Source: Gammaproteobacteria bacterium
Lineage (GTDB): Bacteria; Pseudomonadota; Gammaproteobacteria; DAOVJZ01
Direction of reading: 5' to 3'
Length of the DNA: 53,055 bases
Assembly: GCA_029882995.1 (NCBI GenBank)
Contig: JAOUJV010000006.1
Location: 1-53,055, forward strand
Shown: in pieces, positions 1 to 53,055 of the stretch
How the letters are laid out: every line of letters starts with the position of its first letter
Position numbering within the stretch: the first letter of the stretch is position 1
The notes under the pieces: model-generated
What the model was told of the DNA's origin: nothing
What the model saw: only the letters and a program-made list of their open reading frames with translations
The model's database searches: none
Translations under genes and position numbers: made by a program

Positions 1-147
1 CCATCCCAGCCTTCACTGGATGGCAATACCGTAGAAACGCATATTGAACATGCCGCGTTTATGGATAACGCACTCAAGTATCAGGCCAGCATCCAGTTTT
101 TGAGCGGTAATATCAAAGGCATGATGACTGCGTTGAGAGGGGAATAA
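1..147 (+). CDS. flgB: FlgB, flagellar proximal rod protein (3' end only)
   Basis: Only the last 48 codons are inside the window; the frame is open from base 1 to TAA at 145-147. The C-terminus (IKGMMTALRGE) and the preceding helix with Q-x-S-I-Q-F-L match the conserved C-terminal rod helix of FlgB. FlgB forms the proximal rod just outside the MS ring. It is followed three bases later by flgC, the usual order. The 5' part, and any operon promoter, lie outside the window. Confidence 0.93.
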   Translation, partial: PSQPSLDGNTVETHIEHAAFMDNALKYQASIQFLSGNIKGMMTALRGE

Positions 148-150
148 TAA

Positions 151-561
151 ATGCCATTGTCACAAATTTTTGATGTTTCAGGCACCGCGATGACAGCACA
201 ATCAGTTCGCCTGAATACCATTGCCAGTAATCTGGCCAATGCAGAAACTGCAAGCAGCAGTGCAGAAACCGCTTATCGTGCACGTCAGCCGGTTTTTTCT
301 ACCATCCTCGAAAACGAAAAAGGCAATTCAGCCGGTGGTGTCAAGGTATTGGGTATTGTTGAAAGCCCGTTACCACCCAAACAGTTTTATAACCCCGGTC
401 ATCCAATGGCAAATAAAGACGGTTATATCTTTATGCCTAACGTCAATGCAGTAGAAGAAATGGCAAACATGATTTCGGCTTCACGTTCTTTTCAGAGCAA
501 TGTTGAAGTGATGAACACAGCTAAACAGTTAATGACGCACACATTGCGACTTGGTCAGTAA
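151..561 (+). CDS. flgC: FlgC, flagellar proximal rod protein
   Basis: This 136-residue protein has the usual FlgC length. The N-terminal rod/hook motif (LNTIASNLANAETA, about residues 22-35) and the C-terminal helix with NVNAVEEMANMI and SFQSNVEVMN are both present. These two ends pair as a coiled coil in assembled rod subunits. FlgC is an axial protein exported by the flagellar type III apparatus and stacks on FlgB. It starts three bases after the flgB stop, so the two are translationally coupled. Nothing unusual is seen. Confidence 0.97.
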   Translation: MPLSQIFDVSGTAMTAQSVRLNTIASNLANAETASSSAETAYRARQPVFSTILENEKGNSAGGVKVLGIVESPLPPKQFYNPGHPMANKDGYIFMPNVNAVEEMANMISASRSFQSNVEVMNTAKQLMTHTLRLGQ

Positions 562-577
562 ATAAAGGAGAGACCAA

Positions 578-1288
578 ATGAGTACGATTGATACAAACGG
601 TAATGATTTGGCAGCATTAGGTCTTGCAGTACCCAAACAAAAGCTTGAAAAAGCCAAGCTTGGGCAAGAAGCCTTTTTCGAATTAATGCTGACCCAACTG
701 AATAATCAGGATCCGTTAAAGCCAATGGAAAACGGTGACTTCCTTGGCCAGATTGCCCAGTTTGGTACGGTTTCCGGTATTCAGGATTTACAAAATTCTT
801 TTTCAACGCTATCCAATGCATTGACATCCAATCAGGCATTACAGGCTTCCAGTTTGATCGGTCGTACTGTACTTATCGATACCGCTGATTCAAAGGGAAG
901 AATGACTGGTTCACTTGAAGAAGGCGGCCAAATAGTGGGTGCTGTTGGTATACCGGTCAGTACACAACAGGCAGTTATCAATATTACTGACTCAAGCGGT
1001 CAGTTGGTGAGAAAAATAAATCTAGGTGAACAAAAATCCGGTGAAATTGCCTTTGCCTGGGATGGCACTATCGAAGAGGCAACAGATGGCAAGGAAGCAG
1101 TTATGGCTGGCCCAGGACAATATAAATTCTCGGCCACTATTTTGTATGAAGGTAAACAGGAAAGTGTCGGCATGTTGATTGCTGATACCGTATCCAGCGT
1201 GACGCTGGGTAATAACGGTGAAGGAATGAGAGTGAATCTTATTGATAATGGTTCACTGAACTTTGGTGATATTAAACGCATTATGTAA
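578..1288 (+). CDS. flgD: FlgD, hook cap / hook assembly scaffold
   Basis: The 236-residue product carries the FlgD N-terminal signature (FFELMLTQLNNQDPLKPMEN, about residues 33-52, then FLGQIAQF) and a C-terminal beta-rich part with FlgD Ig-like/Tudor-like character. FlgD caps the growing hook, helps FlgE subunits fold, and is discarded when the hook is complete. A good Shine-Dalgarno sequence (AAAGGAGAG) precedes the ATG. It sits between flgC and flgE as in other gammaproteobacteria. Confidence 0.96.
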   Translation: MSTIDTNGNDLAALGLAVPKQKLEKAKLGQEAFFELMLTQLNNQDPLKPMENGDFLGQIAQFGTVSGIQDLQNSFSTLSNALTSNQALQASSLIGRTVLIDTADSKGRMTGSLEEGGQIVGAVGIPVSTQQAVINITDSSGQLVRKINLGEQKSGEIAFAWDGTIEEATDGKEAVMAGPGQYKFSATILYEGKQESVGMLIADTVSSVTLGNNGEGMRVNLIDNGSLNFGDIKRIM

Positions 1289-1334
1289 TAAACGGGTTTT
1301 ATTTTACAAAAATTATTAACAGGAGAGACAGACC

Positions 1335-2948
1335 ATGCCATTTAGAATCGCGCTCAGTGGACTTAACGCATCATCAGCGGAATTGCGAGTCATTGGTAAC
1401 AACGTGGCAAATGCCAGTACAACCGGTTTCAAAAAGGCACGTACTGAATTTGCCGATATTTTTGCATCCTCCAATCTGGGTGTGACATCCAATGCGATTG
1501 GTTCCGGTGTACAGGTGTCGGCCGTAAGTCAGCAGTTCAGCCAGGGTAATATCGGGTTTACCGATAACAACCTCGATCTGGCTGTCAGTGGGTCAGGTTT
1601 CTATGTGCTGAATGATAACGGTGTCAATGTCTATACCCGTGCCGGTGCGTTTGGTGTGGATCGACAAGGTTATATTGTGAATACACAGGGTCAAGTATTG
1701 ACCGGTTTTCAGGCTGATGCTAACGGGAACATCACGGGTGCAGTAGGTGACCTGCAACTGGATACATCAGATATTTCACCATCTGCAACAACGAATATTG
1801 ATATGGCCATTAATCTGGATGCATCAGATATTATTCCAGGTAATCCGGTACCGACAACCAACATTACCATTGGAGGTGGTGTTGCATTCAACAATGCTGA
1901 TGCTGCGGGAACTGTTGTTGGTCCGACAGGAGCATTTCCTATCCGTGATAATTATGGAGTCGATAGAAATGTAACGATTACCTATACCAGAGAGGCAACG
2001 GGTAGTGATTGGAGAGCAACACTTACTGATACCGTCAGTGGAAAAACTTTTGATGCCACTTCTTTAATAGATGCATCTGCTTTCCCTGTATCCCCTAGTA
2101 ATCTAATTTTCAATTGGGTACCAGAAACAACAACAGGTGCTCAATCACCAATCGCTATAACAGTGAGTACAAACCCGATTATTGCTGCTGGTGCATCTGT
2201 TGCTGGTAATGGTGCAGCTGCAAATGGTAGTCCTCAGGCGGCTTTTGATCCAGCCAATGCCAGTACCTATAACAATTCAACTTCGCTTTCTATTTTCGAC
2301 TCATTAGGTTCGGAGCATTTGATGACGATGTATTTCAGGCAGGCAACTCAGGCTAATGAATGGGAAATGTTTACTTATTCAGATGGCGTGAATGTGGGTA
2401 CTGTAACGGGTGATCAATTGATTTTCTCTACAGCAGGTCTATTGGCAACACCTGCAGCACCTTCATCATATACAACAACTTTTAGTCCAGGAGGGGGTGC
2501 CGCTGATTTAACAATTACTACTGATGTGGCCGATTTAACCCAGTACGGTAGTGTGTTCAGTGTGAATGCATTAGTACAAAATGGATTTACTACCGGTCGC
2601 TTGAGTGGTATCGATATTTCAGATACCGGTGTGGTGACAGCCCGATTCACCAATGGTCAATCACGTACGCTGGCGCAGGTGGCATTGGCTAACTTCAGTA
2701 ATGATCAGGGTCTACGTCAGTTAGGTAATACCAGTTGGGCAGAAAGTTTTGAATCAGGTGCCGCGTTGGTCGGTGCACCGGGTAGTGGTAGTTTGGGTTT
2801 GATTCAATCGGGTGCATTGGAAGGTTCCAACGTGGATTTGACAGAGCAGTTGGTGAGTATGATTACCGCACAACGTAACTTCCAGGCTAATGCGCAGGTA
2901 ATTACGACCTCGGATACAGTGACACAGACCATTATTAATATCAGATAA
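1335..2948 (+). CDS. flgE: FlgE, flagellar hook protein (enlarged)
   Basis: FlgE polymerises into the universal joint between rod and filament. The N-terminal motif ([18 protein letters not shown]) and the C-terminal part with [17 protein letters not shown] and NFQANAQVI are canonical. At 537 residues it is well over the roughly 400 of enteric FlgE. The extra length lies in the outer D2 region, about residues 165-310, which is rich in Gly, Ala, Thr and Ser. The start is supported by AACAGGAGAG upstream of the ATG. Hook length would be set by FliK in this window. Confidence 0.97.
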
Positions 2949-2978
2949 CACACGCTTTTTAACTGAAGGTTAAGAAAT

Positions 2979-3722
2979 ATGGATCGCATGTTGTACATTG
3001 CCATGAACGGAGCCAAGCAGACAATGACTGCGCAGGCGATCACGGCAAACAATCTGGCCAATGTAAGCTCAACAGGCTTTCGTGCCGATCTTGCAAAAAT
3101 GTTGAGTTTACCGGTCAGTGGTACCGGTTTTCCATCACGCGTTTATTCTGAAACCGAAAATCCGGATGTTGATTTTCAATCCGGTGCAATCATACCAACC
3201 GGCAATGAGCTGGATGTGGCGATCAGTGGTGATGGCTGGCTTACAATCCAAACTCCCGATGGTAATGAGGCTTATACTCGTGCCGGTAATCTGAGTATCT
3301 CGCCACAAGGCGGGTTTTTAACTACCGTTAATGGATTGCCACTTTTAGGTAATGGCGGTCCGATTGCAATACCACCTTACTCAAAATTAGAAATTGCCTC
3401 TGATGGCACCATTTCTATTTTACCGGTTGGTCAGGAACCGGGAACTCTGTCTGTTATCGATCGTATTCGGTTGGTTAACCCAGCGAAAGCAGATTTATTC
3501 AAGGGAACAGATGGCCTGTTTCGTCATCGCAATAATGAAACAGCAATACCGAATATTAATGTCACATTAGTCGGTGGGGCACTGGAAAGCAGTAATGTCA
3601 ATGCGGTGGCTTCCATGGTGGATATGATTACACAGGCACGTAGTTTCGAAATGCAAGTCAAAATGATGAAAATGGCTGATGAGAATGACAGTACATCGGC
3701 ACGATTAATGCAGATGAGTTAA
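2979..3722 (+). CDS. flgF: FlgF, flagellar proximal rod protein
   Basis: The 247-residue product has the rod/hook N-terminal motif (ITANNLANVSSTGFRADL), the central FlgE/F/G-like DGWLTIQTPDGNEAYTRAGN segment, and a C-terminal coiled-coil helix (ALESSNVNAVASMVDMI). FlgF is a rod component above FlgB/FlgC, exported by the flagellar apparatus. An AAGGTTAAG ribosome-binding site precedes the ATG. Length and order are normal. Confidence 0.96.
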   Translation: MDRMLYIAMNGAKQTMTAQAITANNLANVSSTGFRADLAKMLSLPVSGTGFPSRVYSETENPDVDFQSGAIIPTGNELDVAISGDGWLTIQTPDGNEAYTRAGNLSISPQGGFLTTVNGLPLLGNGGPIAIPPYSKLEIASDGTISILPVGQEPGTLSVIDRIRLVNPAKADLFKGTDGLFRHRNNETAIPNINVTLVGGALESSNVNAVASMVDMITQARSFEMQVKMMKMADENDSTSARLMQMS

Positions 3723-3774
3723 AAACCCGTTCATGCGACAGAATTTTGTCACATGATGCTGATTGGAGAATATT

Positions 3775-4560
3775 ATGGAAAGAGCTTTGTGGATTGCTAA
3801 AACAGGTCTTGATGCCCAGCAAAACAAGTTGGCCGTTATTTCCAATAACCTGGCTAACGTAAATACCAATGCTTTCAAACGTGATCGCGCTGTATTTGAA
3901 GATTTGTTATATCAAAACCTGAGACAAGTGGGCGGTTCGACTTCACAAAGTACTGAATTACCAACAGGTAAACGGTTGGGTACCGGTGTCAGGATCGTGG
4001 CGACAGAGAAACTGCATACGCAGGGTAATGTAATACAGACCGAAAATCAGCTTGATATGGCCATTAATGGTCGTGGTTATTTCCAGATATTGTTACCGGA
4101 TGGAACAACCGCCTATACGCGTGATGGTTCTTTCCAGACAAACTCTCAAGGGCAGGTAGTGACCTCATCCGGTTATGAACTACAGCCTGCAATTACCATT
4201 CCAAGTGATGCCATTAGTGTATCTATTGGTCAGGACGGTACTTTTTCATCTCTGTTACAGGGCAACCCGACTCCAATTACATTAGGTAATTTACAGTTGG
4301 CTGATTTTGTTAATCCGGCTGGTTTACAGGCGATTGGTGAAAATCTGTATCTGGAAACTTCATCCAGTAGTACGGCAACTGCCGGCACACCGGGTCAAAG
4401 TGGTCTTGGTGGATTAATACAGGGATCATTGGAAAGTTCGAATGTGAATGTTGTGGAAGAACTGGTAAACATGATTGAAACACAACGTGCTTACGAAATG
4501 AATTCAAAAGTCATTTCAACAGCAGACGGTATGTTGCGTTATATAAGTAATAATTTGTAA
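3775..4560 (+). CDS. flgG: FlgG, flagellar distal rod protein
   Basis: This 261-residue protein begins MERALWIAKTGLDAQ, the typical FlgG start. The conserved NNLANVNTNAFKRDRAVFEDLLYQ segment and the C-terminal SLESSNVNVVEELVNMIETQ helix are present. The frame is open to a TTG at 3763, but ATG 3775 follows a GGAGA ribosome-binding site at the right distance, so I use it. FlgG forms the distal rod that passes through the P and L rings. Its stop is followed by an inverted-repeat pair that separates it from flgH. Confidence 0.96.
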   Translation: MERALWIAKTGLDAQQNKLAVISNNLANVNTNAFKRDRAVFEDLLYQNLRQVGGSTSQSTELPTGKRLGTGVRIVATEKLHTQGNVIQTENQLDMAINGRGYFQILLPDGTTAYTRDGSFQTNSQGQVVTSSGYELQPAITIPSDAISVSIGQDGTFSSLLQGNPTPITLGNLQLADFVNPAGLQAIGENLYLETSSSSTATAGTPGQSGLGGLIQGSLESSNVNVVEELVNMIETQRAYEMNSKVISTADGMLRYISNNL

Positions 4561-4627
4561 TTTGAGTATTTAAAAGTTTGAAAGGTTAATAAAGTTGGAA
4601 GGTTGAGAAACCTCTGAAGAATTGTTC

Positions 4628-4722
4628 TCCCTCTCCCTTTGGGAGAGGGCCGGGGTGAGGGAATATATTACAAGAGAGCTGTTAGCTCCCCTCACCCTAA
4701 CCCTCTCCCGGAGGGAGAGGGG
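4628..4722. repeat. Pair of inverted REP-like palindromes (BIME-like) between flgG and flgH
   Basis: Two related palindromic units face each other. The left unit (4628-4661) reads CCCTCTCCCTTTGGGAGAGG followed by a GGGTGAGGG tail. The right unit (4688-4722) is its near reverse complement, starting with a CCCCTCACCC tail and then a CTCTCCCGGAGGGAGAG palindrome. About 26 bases separate them. Each unit folds alone, and the two can also pair with each other. This is the layout of a REP doublet (REPIN/BIME). It may act as an mRNA stabiliser or weak terminator between flgG and flgH. Confidence 0.85.
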
Positions 4723-4748
4723 ATTAAGTGGAAAAACTAAAAGGCGCA

Positions 4749-5453
4749 ATGATGAAAAAATATTTTACAGGAATCATACTGATCATGTTTTTAACTGGCT
4801 GCGCATCAGAAAAAATGGCACGTGATCCGGAATATGCGGCAGTCAGACCTGCTGCCATGAAACCACAGGAATACAGCAATGGGGCGATCTATCAGGCAGG
4901 TTATGATATTCGTTTATATGAAGACCCACGTGCACGCAGGGTCGGTGATATTATTACGATTATTCTGACTGAGCAGACAGATGCCAGCAAGTCAGCCACG
5001 ACCAGTCTGGAAAAAGACACAAATAACACAATTACAAATCCAACTATTCTTGGATCAACACCCAGCTTTAATGTGCCAGGTGTGCTCCCGTTGGAGAGTA
5101 ACAGGAACAATAATCTCGGCACCAGTCTGGGATCTGCACACGATTTTGAAGGTGAAGGTAAAAGTGCGCAGAGTAACAGTTTGACAGGTAATATTTCGGT
5201 TACGGTAGTTGAAGTGTTGCCAAATGGTAACCTTGTTATTCGCGGTGAAAAAATTATTTCCCTGAATCAGGGTGATGAGTATGTGCGTGTTGCCGGCATT
5301 GTGCGCGCGCAGGATGTCACCTCCAAAAATACCGTGTTATCAACACAAATTGCAGATGCACACATTTCCTATGGCGGTAATGGCATGGTGGCTGACAGTA
5401 ATAAATTGGGCTGGTTGGCGAGATTCTTTGTTAGTGCAATTATGCCATTTTAA
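4749..5453 (+). CDS. flgH: FlgH, flagellar L-ring lipoprotein
   Basis: FlgH forms the outer-membrane L ring, the bushing around the distal rod. A short lipoprotein signal ends in LTGC, with the lipidated Cys about 17 residues in. The mature part has the FlgH signatures [20 protein letters not shown] and [16 protein letters not shown], and a C-terminal [16 protein letters not shown]. The frame is open further upstream to a GTG at 4728, but that lies against the repeat. Tandem ATGs at 4749 and 4752 precede a clean signal peptide, so one of them is the start. Length (about 234 residues) is normal. Confidence 0.95.
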
Positions 5454-5479
5454 AGGTAAACATAAGGCAGGAAGATGTA

Positions 5480-6604
5480 ATGAAAAACAGATTATCTAAA
5501 ACAGCATGGTTTCAGGGCATTCTTGCGTGTCTGGTTTTTCTGTTTGCCGGTCTTGTGCAGGCAGAACGTATCAAGGACATTTCTGCTGTTGCCGGTGTAC
5601 GTAGCAACCAGTTGATCGGTTATGGTCTGGTGGTAGGGTTAAATGGTACCGGTGACCAGACAACACAAACCCCTTTTACCATTCAAAGCATTAAAAGTAT
5701 GCTGGCACAGTTTGGTGTGACACTACCGCCAGATTCAAATCCGCAGTTAAAAAATATTGCAGCAGTGGTTATCCATGCTGACTTGCCACCCTTTGCCAAG
5801 GTGGGACAAACTATAGATATTACCGTTTCCTCTTTGGGTAATGCCAAAAGCCTGCGCGGTGGCAGTTTATTAATGGCACCTCTAAAAGGTGCTGACAACA
5901 AGATTTATGCCATGGCACAAGGTAATCTGGTTGTAGGTGGATTTGGCGCATCAGGTGATGATGGTTCCAGTATTACTGTTAATATTCCCAGTGTCGGTCG
6001 TATCCCGAATGGCGCAACGGTTGAACGTACAGTACAAACTTCTTTTGCCCAAAATGGACCGCTGGTTTTGAATTTGCACACACCGGATTTTACAACGGCC
6101 ATTCGTGTTGCCGATGTGATTAATGAATCGGTAGGTAAAGGGACTGCCAAGGCAATTGATGCATCCAGCATACGTGTCAGTGCACCATTTACATCAGAGC
6201 AGCGCGTTGCATTTGTATCCTTACTTGAAAACCTGAATATTAATCCCGGGCAATCTGCGGCCAAGGTTATTATTAACTCGCGTACAGGCACAGTCGTTAT
6301 CGGGCAGAATGTACGTGTCATGCCTGCCGCTATTTCACACGGTAATCTAACGGTGACTATTACTTCCAAGCCGGTTGTCAGTCAACCCGGCCCATTAGCC
6401 GGTGGCAGCACTGTGGTTGTTCCAACAACAGATATCGAAGTGAAACAGGAAAGGAAACGCATGTTCCTGCTGGATACCGGTGTTTCACTTAATGAAGTGG
6501 TGCAGGCAGTGAATCAGGTAGGTGCGGCACCGGGTGATCTGGTAGCGATACTGGAGGCATTGAAAGAGTCCGGTGCGTTAAAGGCTGAATTAATCATTAT
6601 ATAA
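5480..6604 (+). CDS. flgI: FlgI, flagellar P-ring protein
   Basis: This 374-residue periplasmic protein has a Sec signal peptide (hydrophobic stretch about residues 10-25, likely cleavage after VQA at 28). The mature part starts [20 protein letters not shown], a highly conserved FlgI sequence. The end ([20 protein letters not shown]) is also canonical. FlgI subunits form the P ring in the peptidoglycan layer around the rod. AGGAAG gives the ribosome-binding site, and flgI follows flgH closely, as is normal. Confidence 0.97.
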
Positions 6605-6617
6605 ACAGGTATAAATC

Positions 6618-7577
6618 ATGAAACCCGTTGTTGCCGATGCTGATGTTTATACCGATTTTAACGGGTTGGCACAACTGCGTCGTGATGTGCGAAACGATTC
6701 GCCTGAAGCAATTAAAAAGGTTGCCGAACAATTTGAGGCCTTGTTTTTGCAGATGATGCTTAAAAGCATGCGTGATGCCAGCTTTGGTGATGAACTTTTT
6801 GATTCATCCCAGAGTGATATGTATCGCGATATGTTTGATCAACAAATTGCAATCACACTATCCAAGCGTCGCGGACTGGGGCTTGCAGATATGCTGGAAC
6901 GTCAATTGTCCAAAGGTGGAGATGCAATGAATCTGAATCCTGAGCAAGGCAAGGAAAACACATTGGCAATGCTACGTCGTAATGCTTTGGCTGACATCAA
7001 GCCTGTGATGCCATTCAATCCGGTGATACAAAAAAATACCGGTAATATTTATGAATCAGAGCAGGATTTTATTGAAGGAGTCTGGCCTCATGCACAACGT
7101 GCCGGTCATGAACTGGGTGTTGATCCGGCCGTACTGGTTGCACAAGCGGCACTGGAAACAGGTTGGGGCAAACATTCAATGAAAAACAGCAGTGGTCAGT
7201 ACAGTCATAACCTGTTTGGTATCAAGGCAGATAACCGTTGGCAAGGTGCAACGGTTTCTGTCATGACAACAGAATATGAAGATGGTGTGGTGACACGTCA
7301 ACGCGCCAAATTCCGAGCCTATGCTTCCCCGAAAGAGAGTTTTGAGGACTATGTCAGCTTTATCAAGAACAGTCCGCGTTATCAGGAAGCACTGGGGCAG
7401 GCGCATGATGCCTATGGTTATGTGCGTGGATTACAAGACGCGGGATATGCTTCTGATCCTGCTTATGCTAATAAAATCATGCGGATACTCAGGGGTGATA
7501 CCTTTGGTAATGTGATGAAAGATTTAAATATTAGTGAAAGCAGGCCGATAAACAATTTAAAGGATAAGGCAGGATGA
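6618..7577 (+). CDS. flgJ: FlgJ, rod cap protein with peptidoglycan hydrolase domain
   Basis: FlgJ is bifunctional, with a rod-assembly chaperone region at the N-terminus (about residues 20-95, including FEALFLQMMLKSMRDASFGD) and a beta-N-acetylglucosaminidase-type domain at the C-terminus (about 155-300). The proposed catalytic acid is in AALETGWGKHS, Glu180. At 319 residues it is the full fused form typical of beta/gammaproteobacteria. It opens the peptidoglycan for the growing rod. Its last codons (near SRPINN) also contain a sigma-28 promoter for flgK. Confidence 0.96.
   Translation: MKPVVADADVYTDFNGLAQLRRDVRNDSPEAIKKVAEQFEALFLQMMLKSMRDASFGDELFDSSQSDMYRDMFDQQIAITLSKRRGLGLADMLERQLSKGGDAMNLNPEQGKENTLAMLRRNALADIKPVMPFNPVIQKNTGNIYESEQDFIEGVWPHAQRAGHELGVDPAVLVAQAALETGWGKHSMKNSSGQYSHNLFGIKADNRWQGATVSVMTTEYEDGVVTRQRAKFRAYASPKESFEDYVSFIKNSPRYQEALGQAHDAYGYVRGLQDAGYASDPAYANKIMRILRGDTFGNVMKDLNISESRPINNLKDKAG
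7525..7551 (+). promoter_or_regulatory. Sigma-28 (FliA) promoter for flgKL, inside the flgJ 3' end
   Basis: The sequence TAAATATT-N11-GCCGATAA has the exact spacing and a perfect -10 octamer for the FliA consensus TAAAGTTT-N11-GCCGATAA; the -35 matches 6 of 8. It lies in the last codons of flgJ, 57 bases before the flgK ATG. This would allow late expression of the hook-filament junction genes, as known for flgKL in enteric bacteria. The promoter call is inference from sequence only. Confidence 0.75.
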
Positions 7578-7607
7578 GAAACTCAGACTGTATCCTGGAG
7601 GTGATTT

Positions 7608-9887
7608 ATGGCTGATCCGTTAAGTACGGCGGTATCTGGACTGCTTGCTGTCCAGCGTTCGCTTGCCACTGCCAGTCATAATATTACCAACGCCAACACG
7701 GAAGGCTTTAGTCGTCAGCGCGTAGAAAATTCCACACGTACGCCCGAATTTACCGGTACCGGTTATATTGGAACCGGTGTTAAAACTGATACCGTCAAGC
7801 GTATCTTTAATGACTTCATTTATGAACAGGTAGTAACCGCTTCTTCTGCTTTTCATCAGGAAGACAGTTATGTGTCGTTAATTAATCAGATTGATAATAT
7901 GTTGGCTGATCCGAATACCGGTCTGAGTGCATCGCTGGAACGGTTTTTTGGTGCAGTACAGGAGGTGGCAGATGATCCAACATCAATACCTGCCAGACAA
8001 GCGCTGATCAGTGAGGGAGATGCACTGGTTTATAATTTCCAGATATTTGACAAGCGCTTTGATGACATTAATACAACAATTAACAATACGATTGAATCAA
8101 CAGTACAGGATATCAATTCACTGGCGCAGGATATTGCTGCTGTTAACAAGCAGATTACCGAGACACGCGGTTCAATTAATGATCAACCCCCGAATGATTT
8201 GCTGGATAAACGTAATCTGCTGATTAAACAGTTATCCGAGCTGATTTCTGTTGACACTTTTGAACAAGACGATGGTGCGATAAACGTCTTTATAGGCAGA
8301 GGACAGTCACTGGTGGTTGGTATTCATGCGCAGCAAATACAAACCACACGGGATCCACTGGATCCAAGTCGTCTTGATGTAGGTGTTACACTGGGAACAT
8401 CATCTAATGTCAATATTATTTCCGATTTCTTGACAGGCGGTTCACTCGGTGGGGCATTAAGTTTCAGGGACAATGTACTTGATAATGTCATCTATGAAGT
8501 AGGGCGTGTTGCTTTGGGGTTGACGACTGATTTTAATGAGCAGCACCGCTTGGGAATGGATCTGAACAGCGTATTGGGTGAAAACTTTTTTAATGTGCCA
8601 ACAACCAAGGTTATTGCCAGTACCAATAATATTATTAGTTCAGGTATCAGTGTTACCATTTCTGATGTAAATCAGCTGGAACCCAGTGATTATGAACTGG
8701 TTTATAACGGAAGTAATAACTTTACCCTGACACGTTTGACTGATGGTAATGTAACCAGCATCAATACAGGCGGTGTCTATCCTTATACCAGTACAGCAAT
8801 TGATGGCTTTACAATCGGGATTACTGCCGCGCCCTCGCAGGGTGATACCTTCCTGTTGCGCACCACCTCTTATGCGGCCCAGGGTGTTAGCCTTGCAATT
8901 ACCAATGCACAGGATGTAGCCGCCGCCGTGCCTGTGCGTACAAATATCTCCCTCAATAATACCGGTGTCGCAGCGATTGATTCAGGGCAAGTTGTGGACA
9001 GAGCCAGTTTTGTGAGTGATACGTATACTATTCATATGGCTGCTGCAACAACAGCGACTGCTGCTGCGCCTATTAGTTTTTTCGATGATGCTCCTACAGA
9101 TGACACACTTCAATATGAACTCCGGATCAATGGGTTTCTGGTTAACACCTACAATGAAGGTGATTCCCGAACATTGGCTCAGTTGCAAACTGATATTAAT
9201 ACAGATACAGCTAATACCGGTGTAAGCGCTTATCTTAATGCAGCAGGAACAACACTTTACCTGGCCAATGATCCTGCAACTGCATTACCGATATCCGTTA
9301 CCGAGACGTTTACAGGATATACTGAAGCTACAGACACGTTAACGGGACTGTTTGGTTCAGCTCTTTCGAGTGCAGGTGACACCAATACGATTACATACAG
9401 TAGCCCGGCAGATAGTTATATTGTTCTGGACAGTGGTAATAATGTGGAAGCCAGCGGTACTTATACTTCCGGAAATAATATTACCTTCAGTGGGATTCAG
9501 GTAAATATTAAGGATGCGGCTAATCTGGGTGATCAATTTACGGTGTTGTCTAATAATAATGGTGTGAGTGACAACCGTAATGCCTTGTTACTGGCTGCCC
9601 TGCAAACTAACAGAAATCTGGATAATGGAAACTCAACGTATCAAACGGCTTATGGCAAGATGGTGGCGACAGTTGGTATCCAGACAAGGCAGGCCGAAAT
9701 CACGCGTGATGCCAACGAGGCACTTTTATATCAGGCAGAAGAAACACATTCTTCAATCTCCGGTGTTAATCTGGACGAAGAAGCAGCGAATATGATTAAA
9801 TTCCAGCAGTCCTATCAGGCCATTGCACAGGTGATTGCAACGACTGATCTTATTTTCCAAACGTTGATTAATGCTGTTTCGAGGTAG
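7608..9887 (+). CDS. flgK: FlgK, hook-associated protein 1 (enlarged)
   Basis: FlgK is the first junction protein between hook and filament. The N-terminus (TAVSGLLAVQRSLATASHNITNANTEGFSRQ) and the C-terminus (SGVNLDEEAANMIKFQQSYQ, then ATTDLIFQTLINAVSR) are diagnostic. At 759 residues it is about 200 longer than enteric FlgK. The extra mass includes a segment at about residues 470-645 that is clearly related to a segment in the neighbouring FlgL (about 220-402). A GGAGGTGA ribosome-binding site precedes the ATG. A sigma-28 promoter lies just upstream. Confidence 0.97.
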   Translation: MADPLSTAVSGLLAVQRSLATASHNITNANTEGFSRQRVENSTRTPEFTGTGYIGTGVKTDTVKRIFNDFIYEQVVTASSAFHQEDSYVSLINQIDNMLADPNTGLSASLERFFGAVQEVADDPTSIPARQALISEGDALVYNFQIFDKRFDDINTTINNTIESTVQDINSLAQDIAAVNKQITETRGSINDQPPNDLLDKRNLLIKQLSELISVDTFEQDDGAINVFIGRGQSLVVGIHAQQIQTTRDPLDPSRLDVGVTLGTSSNVNIISDFLTGGSLGGALSFRDNVLDNVIYEVGRVALGLTTDFNEQHRLGMDLNSVLGENFFNVPTTKVIASTNNIISSGISVTISDVNQLEPSDYELVYNGSNNFTLTRLTDGNVTSINTGGVYPYTSTAIDGFTIGITAAPSQGDTFLLRTTSYAAQGVSLAITNAQDVAAAVPVRTNISLNNTGVAAIDSGQVVDRASFVSDTYTIHMAAATTATAAAPISFFDDAPTDDTLQYELRINGFLVNTYNEGDSRTLAQLQTDINTDTANTGVSAYLNAAGTTLYLANDPATALPISVTETFTGYTEATDTLTGLFGSALSSAGDTNTITYSSPADSYIVLDSGNNVEASGTYTSGNNITFSGIQVNIKDAANLGDQFTVLSNNNGVSDNRNALLLAALQTNRNLDNGNSTYQTAYGKMVATVGIQTRQAEITRDANEALLYQAEETHSSISGVNLDEEAANMIKFQQSYQAIAQVIATTDLIFQTLINAVSR

Positions 9888-9892
9888 CGATC

Positions 9893-11467
9893 ATGAGAAT
9901 ATCAAGCAGTCAGATGCAGCTACAGGGTTTAAATTCACTCCTGAAACAACAGGCAAGACTGGTTGATTCCCAAATGAAATTATCGACGGGGAAAAAGATG
10001 AATACCCCCGCTGATGACCCTGTAGGCTCTGCCGCTGTCCTGAATATTACACAGCAGTTAAAAATTATTGCCCAGTATCAGGAAAATGCCGAAACTGCCA
10101 AGGAACGCCAACAGCTGGAAGAAACAGTTCTAATTAGTGTTGAAAATGTAATAAGACGTGCAAAGGTACTGGCTATTCAGGGCGCCAACTCACCGGTTGG
10201 TAGTGGGGGGCGTTCAGACATTGCACTGGAAATCAGGCAGCGTTTATCCGAACTCGCCGATTTGGCAAATACCACCGATGCCAATGGTGAATATATCTTT
10301 GCCGGTTTTCAGGGACACACAAAACCCTTTACAGCCAACCTCGATGGTACCTACACCTATAACGGTGATCAGGGACAGCGATTACTGCAAATAAGTGCAG
10401 ACAGACAAGTAGCTGATCGTGATCCGGGCTCGGACATATTTCAGTTTATCAAGGATGGCAACGGCACATTTTCAGTGATTGATAATGCTAATAATACGGG
10501 GAATGGCATTATTCATACCGGCAGTGTTTCAGATATCACCGCCATTGATGGTGATACCTATACCCTGATTTTCGGGGAAGACACAACAGCAACAACTGCG
10601 AATGTGGGTGCGTTTTCTTTTGCTGATGGTGCGCCTACCAATAATACATTGGTTTATACTCTGGACATAAATGGAACCACTGTTTATTCAGTTGATGATA
10701 CCGGTGCGCCACCACCTGTTTTAACTTTGCAAGGGCTGGCAGATGAGATTAATAATGATGCGGGTACAACAGGTGTGCGTGCCCATGTGAATGGTGGACA
10801 GCTTTTTCTTGCCAATGATTCACCCTCGACGGGTGATATTGTAATAACTGAAGGTTTCAGTGGATTTACAGCAACAGAAGGGGATACGGTATTAGGTTAT
10901 TTTGGCAATACATTAACAGATACAAATACCAGCGTTGTCACAACACTTAACAATACAGCAGCATCAAATTATATTGTACTGGATAGCAGTAACAATATTG
11001 AAACAACCGGCACTTATGTTCCAGAAGGTGCTATCACGTTTAATGGTATAACCACCAGTGTAAAAGAAGATCCTAATAATGGTGACCGATTCACCATCAG
11101 CCCAAGTACAAACCGGGATATATTCAGGACACTAAATGATTTGGCAAAAGCATTGGAGGCAGGTGGTGGTACGACATCAGAAACAAATACATTTAACACC
11201 ATTAACCGCATGCTACTCGAACTGGATAATGTAGAAAACAATATCCTAACCATCCGGGCGGGTGTAGGTGGTCGCCTGAACACCATTGATGACCAGAAAA
11301 ATTTCAATGAAGACTTCTCAATTAATCTCGAATCCAATCGTTCAAGGCTCGAAGACCTGAACTATACTTCAGCTATTACCGAGTTTGAACAAATAATGAC
11401 AGCATTGCAGGCAGCACAGGCCTCTTTTGCAAGGATTCAGGGGTTGTCTTTGTTTAATTATCTTTGA
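9893..11467 (+). CDS. flgL: FlgL, hook-associated protein 3 (enlarged)
   Basis: FlgL is the second junction protein, on which flagellin polymerises. The flagellin-like N-terminus (LNSLLKQQARLVDSQMKLST, then KKMNTPADDPVGSA) and the C-terminal helix (LEDLNYTSAITEFEQIMTAL) are typical. At 524 residues it is larger than common FlgL proteins of 300-420. The added central region (about 220-402) shares YIVLDS-x-NN-x-E and ITF-x-GI blocks with FlgK. It begins five bases after the flgK stop and is the last gene before the glycosylation island. Confidence 0.96.
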   Translation: MRISSSQMQLQGLNSLLKQQARLVDSQMKLSTGKKMNTPADDPVGSAAVLNITQQLKIIAQYQENAETAKERQQLEETVLISVENVIRRAKVLAIQGANSPVGSGGRSDIALEIRQRLSELADLANTTDANGEYIFAGFQGHTKPFTANLDGTYTYNGDQGQRLLQISADRQVADRDPGSDIFQFIKDGNGTFSVIDNANNTGNGIIHTGSVSDITAIDGDTYTLIFGEDTTATTANVGAFSFADGAPTNNTLVYTLDINGTTVYSVDDTGAPPPVLTLQGLADEINNDAGTTGVRAHVNGGQLFLANDSPSTGDIVITEGFSGFTATEGDTVLGYFGNTLTDTNTSVVTTLNNTAASNYIVLDSSNNIETTGTYVPEGAITFNGITTSVKEDPNNGDRFTISPSTNRDIFRTLNDLAKALEAGGGTTSETNTFNTINRMLLELDNVENNILTIRAGVGGRLNTIDDQKNFNEDFSINLESNRSRLEDLNYTSAITEFEQIMTALQAAQASFARIQGLSLFNYL

Positions 11468-11599
11468 TAGGGTACTGATTTAACTTATATATAGAGGTAG
11501 TTATATAGGCTTATTCTGTTTTTCATCCTGTAGATAAATTCACTATCTTAACTAAACAGCTATTATTGATGATAAATATCAGGGATTACACCACTACAT

Positions 11600-14500
11600 A
11601 TGCATACAAATAAAATAAAAAAACAACCTCTGGAAGGCTTGATTAAAAAAGTGAGAGGTTATATTGATATTAATGACTTTTATCAGGCAGAAAAACACCT
11701 GAAGATAGCTTTTAATCAAGAACCTAATAATACTCGCATTCTCTTTCTTTCAGGATTGCTGGAGTATAAAAAGTGTAATTTTTTAAAATCAATTTCCATT
11801 TTTCAGGATGTACTGAAAGAATGTCCCTCACATGTTGATGCACATATAAATATTGGAAGTTCATATAGTGAGTTAGGTATATTTGACAAGGCTGAATTTC
11901 ACTATCAAAAAGCAATAGAATTAAGTCCCGAGGATCATATCGCATTCAACAATTTTGGTAGCTTACGCAGAAAGCAAATGCATCTTGCAGAGGCACAAAT
12001 ATTATTTGATAAGTCTATAGAAATTAAACCAGACTATTGGCTTTCTTATTTCAATATGGGTGGAATTTTTGTAACCAGAAAAAAATACATCAAGGCATTA
12101 GAGTATTTTAAAAAAGCATTCGAACTGGAAAAAAACGCTAATACATACGCAAGCCTCTTGGGAGTATTAAAATATATTGATCCTGAAGAAGCACATGGAT
12201 TAGCTAAAGAAATCGCAAGTTTTAAAAACCTTGATTTCTCAATATTATCGGCATATCCCATTCTGGTGCGTTCGTGTGAATGGGAGATAGTAGATGCCAT
12301 ACAAGATAAAGTTTTAAAAATCGCACATGAAGAACAAAGACAAGTCAATTGGGTGCAAGGGATATTATTGCCTTTAAATAATCCCTATGGGATTAGCAGA
12401 GAAAATATTTTTGAAACACATAAGGCTTGGGGCAATAATGTGACTGATCAATCTAAAGATATCTATTCGCAGTATGAAGATGTGATGAAACCATGTTCGC
12501 ATATTCGTATAGGATATTTATCTGCTGATTTCAGGGAACACTCTGTAGGATATTTTATTAAAAACATCATACCTTTGCATGATAAAGCTCATTTCGAAGT
12601 GTTTTGTTATTCAAGCCTTAACCAAGAAGATGCAATTACGAAAAAGATCATAAGCTATTCTAACTCGTTTGCAAGAATTCAGAGTTTAACAGATATGGAA
12701 CTGGCAAAAAAAATACATGATGATGGTATACACATTCTTGTAGATTTGGGTGGCCATACAGCACACTCAAGAGTTGCCTCGCTTAAATATCGTCCTGCAC
12801 CTGTCCAGATTACTTATCTGGGGTATCCAAACACAACTGGTCTCAATGCAGTTGATTATCGGATTACCGATAATTATGCTGAATCAGATGATGGCACATT
12901 GTATACGGAAGAACTTCTAAAAATGCCAGAATCCTTTTTGTGTTTTGGTGGTTTTATAGAACAAGAAATAAAACCTGAATTACCACTGCAGCGCAAAGGT
13001 TATGTGACGTTCGGCTCATTTAATAATGTCAGTAAATTAAATACTGAAATAATAAAGGTATGGAGTGATATTTTGCATAAAGTTCCTGATTCTAAATTAG
13101 TTATCAAAGCAGGAAATGTAGAAAAAGATTATATACAAAAAAATATAAGAGGTGAGTTCATAAAGCACGGGATACATGAAGATCGTCTCGAATTAAAGGG
13201 GTTTAATAAGGATAAAGGAACACATCTGGATTATTATAATGAAATAGATATTGCGTTAGATTCCTTTCCTTATCAGGGAACAACCACTACCTGTGAATCA
13301 TTATGGATGGATGTGCCTGTAGTTTCTTTGGTGGGGAAATTACATGCACAACGTGTTTCTAATTCGATTTATAAAAATATTGGTGTTGAAGACTGCCTAG
13401 CTTATACTGAAGATGAATATATACAGATAGCTGTATCATTGGCTACTGATGTGAAAAAAAATGCAAAACTTCGAAAAAAAATCCACACAAGACTTAGAGA
13501 ATCAATTTTATGTAATCCGGAACGTTTTACGAAGCAGTTGGAGGACTTGTATAAATCAGCATGGATCTCTAAATTCAAAAAACTCCCTTGGGATAATTTT
13601 AAAGACAAGCACACTCCTGATGATTCACAATTACCAATAAAAATAAATGGTAGTGTGACAGTTTGTGTTCCAGATGACTTGAATCTTCCTACACCATATA
13701 TTTTATTAGAGCAGGAAGACTGGATTGAGCCAGAGTATAATTTTATCCAGCATGTATTAAAGCCGGGAATGAAAATTGTTGATATAGGTGTTAATTATGG
13801 AGTTTATACTCTTTCAGCAGCCAAACAGATATCTTCAAGCGGTATGTTATGGGCAATTGAGCCAAGCCCTGAAAGGGCGAGCTATTTAAGGGAAAGCCTG
13901 AAATATAATAATTTTAATAATGTTCATATCAAGACTGATTTATTAACTATTGATGAATATGCATTAGAAAATAATTGGAAAAATATTGATTTTCTCAGAT
14001 TGGATGTAGAAGAAATTGATGAGACATTGTTTACTAGTGGCAAGGAGTTCTATACTTCAAATTCGCCACTAATAATGGTCAGGATGAGAGAGGAAAATAG
14101 ACAGGAAGGAAACCTGGTTAACTATTTGTTATCATTAGGATATGAAGGTTATATGCTTATCCCTGGCTTGAATTTGCTTGCTCCGACTAAACCAAATCAG
14201 GATATTGACGCCTATAGAAAGAATTTATTTTTTTGTAAAGCTGACTGCGTAGAAAGTTTATCACTCCAGGGATTATTGATAAAAGAGGAACAATTATCTA
14301 TAGATGTACCTGCTCCACAAGTGGCAAAATGGATTGAACATCTTCAGCAGTTTCCTTATGTAAAATCGTTATTGGATTCATGGTTGTCTTATATGGAAAA
14401 AAATAATGATTCAGAACAATGGGTATTGCATCAGCGTGCACTCGATTATTATGCAATGGCATGTGAGCCAGACGAGAAAATAGCAAACAAATACCTATAC

Positions 14501-14977
14501 TTGAAATGTGCATACCAGATTCTAGCTAAACTTGTTCAGTCACATGGAACATTTTCAAATGTTCAATCATTCGTCAGAATTGCTGGTGAATTAGGTGTGA
14601 GAAGTCAGGCTGTTAGTGGGCTTGAATATCTTTTATCATTTAATAAATTCTTCTCAGACCCCACACTAGGAGAACCATTTTTATCAGTTTCATCAGATTA
14701 TGAAATGATTGAGCCAGAATCCAGAACTATTGACTGGATGAATGCCTCTATAATTTTTCAATATGAAAAATTATATGTTTTTTCATCATATTTTTCTGAT
14801 AAATCATCTCTTGAAAGACTGGAAAAGCTAAAAGAGACAGGTTTTATAAATTGTGAAATGGAAAGGAGAAGACAATTAATAAGGTTGAGGTTTAATCTCC
14901 AACAAAAGCCTGACGGAAGTATTTTTGGAGATGCTAAGTGTAATCTTAATAACTGGTTTTGGTTTCAAGAGGAATAA
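11600..14977 (+). CDS. TPR - GT41 (SPINDLY/OGT-type) glycosyltransferase - FkbM-like methyltransferase fusion
   Basis: A 1125-residue protein. Residues 1-195 are TPR repeats (for example AHINIGSSYSELGIFDKAEF). Residues about 300-665 match the GT41 O-GlcNAc-transferase core: IGYLSADFREHSVGYF with the conserved His, SFNNVSKLN with the conserved Lys, and LDSFPYQGTTTTCESLW. Residues about 720-880 look like an FkbM SAM methyltransferase (VDIGVNYGVYTLS), but the later motif reads LDVEEIDETLF where FkbM proteins usually have DVEG, so this domain may be altered or inactive. Residues 880-1125 are unrecognised. Placed next to fliC, it probably adds sugar to flagellin Ser/Thr. The AT-rich base use and weak ribosome-binding site suggest transfer. 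Confidence 0.85.
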   Translation: MHTNKIKKQPLEGLIKKVRGYIDINDFYQAEKHLKIAFNQEPNNTRILFLSGLLEYKKCNFLKSISIFQDVLKECPSHVDAHINIGSSYSELGIFDKAEFHYQKAIELSPEDHIAFNNFGSLRRKQMHLAEAQILFDKSIEIKPDYWLSYFNMGGIFVTRKKYIKALEYFKKAFELEKNANTYASLLGVLKYIDPEEAHGLAKEIASFKNLDFSILSAYPILVRSCEWEIVDAIQDKVLKIAHEEQRQVNWVQGILLPLNNPYGISRENIFETHKAWGNNVTDQSKDIYSQYEDVMKPCSHIRIGYLSADFREHSVGYFIKNIIPLHDKAHFEVFCYSSLNQEDAITKKIISYSNSFARIQSLTDMELAKKIHDDGIHILVDLGGHTAHSRVASLKYRPAPVQITYLGYPNTTGLNAVDYRITDNYAESDDGTLYTEELLKMPESFLCFGGFIEQEIKPELPLQRKGYVTFGSFNNVSKLNTEIIKVWSDILHKVPDSKLVIKAGNVEKDYIQKNIRGEFIKHGIHEDRLELKGFNKDKGTHLDYYNEIDIALDSFPYQGTTTTCESLWMDVPVVSLVGKLHAQRVSNSIYKNIGVEDCLAYTEDEYIQIAVSLATDVKKNAKLRKKIHTRLRESILCNPERFTKQLEDLYKSAWISKFKKLPWDNFKDKHTPDDSQLPIKINGSVTVCVPDDLNLPTPYILLEQEDWIEPEYNFIQHVLKPGMKIVDIGVNYGVYTLSAAKQISSSGMLWAIEPSPERASYLRESLKYNNFNNVHIKTDLLTIDEYALENNWKNIDFLRLDVEEIDETLFTSGKEFYTSNSPLIMVRMREENRQEGNLVNYLLSLGYEGYMLIPGLNLLAPTKPNQDIDAYRKNLFFCKADCVESLSLQGLLIKEEQLSIDVPAPQVAKWIEHLQQFPYVKSLLDSWLSYMEKNNDSEQWVLHQRALDYYAMACEPDEKIANKYLYLKCAYQILAKLVQSHGTFSNVQSFVRIAGELGVRSQAVSGLEYLLSFNKFFSDPTLGEPFLSVSSDYEMIEPESRTIDWMNASIIFQYEKLYVFSSYFSDKSSLERLEKLKETGFINCEMERRRQLIRLRFNLQQKPDGSIFGDAKCNLNNWFWFQEE

Positions 14978-15085
14978 TCTTTGTTGTAAAAAATATTGGA
15001 TATACACATTTAAATATGTATGACTTGGTTTGTGAAATCAGTAATAGATAAAATAGAATATAAACATGGAGCTGAAGATTTAGAA

Positions 15086-17488
15086 ATGTCTTCGATAACA
15101 AAAATAAAAAAATGCCGTATATGTGGGAATACTAATCTGGTAGAAGTATTGGATCTGGGAGACATGGTGCTTTCTGGCCGATTTCTTAAAACTGGGGAAC
15201 CTGATCCTACGTGTGGACCACTCAAACTTGTTCTTTGTCATGGATCGGAAGGCGACGATCATTGTGGGTTACTGCAACTTCAACATTCATATAACCTTAA
15301 CGAAATGTATGGCGAGACATATGGTTATCGCTCTTCTCTTTCGGGGGCAATGGTTCAACACTTAAATGAAGTTGTTAATAATGCTTTGTCATTAGCCAAG
15401 CCATTAAAGGGTGACGCAATTCTGGATATAGGATGTAATGATGGCACGTTACTAGGCTGTTATAAAAATATGGGATTAGAACGTTATGGAATCGACCCTT
15501 CAAGCGAAAAATTTAAAAATGAGTTTCCTGAAGACATACATTTATTGATAGATTTTTTTTCCAAAGACTCAATCACAAAAGCGTTTGGTGATATTAAATT
15601 TAAAATTATTACATCAATAGCAATGTTTTATGACCTTGATGATCCAATGAGTTTTATGCGCGATATCCATGATGCTCTTGATGTGGATGGAATCTGGGTA
15701 ACCGAGCAATCTCATATGGCTACTATGCTGGATAACCTTGCATTTGATACTGTCTGCCATGAACATCTGGATTACTATAATCTAAAACAAATAAAATGGA
15801 TGGCAGAACGTTGTGATTTAAAAATATTAGATGTGGAGGTTAATACAATAAATGGTGCCAGCTTTAAGGTAGTAATGGCGCGTAGTGATTCTTCATTTCC
15901 GATAAATAAAGATAATATTGATAATATCCTGGAACAGGAGGAGACAGCCGGATTTTCTACACTCGCTCCTTATCAGATGTTTGCAGAGCGTATTAAGTTA
16001 TTTCGCAAGAAAGTCCAGTGTTTTTTTGATAATGCAAAAGAGGCAGGAGAAACTGTAATTGGTTATGGTGCATCAACTAAAGGTAATGTAATTCTTCAAT
16101 ATTGCGATATAACCCCGGATGATATGCCATCAATTGCAGAAAAATATGAGCTGAAATTTGGTCTGGTTACTCCCGGAAGTCATATTCCAATTATTTCCGA
16201 AGATGAGGCACGTGCACAAAAACCAGATTATTTATTTGTTTTACCATGGCACTTTCGTGATGCAATTATTGAAAGGGAAAGTGAATATCTTAATAATGGT
16301 GGTGCTTTAGTGTTTTCACTTCCCCGGTTTGAAATTGTAAGAAAAAATAATCTGGCATCACTTCCTCATCATAAATCAAATAAAACGACCAAATATATTC
16401 CATGGGCAAAGCCTATGATTTTTGGCGATGAAAATTATTTGGTGCAAAAAGCATTAAGATCAACATTTATATCAGATGGAAAATATGTAGAACAATTTGA
16501 AAGTGATTTTGCCGCAGTGCATGGCATGCCAAAAGAGTGTTCAATTACTACTTCTAATGGTACCACTGCATTGCAAATGGCTTTATTGGGATTGGAGATA
16601 GGAACTGGTGACGAAGTTATTGTGCCGGGGTGGGCTTTTGCCGCTGCCGCAAATATGGTTATTGCATGTGGGGCTACACCCGTGTTTGTTGATGTGAATG
16701 AAAATACCTGGTTGCTCAATCCAGATAAGGTTAATGAGTGTATATCATCAAAAACCAAAGCCATTATAGTAGTACATACATTTGGTAATGTATGTGATAT
16801 GACTAGATTGCGTGAAATTTCAGATAAGCATGGAATTGTATTAATAGAAGATTGCGCCGAATCACTTTTCTCAAAAATTAACGGGAAATTGTCAGGGACA
16901 TTGGGTGATATTGCCTGTTATAGTTTTCAGGCAACCAAAACTATAACGTGTGGTGAAGGGGGATTGGTATTATCCAGAGATATAAAATTGGCTGAAAGAA
17001 TGCGTTTAATCCGAAATCATGGAATGACGCCAGATCGTAAATATTGGCACCATGTGGTAGGTTATAATTTCCGTATTACAAATCTTCAGGCCGCTATATT
17101 ATGCGCTCAATTGAGCCATAAGGAAGAGATCATATCCATGCGCAAACGGATTTTTCAGGAATATAAAGAACGGCTTGATAATATAAAAGGATTGAGTCTG
17201 CAAAAATTTAATTTAGAGATTGATCCTGTGCCATGGGCAATTGGTGTACATATTTCTCCTTCTGTATATAGTATTGATCGAGACGAAATTATGCACCGAC
17301 TTCAGAAAGAGGGTATCGAAACCCGTCCAGGGTTTTATGCGATGTCACAGCAGCCTATTTATTCTGCGCCTGTATTAGAATACTCGGAAAAAATTGCGCG
17401 AGAAGTTATTTTACTACCAATGCCGCCAGATATTACAAGTGACAGTATAGATCATGTTTGTAAAAACTTTTTGAGTGCACTCAACTAA
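15086..17488 (+). CDS. Fusion of sugar C-methyltransferase and DegT/DnrJ-type PLP aminotransferase
   Basis: An 800-residue two-enzyme protein. Residues 1-415 match the NDP-sugar C-methyltransferase family: a Cys-rich N-terminal zinc-type motif (CRICG), a SAM site (LDIGCNDGT), the signature VCHEHLDYY near residue 222, and a C-terminal GYGASTKGN domain. Residues 435-800 are a sugar aminotransferase of the DegT/DnrJ/EryC1 family with the PLP lysine in SFQATKTITCGEGG (about Lys618) and GYNFRITNLQAA. Together they could make a branched amino sugar. The frame is open to ATG 15020, but ATG 15086 starts right before the conserved domain and follows a GGAG, so I prefer it. The NDP-sugar precursor genes are not in this window. 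Confidence 0.85.
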   Translation: MSSITKIKKCRICGNTNLVEVLDLGDMVLSGRFLKTGEPDPTCGPLKLVLCHGSEGDDHCGLLQLQHSYNLNEMYGETYGYRSSLSGAMVQHLNEVVNNALSLAKPLKGDAILDIGCNDGTLLGCYKNMGLERYGIDPSSEKFKNEFPEDIHLLIDFFSKDSITKAFGDIKFKIITSIAMFYDLDDPMSFMRDIHDALDVDGIWVTEQSHMATMLDNLAFDTVCHEHLDYYNLKQIKWMAERCDLKILDVEVNTINGASFKVVMARSDSSFPINKDNIDNILEQEETAGFSTLAPYQMFAERIKLFRKKVQCFFDNAKEAGETVIGYGASTKGNVILQYCDITPDDMPSIAEKYELKFGLVTPGSHIPIISEDEARAQKPDYLFVLPWHFRDAIIERESEYLNNGGALVFSLPRFEIVRKNNLASLPHHKSNKTTKYIPWAKPMIFGDENYLVQKALRSTFISDGKYVEQFESDFAAVHGMPKECSITTSNGTTALQMALLGLEIGTGDEVIVPGWAFAAAANMVIACGATPVFVDVNENTWLLNPDKVNECISSKTKAIIVVHTFGNVCDMTRLREISDKHGIVLIEDCAESLFSKINGKLSGTLGDIACYSFQATKTITCGEGGLVLSRDIKLAERMRLIRNHGMTPDRKYWHHVVGYNFRITNLQAAILCAQLSHKEEIISMRKRIFQEYKERLDNIKGLSLQKFNLEIDPVPWAIGVHISPSVYSIDRDEIMHRLQKEGIETRPGFYAMSQQPIYSAPVLEYSEKIAREVILLPMPPDITSDSIDHVCKNFLSALN

Positions 17489-17505
17489 TTTGAGAGATAA
17501 ATGAA

Positions 17506-18306
17506 ATGGATTATAGAGATATTATAAGAAAACACTATAAAAAACAGGCTGAAGAATATGGAGACACATCCTCTGCAACAATGCAGGATGAAATCGTTCG
17601 TGAGAAAGAAGTAGATGCAATATTTAAATTCTTGCACAGCATTCCTGTTTCATCAAAACGAATACGTTTGCTAGAGATTGGATGTGGTAATGGGTTTTTG
17701 CTTTCATGTATTTCTAAAGAATTTAATGACCGATTTGAACTTTATGGTATTGATATGACACCAGAGTTAATAGAGATTGCAAAACAATCAAATCCGGATT
17801 GTCAGTTTACTCTGGGTGATATTCTAAAGACGCCATATGAGGGTGGTTTTTTTGACGTACTTATCTCTGAAAGAGTAATAATCAATGTGCTGGATGAGGA
17901 AGATCAGGTATCCACATACAGAGAAATGGCTCGTGTACTACGTAGCGGGGCACTTGCAGTGCTAATTGAAGGATATAAAAGTGGGCTTTACAATCTGAAC
18001 AAGGCGCGTGAGGAGTTTCTTCTTGAACCTATTCCTGAGCCTTCAGTTAATAATTGGTATACAGAAGAACGTTGGGAGTTGTTTTTAAAGACAGGGTTTG
18101 AAGAATTGCCAGAAGAAAAAATAAAAGATCTTATTCCAGAAAACTTCCTAAGTAGTCATTATTTTATGACACGATTTTTACATGATGTAATTCGTCCAGA
18201 GAATAGCAAAATACGTAACACAGAGTTTGCAAGATTCTTTGCAGAAGCACTGCCGCCAACGGGGGATTATTCACCACTCCGTATAAAATACTTACGCAGA
18301 ACCTAA
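17506..18306 (+). CDS. SAM-dependent class I methyltransferase
   Basis: The 266-residue product has a Rossmann methyltransferase core: motif I LLEIGCGNGFLLSCI (about residues 50-64), an acidic strand-2 residue in YGIDMTPELIEIA, then LGDILKTPYEGGFFDVLISE and a post-core REMARVLRSGALAVLIEG. This resembles Methyltransf_11/25-type enzymes. The substrate is unknown. It sits 17 bases after the aminotransferase fusion and before the second glycosyltransferase, so a sugar or glycan step in flagellin modification is likely. No partner-specific motif is seen. Confidence 0.8.
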   Translation: MDYRDIIRKHYKKQAEEYGDTSSATMQDEIVREKEVDAIFKFLHSIPVSSKRIRLLEIGCGNGFLLSCISKEFNDRFELYGIDMTPELIEIAKQSNPDCQFTLGDILKTPYEGGFFDVLISERVIINVLDEEDQVSTYREMARVLRSGALAVLIEGYKSGLYNLNKAREEFLLEPIPEPSVNNWYTEERWELFLKTGFEELPEEKIKDLIPENFLSSHYFMTRFLHDVIRPENSKIRNTEFARFFAEALPPTGDYSPLRIKYLRRT

Positions 18307-18361
18307 ACGACCGTGAGGAATAATGTCAAAGTAATAGTTTTACTATCAAGGTCTCTAAACA

Positions 18362-21055
18362 ATGAGTGATGTGATTAATAATCTTGAGTCCTTGATTCAG
18401 TCCTTTAAAACTTCTGCTGATCATGAAATAGAGAATTCTTTACGCTCCATTAGAGCGCAAGTTGCATCAGCATGGTTGAATGCCGATGTTAATAATTTAG
18501 TACCAGAATATACAGGGGAACTTGGAAAAGCGCACAAGCTTTTATTGGGCTCGGGGTTCTCCGGGGTTGCTCTAAATGAACAAGAAATAGCATTTACAAA
18601 AATATTACTTAAGGATATTAAAGATACACAATCTTCATCCCAGACGTTACATTATTTGTTGGCATGTATGCTTTATCTAGGGCCGCATGAGCTACCTGTA
18701 AATAATGATATAAAAAGTATACCTGCCTGGTTTTATGATGACTACATAAATTTTCTTGTCACCCCCCCGGTTATTTTCAAAAAGCCTGGTGAAGCCCTCG
18801 ATTATTTTCATTATTTAGAAAATATCATGCATTATTTTTCTGATAACTTGCTAGATTTACTCCAGATTGGGTCAAATGATTTTTATGATGAAACAATAAT
18901 AAAACTTAAATTTGTCCTCGCGTATTTTAATGAAGAAAATATAACTGGTCTCATGAGTATGCGTGCGAAATTAATGGAAAGCATGTTATATAGCACAAAA
19001 TATTGTCTTGACCATGTTTTTCCTTATCAAAAAACACAACGAAAAAAACACCGGATTGGGTTCCTTATTAATGCACTGGGAGATCATACGGAAAGTTATT
19101 TTGCATTATCAAATTTGGCTGGAATGTCTCGTAAATCAGTTGAAATTGTGCTTTATACATTAGTATCAACAAAACATCAGATGGAAAAACATGCTGAAGA
19201 AATGGTAGATCGGTATGTTTGTCTGGATAATATAAATACTAGCTCTATAGTTCAGCATATTCGTAATGATGATTTAGATGGAATGCTTTTTGCAACTAAT
19301 GTAACAGCGGTGACTAATCCGATGTTTATTCTTGCCAGTCATCGTTTGGCACGAGTGCAAATATCAACCATGGCATCTCCTGTGAGCACAGGCATTCGTA
19401 ATATGGATTATTTTCTTTCCTCTGTATTTAATGAGCCAGTGCATAATCCACAAGAGCAATATACTGAAAAACTGATACAAATTCCCGGTGGATTAAATCA
19501 TTTTTCTTACCAATATGATAAAGTAAAATCTACTTTTTCTTCTTTAGAGCGCAAAACTTTAGGCATTCCTTCTGAAGCCATAGTATTTTTCTCAGGAGCA
19601 AATTTTTTCAAGATTCTGCCGGAGTTATCAGAGGTATGGGTAAAGATAATTGCAAAGGTGCCAAATTCTATTCTTGTACTTATGCCCTTTAACCCCAACT
19701 GGACTAGTCAGTATCCAGAACATGTTTTTTTGTCACGATTAACACAAGAATTTGAACAGGCAGGGATAGATAAAGATCGGTTACGTATTATCAATCCAGT
19801 TCCTCATCGTGTTGATGTGCATGAAGTTATCAAGTTGGCAGATATCTATTTGGACAGCTTTCCCTTTGCTGGTTCATGTTCAGTATTTGATCCCTTGAGC
19901 GTTGGTTGTCCACCGGTAGTCTGGAGTGGTAAAACAGCTCGTTCGAGACATGGGGCAACTTTGCTTAAAATGTTTGATCTTGAGGAGATGATTGCAGAAA
20001 GTGAGCAAGACTATATTGATAAAGCAGTTGCCTTGGCGTGTGATGAAAATTTAAAAAACAAAATAATTAAAAAAATTAATCACCGTCTTGAAACTGGAAA
20101 TCCGGTACTGGATACAAATACTCTTGGCCCTCGTGTGAGTGATGCTGTTATCAATGTTATTGATAATTATCATAAGGAGGAAGATATCCTATTTAATAGA
20201 GATACAACCTCGCTTGTATCTGAGATTCAGAATCTGTCAACTAAAATCACACCAGATAAACCGTTTACCCTGGGTCTTACAGATGCGGCATGGGTAAAAT
20301 CATTACTCTTGTCCTATTTCAAATCACTTGAGGATGGTTCAAAACAGAGGCATATGGTTGATGTGGGTGCATGTTATGGAGAAATAGCAGTTCCATTTTT
20401 ACAACAAGGCTGGACAGCTGATCTTTTTGAGCCAGACCCGGAATGTTATACTGTACTGGAACAGCATTTTAAAAATGTTTTGAATAAAGTTGTTCATCTT
20501 CACCCGGTTGCGGTTAGTACCGAAAATCAGGATTCGGTTGCTTTTCACAAGGCATGTGCCAATGGTCTTTCAGGATTGAGCGCCAGTCCTTATGGCGCAA
20601 CGGAACAGGTACTTTCTGTTCCCGGTGTACGGCTTTCGGATTATTTACACGAAATTAACATGGATCATGTAGATTTTTTAAAGATAGATGTTGAGGGGTG
20701 GGATCTGGAAATCCTTAAGACGCATGATTTTGATGCATTTTTACCACGTTTGGTTATGGTTGAAGCGAGTACCGCATTCGAGAACCAAACAATTGAAGCT
20801 ATCAATGGTGGTATATCATGGATGGAGCAATATGGATTTGCTCCTCTCATCATACAGTATGAGGATGACGGGAATTTTCGTAAGGGAATCTGGAAATATA
20901 GACTCAGCAAGCTCTTGCTTAATAAACAAATTGAGCCATCAGATAAGGGTGATTTTTTAGCTAACATCCTCTTTTACCGCAAAGAAGATACGGTTTTTCT
21001 AGCCAGCTTGCTGAAATTCCTGCGTTCTCTTTTAGCCTCTAACTCCCCTGAATAA
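18362..21055 (+). CDS. Divergent GT41-type glycosyltransferase - FkbM methyltransferase fusion
   Basis: An 897-residue protein with the same architecture as the first island gene but without recognisable TPRs. Residues 1-220 are helical and unassigned. Residues about 230-610 resemble the GT41 core: IGFLINALGDHTESYF with a candidate catalytic His, SGANFFKILPELSEVW with the Lys, and LDSFPFAGSCSVFDPL. Residues about 660-840 are an FkbM methyltransferase with MVDVGACYGEI and a canonical FLKIDVEGWDLEIL. It is the last gene of the island, about 310 bases before fliC. Glycosylation plus O-methylation of flagellin is the best guess. The GT assignment is less certain than for the first protein. Confidence 0.75.
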   Translation: MSDVINNLESLIQSFKTSADHEIENSLRSIRAQVASAWLNADVNNLVPEYTGELGKAHKLLLGSGFSGVALNEQEIAFTKILLKDIKDTQSSSQTLHYLLACMLYLGPHELPVNNDIKSIPAWFYDDYINFLVTPPVIFKKPGEALDYFHYLENIMHYFSDNLLDLLQIGSNDFYDETIIKLKFVLAYFNEENITGLMSMRAKLMESMLYSTKYCLDHVFPYQKTQRKKHRIGFLINALGDHTESYFALSNLAGMSRKSVEIVLYTLVSTKHQMEKHAEEMVDRYVCLDNINTSSIVQHIRNDDLDGMLFATNVTAVTNPMFILASHRLARVQISTMASPVSTGIRNMDYFLSSVFNEPVHNPQEQYTEKLIQIPGGLNHFSYQYDKVKSTFSSLERKTLGIPSEAIVFFSGANFFKILPELSEVWVKIIAKVPNSILVLMPFNPNWTSQYPEHVFLSRLTQEFEQAGIDKDRLRIINPVPHRVDVHEVIKLADIYLDSFPFAGSCSVFDPLSVGCPPVVWSGKTARSRHGATLLKMFDLEEMIAESEQDYIDKAVALACDENLKNKIIKKINHRLETGNPVLDTNTLGPRVSDAVINVIDNYHKEEDILFNRDTTSLVSEIQNLSTKITPDKPFTLGLTDAAWVKSLLLSYFKSLEDGSKQRHMVDVGACYGEIAVPFLQQGWTADLFEPDPECYTVLEQHFKNVLNKVVHLHPVAVSTENQDSVAFHKACANGLSGLSASPYGATEQVLSVPGVRLSDYLHEINMDHVDFLKIDVEGWDLEILKTHDFDAFLPRLVMVEASTAFENQTIEAINGGISWMEQYGFAPLIIQYEDDGNFRKGIWKYRLSKLLLNKQIEPSDKGDFLANILFYRKEDTVFLASLLKFLRSLLASNSPE

Positions 21056-21364
21056 GCACCATCCAATACCTGTTGAAATATAGGCTCTGGGGGGCTACTG
21101 AAAGGAGTCAAAAATAGGGTATTTATCCTAAAAAAACATAACGCATTGAAAAACAAAGAAATTTTTCCGAGTATATTTAGCTAAAAAAACTGAATTTTTA
21201 TTAAAGGATAAGATTTCCCTGCCGATAGTGTTACTGGGAGCGGTGAATATTTCCAATTTGTGGAAGTATATCCGCTAGGTATAAAGCTCTACCTTCGGTG
21301 CAACCCTGCGCTGGCCCAAGCCGCGTGGGGTTTATTGTTTCTGGAGGTCATAGGAGAAAATATA
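21056..21364 (+). other. Flagellin promoter and leader region
   Basis: No gene is seen here. The left part (21056-21200) is AT-rich with no clear terminator for the island. A sigma-28 promoter follows at 21202-21228. The leader then contains a GC-rich hairpin at about 21300-21333 (AACCC/GGGTT ends, about ten pairs with wobbles) and a strong Shine-Dalgarno region, GGAGG then AGGAG, just before the fliC ATG. The two GGA motifs near the start could also be contacts for a CsrA/RsmA-type repressor; that is speculation. Confidence 0.6.
21202..21228 (+). promoter_or_regulatory. Sigma-28 (FliA) promoter of fliC
   Basis: TAAAGGAT-N11-GCCGATAG matches the FliA consensus TAAAGTTT-N11-GCCGATAA in spacing and almost fully in the -10. 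It lies about 137 bases before the fliC ATG, leaving a long leader. FliA is encoded at the end of this window, so flagellin should be expressed late, after FlgM export. Confidence 0.88.
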
Positions 21365-23185
21365 ATGGCTCAAATTATTAACACTAACGTTGCGTCTTTG
21401 AACGCACAGCGTAATCTGGACAGGTCGCAAGGGCAGTTAGGTATTGCTCTGGCGCGTTTGTCATCAGGTCTGCGTATTAACAGCGCGCGAGACGATGCTG
21501 CGGGCTTGGCGATTTCGGAACGATTCACAACCCAGATTCGTGGTCTGAATCAGGCGATTCGAAATGCTAACGATGGTATCTCTCTCGCACAGACAGCTGA
21601 AGGTGCATTAGGCGAAGCGGGTAACGCGCTACAGCGTATTCGTGAGCTGGCGATTCAGTCTGCTAACTCCACTAACTCGGTATCTGACCGTGCGGCGTTA
21701 AACTCAGAAGCGGCACAGTTGCTTTCTGAAATTCAGCGTAACGCGTCAACCACTTCATTTAACGGACAGAAGATTCTGGATGGTACGTTCTCAACTGCAC
21801 AGTTCCAGGTAGGTGCGGAAGCGAACCAGACTATTTCGTTTGGTATTACGGGTGCAACCACTGATCTGTTAGGTGCTTATCAGGCAGCAGGTACTGAGGT
21901 TACAACTAACGCATTTGATGGTACTGCAGCTGGATTAGCTATTAACGGGGTTGCAGTATCGGAATCATCTGCAACTACGGCCGCTGGTGTAACAGCTGGT
22001 AGTGCAACTGCTAAGGTAACGGCAATTAATAGTGTAAGCTCACAAACAGGTGTTACTGCAACGGCTACAAACACTATTACCGGTATAGCACCGGTTGCTG
22101 GGCAGGCGCTTAATAGCGGTGACCTAGTAATCAATGGTATAGATGTCGGTTCTGTTTCGGCGGCTAATACAGCGGTACTTCAGGGTGCTGCTGCAGCAAC
22201 AGCAATCAATGCGGTTTCCAATCAGACAGGTGTCACTGCGGAAGCTGATAAATCAAATGGTGCAATTACTCTGACTGCATCGGATGGTCGTGATATTACA
22301 CTTTCATCTGCAACTACCGCGCTTGTAACGGATGTCTTTAATGCAACCGGTTTGGATGCTAATAACGGTGCTAATCCGACAGGAAAAGATACACGTGATC
22401 TCACATTTTCTGCATTTATAATCTCGGATGCTAGTGTAGGCTCAACAGATGTTCTTTTCGGTGAGACTGTAACCATTGATGACATTGTTTATGAATTCAA
22501 TACAGCAGGTACTGTTACAAGTAATACACTGATTGAAGTTGCATCTGGTGATGCTCAAGGAACTGTTCTTACTGATTTGGAAACTGCAATCAATAACAAT
22601 AGTACTGCCGGATTATCGACTGTTACAGCCAGTCTTACAGGTTTAGTACTGACACTGACCCAGAGACTGGAAGGTGCGGCTGGTATTACTTCTGCTGATT
22701 CAATCGCTGACCCTGTAATTACATTTGGAGCGACAGCTGGCGGTACAGATGCTGCAGATGCAGTTGCAAACCGTGATGGTGGTGAAATCACTCTGAGTTC
22801 GGATAAGAACTTTACCTTAACAGGTGATGATCTGGCAGATGGTGGTTTTACTGGTATATCTCCTGCATTAACCCAGTTGAATACAGTGGATATTTCCACG
22901 GTTGCGGGTGCTAATGCGGCAATCTCGGTGCTTGATGGTGCCTTGTCACAGGTTACGACGATTCGATCCGATCTGGGTGCTATCCAGAACAGGTTCCAAT
23001 CAACGATTAATAACCTGGCGGCAACCACTGAAAACCTGAGCGCTGCGCGAAGTCGAGTACTTGATGCTGACTTTGCGGCAGAAACTGCGGCACTAACACG
23101 TGCACAGATTCTGCAGCAAGCAGGTGTAGCGATTCTGTCACAGGCAAACGCACTACCACAATTGGTATTGAGTCTGTTGCAGTAA
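21365..23185 (+). CDS. fliC: FliC, flagellin (606 residues)
   Basis: Flagellin, the filament subunit. The start [18 protein letters not shown] follows GGAGGTCATAGGAGA, so ATG 21365 is right although the frame is open to 21260. Conserved D0/D1 segments are at both ends: [20 protein letters not shown] and [16 protein letters not shown] (the region seen by TLR5 in other bacteria), and at the end [20 protein letters not shown]. The central region, about residues 175-510, is Ser/Thr/Ala-rich with two flagellin-hook-IN-like repeats ([20 protein letters not shown]). It is the likely substrate of the upstream glycosylation island. This is the only flagellin gene in the window. Confidence 0.98.
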
Positions 23186-23192
23186 ATCTTAC

Positions 23193-23229
23193 GGGAACGC
23201 GTCCGGGGATTGTCCCGGACGCACTTCCC
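23193..23229 (+). terminator. Strong hairpin after fliC without a U-tract
   Basis: GCGTCCGGG and CCCGGACGC form a perfect 9-bp stem with a short loop, and flanking GGGAA / TTCCC lengthens it. No run of T follows, so this is more likely an mRNA 3'-end stabiliser or a partial terminator than a full Rho-independent terminator. It would let fliC mRNA be abundant with limited read-through into flaG. Confidence 0.7.
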
Positions 23230-23257
23230 CACTAAAGATTGAAAGAGGTAAACAGAT

Positions 23258-23680
23258 ATGGCTACTAACGGAATTAACCCGGTTAACCCTAACCGTGTGG
23301 AAACTCCTTCGGTACAGTCGTCTGCGCCTCAGGTTTCTGCCCAGCCGCCACCTGAAAATCAGGCAGTGGTCAGGCAAAATTTGCCTCCGACAGGTAAGGG
23401 AGTGCCGTCACAGGTATCTACACCTGAAAACAAAGACGAAATTGCCAAGGCAGTCGAACAACTTAGTTCCCATGTTCAGACCCTGAATCGTGATTTGCAG
23501 TTCAGTGTTGAAGAGGAGCTGGGCATGGGTCGTACAGTCGTAAAAGTGCTAGATTCCGAGACTAAAGAGGTGATTCGCCAGATTCCTTCCGAAGAAATTA
23601 TCAAGATTGCAAAACAATTGAAGGAAATGATTGAGGCGAATTCCAGTTCTGAAGGTCTGTTTCTGGAGGAACAGGTCTAA
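23258..23680 (+). CDS. flaG: FlaG family protein
   Basis: The 140-residue product has a Pro/Gln-rich, low-complexity N-terminus (residues 1-65) and a conserved FlaG C-terminal domain: LQFSVEEELGMGRTVVKVLD, then KEVIRQIPSEEIIKIAKQL. FlaG proteins influence filament length in polar flagellates; the mechanism is not settled. It lies between fliC and fliD as in Pseudomonas and Vibrio. AAAGAGG precedes the ATG. Confidence 0.93.
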   Translation: MATNGINPVNPNRVETPSVQSSAPQVSAQPPPENQAVVRQNLPPTGKGVPSQVSTPENKDEIAKAVEQLSSHVQTLNRDLQFSVEEELGMGRTVVKVLDSETKEVIRQIPSEEIIKIAKQLKEMIEANSSSEGLFLEEQV

Positions 23681-23682
23681 GT

Positions 23683-23697
23683 TGGCCTTGTTTTTGC
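23683..23697 (+). promoter_or_regulatory. Sigma-54 promoter for fliD operon
   Basis: TGGCCT-N5-TTGC, followed by A, fits the -24/-12 consensus TGGCAC-N5-TTGC, with GG and GC at the required spacing. It begins right after the flaG stop and lies about 75 bases before fliD. The -12 TTGCA is also the first arm of a 9-bp inverted repeat (TGCAAGTTG at 23695-23703, with CAACTTGCA downstream), so a bound protein or an RNA hairpin could affect it. Confidence 0.65.
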
Positions 23698-23772
23698 AAG
23701 TTGTCTTGGGGAGATTGGGGCAACTTGCAGTTTAGGCTGGAGTTGAGGGTTACTTAGGCGAGGGTAAGCAGT

Positions 23773-25824
23773 ATGGCTATCACAGCATCAACAGGAATAG
23801 GTTCAGGGATTGATATTAACGGTCTGGTCAGCAGTATCGTTAATGCTGAACGTTTGCCTGTGCAAAACAGGCTGGATCGTCGTGAGGCAGAACTCCAGAC
23901 TAAATTAACAGCCTACGGCACCTTGAAGGGTGCGTTATCCGCATTTCAGGGATCGCTCGTAAGTCTTAAAACACTTTCTACATTTGATCAGCGTTCCTCA
24001 TCCAGTAGTGATGAAGATGTGGCTACGATCACGGCCAATAGTACAGCAGATATTGGCAGCCATTCACTTACCATAAAAAACCTTGCCAAATCTCACAAAC
24101 TGGTAACAGACAGCACATTAACCAATGCGCAATTTACCAGTGAAACGGCAACCCTTGGTACAGGCACATTAACATTTAGATTTGGCACGACAGTTCATGA
24201 TGCAGGTGGTGACACCTATACTTCATTTACACAAAACCCAGATAAGGCATCAGTTGATGTCACCGTTACTGATGGAAGCTTGAAAGGTGTTCGAGATGCC
24301 ATTAATAATGCCAATGTAGGTGCGACCGCATCGATTATTTATGACGGCAGTTATTATCGCCTTTCTATTGTGTCTGATGATACTGGTGTTGATAGCAGCA
24401 TGGAGATAAGAGTTTCCAATGATGCTGATAATGATGATCTGGATGGTGCTGGTTTGTCATTATTAAATTTCTATGAAGCAGCTGATACAACTGAATATAC
24501 TACCCTCAAGCAATCTGAAGAAGCATTGGATGCTAAATTTGATCTTGATGGTATAGCAAATATAACCAGTGCAACGAACAAGATTACAGATGTTATTACT
24601 GGATTAACTATTGAATTAAAAGCGGCTACAGGCACAACTAATTTGACTGTTTCCCGCGATACAAGTTATATAAGCTCAAATATTAATTCTTTTGTTGCAA
24701 AATATAATGCCTTAATCAATACAGCAAACGAACTGGCAAAATATGATGTTGATACCGGAGAAGCAGGGACACTGAATGGTGACGGTGTTTTACGTAATAT
24801 TGTTTCACGTATTCGCAGTACGATCAGTAACCCGGTAGAAGGTTTAACAGATACGAGAATCCTTGCTGAAATTGGCATTTCAGTCAGCGGCACTGATGGT
24901 ACATTGGTACTAGATAACAGCAAGCTTGACGGTGTTATGAGTAGTGATCTGAATGCTGTATTAAGTTTGTTTGCAGAAGTAGGAACACCAACAGATGCAT
25001 TGATTGATTTTGTTAGTTCCACAGATGATACTCAGGTGGGTGAATATGCAATCAATATTACCCAGCTTGCAACACAGGGAACATACAGTGGTAATGCTCA
25101 TGTTGCTGACTTAAAGATTGATTCTGGAGTGGATGATACGCTCACTCTTTCTATTGATGGCGTAGCGACTACGATAACACTAACAGCACAGACCTATGGT
25201 AGTGCAGCCGCTCTGGCAGCAGAGATTCAGGCCAGAATTAATGGTGCTGAGGAATTTTCAGATGCGGGTGTTTCTGCACAAGTAACAGCTGACGGTAGTG
25301 GAGTGATTACTATTACCTCAAATAGCTATGGTTCTGATTCCCAGGTAACCATTTCAGGAGGAAACGGTTTAACAGGAATCTTTGGCAGTAGTACAACGAG
25401 TACAACAGGGAAAGATGTAGCGGGCACGATTGGTGGCTATGAGGCAATCGGTGAAGGTCAGTATTTAACTGGCACACAAGCAACCGCTGGACTACAAATT
25501 AAAGTATCACCAGATGGTGCTACGGGTGATCGTGGTTTCATTAACTTTACCAGTGGTTATGCCAAGCAACTGGATGATTATTTAGCTGAACTACTGGATA
25601 GTGAAGGTTTGTTTACAACGGTTACCGACGGTGTCCAGAATAGCATAGATAGTATTGGTACACAGCGTGAAGAATTAAATCGTCGTTTAATTAAAATTGA
25701 AGAGCGTACACGGGCGCAGTTTATTGCTATGGATGCGATAGTTGCTACATTACGTAGTACCAGTGATTTTCTGACTCAGCAATTAGCCAGTTTGCCCAAG
25801 ATCACAGTCAGAGGTTCAAAATAA
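23773..25824 (+). CDS. fliD: FliD, filament cap protein (enlarged)
   Basis: FliD (HAP2) caps the filament tip and folds flagellin into place. The N-terminus (STGIGSGIDINGLVSSIVNAE) and the C-terminus (REELNRRLIKIEERTRAQFIAM, shown here in part, then DFLTQQLASL) are diagnostic. At 683 residues it is longer than enteric FliD (about 470). The added part, about residues 415-600, has a flagellin-hook-IN-like fold pattern (LTLSIDGVATTITL, then AAEIQARING). It is the first gene of a fliD-fliS-fliT unit and has a sigma-54 promoter upstream. Confidence 0.96.
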   Translation: MAITASTGIGSGIDINGLVSSIVNAERLPVQNRLDRREAELQTKLTAYGTLKGALSAFQGSLVSLKTLSTFDQRSSSSSDEDVATITANSTADIGSHSLTIKNLAKSHKLVTDSTLTNAQFTSETATLGTGTLTFRFGTTVHDAGGDTYTSFTQNPDKASVDVTVTDGSLKGVRDAINNANVGATASIIYDGSYYRLSIVSDDTGVDSSMEIRVSNDADNDDLDGAGLSLLNFYEAADTTEYTTLKQSEEALDAKFDLDGIANITSATNKITDVITGLTIELKAATGTTNLTVSRDTSYISSNINSFVAKYNALINTANELAKYDVDTGEAGTLNGDGVLRNIVSRIRSTISNPVEGLTDTRILAEIGISVSGTDGTLVLDNSKLDGVMSSDLNAVLSLFAEVGTPTDALIDFVSSTDDTQVGEYAINITQLATQGTYSGNAHVADLKIDSGVDDTLTLSIDGVATTITLTAQTYGSAAALAAEIQARINGAEEFSDAGVSAQVTADGSGVITITSNSYGSDSQVTISGGNGLTGIFGSSTTSTTGKDVAGTIGGYEAIGEGQYLTGTQATAGLQIKVSPDGATGDRGFINFTSGYAKQLDDYLAELLDSEGLFTTVTDGVQNSIDSIGTQREELNRRLIKIEERTRAQFIAMDAIVATLRSTSDFLTQQLASLPKITVRGSK

Positions 25825-25868
25825 AGAGTTCTAATTATTATAAAAAAATTGTAGTTTTTTTAGTGGTA

Positions 25869-25896
25869 TAAAGATATGGAGAGGGTCGTCCGATAG
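25869..25896 (+). promoter_or_regulatory. Possible sigma-28 promoter upstream of fliS
   Basis: TAAAGATA and TCCGATAG resemble the FliA -35 and -10, but the spacer is 12 rather than 11 and the -10 has two mismatches. It lies about 55 bases before the fliS ATG in a 125-base gap. A weak late promoter for fliS is possible. Confidence 0.35.
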
Positions 25897-25949
25897 AGTG
25901 GTAAGGGCGGTGGTAAGAATAAAGACTTGAATAAAATTGAGGAAATAGC

Positions 25950-26405
25950 ATGGCTACTTCAGCACAAGACGCATTAAATGAATATAAAAAAGGTGTAAAA
26001 ACCGGCGTTGAAGATTTTACGCCACATCGCTTGATCCAGATGCTGATGGAAGGGGCGCTGGACAAGATTTCCAAGGCCAAGGGTTTTATGCAGCAGGAAG
26101 GTGCGCAGGCGATTGCCAACAAAGGTGAACAGATTTCATGGGCGATTTCCATTATAGATGGACTGAAAGTGAGCCTGGATAAAACCGTGGATGGTGGTGG
26201 CGAGCTGGTACAGAATCTGGAAGATTTGTATATCTATATGGAAAAACGTTTGGTAGAAGCGAACCTGCATAACAAGATTGAATACCTTGATGAAGTGGCA
26301 AATTTGCTAAGAGAAGTTAAAGCAGGCTGGGATGCGGTTCCTCAGGATCTTATTCAGGAACATGCGAAGGAAGCGGCCAAGCAATCAAATGATCCTGCTG
26401 CCTGA
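25950..26405 (+). CDS. fliS: FliS, flagellin export chaperone
   Basis: FliS binds the flagellin C-terminus in the cytoplasm and keeps it from polymerising before export. The 151-residue product has the FliS features TPHRLIQMLMEGALDKISKAKG and NLEDLYIYMEKRLVEANLHN, with a helical bundle pattern. The ATG follows TTGAGGAAATA. It is somewhat longer than enteric FliS (about 135), with a polar C-terminal tail. It sits between fliD and the fliT-like gene, the standard order. Confidence 0.95.
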   Translation: MATSAQDALNEYKKGVKTGVEDFTPHRLIQMLMEGALDKISKAKGFMQQEGAQAIANKGEQISWAISIIDGLKVSLDKTVDGGGELVQNLEDLYIYMEKRLVEANLHNKIEYLDEVANLLREVKAGWDAVPQDLIQEHAKEAAKQSNDPAA

Positions 26406-26410
26406 AGACA

Positions 26411-26776
26411 ATGATTACTTCTCATGCAGTTGATAGTGCATTGCCTGAATCCTCATCAACCGAGTATGAGCAGAAACTTTCTGAAATTCTAACAATTTCT
26501 CAAACCATGCTTGATCATGCCAGGCGTGGTGAGTGGCCGGAGCTGACACAAATAGAAGACCGACGCCGCACCCTTCTCGAAGATTTTTTCTCCCGCACAA
26601 TTACGCCTGATATGGCTTCTTCTATTGAAGAGGTGATTCGTCAGGTGATGACAATGGATAAAGAAGTTATTTCTCTTGGTGAAGACATGCAAAAACAAAT
26701 GGCCAGTGATTTGCGTGATATTGGCAAGGGAAAAGTGGCTTCAAAAGCCTATACAGATACAGAAAAAGGCCGCTAG
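26411..26776 (+). CDS. fliT: FliT-like flagellar chaperone
   Basis: A 121-residue, mostly helical protein directly after fliS. It has the FliT-type pattern: a first helix with LSEILTISQTMLDHARRGEWPEL, a WPEL-then-R-R segment (IEDRRRTLLEDFF), and a second helix with MDKEVISLGEDMQ. In enteric bacteria FliT is the chaperone for the cap protein FliD and an anti-FlhDC factor. Here, without FlhDC, only the chaperone role is likely. Sequence similarity in this family is low, so the position carries much of the evidence. Confidence 0.8.
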   Translation: MITSHAVDSALPESSSTEYEQKLSEILTISQTMLDHARRGEWPELTQIEDRRRTLLEDFFSRTITPDMASSIEEVIRQVMTMDKEVISLGEDMQKQMASDLRDIGKGKVASKAYTDTEKGR

Positions 26777-26877
26777 TCTCCAGTCAGATTTTTTCATCTT
26801 TTCCACAAACAGGAATTGTTTTTTAGTTAGCAATATTCTTCCTTGTATCTTGTACCTTATCCATATATCTTTTATTC

Positions 26878-27465
26878 ATGGGACGACGATTATCCGATTT
26901 TCATGGTGACTGCCTGATTGTTGAGGGCGCCTTTGCCTTGCACTGGAAATCATTGCCAGGTGAACCTCAGCAAATCCAGTTTGCACGCAATAATGCCAGT
27001 AACGAAACTATCCTGCGTTCAGTGGCCGCCATTGAAGAGTACCGTGGTACAACTGTTCAGGATGATCAGACTGGTGTTGAAGCCGATATCGCACGACTGG
27101 ATAACAAATTGAACGTCTTGTTGGGTATGGTCAGCGAACTGATAAAGCAGCAGCGTGATATACCGGAGGCGGTACCGGTGCTGTTGAGTGTACAGGCTAT
27201 CGAATGGTGGTCTGAGAATACGCCGACACTGGATGAATTCATCCAGCTGGAACTCTACGTCAATCCGTCCTATCCGTCCCCGTTACTGCTTACTGGCAAG
27301 GTGGAAATGGTCGAAAATCTGGAAGAGGGTATTTTTCATGTGGTGGTGAATTTTGTCGGCATCAATGAAGCCGTTATCGATCAGTTCGAGCGCTTCATAT
27401 TCCGCCACCACAGGCGTGGAGTGGCTCTCAGTCGTCGTCATCATAAACAGCAAACCACAAACTAG
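26878..27465 (+). CDS. Atypical PilZ-domain protein (tPilZ-like), possible c-di-GMP-linked flagellar regulator
   Basis: The 195-residue product sits just after the fliT-like gene, where many polar flagellates have a PilZ gene. A long helix with heptad-like spacing (VEADIARLDNKLNVLLGMV) separates the N-terminal part from a beta-rich C-terminal part (LLSVQAIEWWSENTP, then LQLELYVNP-like and LTGKVEMVENLEEG strands) and ends FRHHRRGVALSRRHH. This resembles the atypical, tetrameric PilZ proteins of Xanthomonas. The classic RxxxR and D/NxSxxG c-di-GMP motifs are not obvious, so ligand binding is uncertain. No good ribosome-binding site precedes the ATG. Confidence 0.65.
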   Translation: MGRRLSDFHGDCLIVEGAFALHWKSLPGEPQQIQFARNNASNETILRSVAAIEEYRGTTVQDDQTGVEADIARLDNKLNVLLGMVSELIKQQRDIPEAVPVLLSVQAIEWWSENTPTLDEFIQLELYVNPSYPSPLLLTGKVEMVENLEEGIFHVVVNFVGINEAVIDQFERFIFRHHRRGVALSRRHHKQQTTN

Positions 27466-27678
27466 TCTTTTTTCACCCCCTCTGAGCGGTTAGTTCGGAA
27501 TCCCGGAAAACCTTGCTTAAAATAGGTTAAAAATATCATAACCAATTGAAATGGAAGGGATTTCATATCTAAATAACATCACTCATTCTGTCGATAATAT
27601 ATAGGCAGTAACACAGCTCTATGATGGTCGGAAGGAGCTCCCACCAAATACGGATTTTCCAAATGGATTCAATTACTT

Positions 27679-27695
27679 GGCACAAATTGTGTGCC
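27679..27695. repeat. 17-base palindrome, possible operator
   Basis: GGCACA and TGTGCC form perfect arms around a five-base AATTG centre. It looks like a dimeric regulator site. It superficially resembles a sigma-54 -24 element (TTGGCAC), but the -12 GC is missing at the needed position. Confidence 0.45.
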
Positions 27696-27836
27696 TGTTT
27701 ATTCGTGGGTAAGTAGTTGAAATATTGAAGAAAAACGGGTTTTGGGCTTAAAAATGGGATGGCGGCGATATTAGCCTCACTATGCAGAGAAATCAGTTAA
27801 GTTATTGATTTATATTAGGTATATCCTTTCTGCTTT

Positions 27837-27852
27837 TGTGAACACCATCACA
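27837..27852. promoter_or_regulatory. CRP/Vfr-type operator
   Basis: TGTGA-N6-TCACA is the exact core of the cAMP receptor protein site (16 bases, both arms perfect). Its centre is about 72 bases before the ATG of the HAF/PKD gene. The spacing fits activation from an upstream position if the transcription start is near 27885-27905. The function is inferred from sequence only. Confidence 0.55.
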
Positions 27853-27916
27853 GTAAATTTGAGCACTCCCACATAAACTTACATCATCGAATATTGGGTT
27901 TGAGGCAAATGCAGTG

Positions 27917-30247
27917 ATGAAAACAGACAAAACAATTAAAGATTTCATCCGTAGCTGGTCATTTATATCAGTAGTGGCAGCATCTTTATTTTCCTCTTCT
28001 GTCGTTGCAGGAGAATTCCATACGTTGGGTGATCTTCCTGGTGGGCTCATACAAAGTCAGGCATTAGGTATCACGGCAGATGGCAAGACAGTGGCGGGCA
28101 TGTCTTCTTCAGCCAATGGTTTTGAAGCAATTCGTTGGACAGCGAATGATGGCATAGAAATCATGGGTGACTTACCCGGCGGACAACATATTGCACGTTC
28201 GCTTGGCATTACTGATGATGGAAGTGTGATTGTAGGTCAGTCAACTAGTAGTAATGGTACTGAAGCCTTTAAGTGGACACAGGAAACCGGCATGGTTGGT
28301 TTGGGTGATCTACCCGGTGGTCTGTTTCAAAGTATAGCGACCAGAGTTTCAAATAATGGTTTAGTTATTGTTGGTGTTGCAGGTGTTGATTCCGGATCAG
28401 AAGCAATGCGCTGGACTGCGAGCCAAGGAATGCAAGGTCTGGGTGATTTACCCGGTGGATTACACGATAGCTGGGCGCGTGGTGTGAGCTCTGACGGAAG
28501 CGTGATCGCTGGATGGGCATATAGCGAGCAAGGTAGAGAAGCTTTTCGCTGGACTGCCGAAACAGGAATGCAGGGACTAGGTGACTTGCCTGGTGGAGTG
28601 TTTGAAAGTCTTGCTCATGGTATTTCTGATGACGGTAACGTCATTGTTGGTTATGGCAAAAACGAAACTGATGTTGTAGCTGTTTCCTGGACAGGAAACA
28701 AAATGGAGATACTGGACACAAGAAACAGTGGATTGACTAATACAAGAGCATTTGTTGCCTCATCAAACGGTTCAGTAATTGCCGGGACAAGTAATCAGGG
28801 TGTATTTGTATGGGACAAACTGAATGGTATGCGCTTGTTGAAGGATATACTGCTGAGCGAGTCAGGTATTGATGTCAGCAAATGGTATTTAGTTGCAGTA
28901 GAAGATATTTCCCCTGATGGGACCACGATTGTGGGTTATGGAATGAATGCTGATGGAAATGTCGAAGGATATGTCGCCAAAATAGATCCGATTAATACAC
29001 CGCCTGTTGCCAATGCAGGTAATGATCAAACTGTTTTCCCAGGCAATGAAGTCGCATTGGATGGCAGTAACAGTACTGACCCTGATGGTGATTTCACACT
29101 GAAATATCATTGGAGTATTTCATATAAACCTGAAGGCAGTAATGCAACCCTGTCTAATCCGGATATTGTGAATCCAGTGCTGGTGACAGATAAGGTAGGT
29201 GATTATGTTATCGACCTGATAGTGACAGATAGCTTTAATGAACCAAGTAAGGCTGACAGTGTGATTATCAGTACTGTTAATTCACAGCCTGTTGCTAATG
29301 CCGGTGCCGATCAATCTGTCATATTGCATGGTTCAGCGATTGAGTTGAATGCAAGCGGTAGTCATGATCCGGATGGTGATGAGATTGCCTACAAGTGGAG
29401 ATTCACCAGAAAGCCGATTGACAGTAAGGCAGTGCTTAATAATGATGCGGTTGTTAATCCGGTATTCATTGCTGATGCTCATGGCACCTATGAACTGGAA
29501 CTGGTTGTAACGGATACATTTGGATTTGTCAGTAAACCGGATGTTGTTTCTGTCAGCTTCAATAATCTGGCACCTGTTGCGAATGCCGGTGATGATCAGC
29601 ATACCTTTACCGGTACTCCAGTCAGTCTTAATGGTAACAAGAGTTCAGATCCTAACCTGGATGAGTTGAACTATCGCTGGATACTGGTTTCAGTACCTGA
29701 AGGCAGTACAGCAACTATCAGTAATGCCGGCTCAATGAATGCAGAGTTTGTACCGGATGCAGAAGGTACCTATGTTATCGGTCTGGTAGTCAATGATCAT
29801 CTGATTGACAGTGAAATGGATAACATGATGTTAACTGCAATCAAGGTGGATAGTGCAGTACTGCAGTCTCTGGACAAGATGGCGGATATTGTTAAGTCAA
29901 TGGATTCATCTTTCTTCAAACGACACAATAAATATGATGATGTCGATCATGATAAAGGACGCAAGCACAAAAAAGGCAAGTCACATCATAAGAAAGAAAA
30001 ACGTCATGAACGTAATATGAAAGCAGTACTGGTTAAGAAAATAATGTCAGTGAAATACAAAATCACCAAGGGTGAGTTTGAGGAAGCTGAAGACAAGTTG
30101 ACCGGTGATGTAATGAAACGTTTTGACGGCTGTGCAACCAAGGGTAATGTAGACCGAAATGACTGGGTACGTGATTGCTCTGCACAGGACACAATCTATC
30201 CGGTTGGTGAGTTAACACGTGATTTGTTCAAACTCATGGTTAAATAA
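27917..30247 (+). CDS. Secreted HAF-repeat / PKD-domain protein with basic C-terminus
   Basis: A 776-residue exported protein not usual in flagellar clusters. It has a signal peptide (hydrophobic residues about 15-30, likely cleavage near VVAGEF). Five HAF-type repeats follow (about residues 35-230), each with LGDLPGG or MGDLPGG and G-x-EA-x-RWT. Three PKD-like Ig-fold domains follow, starting with PVANAGNDQ, PVANAGADQ and PVANAGDDQ (about residues 361, 457 and 551). A Lys/His-rich stretch near residues 680-705 precedes a conserved-looking C-terminus. No PEP-CTERM or LPXTG sorting signal is seen. The function is unknown; such domains usually act in adhesion or surface structure. The start is ATG 27917 after GAGG. 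Confidence 0.85.
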   Translation: MKTDKTIKDFIRSWSFISVVAASLFSSSVVAGEFHTLGDLPGGLIQSQALGITADGKTVAGMSSSANGFEAIRWTANDGIEIMGDLPGGQHIARSLGITDDGSVIVGQSTSSNGTEAFKWTQETGMVGLGDLPGGLFQSIATRVSNNGLVIVGVAGVDSGSEAMRWTASQGMQGLGDLPGGLHDSWARGVSSDGSVIAGWAYSEQGREAFRWTAETGMQGLGDLPGGVFESLAHGISDDGNVIVGYGKNETDVVAVSWTGNKMEILDTRNSGLTNTRAFVASSNGSVIAGTSNQGVFVWDKLNGMRLLKDILLSESGIDVSKWYLVAVEDISPDGTTIVGYGMNADGNVEGYVAKIDPINTPPVANAGNDQTVFPGNEVALDGSNSTDPDGDFTLKYHWSISYKPEGSNATLSNPDIVNPVLVTDKVGDYVIDLIVTDSFNEPSKADSVIISTVNSQPVANAGADQSVILHGSAIELNASGSHDPDGDEIAYKWRFTRKPIDSKAVLNNDAVVNPVFIADAHGTYELELVVTDTFGFVSKPDVVSVSFNNLAPVANAGDDQHTFTGTPVSLNGNKSSDPNLDELNYRWILVSVPEGSTATISNAGSMNAEFVPDAEGTYVIGLVVNDHLIDSEMDNMMLTAIKVDSAVLQSLDKMADIVKSMDSSFFKRHNKYDDVDHDKGRKHKKGKSHHKKEKRHERNMKAVLVKKIMSVKYKITKGEFEEAEDKLTGDVMKRFDGCATKGNVDRNDWVRDCSAQDTIYPVGELTRDLFKLMVK

Positions 30248-30274
30248 CAAGAATAATTAACCGCAGTATTCTTG

Positions 30275-30306
30275 AATTCCGGAGGCAACCCCTCCGGAAT
30301 TTTTTA
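30275..30306 (+). terminator. Rho-independent terminator after the HAF/PKD gene
   Basis: AATTCCGGAGG and CCTCCGGAATT form a perfect 11-bp stem with a five-base loop, followed directly by TTTTT. It ends transcription from the HAF/PKD gene and isolates fleQ. Confidence 0.93.
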
Positions 30307-30401
30307 TGCCTGAGATAATTTCTCTCCTTTCTGGTCGCAAACAGATCCTCTTCTCCAACTCTCTGAATTTCCAGATAAATTCAAAAACTCATGCCAATTT
30401 T

Positions 30402-30430
30402 TTGACATAGACCAGATCGAGTGCTTAACT
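30402..30430 (+). promoter_or_regulatory. Sigma-70-type promoter of fleQ
   Basis: A perfect -35 TTGACA, a 17-base spacer ending in TGC (extended -10), and TTAACT as a weak -10. It lies about 85 bases before fleQ. FleQ-type master regulators are usually transcribed from a housekeeping promoter. Motifs shared with the fliL upstream region surround it. Confidence 0.6.
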
Positions 30431-30515
30431 CAGTGGACGCAAGTCATTAAATATTCAGAGAATCCTGAGTACGTGCAGGGTTTTTTCTAACAAGATTAAG
30501 GGGAAGTTTTCTGCG

Positions 30516-31952
30516 ATGTCAGAGAGTCAATTATTGGTCATTGAAAATAACGAGGAACAACGTCAAAAGCTGACAACCATTCTGGAATTTCTCGATCATG
30601 GCGAGGTAGTCGACTCAGACGGTCAAAACTGGGGTGAGGTCTGGAGTGCATCTGAATTCATTAGCGCCATTATTGTAGGGGAATGCGATGATGAACAGCG
30701 AACCGCCATATTATCCGAGGTCCAGATACGTGATAACGGTATGCCGGTCTTGTTTCTGGTCAGTGATGAAAAGGAAGAGCAGAAGTGGATAGACAGCGCA
30801 GGTAGTCAGACTATTGAGTTTGTTCCTCAGCCATTGAAACATCATACGCTGAATAATGCCTTACAACGTATCATCAAGGCCGGAGGTCGACAGCCGGTTA
30901 ATCACAAAAGTCATCAGTCCATGGAATTGTTCCGCAGCCTGGTTGGAAACAGTCGTGGGATTACCCAGATAAGCAAACTGATTGAGCAAGTCGCCGACTC
31001 GGATGCCAATGTTTTGATATTGGGTGAGTCAGGAACAGGCAAGGAAGTGGTTGCACGTAATCTGCATTACAAATCTGCTCGCAATAACAAACCTTTTGTG
31101 CCGGTTAACTGTGGTGCGATCCCGGCTGATTTACTGGAAAGTGAATTATTTGGTCATGAGAAAGGGGCTTTTACCGGTGCCATCAGTGCCAGACAGGGAC
31201 GGTTTGAATTGGCGCAGGGTGGCACCCTGTTTCTGGACGAAATTGGTGACATGAGTTTACCAATGCAAGTCAAATTACTGCGTGTCCTGCAGGAAAAGAC
31301 CTTTGAACGTGTGGGTAGTAACAAGAGTATTAATGCGGATGTGCGTATTATTGCTGCCACACATCGTAATCTGGAGGAATCGATTACAGAAGGTAATTTC
31401 CGTGAGGATTTGTATTATCGTCTGAATGTATTCCCAATTGAAATGCCACCTTTACGTGAGCGCATAGAAGATGTTCCGTTATTGATTAATGAATTAATTG
31501 CCCGCTTTGAACACGAAGGGCGTGGTTCTGTACGTTTGACTCCGGCGGCCGTTGTTTCACTTTGTCAGTATGATTGGCCGGGTAATGTGCGTGAACTTTC
31601 GAATCTGGTTGAGCGATTAATTATTCTGTATCCATACGGTGTTGCTGATGTGCATGATTTACCAGACAAGTTTCAGGTGGAGGGGATCAGTAATCCAAAT
31701 CAGACAATACCGGTAATTCCGGACAGTATTTTGCCTGAAACCCGGCTCGACGATTCTCCACGGTTGCCTCGTAGCGGCATTGATCTCAAGGAACATCTGA
31801 CCACGTTAGAAGCCAACTACATCAAACAGGCACTGGATGAATGTGATGGAGTAGTTGCCCATGCGGCCAATATGCTCGGTATGCGCAGAACCACATTGGT
31901 CGAGAAAATGCGCAAACTCGGTCTGACTCGTATCGAGACAGAAGCAAGTTAA
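30516..31952 (+). CDS. fleQ: FleQ/FlrA, sigma-54-dependent master regulator of flagellar genes
   Basis: The 478-residue protein has a FleQ-type receiver-like N-terminal domain without the normal phospho-acceptor Asp, an AAA+ sigma-54 activation domain (Walker [14 protein letters not shown], then the sigma-54 contact GAFTGA), and a Fis-type helix-turn-helix at the end ([17 protein letters not shown]). The LFRSLVG linker and the VVARNLH segment carry the positions used for c-di-GMP binding in FleQ/FlrA. So c-di-GMP control is likely. It should activate the sigma-54 promoters of fleS, fliE and fliL in this window. Confidence 0.95.
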
Positions 31953-31965
31953 ACTATTCATCGTC

Positions 31966-31986
31966 ATGCCGGATTTAATCCGGCAT
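31966..31986. repeat. Palindromic repeat-like element after fleQ
   Basis: ATGCCGGAT and ATCCGGCAT form a perfect 9-bp stem with a three-base loop, within a TCATCGTC...CTCG context. Palindromes of the kind CGTCATGCCGG...CCGGCAT are common dispersed intergenic repeats in many proteobacteria. There is no U-tract, so its role as terminator is doubtful. A check for other genome copies would settle its nature. Confidence 0.55.
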
Positions 31987-32109
31987 CTCGTCCAGTTTAT
32001 TTCAATAAATCCTCAGTCTCTCTGACAGCTAAAATACTCCTGCCATATTATTGACCCCGGTTTTTCCTCCTTTTTCATAACTCTCTAATATTTATACAAA
32101 TATCTTTTC

Positions 32110-32124
32110 AGGCACGTTTTTTGC
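32110..32124 (+). promoter_or_regulatory. Sigma-54 promoter of fleSR
   Basis: AGGCAC-N5-TTGC, followed by T, fits the sigma-54 consensus with GG and GC at correct spacing; only the first base differs. It lies about 65 bases before fleS. The AACTCTCT motif found also before fleQ and fliL lies 31 bases upstream at 32079. Confidence 0.75.
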
Positions 32125-32187
32125 TATGTGTTTTACGCACGCCTTTTTTCTGACGTGTGAAATGAACTGCTAATCCCGGGAGAATGA

Positions 32188-33390
32188 ATGAGTACCGTCA
32201 ATTCAGTACAAAACAAGGATCTGGAAAAGGCATTTGTTGCCTTTAGTCAGGCATCTGAGCAGTTGGTGTCTTCCTATCAGGTGCTTGAAGCGCGCGTTGC
32301 TGATTTGACAGGTGAACTTGCCGAAGCCCGATCCAGTCGTGAACAGGAACTTCAGCAAAAAGAACGGCTGGCAGATCGTTTGCAGACATTGTTAACAGCA
32401 TTACCCGCCGGTGTCGTTTTGCTTGATGGCAATGGTGTTGTGCAGGAATGTAACCCGGCAGCTCTTGATCTTCTGGGCGAACCGCTGATTGGTGAAGTCT
32501 GGGTTGATATTATTGAGCGATCATTTGCGCCGCGTGTTGATGATGGACAGGAAGTATCACTCAAGGATGGCAGGTTGGTCAGTATTTCCGCCAGCTCGCT
32601 GGATAGTGAACCCGGCATGATCCTTTTGTTGAAAGATGTGACAGACCATCGTCGTATGCAGGAAAAACTTGATCGGAGCAAACGCCTGAGTGCAATGGGT
32701 GAAATGGCGGCTTCATTGGCGCATCAGATTAGAACGCCTTTATCCTCAGCATTGCTTTATACCGCGCATTTATCCAAGAGTGATATTAATAACCATGATC
32801 GGCAGCGTTTTGCCGGCAAAGCCTTATCGCGTTTACGCGATCTGGAAAAAATGGTCAACGATATGCTGTTATTCGTGAGAGGTAAAAAAATGATATGTGA
32901 AGAAATCCTGATTGACGATTTACTGGATGATGTTGAACACGTACTTGAGTCAAAGCTGTCTGAAAACAATTCTGAATTTAATATTATTCACAAAATTCCC
33001 GGAATAATTCTGCATGGTAACCGTCAGGCATTAGTGGGTGCAATTTTGAATCTGGCTTCAAATGCAATGGAAGTAGGCGGTAAGGGAACACGCTTGTCGC
33101 TTGAAACCTCGTTTCTTGCCAGCAATGTTATTGAGATCAAATTAACTGATAACGGCCCCGGATTATCGGAAGAAGAGCAGGAGCAGGTCTTCGAACCTTT
33201 CTTTACAAAACGTACTGGTGGCACTGGTTTGGGACTGGCTGTTGTACAGGCCGTTGCAAATGCCCATCAAGGTGATGCATGGGTGGTGTCTGAAGAAGGC
33301 AAGGGCGCCACATTTGGTTTGAATTTGCCAGTCAGAATTGAAAACCACAATATGTTTTCAGGTATGGGATCACAAGCAGCAGGTTTATGA
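32188..33390 (+). CDS. fleS: FleS/FlrB, flagellar sensor histidine kinase
   Basis: A 400-residue cytoplasmic kinase with no membrane segments. The N-terminus has a coiled-coil pattern (about residues 10-65), then a PAS domain (about 65-155). The phospho-acceptor region is MGEMAASLAHQIRTPL with the His in HQIRTP. The ATP-binding domain has the N box (NLASNAMEV), GPGL, the F box and GGTGLGLAVVQAV. It should phosphorylate FleR, encoded next. This two-component pair controls the middle flagellar genes in Pseudomonas and Vibrio. Confidence 0.95.
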   Translation: MSTVNSVQNKDLEKAFVAFSQASEQLVSSYQVLEARVADLTGELAEARSSREQELQQKERLADRLQTLLTALPAGVVLLDGNGVVQECNPAALDLLGEPLIGEVWVDIIERSFAPRVDDGQEVSLKDGRLVSISASSLDSEPGMILLLKDVTDHRRMQEKLDRSKRLSAMGEMAASLAHQIRTPLSSALLYTAHLSKSDINNHDRQRFAGKALSRLRDLEKMVNDMLLFVRGKKMICEEILIDDLLDDVEHVLESKLSENNSEFNIIHKIPGIILHGNRQALVGAILNLASNAMEVGGKGTRLSLETSFLASNVIEIKLTDNGPGLSEEEQEQVFEPFFTKRTGGTGLGLAVVQAVANAHQGDAWVVSEEGKGATFGLNLPVRIENHNMFSGMGSQAAGL

Positions 33391-33412
33391 AACACAATTA
33401 CCGGAGCAATTT

Positions 33413-34771
33413 ATGTCGCAATCCACAGTCCTAGTTGTAGAAGACGATCAGTCATTGCGTGAAGCATTACACGACACGCTTGAAATAGCCGGTTATACCG
33501 TTGCAACAGCAGAAGACGGTAATGCCGCCATGAACGTGCTTGAGAACGAGGAGATAGGCATGGTCATCAGTGATGTGCAGATGGAGCCAATGGATGGTTA
33601 TACCTTGCTGAAGAAAATAAAAAGCACCAAGGGTGATTTACCCGTGATGCTCATGACCGCGTATGGTGATATTCAAAAAGCAGTGCAGGCCATGCGTGAG
33701 GGAGCAGTTGATTATCTGGTTAAACCTTTTGAGGCAGAAGTCCTGATAAACATGATCGAGCGTTATATTCGCCAGCCGGAACTGGAAGAATCAGAATTTA
33801 TTGCTCATGACACATCAACGATTGAACTCAAGGAACTGGCCAAACGCATTGCAGATACGGAAGCGACTGTTTTGATCAGTGGTGACAGTGGAACCGGTAA
33901 GGAAGTGCTTGCGCGTTTTATTCACAATAATTCGCCGCGTGCAGACAAACCGTTTGTCGCAATCAATTGTGCGGCTATCCCGGACAATATGCTGGAAGCG
34001 ACCCTGTTTGGTTATGAGAAAGGCGCATTTACCGGCGCCTATAACGCCTGTCCAGGCAAGTTTGAACAGGCCAATGGCGGCACATTGTTACTCGATGAAA
34101 TATCGGAAATGGATCTGGGTTTACAGGCCAAGTTACTGCGTGTGTTGCAGGAGCGGGAAGTGGAACGACTCGGTGGTCGCAAGATGATTGATCTTGATGT
34201 CCGTGTTCTGGCAACAACCAACCGGATTTTGAAAGAAGAAGTAACATCGGGTAATTTCCGTGAAGATTTATTTTATCGTCTTAATGTTTTACCAATGCAT
34301 ATCAAACCATTGCGAGAAAGAACCGTCGATATTCTGCCAATTGCAGAACGTATCATAGAAAGAATTGCGCTTCGCAGTGGCCGTCCAATCCCGGAGTTGT
34401 CTGAACAGGCGAAGCATTATCTCAAAACCAATAAATGGCCTGGCAATGTACGTGAACTGGATAATATGATGCAGCGTGCACTGGTTTTACAGCGCGGCAA
34501 TCTGATTGATGTGGATGATATTTTATTTGAGCATATTGATATGTCATCTGCACAATCTGAAAACGATGATGATTCATGCAATGCATTAACCAAGGATCTC
34601 AAGACACGTGAACAGGACATTATTCTGGAGTCATTGCGTGAGTCCGGCGGCAGCCGCAAACACACAGCTGAAAAACTCGGGATCAGCCCTCGTACACTGC
34701 GTTACAAACTGGCGCGAATGCGCGAGGCGGGAATCCCGATCCCGGGTGATATTGGTACGGAAACTGCATAA
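33413..34771 (+). CDS. fleR: FleR/FlrC, sigma-54-dependent response regulator
   Basis: A 452-residue response regulator. Residues about 5-115 are a receiver domain (VVEDDQSLREAL, phospho-acceptor Asp in MVISDVQMEPMDG, KPF). The AAA+ domain has Walker A GDSGTGKEVLAR, GAFTGA and GNVRELDNM. The Fis-type HTH is at SRKHTAEKLGISPRTLRYKL. The frame is open to 33338, overlapping fleS, but ATG 33413 follows CCGGAGCA and starts the receiver domain. It is 22 bases after fleS. It probably activates fliK and fliD. Confidence 0.95.
   Translation: MSQSTVLVVEDDQSLREALHDTLEIAGYTVATAEDGNAAMNVLENEEIGMVISDVQMEPMDGYTLLKKIKSTKGDLPVMLMTAYGDIQKAVQAMREGAVDYLVKPFEAEVLINMIERYIRQPELEESEFIAHDTSTIELKELAKRIADTEATVLISGDSGTGKEVLARFIHNNSPRADKPFVAINCAAIPDNMLEATLFGYEKGAFTGAYNACPGKFEQANGGTLLLDEISEMDLGLQAKLLRVLQEREVERLGGRKMIDLDVRVLATTNRILKEEVTSGNFREDLFYRLNVLPMHIKPLRERTVDILPIAERIIERIALRSGRPIPELSEQAKHYLKTNKWPGNVRELDNMMQRALVLQRGNLIDVDDILFEHIDMSSAQSENDDDSCNALTKDLKTREQDIILESLRESGGSRKHTAEKLGISPRTLRYKLARMREAGIPIPGDIGTETA
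34753..34767 (+). promoter_or_regulatory. Sigma-54 promoter of fliE, inside the fleR 3' end
   Basis: TGGTAC-N5-CTGC, followed by A, has the invariant GG and GC with correct spacing and fits the -24/-12 consensus with two mismatches. It overlaps the last codons of fleR and lies about 35 bases before the fliE ATG. Confidence 0.6.
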
Positions 34772-34801
34772 TTAATCTGAATTACAGGGGGAGAATAAGA
34801 A

Positions 34802-35122
34802 ATGAAGCCGATCACAGCCGATCAACTACTGGCTCAAATGAAGTCAATTACCCAGGCCGCGCAGGGGAGTGCACTTTCTGCTGATAAAAAGACAGAAAGT
34901 GTTGATTTCTCAAATATGCTCAAAAGCGCAATGGATACAGTGAACACCCATCAACAAAAATCGCGTGAAATGAAAACGGCATTTGAGTTGGGTGATCCTA
35001 ATGTGGATTTGTCACAAGTGATGATTTCCATGCAGAAGGCAAGCATCTCCTTTCAGGCAATGGTTCAGGTACGCAATAAACTGGTCAATGCCTATCAGGA
35101 TATTATGAACATGCCGGTGTGA
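34802..35122 (+). CDS. fliE: FliE, MS-ring-rod junction protein
   Basis: This 106-residue protein has the FliE C-terminal signature VNTHQQKSREMKTAFELGDP, then VDLSQVMISMQKASISFQAM and VRNKLVNAYQDIMNMPV. FliE joins the MS ring to the rod and is an early export substrate. A GGGGGAG ribosome-binding site precedes the ATG. It is the first gene of the large fliE-fliJ run and is followed by fliF. Confidence 0.96.
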   Translation: MKPITADQLLAQMKSITQAAQGSALSADKKTESVDFSNMLKSAMDTVNTHQQKSREMKTAFELGDPNVDLSQVMISMQKASISFQAMVQVRNKLVNAYQDIMNMPV

Positions 35123-35175
35123 TGGGCTTCACAGTCATCTTGAGAAATTTATGATAATAAGATTACGAGGTATTT

Positions 35176-36816
35176 ATGGCAGAGGTTAATCCAGCACAAC
35201 TTGCTGCGCCTGCGCGCGGCTTTAACGCCTTACCAGTCTTGAAACAACTGGGTCTGATGATAGGACTGGCAGCCAGTGTTGCGCTGGGAGTGGCCGTTGT
35301 TATGTGGGCACAGACACCAAACTATAAAATGCTCTATAGCAACCTGTCAGACAAGGATACCGGACTGGTCATGGATGCACTGGAAAAGGCAAAAATTGAA
35401 TATTCGATAGATCAAAGTTCCGGCTCTGTGCTGGTAGCCGGTTCAAAAGTACATGATGCACGCATGTTACTGGCGGCACAGGGATTACCCAAAAGTGCCG
35501 GTGGCGGTTTTGATTCCATGGATGAGCAACAGGGTTTTGGTGTCAGCCAGTTTCAGGAAAAGGCACGTTATCATCGAGCGATGGAAGAAGAGCTGGCCAG
35601 AACCATTATGACTCTGGCCAATGTGCAAACAGCCAGAGTTCATCTTGCTGTTCCTAAACAATCGGTTTTTGTTCGTAATCGTAAAAAGCCCAGTGCATCA
35701 GTTGTGTTGAATCTTTATGCCGGAAGAAACCTGCAACCGGGACAGATTGAGGCCATTGTCAATATGGTTGCTTCCAGTGTTTCGGAACTGGATACCAATC
35801 AGGTGTCAGTCATTGATCAAAAAGGCAGGTTGTTATCCAAGACCATGCAGGATGGTGATTTGTCGTTATCAGCAGGACAATTTGATTACAAACGTCAGCT
35901 GGAAGAATATTATTCACGTCGAGTCGAAGATATTCTGACACCGATTATCGGTGCGGGTGGTGTCAGGGCACAAGTGGTTGCTGATCTGGATTTCACAACA
36001 ACGGAACAGACTCAGGAATCCTATAATCCGGATTTGCCGGCCGTGCGCAGTGAGCAGGTAGTTGAAGAGACAAGCAATGGTGGAATGTCATCTGCCGGTG
36101 TGCCGGGTGCATTACCCAATCAGCCGGGTACGGGTGGTCAAGGGAATGCCGCAGAGGAAGGACAGTCTTCCTCGGGAAGCAGCAGTCGACGCTCGGTTTT
36201 AAACTATGAACTGGACAGGACGATTAGTCACACACGAAAGGCTGCCGGCAGTTTGCGCCGCATTTCCGTTGCGGTTGTTGTCGACAATAAACAGGTTCTG
36301 GATGAAGCGGGTGAGGCCTCACGGGTCAAGTTAACAGAGGATGAACTGGCTCGGGTGATAAGTCTGGTCAAGGACACCATCGGGTTTGATGCCCAACGTG
36401 GCGATACAGTAAATGTGATTAATGCCGAGTTTTCCCAGCAGCCTGCTCCTGAGCCCCTGCCGGAGCCTGCTATCTGGGAGCAGGCATGGGTATGGGATAT
36501 TGCCAAACAGGCACTGGGTGGGGCGGTTATTTTGCTGCTTATTTTCGGGGTTTTGAAGCCGGTATTGGGTTCTTTGGCTAAACTTGATATAGGGGCTGGC
36601 ATGGTCGGCGGTACAGGCGGGGAAGTCATGTTTCCCGGAGCCGGTGGTGGCGATACGCATGGTGGAGCTGCAATTACCCAGCAGGCACAGGAAAGACAAC
36701 GTCTGAACCAGAGTTATGAAGTGAACATGAATACAGCCAAGCAAATGGTGGCACAGGATCCCAAACGGGTGGCGCAAGTAGTCAAGAGTTGGGTAGGTAC
36801 AGGTGGTGAAGAGTGA
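35176..36816 (+). CDS. fliF: FliF, flagellar MS-ring protein
   Basis: This 546-residue inner-membrane ring protein has a first TM segment (about residues 27-45), the YscJ/FliF ring-building domain (YKMLYSNLSDKDTGLVMDAL onward), SVIDQKGRLLS, and a second TM near residues 440-460. The cytoplasmic C-terminus binds FliG. A Gly/Ser-rich linker (about residues 305-340) sits in the periplasmic beta-collar region. Its stop overlaps the GTG start of fliG, so the two are coupled. Confidence 0.96.
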   Translation: MAEVNPAQLAAPARGFNALPVLKQLGLMIGLAASVALGVAVVMWAQTPNYKMLYSNLSDKDTGLVMDALEKAKIEYSIDQSSGSVLVAGSKVHDARMLLAAQGLPKSAGGGFDSMDEQQGFGVSQFQEKARYHRAMEEELARTIMTLANVQTARVHLAVPKQSVFVRNRKKPSASVVLNLYAGRNLQPGQIEAIVNMVASSVSELDTNQVSVIDQKGRLLSKTMQDGDLSLSAGQFDYKRQLEEYYSRRVEDILTPIIGAGGVRAQVVADLDFTTTEQTQESYNPDLPAVRSEQVVEETSNGGMSSAGVPGALPNQPGTGGQGNAAEEGQSSSGSSSRRSVLNYELDRTISHTRKAAGSLRRISVAVVVDNKQVLDEAGEASRVKLTEDELARVISLVKDTIGFDAQRGDTVNVINAEFSQQPAPEPLPEPAIWEQAWVWDIAKQALGGAVILLLIFGVLKPVLGSLAKLDIGAGMVGGTGGEVMFPGAGGGDTHGGAAITQQAQERQRLNQSYEVNMNTAKQMVAQDPKRVAQVVKSWVGTGGEE

Positions 36817-37826
36817 GTGAACTTCCTTCCAAATTTGATGGTGTAGATCGTGCAGCCATTTTTCTGTTGTCACTTGGTGAAAATGAGGCAGCAGAAATCC
36901 TCAAGCACATGGGACCGAAAGAGGTACAGAAAGTGGGTATGGCCATGTCCAGTCTGCACAACATTACCCGCACCGATGTCGCGACAGTTGTTTCCTATTT
37001 TCTGGCAGAAGCAGAAAGTTTTACTGCGCTGGGTGTAGGCAGTGATGAATACATACGTTCGGTTCTGGTTAATGCACTGGGTGAAGAAAAAGCCAATGGT
37101 GTGATTGACAGAATCCTGATGGGTGGCAAGACCAAGGGACTTGAAACGCTTAAATGGATGGAGCCACGTGGTATTGCAGAAATTATTCGACTGGAACATC
37201 CGCAAATTATTTCGATTATTCTGGCTTATCTGGAACCGGATCAGGCGGCAGAAGTGCTGGCCTTTTTCCCTGATCGTGTCAGGACAGACATCATGATGCG
37301 TATTGCTTCACTTGATGGTATACCACCATCCGCACTGACTGAATTAAATGCCATTATGGAATCACAGTTTTCCGGTTCCAATACCAACATCAAAACTTCC
37401 AGCGTGGGCGGTGTCAAGACAGCGGCCAATATTCTTAACAACATGGAAGGCACAGCAGAAGGCGATATTATCGAGAAGATCAAGGAAGTTGATTCTGATT
37501 TGGGTCAGGCAATTCAGGATAATATGTTTGTATTTGAAAATCTGCTTGAAATCGATGATAAGGGTATCCAGTTGCTGCTCAGGGAAGTGTCATCTGAAAC
37601 ACTGGTTGTTGCATTGAAGGCAGCACCGGATCCGCTTAAGGAAAAAGTGTTCAACAATATGTCCAAACGTGCCAGCGAAATGCTACGTGATGATATGGAA
37701 GTACGTGGCCCTGTCAAACTGAGTGAAGTTGAAACTGCACAAAAAGAAATTCTGGCGATAGCGCGTCGTATGGCTGATGCAGGTGAGATTACACTTGGTG
37801 GACACGGTGATGAGTATGTCGAGTAA
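36813..37826 (+). CDS. fliG: FliG, flagellar motor switch protein
   Basis: FliG sits on the MS ring and is the torque-generating rotor protein. The 337-residue product contains RAAIFLLSLGENEAAEILKHM at the N-terminus, the EHPQIISIILAYL middle motif, and the C-terminal charged helix region (LLREVSSETLVVALKAAP, then MSKRASEMLRDDMEVRGPV) that contacts the stator MotA. It starts at a GTG that overlaps the fliF stop. Length is normal. Confidence 0.96.
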   Translation: MSELPSKFDGVDRAAIFLLSLGENEAAEILKHMGPKEVQKVGMAMSSLHNITRTDVATVVSYFLAEAESFTALGVGSDEYIRSVLVNALGEEKANGVIDRILMGGKTKGLETLKWMEPRGIAEIIRLEHPQIISIILAYLEPDQAAEVLAFFPDRVRTDIMMRIASLDGIPPSALTELNAIMESQFSGSNTNIKTSSVGGVKTAANILNNMEGTAEGDIIEKIKEVDSDLGQAIQDNMFVFENLLEIDDKGIQLLLREVSSETLVVALKAAPDPLKEKVFNNMSKRASEMLRDDMEVRGPVKLSEVETAQKEILAIARRMADAGEITLGGHGDEYVE

Positions 37827-38502
37827 GATCATCACGGCTGACAAGCTGACGGAGAGTGCAAGTTGGCAATCTTCGCAAACAGGTGAAAAAAATGAAGCCA
37901 AGGCCAATGGTCAGCAGGAAAAACCTAAAAAAGGGACAACACTGCTAACGGCCAGTCAAATCGAGGAATTGCAACAGCAGGCTTACAATGAAAGCCATGA
38001 TCGTGGTTACAAGGAAGGGTTGGCGACAGGAAAAAAGCAGGCTGCAGAAGTTGTACAGCATTTAAATACCATTCTCGAATCCCTGCATGCACCATTTAAG
38101 GAACTGGATGAACAGGTCGAGCAAGAACTAGTTTCTCTTTCAATTACTATTGCCCGACAACTGATCCGTCGTGAATTAAAAACAGACCCGGGACAGGTGA
38201 TTGCAGTGGTGCGTGAAGCAGTGTCAAACCTGCCGGTTGCTTCACGTAATGTCCGTATCTATCTTCATCCCGAAGATGCCGCTGTCGTTAAGGAAAATCT
38301 GGCCGCGACAGAGGGAGAAAGTGCCTGGACGATTGTTGAAGAGCCGGTTATGTCTCGTGGTGGATGCCGTGTTGTTACCGACACTTCTCAAATTGATGCC
38401 ACTGTCGAAAAACGTTTGACCGGGATCATTACCCAATTACTGGGTGGTGAACGTGAAGAGGATTTGAAGTCTGAACAACCCTCTGATCAGAATCCGGAAT
38501 AG
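37810..38502 (+). CDS. fliH: FliH, flagellar ATPase regulator / export stator
   Basis: FliH binds and inhibits FliI and anchors it at the C ring. The C-terminal part (about residues 100-215: LVSLSITIARQLIRRELKTD, then VRIYLHPEDAAVVKENL and MSRGGCRVVTDTSQIDATVE) is the FliH domain. The N-terminal part has a NESHDRGYKEGLATGKK segment with the GxxxG-type pattern of this family. The frame runs to ATG 37777 but ATG 37810 is likelier (MSMSSKIITADK); it overlaps the end of fliG by 17 bases. Confidence 0.93.
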   Translation: MSMSSKIITADKLTESASWQSSQTGEKNEAKANGQQEKPKKGTTLLTASQIEELQQQAYNESHDRGYKEGLATGKKQAAEVVQHLNTILESLHAPFKELDEQVEQELVSLSITIARQLIRRELKTDPGQVIAVVREAVSNLPVASRNVRIYLHPEDAAVVKENLAATEGESAWTIVEEPVMSRGGCRVVTDTSQIDATVEKRLTGIITQLLGGEREEDLKSEQPSDQNPE

Positions 38503-38508
38503 TGATGT

Positions 38509-39951
38509 ATGAAACATCAAATCCCAGAAACCAATCGTAATAGCATCTGGCTGAAGGATCTTTCCCAATACCGAAAACGAATCAGGGACTCCCAACCATT
38601 GATGGTAGAGGGCAAACTGACACGCATGATTGGTTTGACGCTGGAAGCAGTGGGTTGCCAGGCGGCTATTGGTGGTCGTTGTCTGGTTGAGGCGCCGGGT
38701 GGCAACACAGTTGAGGCTGAAGTCGTTGGTTTTTCAGCTGACAAACTGTATCTGATGCCAACAGGTGACATTCGTGGCCTTGTTCCTGACTCTCGCGTTA
38801 TTCCAACAGGTCATGTATGTGAAGTGGAAGTAGGCGAAGAACTGCTTGGACGTGTTCTGGATGGTGCCGGTCGTCCGCTTGATGGCCGCGGTCCATTGCA
38901 TACAGAAAAGCGTGTTCCTTTAACCGGAGAAAAAATCAATCCGTTAGCACGTCAACCGATATCAGAACCACTGGATGTGGGTATCAGGGCAATCAACTCA
39001 CTTTTAACGGTTGGGCGTGGACAACGTATGGGTTTGTTTGCCGGCAGCGGGATCGGAAAGAGTGTGTTGCTCGGTATGATGACACGCTTTACTGATGCTG
39101 ATGTGATAGTAGTAGGTTTAATTGGTGAGCGTGGTCGTGAGGTAAAAGAATTTATTGAAAACATTCTGGGCACTGAAGGCATGGCGCGTGCCGTTGTTGT
39201 TGCCTCACCAGCAGACAATTCACCCCTGATGCGATTGCATGGGGCGGCAGTGGCCACCAGTATTGCTGAATATTTTCGTGATCAGGGAAAACAGGTACTG
39301 TTACTCATGGATTCACTGACACGCTATGCACAGGCACAGCGTGAAATTGGTCTTGCCATCGGTGAGCCGCCCGCCACCAAGGGTTATCCACCTTCGGTGT
39401 TTGCAAAACTGACACAATTGGTTGAACGCGCCGGTAATGGTGATGCCGGGCGTGGTTCTATTACAGCATTTTATACTGTGTTGGTGGAGGGAGATGATCA
39501 ACAGGATCCGATTGCCGATGCGGCTCGTGCAATTCTTGATGGTCATATTGTTTTATCACGGAGTTTGGCAGATGCAGGGCATTATCCGGCTATTGATATT
39601 GAAGCATCCATTAGTCGTGCCATGACCGAAATAACCGAGGAAGCACACCAATTAACCGCACGTGATTTTAAACGCATCTATAATACCTATTCACAGAATC
39701 GGGACTTAATCAGTGTGGGCGCGTATACTAGCGGCAGTGATGCACGTATCGATGAAGCGATAGCAATGTATCCCAGAATGAATGATTTTTTACAACAGGG
39801 AATGAACCAGTCTGTTTCTTTTGACCAAAGCATACATGATATGAATGTTTTAATGCAGACACAGGAAGATGTTGTAGTGCAGCCACAGAATACGATTGGA
39901 TCACTACCTAATCAGGCGGTGGTAATCAATAAGCCGCAGGTTAAATCATGA
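38509..39951 (+). CDS. fliI: FliI, flagellum-specific ATPase
   Basis: FliI is the ATPase of the flagellar type III export apparatus. The 480-residue product has the F1-beta-like core: Walker [16 protein letters not shown] (about residues 176-190), [15 protein letters not shown], the Walker B strand [18 protein letters not shown], and [17 protein letters not shown]. Length is slightly longer than enteric FliI (457), with a Gln/Val-rich C-terminal tail ([13 protein letters not shown]). It is followed by fliJ with a 4-base overlap. Confidence 0.97.
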
Positions 39952-40391
39952 CACGTTCTGACCGTCTGAAGCCTATTGTCAAGATTGCCGAATCACATGA
40001 AAAGGAAGCGGCAAGGATGTTGGGTTTACAGCAGCGTTTACTGGATCAATATGAAACCAAACTGGGAGAGTTGTTGTCATGGCGCAAGGAATACCGGGAA
40101 CAGTTTCAACAAGCAGGTAAACAGGGAATTCAGGCATCAAAAATGCATGATTATCAGGCCTTCCTGCAACGTCTGGATCTGGCAATCAGCCAGCAACGAC
40201 AAATGATAGAACAGGCGATATATCATTATGAACAACACAAGAAAAACTGGCAGAGTAAACGCAGTCGTACACAGGCACTGGATAAGACAGTAGATCGATT
40301 TAAAAAACAGGAACAGCGTGAAGAAACCCGAAAGGAACAAAAAGAACTGGATGAACACGCCCAGCGCCGATTCCAGACTCATGAAGAATAA
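39948..40391 (+). CDS. fliJ: FliJ, export chaperone escort
   Basis: A 147-residue, highly charged, wholly helical coiled-coil protein, the usual length and character of FliJ. Segments include [20 protein letters not shown] and [20 protein letters not shown]. FliJ links FliI to FlhA and recycles chaperones. The ATG overlaps the fliI stop by four bases. FliJ proteins are poorly conserved, so position and coiled-coil length support the call. Confidence 0.92.
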
Positions 40392-40486
40392 AAAACCGGA
40401 TACAAACCAATAAAGATGTAATCAAAGCTGTATTTCCTGTTTCAATGTAAGAATATCCCACTTAAGTTATCGTTTTTGCATCTAAC

Positions 40487-40502
40487 TTGGCACAGCATTT
40501 GC
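40487..40502 (+). promoter_or_regulatory. Sigma-54 promoter of fliK
   Basis: TTGGCAC-N5-TTGC, followed by TTT, is a near-perfect -24/-12 element in the 152-base gap between fliJ and fliK, about 40 bases before the fliK ATG. It suggests that fliK has its own promoter, separate from the fliE-fliJ run, probably under FleR. Confidence 0.88.
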
Positions 40503-40543
40503 TTTAGTACGGGTGAAACCAACTTTAAGTAATCGGGGAAACC

Positions 40544-42043
40544 ATGTCACAGGCAGATTCATTATTGCCCATCAGCACACAGACCACGGTGTCGACAGGC
40601 GCGTCTATTCCCCAACTTGTTGAAAATAATAAGGATTCGAGAGGGGGTAATCCCTTTGCTGATTTACTCAAATCCAATCTGACACAATCAGAAGCCGGCA
40701 AGCCAATCTCTGGCCAGAATCCACAGACCGGCAATACCCTCACTGCTCAGGGTCAGGATTTGCCGCAAGACGGCAATCTACTACCTGTTGTTCCCGGTTT
40801 TTATATCCTGAACAAGGCGGGATTATTGGCTGGTCAGAATTTATCAGGTACAGAACTACCTGTTCAGACTGAGCCGACGCTCCCCACAACCGTTCCTGTT
40901 GTGCAGTCAACTACAGAAGATGTAGAAAAGGGGGTTGTTTCTGAAATGACGTCTTCTGAAGTGACATCTGATGCAGAAACGGCATCCAGCCCTTCAGGTA
41001 TCGATACCAAAGTGGATAACAAGGCAGAACAAAACAACGCTGGGACAGAGGTACTTTCTGCTCTTGAGTCAAAACAATCTGTTCCTGTAACAACAAATAC
41101 AAGCGGCACTGAAACACAGACAGCCACAGATTCAGCAAGAACTCTTTCCTCCAGGAGTGCGTTACCAGAAGCCAGTGTTGTCGGGCAGCAAAAAGCGGTT
41201 GAGAACATCCTCAAGCATTCAAGTGAAACTGATAATAGTGAGACAGAAGTCGAGCTCTTACCGGAGAACGCACGTGATGCATCAGCCCGTCTGGCAGCAT
41301 TAATGCAAAAACATAATCATTCTCCAGCCGGAAATACACAGGCTGAAAAAAATTCAATACTGGAAAATACGGATGCTGAACGATTAATACAGGAGATCAC
41401 AGACGGCAAAAAACTGCTCGATTCCGAACAGGTTAAAACCAATACATCAGCACGCACTGTGATGAATACGCTTGGTGCTGGTATCAGTAATGATTTGGCA
41501 CAAAATCTGAATCAGTCTCAAATACTCAGCAACCAATCCGGGTTTCAGGTCATAGGTTCTCAAGCACCATCATCAAATTCTGCTTCGGTAATATCGCAAG
41601 CACCGGTAATTGATATGCCGTTGAAGCAACAGGGTTGGGATGAAGCCATGGGGCAACGTGTCATGTGGCAAATCAACCAGAAGATACAACGTGCAGATAT
41701 ACGCATGAATCCACCACATCTTGGACCGCTTGAAGTGCGCATCAGTATGACGGAAGAAGGTGCCAATATTTCATTTAGCTCACATCATGGGGTTGTGAGA
41801 GAAACAGTGGAAGCATCAATACCAAAATTGCGGGAAATGCTGGAAGAACAGGGCATCACACTTGCCAACGCCGATGTTTCAGAACAATCCGTTGCTCAGC
41901 AAAACTATCAGGGTGAAACGGGTGATGGCAATGATTCATCCGCTATGAGGCATGATAGCCAAACTCAGGACAATGAAAATGTGCTTTTGTCCGGAACCTC
42001 CACCATGCCTTTATCCGATCGCATGCTCGATTTATTTGCCTGA
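40544..42043 (+). CDS. fliK: FliK, hook-length control protein
   Basis: A 499-residue protein that measures hook length and switches export specificity through FlhB. The first about 350 residues are Ser/Thr/Gln/Glu-rich and low in complexity, as in FliK. The C-terminal switch domain is clear: QRVMWQINQKIQRADIRMNP, then PPHLGPLEVRISM and SHHGVVRETVEASIPKLREML. The PxLGxxEV motif in this domain is diagnostic. A sigma-54 promoter precedes it. Confidence 0.95.
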   Translation: MSQADSLLPISTQTTVSTGASIPQLVENNKDSRGGNPFADLLKSNLTQSEAGKPISGQNPQTGNTLTAQGQDLPQDGNLLPVVPGFYILNKAGLLAGQNLSGTELPVQTEPTLPTTVPVVQSTTEDVEKGVVSEMTSSEVTSDAETASSPSGIDTKVDNKAEQNNAGTEVLSALESKQSVPVTTNTSGTETQTATDSARTLSSRSALPEASVVGQQKAVENILKHSSETDNSETEVELLPENARDASARLAALMQKHNHSPAGNTQAEKNSILENTDAERLIQEITDGKKLLDSEQVKTNTSARTVMNTLGAGISNDLAQNLNQSQILSNQSGFQVIGSQAPSSNSASVISQAPVIDMPLKQQGWDEAMGQRVMWQINQKIQRADIRMNPPHLGPLEVRISMTEEGANISFSSHHGVVRETVEASIPKLREMLEEQGITLANADVSEQSVAQQNYQGETGDGNDSSAMRHDSQTQDNENVLLSGTSTMPLSDRMLDLFA

Positions 42044-42272
42044 ATCTGTTCCACCGGGCGAGTCGGTAATCTGACTACCCACTTCATAACTCTCTGAAAT
42101 CGCCATAAATTCGGCATTAATTTCCCGTTTTCAAGTCAAATGTCTGACATCATTCCAGATCGTACTTGTATCTTGTTGAAATATAACTATTTTATATACA
42201 TGCCCTGATGGCATAGCTCTTGCAAATAAAACGGCAGGATTCTGTAAACCTTAATGACAGGAAAACAAGCTC
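42044..42272 (+). other. fliL upstream regulatory region
   Basis: A 229-base gap with no gene. It contains a module shared with the fleQ upstream region: AACTCTCTGAA (42088-42098), ATAAATTC (42105-42112), TGACAT (42145-42150) and CCAGATCG (42155-42162), in the same order. A sigma-54 element lies further downstream at 42209. The CTGACA at 42144 might also serve as a weak -35. Confidence 0.55.
42209..42223 (+). promoter_or_regulatory. Sigma-54 promoter of the fliL operon
   Basis: TGGCAT-N5-TTGC, followed by A, matches the -24/-12 consensus closely, about 50 bases before the fliL ATG. It would drive the fliL-to-flhB run. Confidence 0.85.
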
Positions 42273-42866
42273 ATGGCGGAAAATGAAAACCTAGATGATG
42301 ACGATCTCGACCTGGCAACAGAAGGCGGGGACAAGAAAGGTGTACTGGCTGCCTTAAAAAATAAAAAAATGCTCATGCTTATTGGAGGGGGTATTTTACT
42401 GATTGCATTGTCTATAGGTGGCACTTTGTTATTGGTTGGTGGTGGCAGTAATGATGCAAACATGGAAGAAGAAGATACTGCTGAAGAAGTGTCAGATAAA
42501 AAACAGTCTGATGCCAAGAAAGCCAAGAAGAAAGGTAAAGGTGAGAAGGAGCCGGTTTATTTTGCACTTGAACCATCCTTTGTAGTCAATTTCACAGACA
42601 AAACCGGTATTCGTTATTTACAGGCAAGCATGGATCTTTTGGTAACAGATGCACTGGTTATTGATGATCTGAAAAAGCATATGCCACTGATACGGAATAA
42701 TATGTTGTTGCTTTTAGGAAGCCAGAGCACAGATGTTATTAATACACGGGAAGGAAAACAGCGACTGCGTAATGACATTCTGAAAGAAATCCAGAAAGTC
42801 ATGAAAGAAAAGACCGGTGAACCGGGTGTGGAAGCGGTTTATTTTACCAGTTTTGTGGTGCAGTAA
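42273..42866 (+). CDS. fliL: FliL, flagellar basal body-associated protein
   Basis: A 197-residue single-pass inner-membrane protein near the stator. A charged cytoplasmic N-terminus precedes a TM segment (about residues 35-55: MLMLIGGGILLIALSIGGTL). The periplasmic part has an acidic/Lys-rich linker and then the FliL core: YFALEPSFVVNFTDKTGIRY, LLLLGSQSTDVINTREGKQR, and a C-terminal VYFTSFVVQ. It supports stator function under load in other bacteria. It is two bases before fliM. Confidence 0.96.
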   Translation: MAENENLDDDDLDLATEGGDKKGVLAALKNKKMLMLIGGGILLIALSIGGTLLLVGGGSNDANMEEEDTAEEVSDKKQSDAKKAKKKGKGEKEPVYFALEPSFVVNFTDKTGIRYLQASMDLLVTDALVIDDLKKHMPLIRNNMLLLLGSQSTDVINTREGKQRLRNDILKEIQKVMKEKTGEPGVEAVYFTSFVVQ

Positions 42867-42868
42867 TA

Positions 42869-43882
42869 ATGGCGATTAATGACCTTTTATCCCAGGACGA
42901 AATTGATGCGCTGCTGCATGGTGTAGGAAGTGGTGATGTCGATACTGAAGGTGATGATTCACTGGGTGAAGAATCGGCATCGGCATTTGATTTTGCCAGT
43001 CAGGATCGAATTGTTCGTGGGCGAATGCCCACACTGGAAATGATCAATGAACGTTTTTCACGTTTATTCCGTGTAACCTTGTTTAACTTTCTGAGACGTT
43101 CAGCAGAAATTTCAGTTGGTGCAGTTCAAATGCTGAAATTCTCTGAATATATTCACACGCTACTTGTACCGACAAGTCTCAACATGGTCAAAATGCCGCC
43201 TTTGCGTGGCACAGCCCTTTTCGTGTTTGATCCACGTCTTGTATACATTGTTGTTGATAATTTTTTTGGCGGAGACGGGCGCTTTCATTCCAAGATCGAA
43301 GGGCGTGAATTTACTGCAACCGAGTTGCGTATTGTCAATATGATGCTGAACAAGGTGTTTGAGGATTTACACACTGCATGGGGGCCGGTGCTCCCTGTTG
43401 ATTTCGAGTATACAAGCTCGGAAGTAAATCCGCAGTTTGCCAATATTGTGAGCCCCAGTGAAGTTGTAGTTGTCAGTTCATTTCATATTGAGCTGGAAGG
43501 TGGTGGCGGAGATCTGCATGTGACCTTGCCCTATGCCATGCTGGAACCGATTCGTGAATTACTGGATGCCGGTGTGCAGAGTGATACAACAGAAACAGAT
43601 GAACGCTGGTCAACTGCACTGCATGAAGAAATGAGAGAAGCATCTCTGGATATAAGTTGTGAATTAACAGAAGCAGAGTTGACTTTAAGGGAAGTGCTTC
43701 AGCTTAAAGCAGGGGATGTAATTCCGGTAACCATTCCTGAACTGGTTACGGTACGTGCCGAGGGTATACCTGTATTCAGGGGTATTTTTGGCAGGGCGCA
43801 TGATAACTATGCAGTGAAGATTGTAGAGAGTTCGGAAAGGCCGGCACACAAAGAAAATGACATTATCAAGAAAAAACACTAG
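42869..43882 (+). CDS. fliM: FliM, flagellar motor switch protein
   Basis: FliM is the C-ring protein that binds phospho-CheY. The N-terminal LLSQDEIDALLHGV is the CheY-binding peptide. The CheC-like middle domain (GRMPTLEMINERFSRLFR, then NFFGGDGRF) and the C-terminal SpoA domain (about residues 255-325) follow. At 337 residues it is of normal length. It is translationally coupled to fliL, with fliN shortly after. Confidence 0.97.
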   Translation: MAINDLLSQDEIDALLHGVGSGDVDTEGDDSLGEESASAFDFASQDRIVRGRMPTLEMINERFSRLFRVTLFNFLRRSAEISVGAVQMLKFSEYIHTLLVPTSLNMVKMPPLRGTALFVFDPRLVYIVVDNFFGGDGRFHSKIEGREFTATELRIVNMMLNKVFEDLHTAWGPVLPVDFEYTSSEVNPQFANIVSPSEVVVVSSFHIELEGGGGDLHVTLPYAMLEPIRELLDAGVQSDTTETDERWSTALHEEMREASLDISCELTEAELTLREVLQLKAGDVIPVTIPELVTVRAEGIPVFRGIFGRAHDNYAVKIVESSERPAHKENDIIKKKH

Positions 43883-43908
43883 CGTTATCTAAATACTGGG
43901 AGTGAGCC

Positions 43909-44391
43909 ATGAGCGAACCAACTGATACTGACAATGAACAACAAACCGGAGATGACTGGGCTGATGCCATGTCTGAACAGGAGTCAGCTGAAACTGCCGC
44001 TGGAGAATCGGAAGCGGGTGGAGAAGAGGAAGGTTTAGATAACCCTCCGGCAACCACTGATGGTGATAAGCAGGAATACCAGCGAGTGGAAACACAGGAA
44101 CTGGTTGATGACGGCAAGCCACTTACTGAAGATGAAAATCTGGATCTGATCCTTGATATTCCGGTTACTATTTCCATGGAAATAGGCCGTTCACATATCA
44201 ACATCCGCAACCTTCTGCAACTGAATCAGGGTTCAGTAATTGAACTTGATCGTTTGGCAGGTGAACCAATGGATGTACTCGTCAACGGAACGTTGATAGC
44301 ACATGGTGAAGTGGTGGTTGTTAACGAAAAGTTCGGTATTCGACTCACTGACGTTATCAGTCCTGCTGAACGTATCAAGAAGCTGAAATAA
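43909..44391 (+). CDS. fliN: FliN, flagellar motor switch protein
   Basis: A 160-residue C-ring protein. The C-terminal SpoA domain (about residues 78-160) is canonical: LILDIPVTISMEIGRSHINI, then LLQLNQGSVIELDRLAGEP and NEKFGIRLTDVISPAERI. The N-terminal about 75 residues are acidic and low in complexity, as in gammaproteobacterial FliN. The stop overlaps the fliO ATG by one base. Confidence 0.96.
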   Translation: MSEPTDTDNEQQTGDDWADAMSEQESAETAAGESEAGGEEEGLDNPPATTDGDKQEYQRVETQELVDDGKPLTEDENLDLILDIPVTISMEIGRSHINIRNLLQLNQGSVIELDRLAGEPMDVLVNGTLIAHGEVVVVNEKFGIRLTDVISPAERIKKLK

Positions 44392-44828
44392 TGATGTCCA
44401 GAATGTTTCCCTGTTTCCTTGCGTTGTTCGGGGTGGCCTTTAGCCCCCTGCTGATAGCAGAAGAGAAGGTGCGTTCTGCTGTTTCTCCTGGCCCCATTTC
44501 GATGGATATGTTGATTCAACTGGTTATCGGCTTGCTGATTGTGCTTGCTGTGATTGTGGCAGCAGCCTGGTTTATGCGCCGGTTTGGCAAACTGAATTTT
44601 AATGCCGGTAGAAATATCAAGATTCTGGAAGGACTAGCTATTGGCCAGCGTGAACGGGTTGTACTGATGCAGGTGGGTGAAAAGCAATTGCTGGTAGGTG
44701 TCACGCAGGGTCGGATGGAAACCCTGCTGGTACTGGATGAAAAAATCAAGATTGATGAACGCCCGACTCAAATCTCGTTTGCAGAAAGATTAACGCAGGC
44801 ATTAAAACAGAAGGCAGTGACATCATGA
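44391..44828 (+). CDS. fliO: FliO, export gate assembly protein
   Basis: A 145-residue membrane protein. A first hydrophobic stretch (about residues 4-20) looks like a signal or TM, and a second TM lies at about residues 43-62 ([19 protein letters not shown]). The cytoplasmic end has the FliO-type core [20 protein letters not shown], then [10 protein letters not shown]. FliO helps build the FliP ring. Tandem ATGs at 44391 and 44394 are both possible starts. The stop overlaps the fliP ATG. Confidence 0.93.
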
Positions 44829-45574
44829 TGAAAATGATATTCAGAATTTTTCTTGCCAGCGTTTTGTTTATTCTGGTCGGAAATGTGTCAGCACAACCCG
44901 GTCTTGATGCGGTTTCTGTTACTACGGCAGCTAATGGTGCACAAACCTATTCTCTGACACTGCAGGCACTTGCGTTAATGACAGCATTAACGCTGTTACC
45001 GGCTGGCCTGCTGATGCTGACATCCTTCACTCGTATAGTGATTGTACTTTCCATTTTGCGTACTGCACTGGGAACACACACAACACCGACCAATCATATT
45101 ATTATCGGGCTGTCATTGTTTCTGACTGTCTTTGTTATGGCACCGGTATTTGATGCTGTATACAACAATGCCGTCAAACCCTATCTGGATGAACAGGTCA
45201 CTATTCAGGAAGCATTGGACAAGGCCAAAACACCATTTCGATCTTTTATGCTGGATCAAACACGTGAAGATGATTTGGCATTATTCACACGCATATCAGG
45301 CAAGGAAAGTATTAATAGTCCTGATGAAGTGCCGTTCTCCCTGTTGGTACCTGCCTTTATGACCAGTGAACTGAAAACGGCATTTCAAATTGGTTTTATT
45401 CTGTTTATTCCATTTTTGATTATTGATCTGGTTGTGGCCAGTGTCTTGATGGCGATGGGTATGATGATGCTGTCACCATTGATTATTTCATTGCCGTTTA
45501 AAATCATGTTGTTTGTACTGGTAGATGGCTGGTCACTCATTATGGGTACGCTGGCATCCAGTTTTTATGTGTAA
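44825..45574 (+). CDS. fliP: FliP, flagellar export gate protein
   Basis: A 249-residue core protein of the FliPQR export channel. It has a cleavable signal peptide ([15 protein letters not shown]) and the family signatures [36 protein letters not shown] and [18 protein letters not shown], with four TM segments. The end, [20 protein letters not shown], is canonical. Its ATG overlaps the fliO stop. Confidence 0.97.
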
Positions 45575-45587
45575 AAGAGAAGAGTAG

Positions 45588-45857
45588 ATGACACCTGATT
45601 CCATTGTCACACTGATGCAGCAAACTGTGCAGGTTATTATGATTCTGGTGGCCGTTATTCTGTTGCCGGCACTGGCTGTTGGTCTTCTTGTCAGTATGTT
45701 TCAGGCGGCAACACAGATTAATGAAATGACATTGAGTTTTATTCCAAAATTACTGGTGACATTACTGGTATTGATGATTGGTGGTAGTTGGCTTCTGAAA
45801 GTGATTCTCGACTATTCACAACGGCTTATTGAAAATATTCCGTTTATGATTGGGTAA
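45588..45857 (+). CDS. fliQ: FliQ, flagellar export gate protein
   Basis: An 89-residue membrane protein with two TM helices and typical FliQ segments (LLPALAVGLLVSMFQAATQI, NEMTLSFIPKLLVTLL). It is part of the FliP5-FliQ4-FliR1 gate. Length is exactly that of the family. Normally fliQ and fliR abut or overlap; here about 245 bases separate them, filled by an inverted-repeat element. Confidence 0.97.
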   Translation: MTPDSIVTLMQQTVQVIMILVAVILLPALAVGLLVSMFQAATQINEMTLSFIPKLLVTLLVLMIGGSWLLKVILDYSQRLIENIPFMIG

Positions 45858-45859
45858 AA

Positions 45860-46100
45860 AACCTGGATTCCGTAGTTGACCATTGTAAGGAAATGTAAAT
45901 ATGTCATCAAAAAAACAAATTGGTGGTTTTAGAGGATTCATCCAGTCAAGAAAACACTACGGCCTGTATAGCACATTACATTTTCTGTCTGGCTGTGTTG
46001 CGAATCGTCGCAATAGTCTGGCTATTACTTCTCATCGCGCCTTGCCAGACAGAAAATGTAATGCACTCTACAGGTCGTTCAACCACGGATTCCAAGTTTA
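45860..46100. mobile_element. MITE-like inverted-repeat element inserted between fliQ and fliR
   Basis: The gap has matching ends: left AACCTGGATTCCGTAGTTGA and right, on the opposite strand, AACTTGGAATCCGTGGTTGA, with three mismatches over 20 bases. Inside, a long hairpin has CATTACATTTTCTGTCTGGC (about 45973-45992) paired with its exact reverse complement near 46043-46062, extended by an imperfect CCTGTA part. The loop holds smaller palindromes (TTGCGA...TCGCAA). No transposase is encoded. This is the architecture of a non-autonomous element (MITE). Its exact ends and target duplication cannot be fixed from one copy. Confidence 0.75.
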
Positions 46101-46102
46101 AT

Positions 46103-46879
46103 ATGGACTATAGTAGCGCTCAGATCGGTGCATGGGTTGGTACATTGTTTTGGCCTTTTTGTCGTATTGCAGCACTGATGAGTGTTTCCCCTATTCTGGG
46201 TATGAAACTGATTCCGGCTCGTATAAGAGTTGTACTGGCAATCATGATCACCATGGTGGTTGCACCCTTGATTCCGTCAGTACCTCAGGTCGATGTGCTC
46301 AGTCCGGATGGTATCCTGATTATTATCCAGCAAGTCCTGATTGGTTTGTCCATGGGCTTTGTATTACAGATGGTGTTTGGTGTATTTACATTAGGTGGTC
46401 AGGTAATTGCCATGAGTATGGCGCTCGGGTTTGCATCCATGAATGATCCCATCTCCGGTATTTCAGTTCCCACCGTTTCACAGTTATTTACCATTCTGGT
46501 GACATTAACTTTTCTTGCCTTCAATGGACACCTGATTGCGATTGAGGTGATTGCAGACAGTTTCCGTACCTTGCCCATAGGTACAACAGGTCTGGCATTA
46601 AGCAGTATCCATGATTTGATCTCATGGGCGAGTTATATGTTCATTGGAGCTGTATTAATTTCATTGCCGGCAATTGCCTCCATGCTTGTTATTAATCTGG
46701 GTTTTGGCATCATGACGCGTTCTGCTCCCCAGCTTAATATTTTTGTTGTTGGTTTCCCTGTCATTATTACCATGGGATTTGTTGTTATTGTTCTGACACT
46801 ACCTTCCATTTCTGCTCATTTAACCAGTATGACTGACAGCGGATTTGAATTGATGCGCAGTCTGGCCAGAGGAGGATAA
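46103..46879 (+). CDS. fliR: FliR, flagellar export gate protein
   Basis: FliR is the single-copy subunit of the FliPQR gate. From ATG 46103 it has 259 residues and starts MDYSSAQIGAWVGTLFWP, as in other FliR proteins (usually 255-265). Family segments LGMKLIPARIRVVLAIMI, FGVFTLGGQVIAMSMALGFA and the C-terminal hydrophobic region are present. The frame is open upstream through the MITE-like element to a TTG at 45920, adding about 61 residues with a hydrophobic stretch, but no good start supports it. The ATG has no clear Shine-Dalgarno, because the insertion separates it from fliQ. Confidence 0.94.
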   Translation: MDYSSAQIGAWVGTLFWPFCRIAALMSVSPILGMKLIPARIRVVLAIMITMVVAPLIPSVPQVDVLSPDGILIIIQQVLIGLSMGFVLQMVFGVFTLGGQVIAMSMALGFASMNDPISGISVPTVSQLFTILVTLTFLAFNGHLIAIEVIADSFRTLPIGTTGLALSSIHDLISWASYMFIGAVLISLPAIASMLVINLGFGIMTRSAPQLNIFVVGFPVIITMGFVVIVLTLPSISAHLTSMTDSGFELMRSLARGG

Positions 46880-46882
46880 CGT

Positions 46883-48031
46883 ATGGCTGAGTCAGATGCA
46901 CAGGAACGGACAGAAGAACCCACGGCGAAACGGTTAAGTGATGCGCGAGAAAAAGGGCAAATTGCCCGTTCGCGTGAAATGAACACCATGTTGATTCTGT
47001 TGGCGGGCGGTGTTGGTATGATGATGATGGGCAGTTATCTGGTGAGTGGTGTTGCAGACATCATGTCAGGCATTTTTCAGATAACACGTACCGAGATATT
47101 TGACACCAACAGTCCTATGAATCTTTTTGCAAAAGCAATTGCAGATTCAGTCGGTGTTTTAACGCCTTTGTTTATTCTATTGTTTATTGTCGCGCTGGTG
47201 GCACCAATGCTACTTGGTGGTTTCTCGTTCAGTCCGCAGTCAATTGCTTTTAAATGGGAAAAACTGGATCCCATCAAGGGGATGGGTAAGTTATTTGCCA
47301 TGCGCTCCTTGATGGAACTGGCAAAGGCGTTAGGGAAATTTTTATTGATCGGTTCGGTAGCCAGTGGGGTGTTATGGTTTTATTTTGAAGATTTTCTGGT
47401 TATAGGAAATCAGGATATAAAGCCGGCGCTTGCACAGACAATGGACATACTGGGCTGGTCATTTATTTTTATCAGTGCCTCATTAATAGTGATTGCTGCT
47501 ATTGATGTGCCGTTTCAGTTATGGGATCACAGCCGTCAATTAAAAATGACCAAGCAGGAAGTGAAGGATGAATACAAGCAGACGGATGGTAGCCCGGAAG
47601 TAAAATCCCGAGCACGCCAGTTGCAGCGTGAAATGGCTGAGCGCCGCATGATGGCAGAAGTACCCAAGGCCGATGTCGTGATCACCAACCCGACGCATTA
47701 TGCGATTGCCCTGCGTTATGATCAGGCCAGAATGGATGCACCAGTTGTGGTTGCCAAGGGTGCTGATCTTGTTGCCGCCAAGATTCGTGAAATTGCAAAT
47801 GCCAATGATATTGCGATAGTTTCTTCTCCTGTACTGGCGCGCGCCATTTATTTCACAACAGAAATAAACAAGATGATTCCGGAAAGTCTGTATCTGGCAG
47901 TTGCACAGGTACTGGCCTACGTATTCCAGTTGCGTGGTCGCCGTCGCAAGGGCCATATAAATGATAAACCCATAAACATGTCTGATGTTCCGGTACCGGA
48001 AGATTTCAGGTATGACGAAGAGCAGGAATAA
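46883..48031 (+). CDS. flhB: FlhB, export switch protein
   Basis: FlhB is the membrane protein that switches export from hook to filament proteins after contact with FliK. The N-terminus QERTEEPTAKRLSDAREKGQ, four TM segments, and the cytoplasmic autocleavage site NPTH (Asn269-Pro270) are all present. At 382 residues it is of normal length. It starts three bases after the fliR stop, with GGAGG just before the ATG. Confidence 0.97.
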   Translation: MAESDAQERTEEPTAKRLSDAREKGQIARSREMNTMLILLAGGVGMMMMGSYLVSGVADIMSGIFQITRTEIFDTNSPMNLFAKAIADSVGVLTPLFILLFIVALVAPMLLGGFSFSPQSIAFKWEKLDPIKGMGKLFAMRSLMELAKALGKFLLIGSVASGVLWFYFEDFLVIGNQDIKPALAQTMDILGWSFIFISASLIVIAAIDVPFQLWDHSRQLKMTKQEVKDEYKQTDGSPEVKSRARQLQREMAERRMMAEVPKADVVITNPTHYAIALRYDQARMDAPVVVAKGADLVAAKIREIANANDIAIVSSPVLARAIYFTTEINKMIPESLYLAVAQVLAYVFQLRGRRRKGHINDKPINMSDVPVPEDFRYDEEQE

Positions 48032-48034
48032 TTT

Positions 48035-50119
48035 ATGGAACAGGCAGGCGCATTAAATATTAGAGAGTTGACCCGTAACGGCATGGGCACGCCGGTGCTG
48101 ATGGTCATGATGTTGTCGATGATGGTGTTGCCATTACCGACCATCATGCTGGATATGTTATTTACCTTTAATATTTCACTTGCGATGGTTGTAATTCTTG
48201 CCGGCATTTATTCCAGAAAGCCGCTCGATTTTGCCGCATTTCCAACCGTACTTTTGATTGCAACCTTGTTAAGACTTGGACTTAACGTGGCCTCTACCCG
48301 TGTTGTATTACTGAATGGACATACCGGAACGGATGCAGCTGGTCAGGTGATCAAGGCATTTGGTGAGTTTGTGGTTGGTGGCAATTATACGGTTGGTCTG
48401 GTTGTCTTTATTATTCTCGTCATTATTAACTTTGTGGTGGTTACCAAGGGTGCCGGACGCGTTTCTGAAGTCAGTGCAAGATTTACACTTGATGCAATGC
48501 CGGGTAAACAAATGGCAATTGATGCTGATCTGAATGCCGGTATTATTAATCAGGATGAGGCAAGGGAACGTCGTGAGGAAATCATGCGTGAAGCAGATTT
48601 CTACGGAGCGATGGATGGTGCCAGCAAATTTGTACGCGGTGATGCCATTGCCGGTATTCTGATCCTCATCATTAATATAGTTGGTGGTCTATCAATCGGC
48701 ATTATTCAGCATGATATGGCATTTTCTGATGCCATGCGTAACTATACCTTGTTAACGATTGGTGATGGTCTGGTTGCACAAATCCCATCACTGGTCTTGT
48801 CCAGTGCGGCGGCAATCATGGTAACGCGCATATCTTCGGCACAAGATATGGGCAGTCAGATTTTGCACCAGCTTTTTGCTGATCCACGTTCGTTGGCTGT
48901 GACATCCGCTGTTCTAGGTGCAATCGGATTAATACCCGGTATGCCCAATTTTGCTTTTTTGTTACTGGCAACGATTGGCGGTTCATCTGCATGGTACATG
49001 ATGCAGAGACAACGTGTTCCCGAGATAGTGGTGCAACCTAAAGAGGAAGCTCCTGCACCAGAGTCGGTCGATCTCGGTTGGGATGATGTTGTCCCGGTGG
49101 ATCCGATTGGTCTTGAAGTCGGTTATCGTCTAATACCGCTGGTAGACAAGACACAGGGTGGTCAACTGATGGGACGTATAAAAGGGATACGTCGCAAACT
49201 GACACAGGAACTGGGCTTCCTGATTTCACCGGTTCATATTCGTGACAATCTTGATCTACCTCCCAGCACATATCGTATTTCATTAATGGGTGTGCCGGTG
49301 GGTGAAACCGAGGTACATCCGGAACGTGAACTGGCGATCAATCCCGGACAGGTATTTGGTGAACTGGCAGGGATAAGGACAGTGGATCCGGCCTTTGGCT
49401 TGAAAGCTATCTGGATTGAAGCCGATCAACGTGAACAGGCACAGACACTGGGTTATACCGTAGTGGATGCCAGCACCGTTATTGCAACTCACCTGAGTCA
49501 GGTTATTCAAACCCATGCACATGAATTGTTAGGGCGTGAGGATGTACAGCAGTTACTGGATAATCTGGCCAAGAGTAGTCCCAAGCTGGTGGAATCACTG
49601 GTGCCCGAAGCCTTGCCGCTGGGTGTGATTGTGAAAGTCCTTCAAAACCTGCTGGAAGAAAATATACCTATTCGTGATATTCGGAGCATAGCCGAAACAC
49701 TGGCGGATTATGCGCCCAGTAGTCACGATCCTGACATGTTGACCAATGTTGTACGTGCGGCCATATCACGTTCAATTGTTCAGCAAATCAATGGGATGGA
49801 ACCGGAATTACCCATTATCACGCTAGATCCAGCTTTGGAACAGATATTGCAAGACTCTATTCAAATGCCCGGTGGCGGCGGTTTTGAACCGGGGCTGGCA
49901 GAGCGTTTGTTGAGGTCATTGAGCGAGGCTGTTCAGCAACAGGAAACAGCGGGGCAAGTGGCTGTGTTGGTGGTATCTGCACCAATCAGAACATTGTTGG
50001 CCAGATTTGCTCGAGGAAAAATTCCGAGCCTGCATGTGCTCTCTTTTAATGAGATACCGGATAACAGACAAATACGAATTGTGGCAACTATTTCGAATAA
50101 TGGACAAATCAACCAATAG
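48035..50119 (+). CDS. flhA: FlhA, flagellar export gate protein
   Basis: A 694-residue protein with about eight N-terminal TM segments and a large cytoplasmic domain that docks chaperone-substrate complexes. Signatures include TVLLIATLLRLGLNVASTRV, the FHIPEP-type loop MPGKQMAIDADLNAGIINQD, and DFYGAMDGASKFVRGDAIAG. The C-terminus has the usual PSLHVLSFNEIP segment. It is three bases after flhB. Nothing unusual is seen. Confidence 0.98.
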   Translation: MEQAGALNIRELTRNGMGTPVLMVMMLSMMVLPLPTIMLDMLFTFNISLAMVVILAGIYSRKPLDFAAFPTVLLIATLLRLGLNVASTRVVLLNGHTGTDAAGQVIKAFGEFVVGGNYTVGLVVFIILVIINFVVVTKGAGRVSEVSARFTLDAMPGKQMAIDADLNAGIINQDEARERREEIMREADFYGAMDGASKFVRGDAIAGILILIINIVGGLSIGIIQHDMAFSDAMRNYTLLTIGDGLVAQIPSLVLSSAAAIMVTRISSAQDMGSQILHQLFADPRSLAVTSAVLGAIGLIPGMPNFAFLLLATIGGSSAWYMMQRQRVPEIVVQPKEEAPAPESVDLGWDDVVPVDPIGLEVGYRLIPLVDKTQGGQLMGRIKGIRRKLTQELGFLISPVHIRDNLDLPPSTYRISLMGVPVGETEVHPERELAINPGQVFGELAGIRTVDPAFGLKAIWIEADQREQAQTLGYTVVDASTVIATHLSQVIQTHAHELLGREDVQQLLDNLAKSSPKLVESLVPEALPLGVIVKVLQNLLEENIPIRDIRSIAETLADYAPSSHDPDMLTNVVRAAISRSIVQQINGMEPELPIITLDPALEQILQDSIQMPGGGGFEPGLAERLLRSLSEAVQQQETAGQVAVLVVSAPIRTLLARFARGKIPSLHVLSFNEIPDNRQIRIVATISNNGQINQ

Positions 50120-50146
50120 ACCGATGTCGAGAGAGGAGATCGGAAA

Positions 50147-51388
50147 ATGAAAATCAAACGTTTTTTTGCTGAAGATGTACGTAAAGCCATTAATAAGGTA
50201 CGCAATGATCTTGGACCTGATGCCGTGATCTTATCCAATCGACAGGTTAAAGGAGGCATCGAAATTGTTGCCGCCATTGATTATGACGAATCATTATTGT
50301 TCGCGGAAACCAGCACCGGCTATGAACAAGAGGTAACAGAGGAAGACATTGCCAGTTCCTCAAGAGAAGTGGTGGCTGAAAATCACACATATTCCAGAGA
50401 GCAAAAAAAGAGGCAGCCTGATATTGAATGGTCTCAGGAGCCGACGCTGGTTGAAATGCGGGGTGAACTGCAAAGCTTGCGCGGCATGCTGGAAAATCAG
50501 CTGTCAGGTTTGGCATGGGGTGATTTTTCACGTCGCAATCCGTTACATGCGCGTATGCTGGGCATGTTCAATGCCATGGGTATTACCCCGGATCTGGCAA
50601 AACTCATTGCACAAGAGGCGTTGTCTATTTCAGATCAGGGAAATGATTTTACCTATGTCTGGCGTAATGCGCTTGGGATATTGGCAAGCCAGATACCGGT
50701 AGCCGATGATGACATCATTAATCATGGTGGGGTCTTTGCCATGGTGGGGGCGACTGGTGTAGGCAAAACCACCATTATTGCCAAACTGGCTGCCCGGTTT
50801 GCATTGCGCCACGGTACTCAGCACCTGGCACTGGTCACACTGGATAATTACCGTATTGGCGCACATGATCAATTGCGCACTTATGGACGGATTATTGGTG
50901 TCCCTGTGCATGTTGCATCGGATACCGCCAGTCTGACTCAAACGCTAAAAGACCTTTCTGACAAGCGTCTGGTGTTGATCGATACATCAGGAATGAGTCA
51001 GCGTGATATACGTCTTAATGAACAATTGTCCACAATTCATGACAGCAGTCCGAAGATAAAACCGTATCTGATTATATCGGCTACGACCCAGTATTCTGGT
51101 CTGGAAGAGATAGTTCGTGCCTGGCGGGACATAGAATTAGCCGGATGTATGATTACAAAACTCGATGAATCGACTAATCTTGGTAGTGCGGTCTCGATTG
51201 CAATCAAGCACAACCTGCCGATTGCATTTTTAGGAGATGGTCAGCGTGTTCCGGAAGATATACATATTGCCCGTTCAGCTAACCTGACCAACCGTTGTGT
51301 GACTATAATGAAAAATTCAGGACAATTACCTGATAAGGAAAGTATGGCAGAGGTGTTTGGGGGAATTGCGGCCAATGCTTATGAGTAA
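50147..51388 (+). CDS. flhF: FlhF, SRP-type GTPase for polar flagellum placement
   Basis: FlhF places the flagellum at the cell pole. The 413-residue product has the FlhF N-terminus (MKIKRFFAEDVRKAINKVRN, then DLGPDAVILSNRQVKGGIE), a basic linker, and the SRP-GTPase domain: P-loop VGATGVGKTTIIAKLA (about residues 198-213), DNYRIGAHDQLRTYGRI, LIDTSGMSQRD and TKLDESTNLG. Its presence with fleN points to a polar flagellum. The SD AGAGGAG lies between short complementary arms (CCGAT and ATCGG). Confidence 0.97.
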   Translation: MKIKRFFAEDVRKAINKVRNDLGPDAVILSNRQVKGGIEIVAAIDYDESLLFAETSTGYEQEVTEEDIASSSREVVAENHTYSREQKKRQPDIEWSQEPTLVEMRGELQSLRGMLENQLSGLAWGDFSRRNPLHARMLGMFNAMGITPDLAKLIAQEALSISDQGNDFTYVWRNALGILASQIPVADDDIINHGGVFAMVGATGVGKTTIIAKLAARFALRHGTQHLALVTLDNYRIGAHDQLRTYGRIIGVPVHVASDTASLTQTLKDLSDKRLVLIDTSGMSQRDIRLNEQLSTIHDSSPKIKPYLIISATTQYSGLEEIVRAWRDIELAGCMITKLDESTNLGSAVSIAIKHNLPIAFLGDGQRVPEDIHIARSANLTNRCVTIMKNSGQLPDKESMAEVFGGIAANAYE

Positions 51389-52265
51389 TGTGCAGTTTAC
51401 AGATCAAGCGAGTGGACTAAGAAGAATGACAGAACCCCGTCCGGTAAGAGTGATTGCAATAGCAAGCGGCAAAGGCGGCGTTGGTAAAACCAATGTGTCC
51501 GTTAATCTTGCTGTTGCAATGGCGCAAAGCGGTAAAGAGGTCTTGTTAATGGATGCTGATATGGGACTGGCAAACGTGGATGTTTTGCTTGGTTTGCGTC
51601 CAGCCTACAACTTGTCACATGTGATGAAAGGCGAACGGACACTGGAAGAAATCATTGTTACTGGCCCGGCTGGTGTCCAGATTATTCCGGCGTCTTCCGG
51701 TTACCGGGAAATGAGTAATATGAATGAAGCTGAATGTGCAGGGTTAATTCGTGCATTCAGCGAGTTGAGTAACAGCCTGGATGTGCTAATTATAGATAAT
51801 GCGGCGGGGATTGCGGAGAGTGTGACCAGTTTTTCCCGGGCCGCGCAGGAGGTTATTGTCGTGGTCTGTAATGAACCGGCCTCGATCACGGATGCATATG
51901 CCTTAATAAAGGTATTGAATACAGAATATGGCGTACAGCGTTTACATGTTCTCGCGAACATGGCTGACAGCATTCAAGAGGGGCGGGAATTGTTTAGTAA
52001 ATTGACCAAAGTGACCGATCGGTTTCTGGATGTAACCCTGGATTTTATGGGTTATATCCCGTATGACGATCAGCTGAAAAAGGCGGTTCAAAAGCAGGAA
52101 GCGGTCGTCAGTAGTTTTTCCCGTAGTAAATCAGCAACGGCTTTCAAGAATCTTGTAAAGAAAACCGACAGTTGGCCGATGCCTTCTAGTGCGGGGGGTC
52201 ATCTCGAGTTTTTTGTCGAGAGGCTAATTCAGGCAAGCCATAACAAAATTATGGCGTCAATATGA
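51381..52265 (+). CDS. fleN: FleN/FlhG, MinD-like ATPase controlling flagellar number
   Basis: A ParA/MinD-type ATPase that limits the number of polar flagella and antagonises FleQ in Pseudomonas. The deviant Walker A GKGGVGKT is at residues 30-37, with LLMDADMGLANVDVLLGLRP next. The C-terminus has a helix that may bind the membrane. The frame is open to TTG 51357; I choose ATG 51381 (MSNVQFTDQASGLRRM, a typical FleN start). It overlaps the end of flhF by eight bases. Length is about 294 residues. Confidence 0.96.
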   Translation: MSNVQFTDQASGLRRMTEPRPVRVIAIASGKGGVGKTNVSVNLAVAMAQSGKEVLLMDADMGLANVDVLLGLRPAYNLSHVMKGERTLEEIIVTGPAGVQIIPASSGYREMSNMNEAECAGLIRAFSELSNSLDVLIIDNAAGIAESVTSFSRAAQEVIVVVCNEPASITDAYALIKVLNTEYGVQRLHVLANMADSIQEGRELFSKLTKVTDRFLDVTLDFMGYIPYDDQLKKAVQKQEAVVSSFSRSKSATAFKNLVKKTDSWPMPSSAGGHLEFFVERLIQASHNKIMASI

Positions 52266-52277
52266 GTGGTTTGACCA

Positions 52278-52994
52278 ATGAATCAGGCTATGCAACCGGA
52301 TTATAAAGATGAATTAATCGCGCTTCATGCGCCACTGGTAAAACGTATTGCTTATCATTTGATGAGCAGATTACCACCCAGTGTACAACCTGATGATCTT
52401 ATTCAGGCGGGGATGATGGGGTTACTGGAAGCAACAAGGAACTACGATGCTTCACAGGGAGCCAGTTTTGAGACTTATGCAGGTATTCGCATTCGCGGTG
52501 CCATGCTTGATGAAATTCGCAAGAATGACTGGGTGCCACGCTCGGTTCATCGCAAGGCAAGACAGATTGCCGAAGCGGTACGCAAAATCGAAAATGAACA
52601 TGGTCGTGATGCACGTGACCACGAAGTGGCCGATGCATTGGAACTCACTATTGAGGAATATCATCGCCTTCTGCAAGAAGCGAGTTGCCACAAGATTTTT
52701 AGTATTGAGGATTTTGTTGAAGACGGAAATGAAATTGGCGATAACATTCCTGATCACAATAATCCAGGACCTTTTGAGGGTCTGCAAAAAGATGATTTTA
52801 AACGCTGTCTGGCTGAAGCTATTTCAGGTTTGCCTGAAAGAGAACGTCTGGTCATGGCCTTATATTATGAAGAAGAACTTAACCTGCGCGAGATCGGTAG
52901 CATTATTGGAGTGAGTGAATCTCGCGTTAGCCAGATTCATAGTCAGGCCCTGATCCGTCTTCAGGCAAGAATGCGTTCCTGGAGAAAAGTGTAG
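52278..52994 (+). CDS. fliA: FliA, sigma-28 factor for late flagellar genes
   Basis: A 238-residue sigma factor that directs transcription of fliC, flgK and other late genes. Region 2 (LIQAGMMGLLEATRNYDASQ, then GASFETYAGIRIRGAMLDEI) and the region 4 helix-turn-helix (YYEEELNLREIGSIIGVSES, RVSQIHSQAL) are clear. Its consensus sites are present before fliC and flgK in this window. The anti-sigma factor FlgM is not in the window. It is normally followed by cheY. Confidence 0.97.
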   Translation: MNQAMQPDYKDELIALHAPLVKRIAYHLMSRLPPSVQPDDLIQAGMMGLLEATRNYDASQGASFETYAGIRIRGAMLDEIRKNDWVPRSVHRKARQIAEAVRKIENEHGRDARDHEVADALELTIEEYHRLLQEASCHKIFSIEDFVEDGNEIGDNIPDHNNPGPFEGLQKDDFKRCLAEAISGLPERERLVMALYYEEELNLREIGSIIGVSESRVSQIHSQALIRLQARMRSWRKV

Positions 52995-53042
52995 TTATTT
53001 ATTATATGGAATGCTGTTGTCAGGGAAATTCCGGAGGTAATT

Positions 53043-53055
53043 TTGGATCATAATA
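53043..53055 (+). CDS. Possible start of cheY (only first codons)
   Basis: A strong GGAGGT ribosome-binding site lies just before a TTG at 53043 that begins M-D-H-N. Gammaproteobacterial CheY proteins in this position often begin M-D-[K/H]-N. Only 13 bases are in the window, so this is a guess from context. Confidence 0.3.

Follow-up and report, generated by a model that had tools for sequence, protein, structure and literature searches.

In a draft gammaproteobacterial genome (GTDB lineage DAOVJZ01; GCA_029882995.1) we identify four consecutive genes that, judging from their domains and location, are likely to form an island for the O-glycosylation of flagellin, set between flgL and fliC. 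Its two large proteins each carry a GT41 glycosyltransferase domain joined to an FkbM-like methyltransferase module; one of these modules is intact, and the other has lost a conserved block and a key motif. The window discussed below is the whole stretch of DNA that was analysed, namely the 53,055 nucleotides of contig JAOUJV010000006.1, which is contig 61 of a 2.42-Mb draft in 175 contigs.

The gene block between flgL and fliC

The window has the gene order flgI-flgJ-flgK-flgL, followed by the four island genes (11600-21055), all on the same strand, and then fliC-flaG-fliD. The relevant features are:

9893..11467, + strand: flgL, left border of the island (Pfam Flagellin_N/C; 82% identity to the flgL of a congener)
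11600..14977, + strand: orf1, 1125 aa; TPR, SPINDLY-like GT41, eroded FkbM-like module and helical C-terminal domain
12362..13570, + strand: GT41 catalytic domain of orf1, aa 255-657 (best solved relative SPY, 7y4i, E 6e-102)
13628..14149, + strand: FkbM-like module of orf1, about aa 677-850 (Pfam, alignment and structure model)
14306..14974, + strand: C-terminal all-helical domain of orf1, about aa 903-1125, ~220 residues (structure prediction)
15020..17488, + strand: orf2, 822 aa; fusion of a sugar C-methyltransferase and a DegT sugar aminotransferase
15104-16339, + strand: sugar C-methyltransferase of orf2, aa 29-440 (Pfam Methyltransf_13/23/14)
16397-17473, + strand: DegT sugar aminotransferase of orf2, aa 460-818 (Pfam DegT)
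17506..18306, + strand: orf3, 266 aa; stand-alone class I SAM methyltransferase
18362..21055, + strand: orf4, 897 aa; N-terminal part without a TPR match, divergent GT41 and intact FkbM methyltransferase
19046..20092, + strand: GT41 domain of orf4, aa 229-577 (Pfam, alignment)
20351..20839, + strand: FkbM methyltransferase of orf4, aa 664-826 (Pfam)
21202..21228, + strand: sigma-28-like promoter box with one mismatch, between the island and fliC (motif scan)
21365..23185, + strand: fliC, 606-aa flagellin, the presumed acceptor (Pfam)

The four genes are separated by gaps of only 17 to 55 bases and have a GC content of 33.8-37.4% (GC3 0.265-0.296), as against 43.2% (GC3 0.366) for flgL and 47.3% (GC3 0.329) for fliC. 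The first-pass annotation had described four AT-rich genes at this position, and the block is indeed atypical in composition (34-37% GC versus 43-47% in the flanks); it also places glycosyltransferase and sugar-biosynthesis genes beside a flagellin gene in the manner of an insertion. Family searches of the source genome, the means by which all checks within it were made, recovered orf1 and orf4 as its only GT41 genes. Promoter and terminator scans within the island gave counts at chance level, and no RNA families were found in the window. A scan of the window for sigma-28 promoters (up to two mismatches, consensus 14-base spacer) gave 7 matches versus 0.95 expected, and counts with a 15-base spacer were at chance level. 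Given the sigma-28-like box 5' of fliC, this gene probably has its own promoter and would not depend on the island for its transcription.

Serine and threonine make up 25% of the middle part of FliC, which would have a mass of 60,601 Da when unmodified and retaining its Met. A longer form beginning at a GTG codon, offered by the ORF caller, finds no support in the conserved M-A-Q-I-I-N-T-N start. On the other side of the island, FlgK (residues 450-646; 8955-9545) and FlgL (residues 200-402; 10490-11098) share an inserted module with 42% identity over 208 aligned positions, and the FlgK of the congener gives the same match.

GT41 domains and a proposed sugar pathway

Profile searches recover the GT41 domain that had been proposed for both large proteins, with 185.8 bits for orf1 and 103.2 bits for orf4 against a Pfam cut-off of 25. 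The active site of SPINDLY (SPY) comprises H495, S496, N661, K665, H728, Y744 and T748 (PMC9715652), and orf1 keeps every one of these residues that was checked (H314, S315, N475, K479, H542, Y558 and T562), among them the catalytic H314/K479 pair that, with its profile score, places it in the GT41 family of CAZy. The corresponding catalytic residues of orf4, H242 and K417, are likewise kept, and it too is a GT41 protein; in its donor pocket, however, F502 and S505-C506-S507 replace the Tyr and Thr-Thr-Thr of SPY. Thus, orf1 alone has the SPINDLY set of residues, including the equivalents of Y744 and T748, and orf4 is not assigned to the SPINDLY-type O-fucosyltransferases; its altered donor-site residues suggest that it probably uses a donor other than that of orf1. 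We call orf1 SPINDLY-like by resemblance, and the name does not imply fucose transfer from GDP-fucose. A TPR domain was detected by Pfam in orf1, and none was matched in the N-terminal part of orf4. A search of the genome contig collection found no close relatives of full-length orf1.

The previously noted fusion of a C-methyltransferase with an aminotransferase is also confirmed in orf2, where matches to Methyltransf_13/23/14 precede a full-length DegT domain (361 bits; profile positions 6-358 of 360). The aminotransferase half matches perosamine synthetase (E 2e-72), and the methyltransferase half matches D-mycarose 3-C-methyltransferase (E 2e-54) and TcaB9 (E 4e-46). Among the residues that we take to have active-site roles in TcaB9, Tyr76, Glu224 and His225 are kept in orf2, and Tyr222 and His181 are replaced by Cys and Asp, respectively; the same two replacements are found in its nearest relatives (41-47% identity). 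In 369 genomes of the class the two halves occurred only as separate proteins, with no fusion of the orf2 type. On a 32-kb plasmid of Brachyspira hyodysenteriae (L193:817-3252), a DegT gene comes immediately after one for a C-methyltransferase, the two adjoining a gene of the dTDP-4-dehydrorhamnose epimerase family; given these unfused neighbors, orf2 looks like two adjacent genes that have been joined. The free methyltransferase of the earlier account, orf3, belongs to class I and has no more specific assignment.

From these assignments we infer the substrates, the acceptor, the identity of the sugar, its attachment and methylation, and the order of the steps. First, orf2 would C-methylate a nucleotide-linked 4-keto-6-deoxyhexose next to the keto group and then aminate C4, yielding a methyl-branched 4-amino-4,6-dideoxy sugar; such a branched amino sugar is a plausible product of its two domains. 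The precursor would be made elsewhere in the genome: no 4,6-dehydratase is encoded within the island, and the presence of rmlB (499.8 bits) and gmd (607.7 bits) outside it indicates that a dTDP- or GDP-linked 4-keto-6-deoxy sugar is obtainable. Second, orf1 would transfer a 6-deoxyhexose-type sugar to Ser/Thr residues of flagellin in the cytoplasm, prior to export, with its TPR domain guiding it to flagellin as the N-terminal domain of FlmG does. Third, orf4 would attach a second sugar, with either flagellin itself or the first sugar as the acceptor; O-methylation by the intact FkbM domain of orf4 would then cap this second sugar. Finally, orf3 may contribute a further methyl group. Taken as a whole, this detailed order of steps is rather doubtful.

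GT41 enzymes with known products put single sugars on protein. It is therefore conceivable, though less likely than not, that orf1 and orf4 act in parallel, each placing single sugars on different sites of flagellin so that no disaccharide is formed, and the differing donor-site residues of the two proteins would fit two such independent modifications. The same data equally fit sequential action, however, and orf4 has no recognizable protein-binding TPR domain, which would suit a sugar rather than a protein as its acceptor.

The eroded FkbM-like module and the helical domain

The FkbM domain of orf4 scores 60.8 bits over profile positions 1-171 of 173, and is thus a full-length FkbM methyltransferase with intact M-V-D-V-G-A-C-Y-G and K-I-D-V-E-G motifs. 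The match in orf1 reaches only 30.4 bits, and its best-scoring part spans profile positions 89-172 of 173. Scanning named genomes recovered 83 relatives that combine an FkbM module with the C-terminal tail of orf1; 74 of these were examined, and 49 rows entered an alignment. Nearly all rows (46 of 49) share a stretch of 44-50 residues in which an E-x-N is near-invariant. In the orf1 module (METHYLTRANSFERASE) this segment is down to 13 residues, a block of 31-37 residues being missing. Two relatives that adjoin flagellin genes, L134 and L136, have 15 and 32 residues in the segment, and L078, a further relative from a flagellin locus, also lacks the block. Moreover, the consensus K-L-D-A-E-G-E-E reads R-L-D-V-E-E-I-D in orf1, such that the K-x-D-A-E-G motif is lost. 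Hence, though homologous to FkbM, the module does not have the combination of SAM motif and K-x-D-x-E-G that marks the full-length methyltransferases, and it is probably non-catalytic.

We also considered whether the shortened module, instead of being a dead scaffold, might have retained methyltransferase activity with a changed chemistry. Its first SAM motif, V-D-I-G-V-N-Y-G, is intact, and its predicted structure keeps the Rossmann fold with high confidence (pLDDT 91.5); against this, the block with the near-invariant E-x-N is gone, D-A-E-G-E-E has become D-V-E-E-I-D, and two of the flagellin-locus relatives have lost a glycine of the first motif too, which together make continued activity unlikely. 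In the preferred reading, the eroded module and the helical tail of orf1 would together serve as a scaffold or docking surface. In a tree of the tail, orf1 groups with L099, which has an intact FkbM domain, and with the congener, which has none, and L134, L136 and L078 fall in another clade; the block was therefore lost at least two times independently. A single origin for all eroded modules was considered and rejected on the basis of this tree, which calls for at least two changes.

The tail itself, which like the TPR domain was absent from the first-pass annotation, is predicted as a helical domain with a pLDDT of 93.7. It matched no Pfam family, and a fold search against the PDB gave nothing significant, the best hit being a weak one to TPR proteins (E 0.057). 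The FkbM-plus-tail unit is fused to GT41 in a single ORF, with the domains in either order, in 20 of the 74 relatives, and 18 more have a separate GT41 gene in the examined flank; these counts make the helical unit look like a GT41 partner, perhaps one that serves in docking. Two of the recovered FkbM-helical sequences, from a Bdellovibrio-labelled bin (L108) and a Zetaproteobacteria bin (L110), are identical, suggesting that one of the two contigs was probably assigned to the wrong bin. Another gene of this type (L121) lies on a metagenome-bin contig labelled Bordetella parapertussis, a doubtful species label.

These results modify the earlier description of two duplicate fusions of GT41 with an FkbM-like methyltransferase. 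It holds for orf4 and only in part for orf1, and the two are poorly described as duplicates, given the erosion of one methyltransferase module and the differing GT41 donor sites. Nor can such fusions be called uncommon, in view of their frequency among the relatives and given that, in a survey of enterobacterial flagellin islands, they are the norm for GT41 proteins (PMC4875605).

Occupants of the site in relatives and in known systems

Comparison within the genus involved one congener, represented by a draft genome. Its flgI-flgJ-flgK-flgL genes have the same order, with 79-91% identity to those of the window, and directly after flgL it codes for a 1299-aa GT41 protein (L045:6888-10787) that shares 47% identity with orf1 across the TPR-GT41 region and has the layout GT41, helical domain, Methyltransf_11 and sulfotransferase. 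The congener contig ends soon after this gene and fliC is absent from the draft, so that the assembly covers only the left side of its island. In another family, precisely the interval from flgL to fliC is occupied by an FkbM-helical gene, and a genome related to it has such a gene adjoining fliC; a third family has a GT41-FkbM-like-helical-sulfotransferase protein beside two fliC genes and fliD. A cultured bacterium, Mariprofundus sp. EBB-1 (L104), is one example in which the GT41-FkbM-helical layout adjoins fliC. This recurrence of related GT41 and FkbM genes at the same site or in a flagellin neighborhood supports the proposal of a flagellin-modification island. The congener and the other-family occupants further indicate that the flgL-fliC site has been reused, with tailoring modules exchanged there. 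The C-terminal Sulfotransfer_1 domain of the congener protein scores 112 bits, and sulfotransferase domains are also found within the GT41 proteins of L078 and of L099 (GT41-sulfotransferase-FkbM-helical), whose tail is the closest to that of orf1 in the tree; sulfated flagellin glycans are thus possible in these three.

The modules also occur in other settings. Among the 74 relatives, 11 have fliC, fliD or flgL in the examined flank and 63 have no flagellin-cluster gene there, counts to be read in light of the many flanks that end early at contig ends. No second full-length GT41-FkbM fusion of the orf4 type was found in 369 genomes of the class and 399 of the phylum (both at E<=1e-30) or in plasmids; the nearest relatives are an unfused 605-aa protein (31%), a 1466-aa protein from a cyanobacterium in which the partner domains are others (33%) and part of an ORF on a 5.7-kb cyanobacterial plasmid (36%). 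A Synechococcales genome (L113:4203-11407) has genes for DegT, a methyltransferase-GT2-orf4-type GT41 protein and an FkbM-helical protein in one run, which is nearly the same module set as that of the island; no flagellin gene was matched in its examined flank. The occurrence of the FkbM-helical family and the orf4-type GT41 in bacteria where a search nearby gave no flagellin gene, for example in cyanobacteria, indicates that the modules are not flagellin-specific. That the island itself modifies another surface protein or a polysaccharide and landed among flagellar genes by chance, as the Synechococcales cassette and the flanks lacking a flagellin-cluster gene might suggest, is nonetheless very improbable, since related genes recur at the flgL-fliC site in the congener and other families, the island genes are co-oriented with the flagellar genes, and contig ends shorten many of those flanks.

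On a broader view, the flagellar-locus GT41 proteins might be evolving as single-chain assembly lines in which FkbM, Methyltransf_11 and sulfotransferase domains are swapped around the conserved helical domain, with recurrent decay of FkbM in flagellin-locus members, an idea that we offer tentatively and consider questionable. In the clade of orf1, the congener and L099, FkbM is intact, eroded or absent and the sulfotransferase stands before FkbM, after the helical domain or nowhere, a pattern that documents module swapping in these presumably flagellin-modifying GT41 enzymes. If this were true, close relatives would decorate their flagella with methylated or sulfated sugars; the proteins make sulfation of bacterial flagellin glycans conceivable, are compact enough to offer a test of how glycosyl transfer is coupled to tailoring, and draw attention to a widespread apparent GT41 partner without a Pfam entry.

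Among characterized proteins, Arabidopsis SPINDLY (PDB 7y4i, 8dtf; PMC9715652) has the TPR-GT41 layout in common with orf1; unlike orf1, this eukaryotic O-fucosyltransferase has regulatory targets and no fused tailoring domains, and orf4 departs from it at Y744 and T748. TcaB9/MtmC and perosamine synthetase (PDB 4e2w, 4rv9, 3dr7) match the halves of orf2 over their full lengths, but they are separate proteins, whereas orf2 is a single chain that differs from TcaB9 at two active-site positions. The N-terminal domain of Caulobacter FlmG binds flagellin; FlmG uses pseudaminic acid and, in the available text of its description, has no methyltransferase domain, unlike orf1 and orf4 (PMC7591256).

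It is well established that flagellin islands can occupy the interval from flgL to fliC or other positions in the flagellar cluster (PMC3927599; PMC4875605). The flgL-fliC region and viosamine island of Pseudomonas (fgt1/fgt2, vioA/M/T) have flagellin glycosyltransferase genes upstream of fliC, as here, and place on flagellin an aminated and methylated 6-deoxy sugar resembling the one proposed above, its methyl group being revealed by the 14 Da effect of a vioM deletion; the aminotransferase, methyltransferase and transferase are, however, separate genes, and viosamine is not C-branched (PMC3927599). De Maayer and Cowan (2016) described GT41 proteins with methyltransferase domains from 194 strains and 15 island types (PMC4875605). 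The enterobacterial islands of that account share with the present one low GC, a location beside flagellin, GT41-methyltransferase proteins, DegT aminotransferases and FkbM or other methyltransferases; they differ in lying between fliC and fliA (the fliDC/AZ locus) rather than flgL and fliC, their methyltransferase domains are given by cd02440 only, and an eroded module, a helical tail domain and a sulfotransferase fusion are not among the features described in the available part of that account. Thus, the island type itself is already known, and against the open-access literature, in its available portions, the eroded module, the helical partner, the sulfotransferase-bearing relatives and the single-chain orf2 fusion appear to be new.
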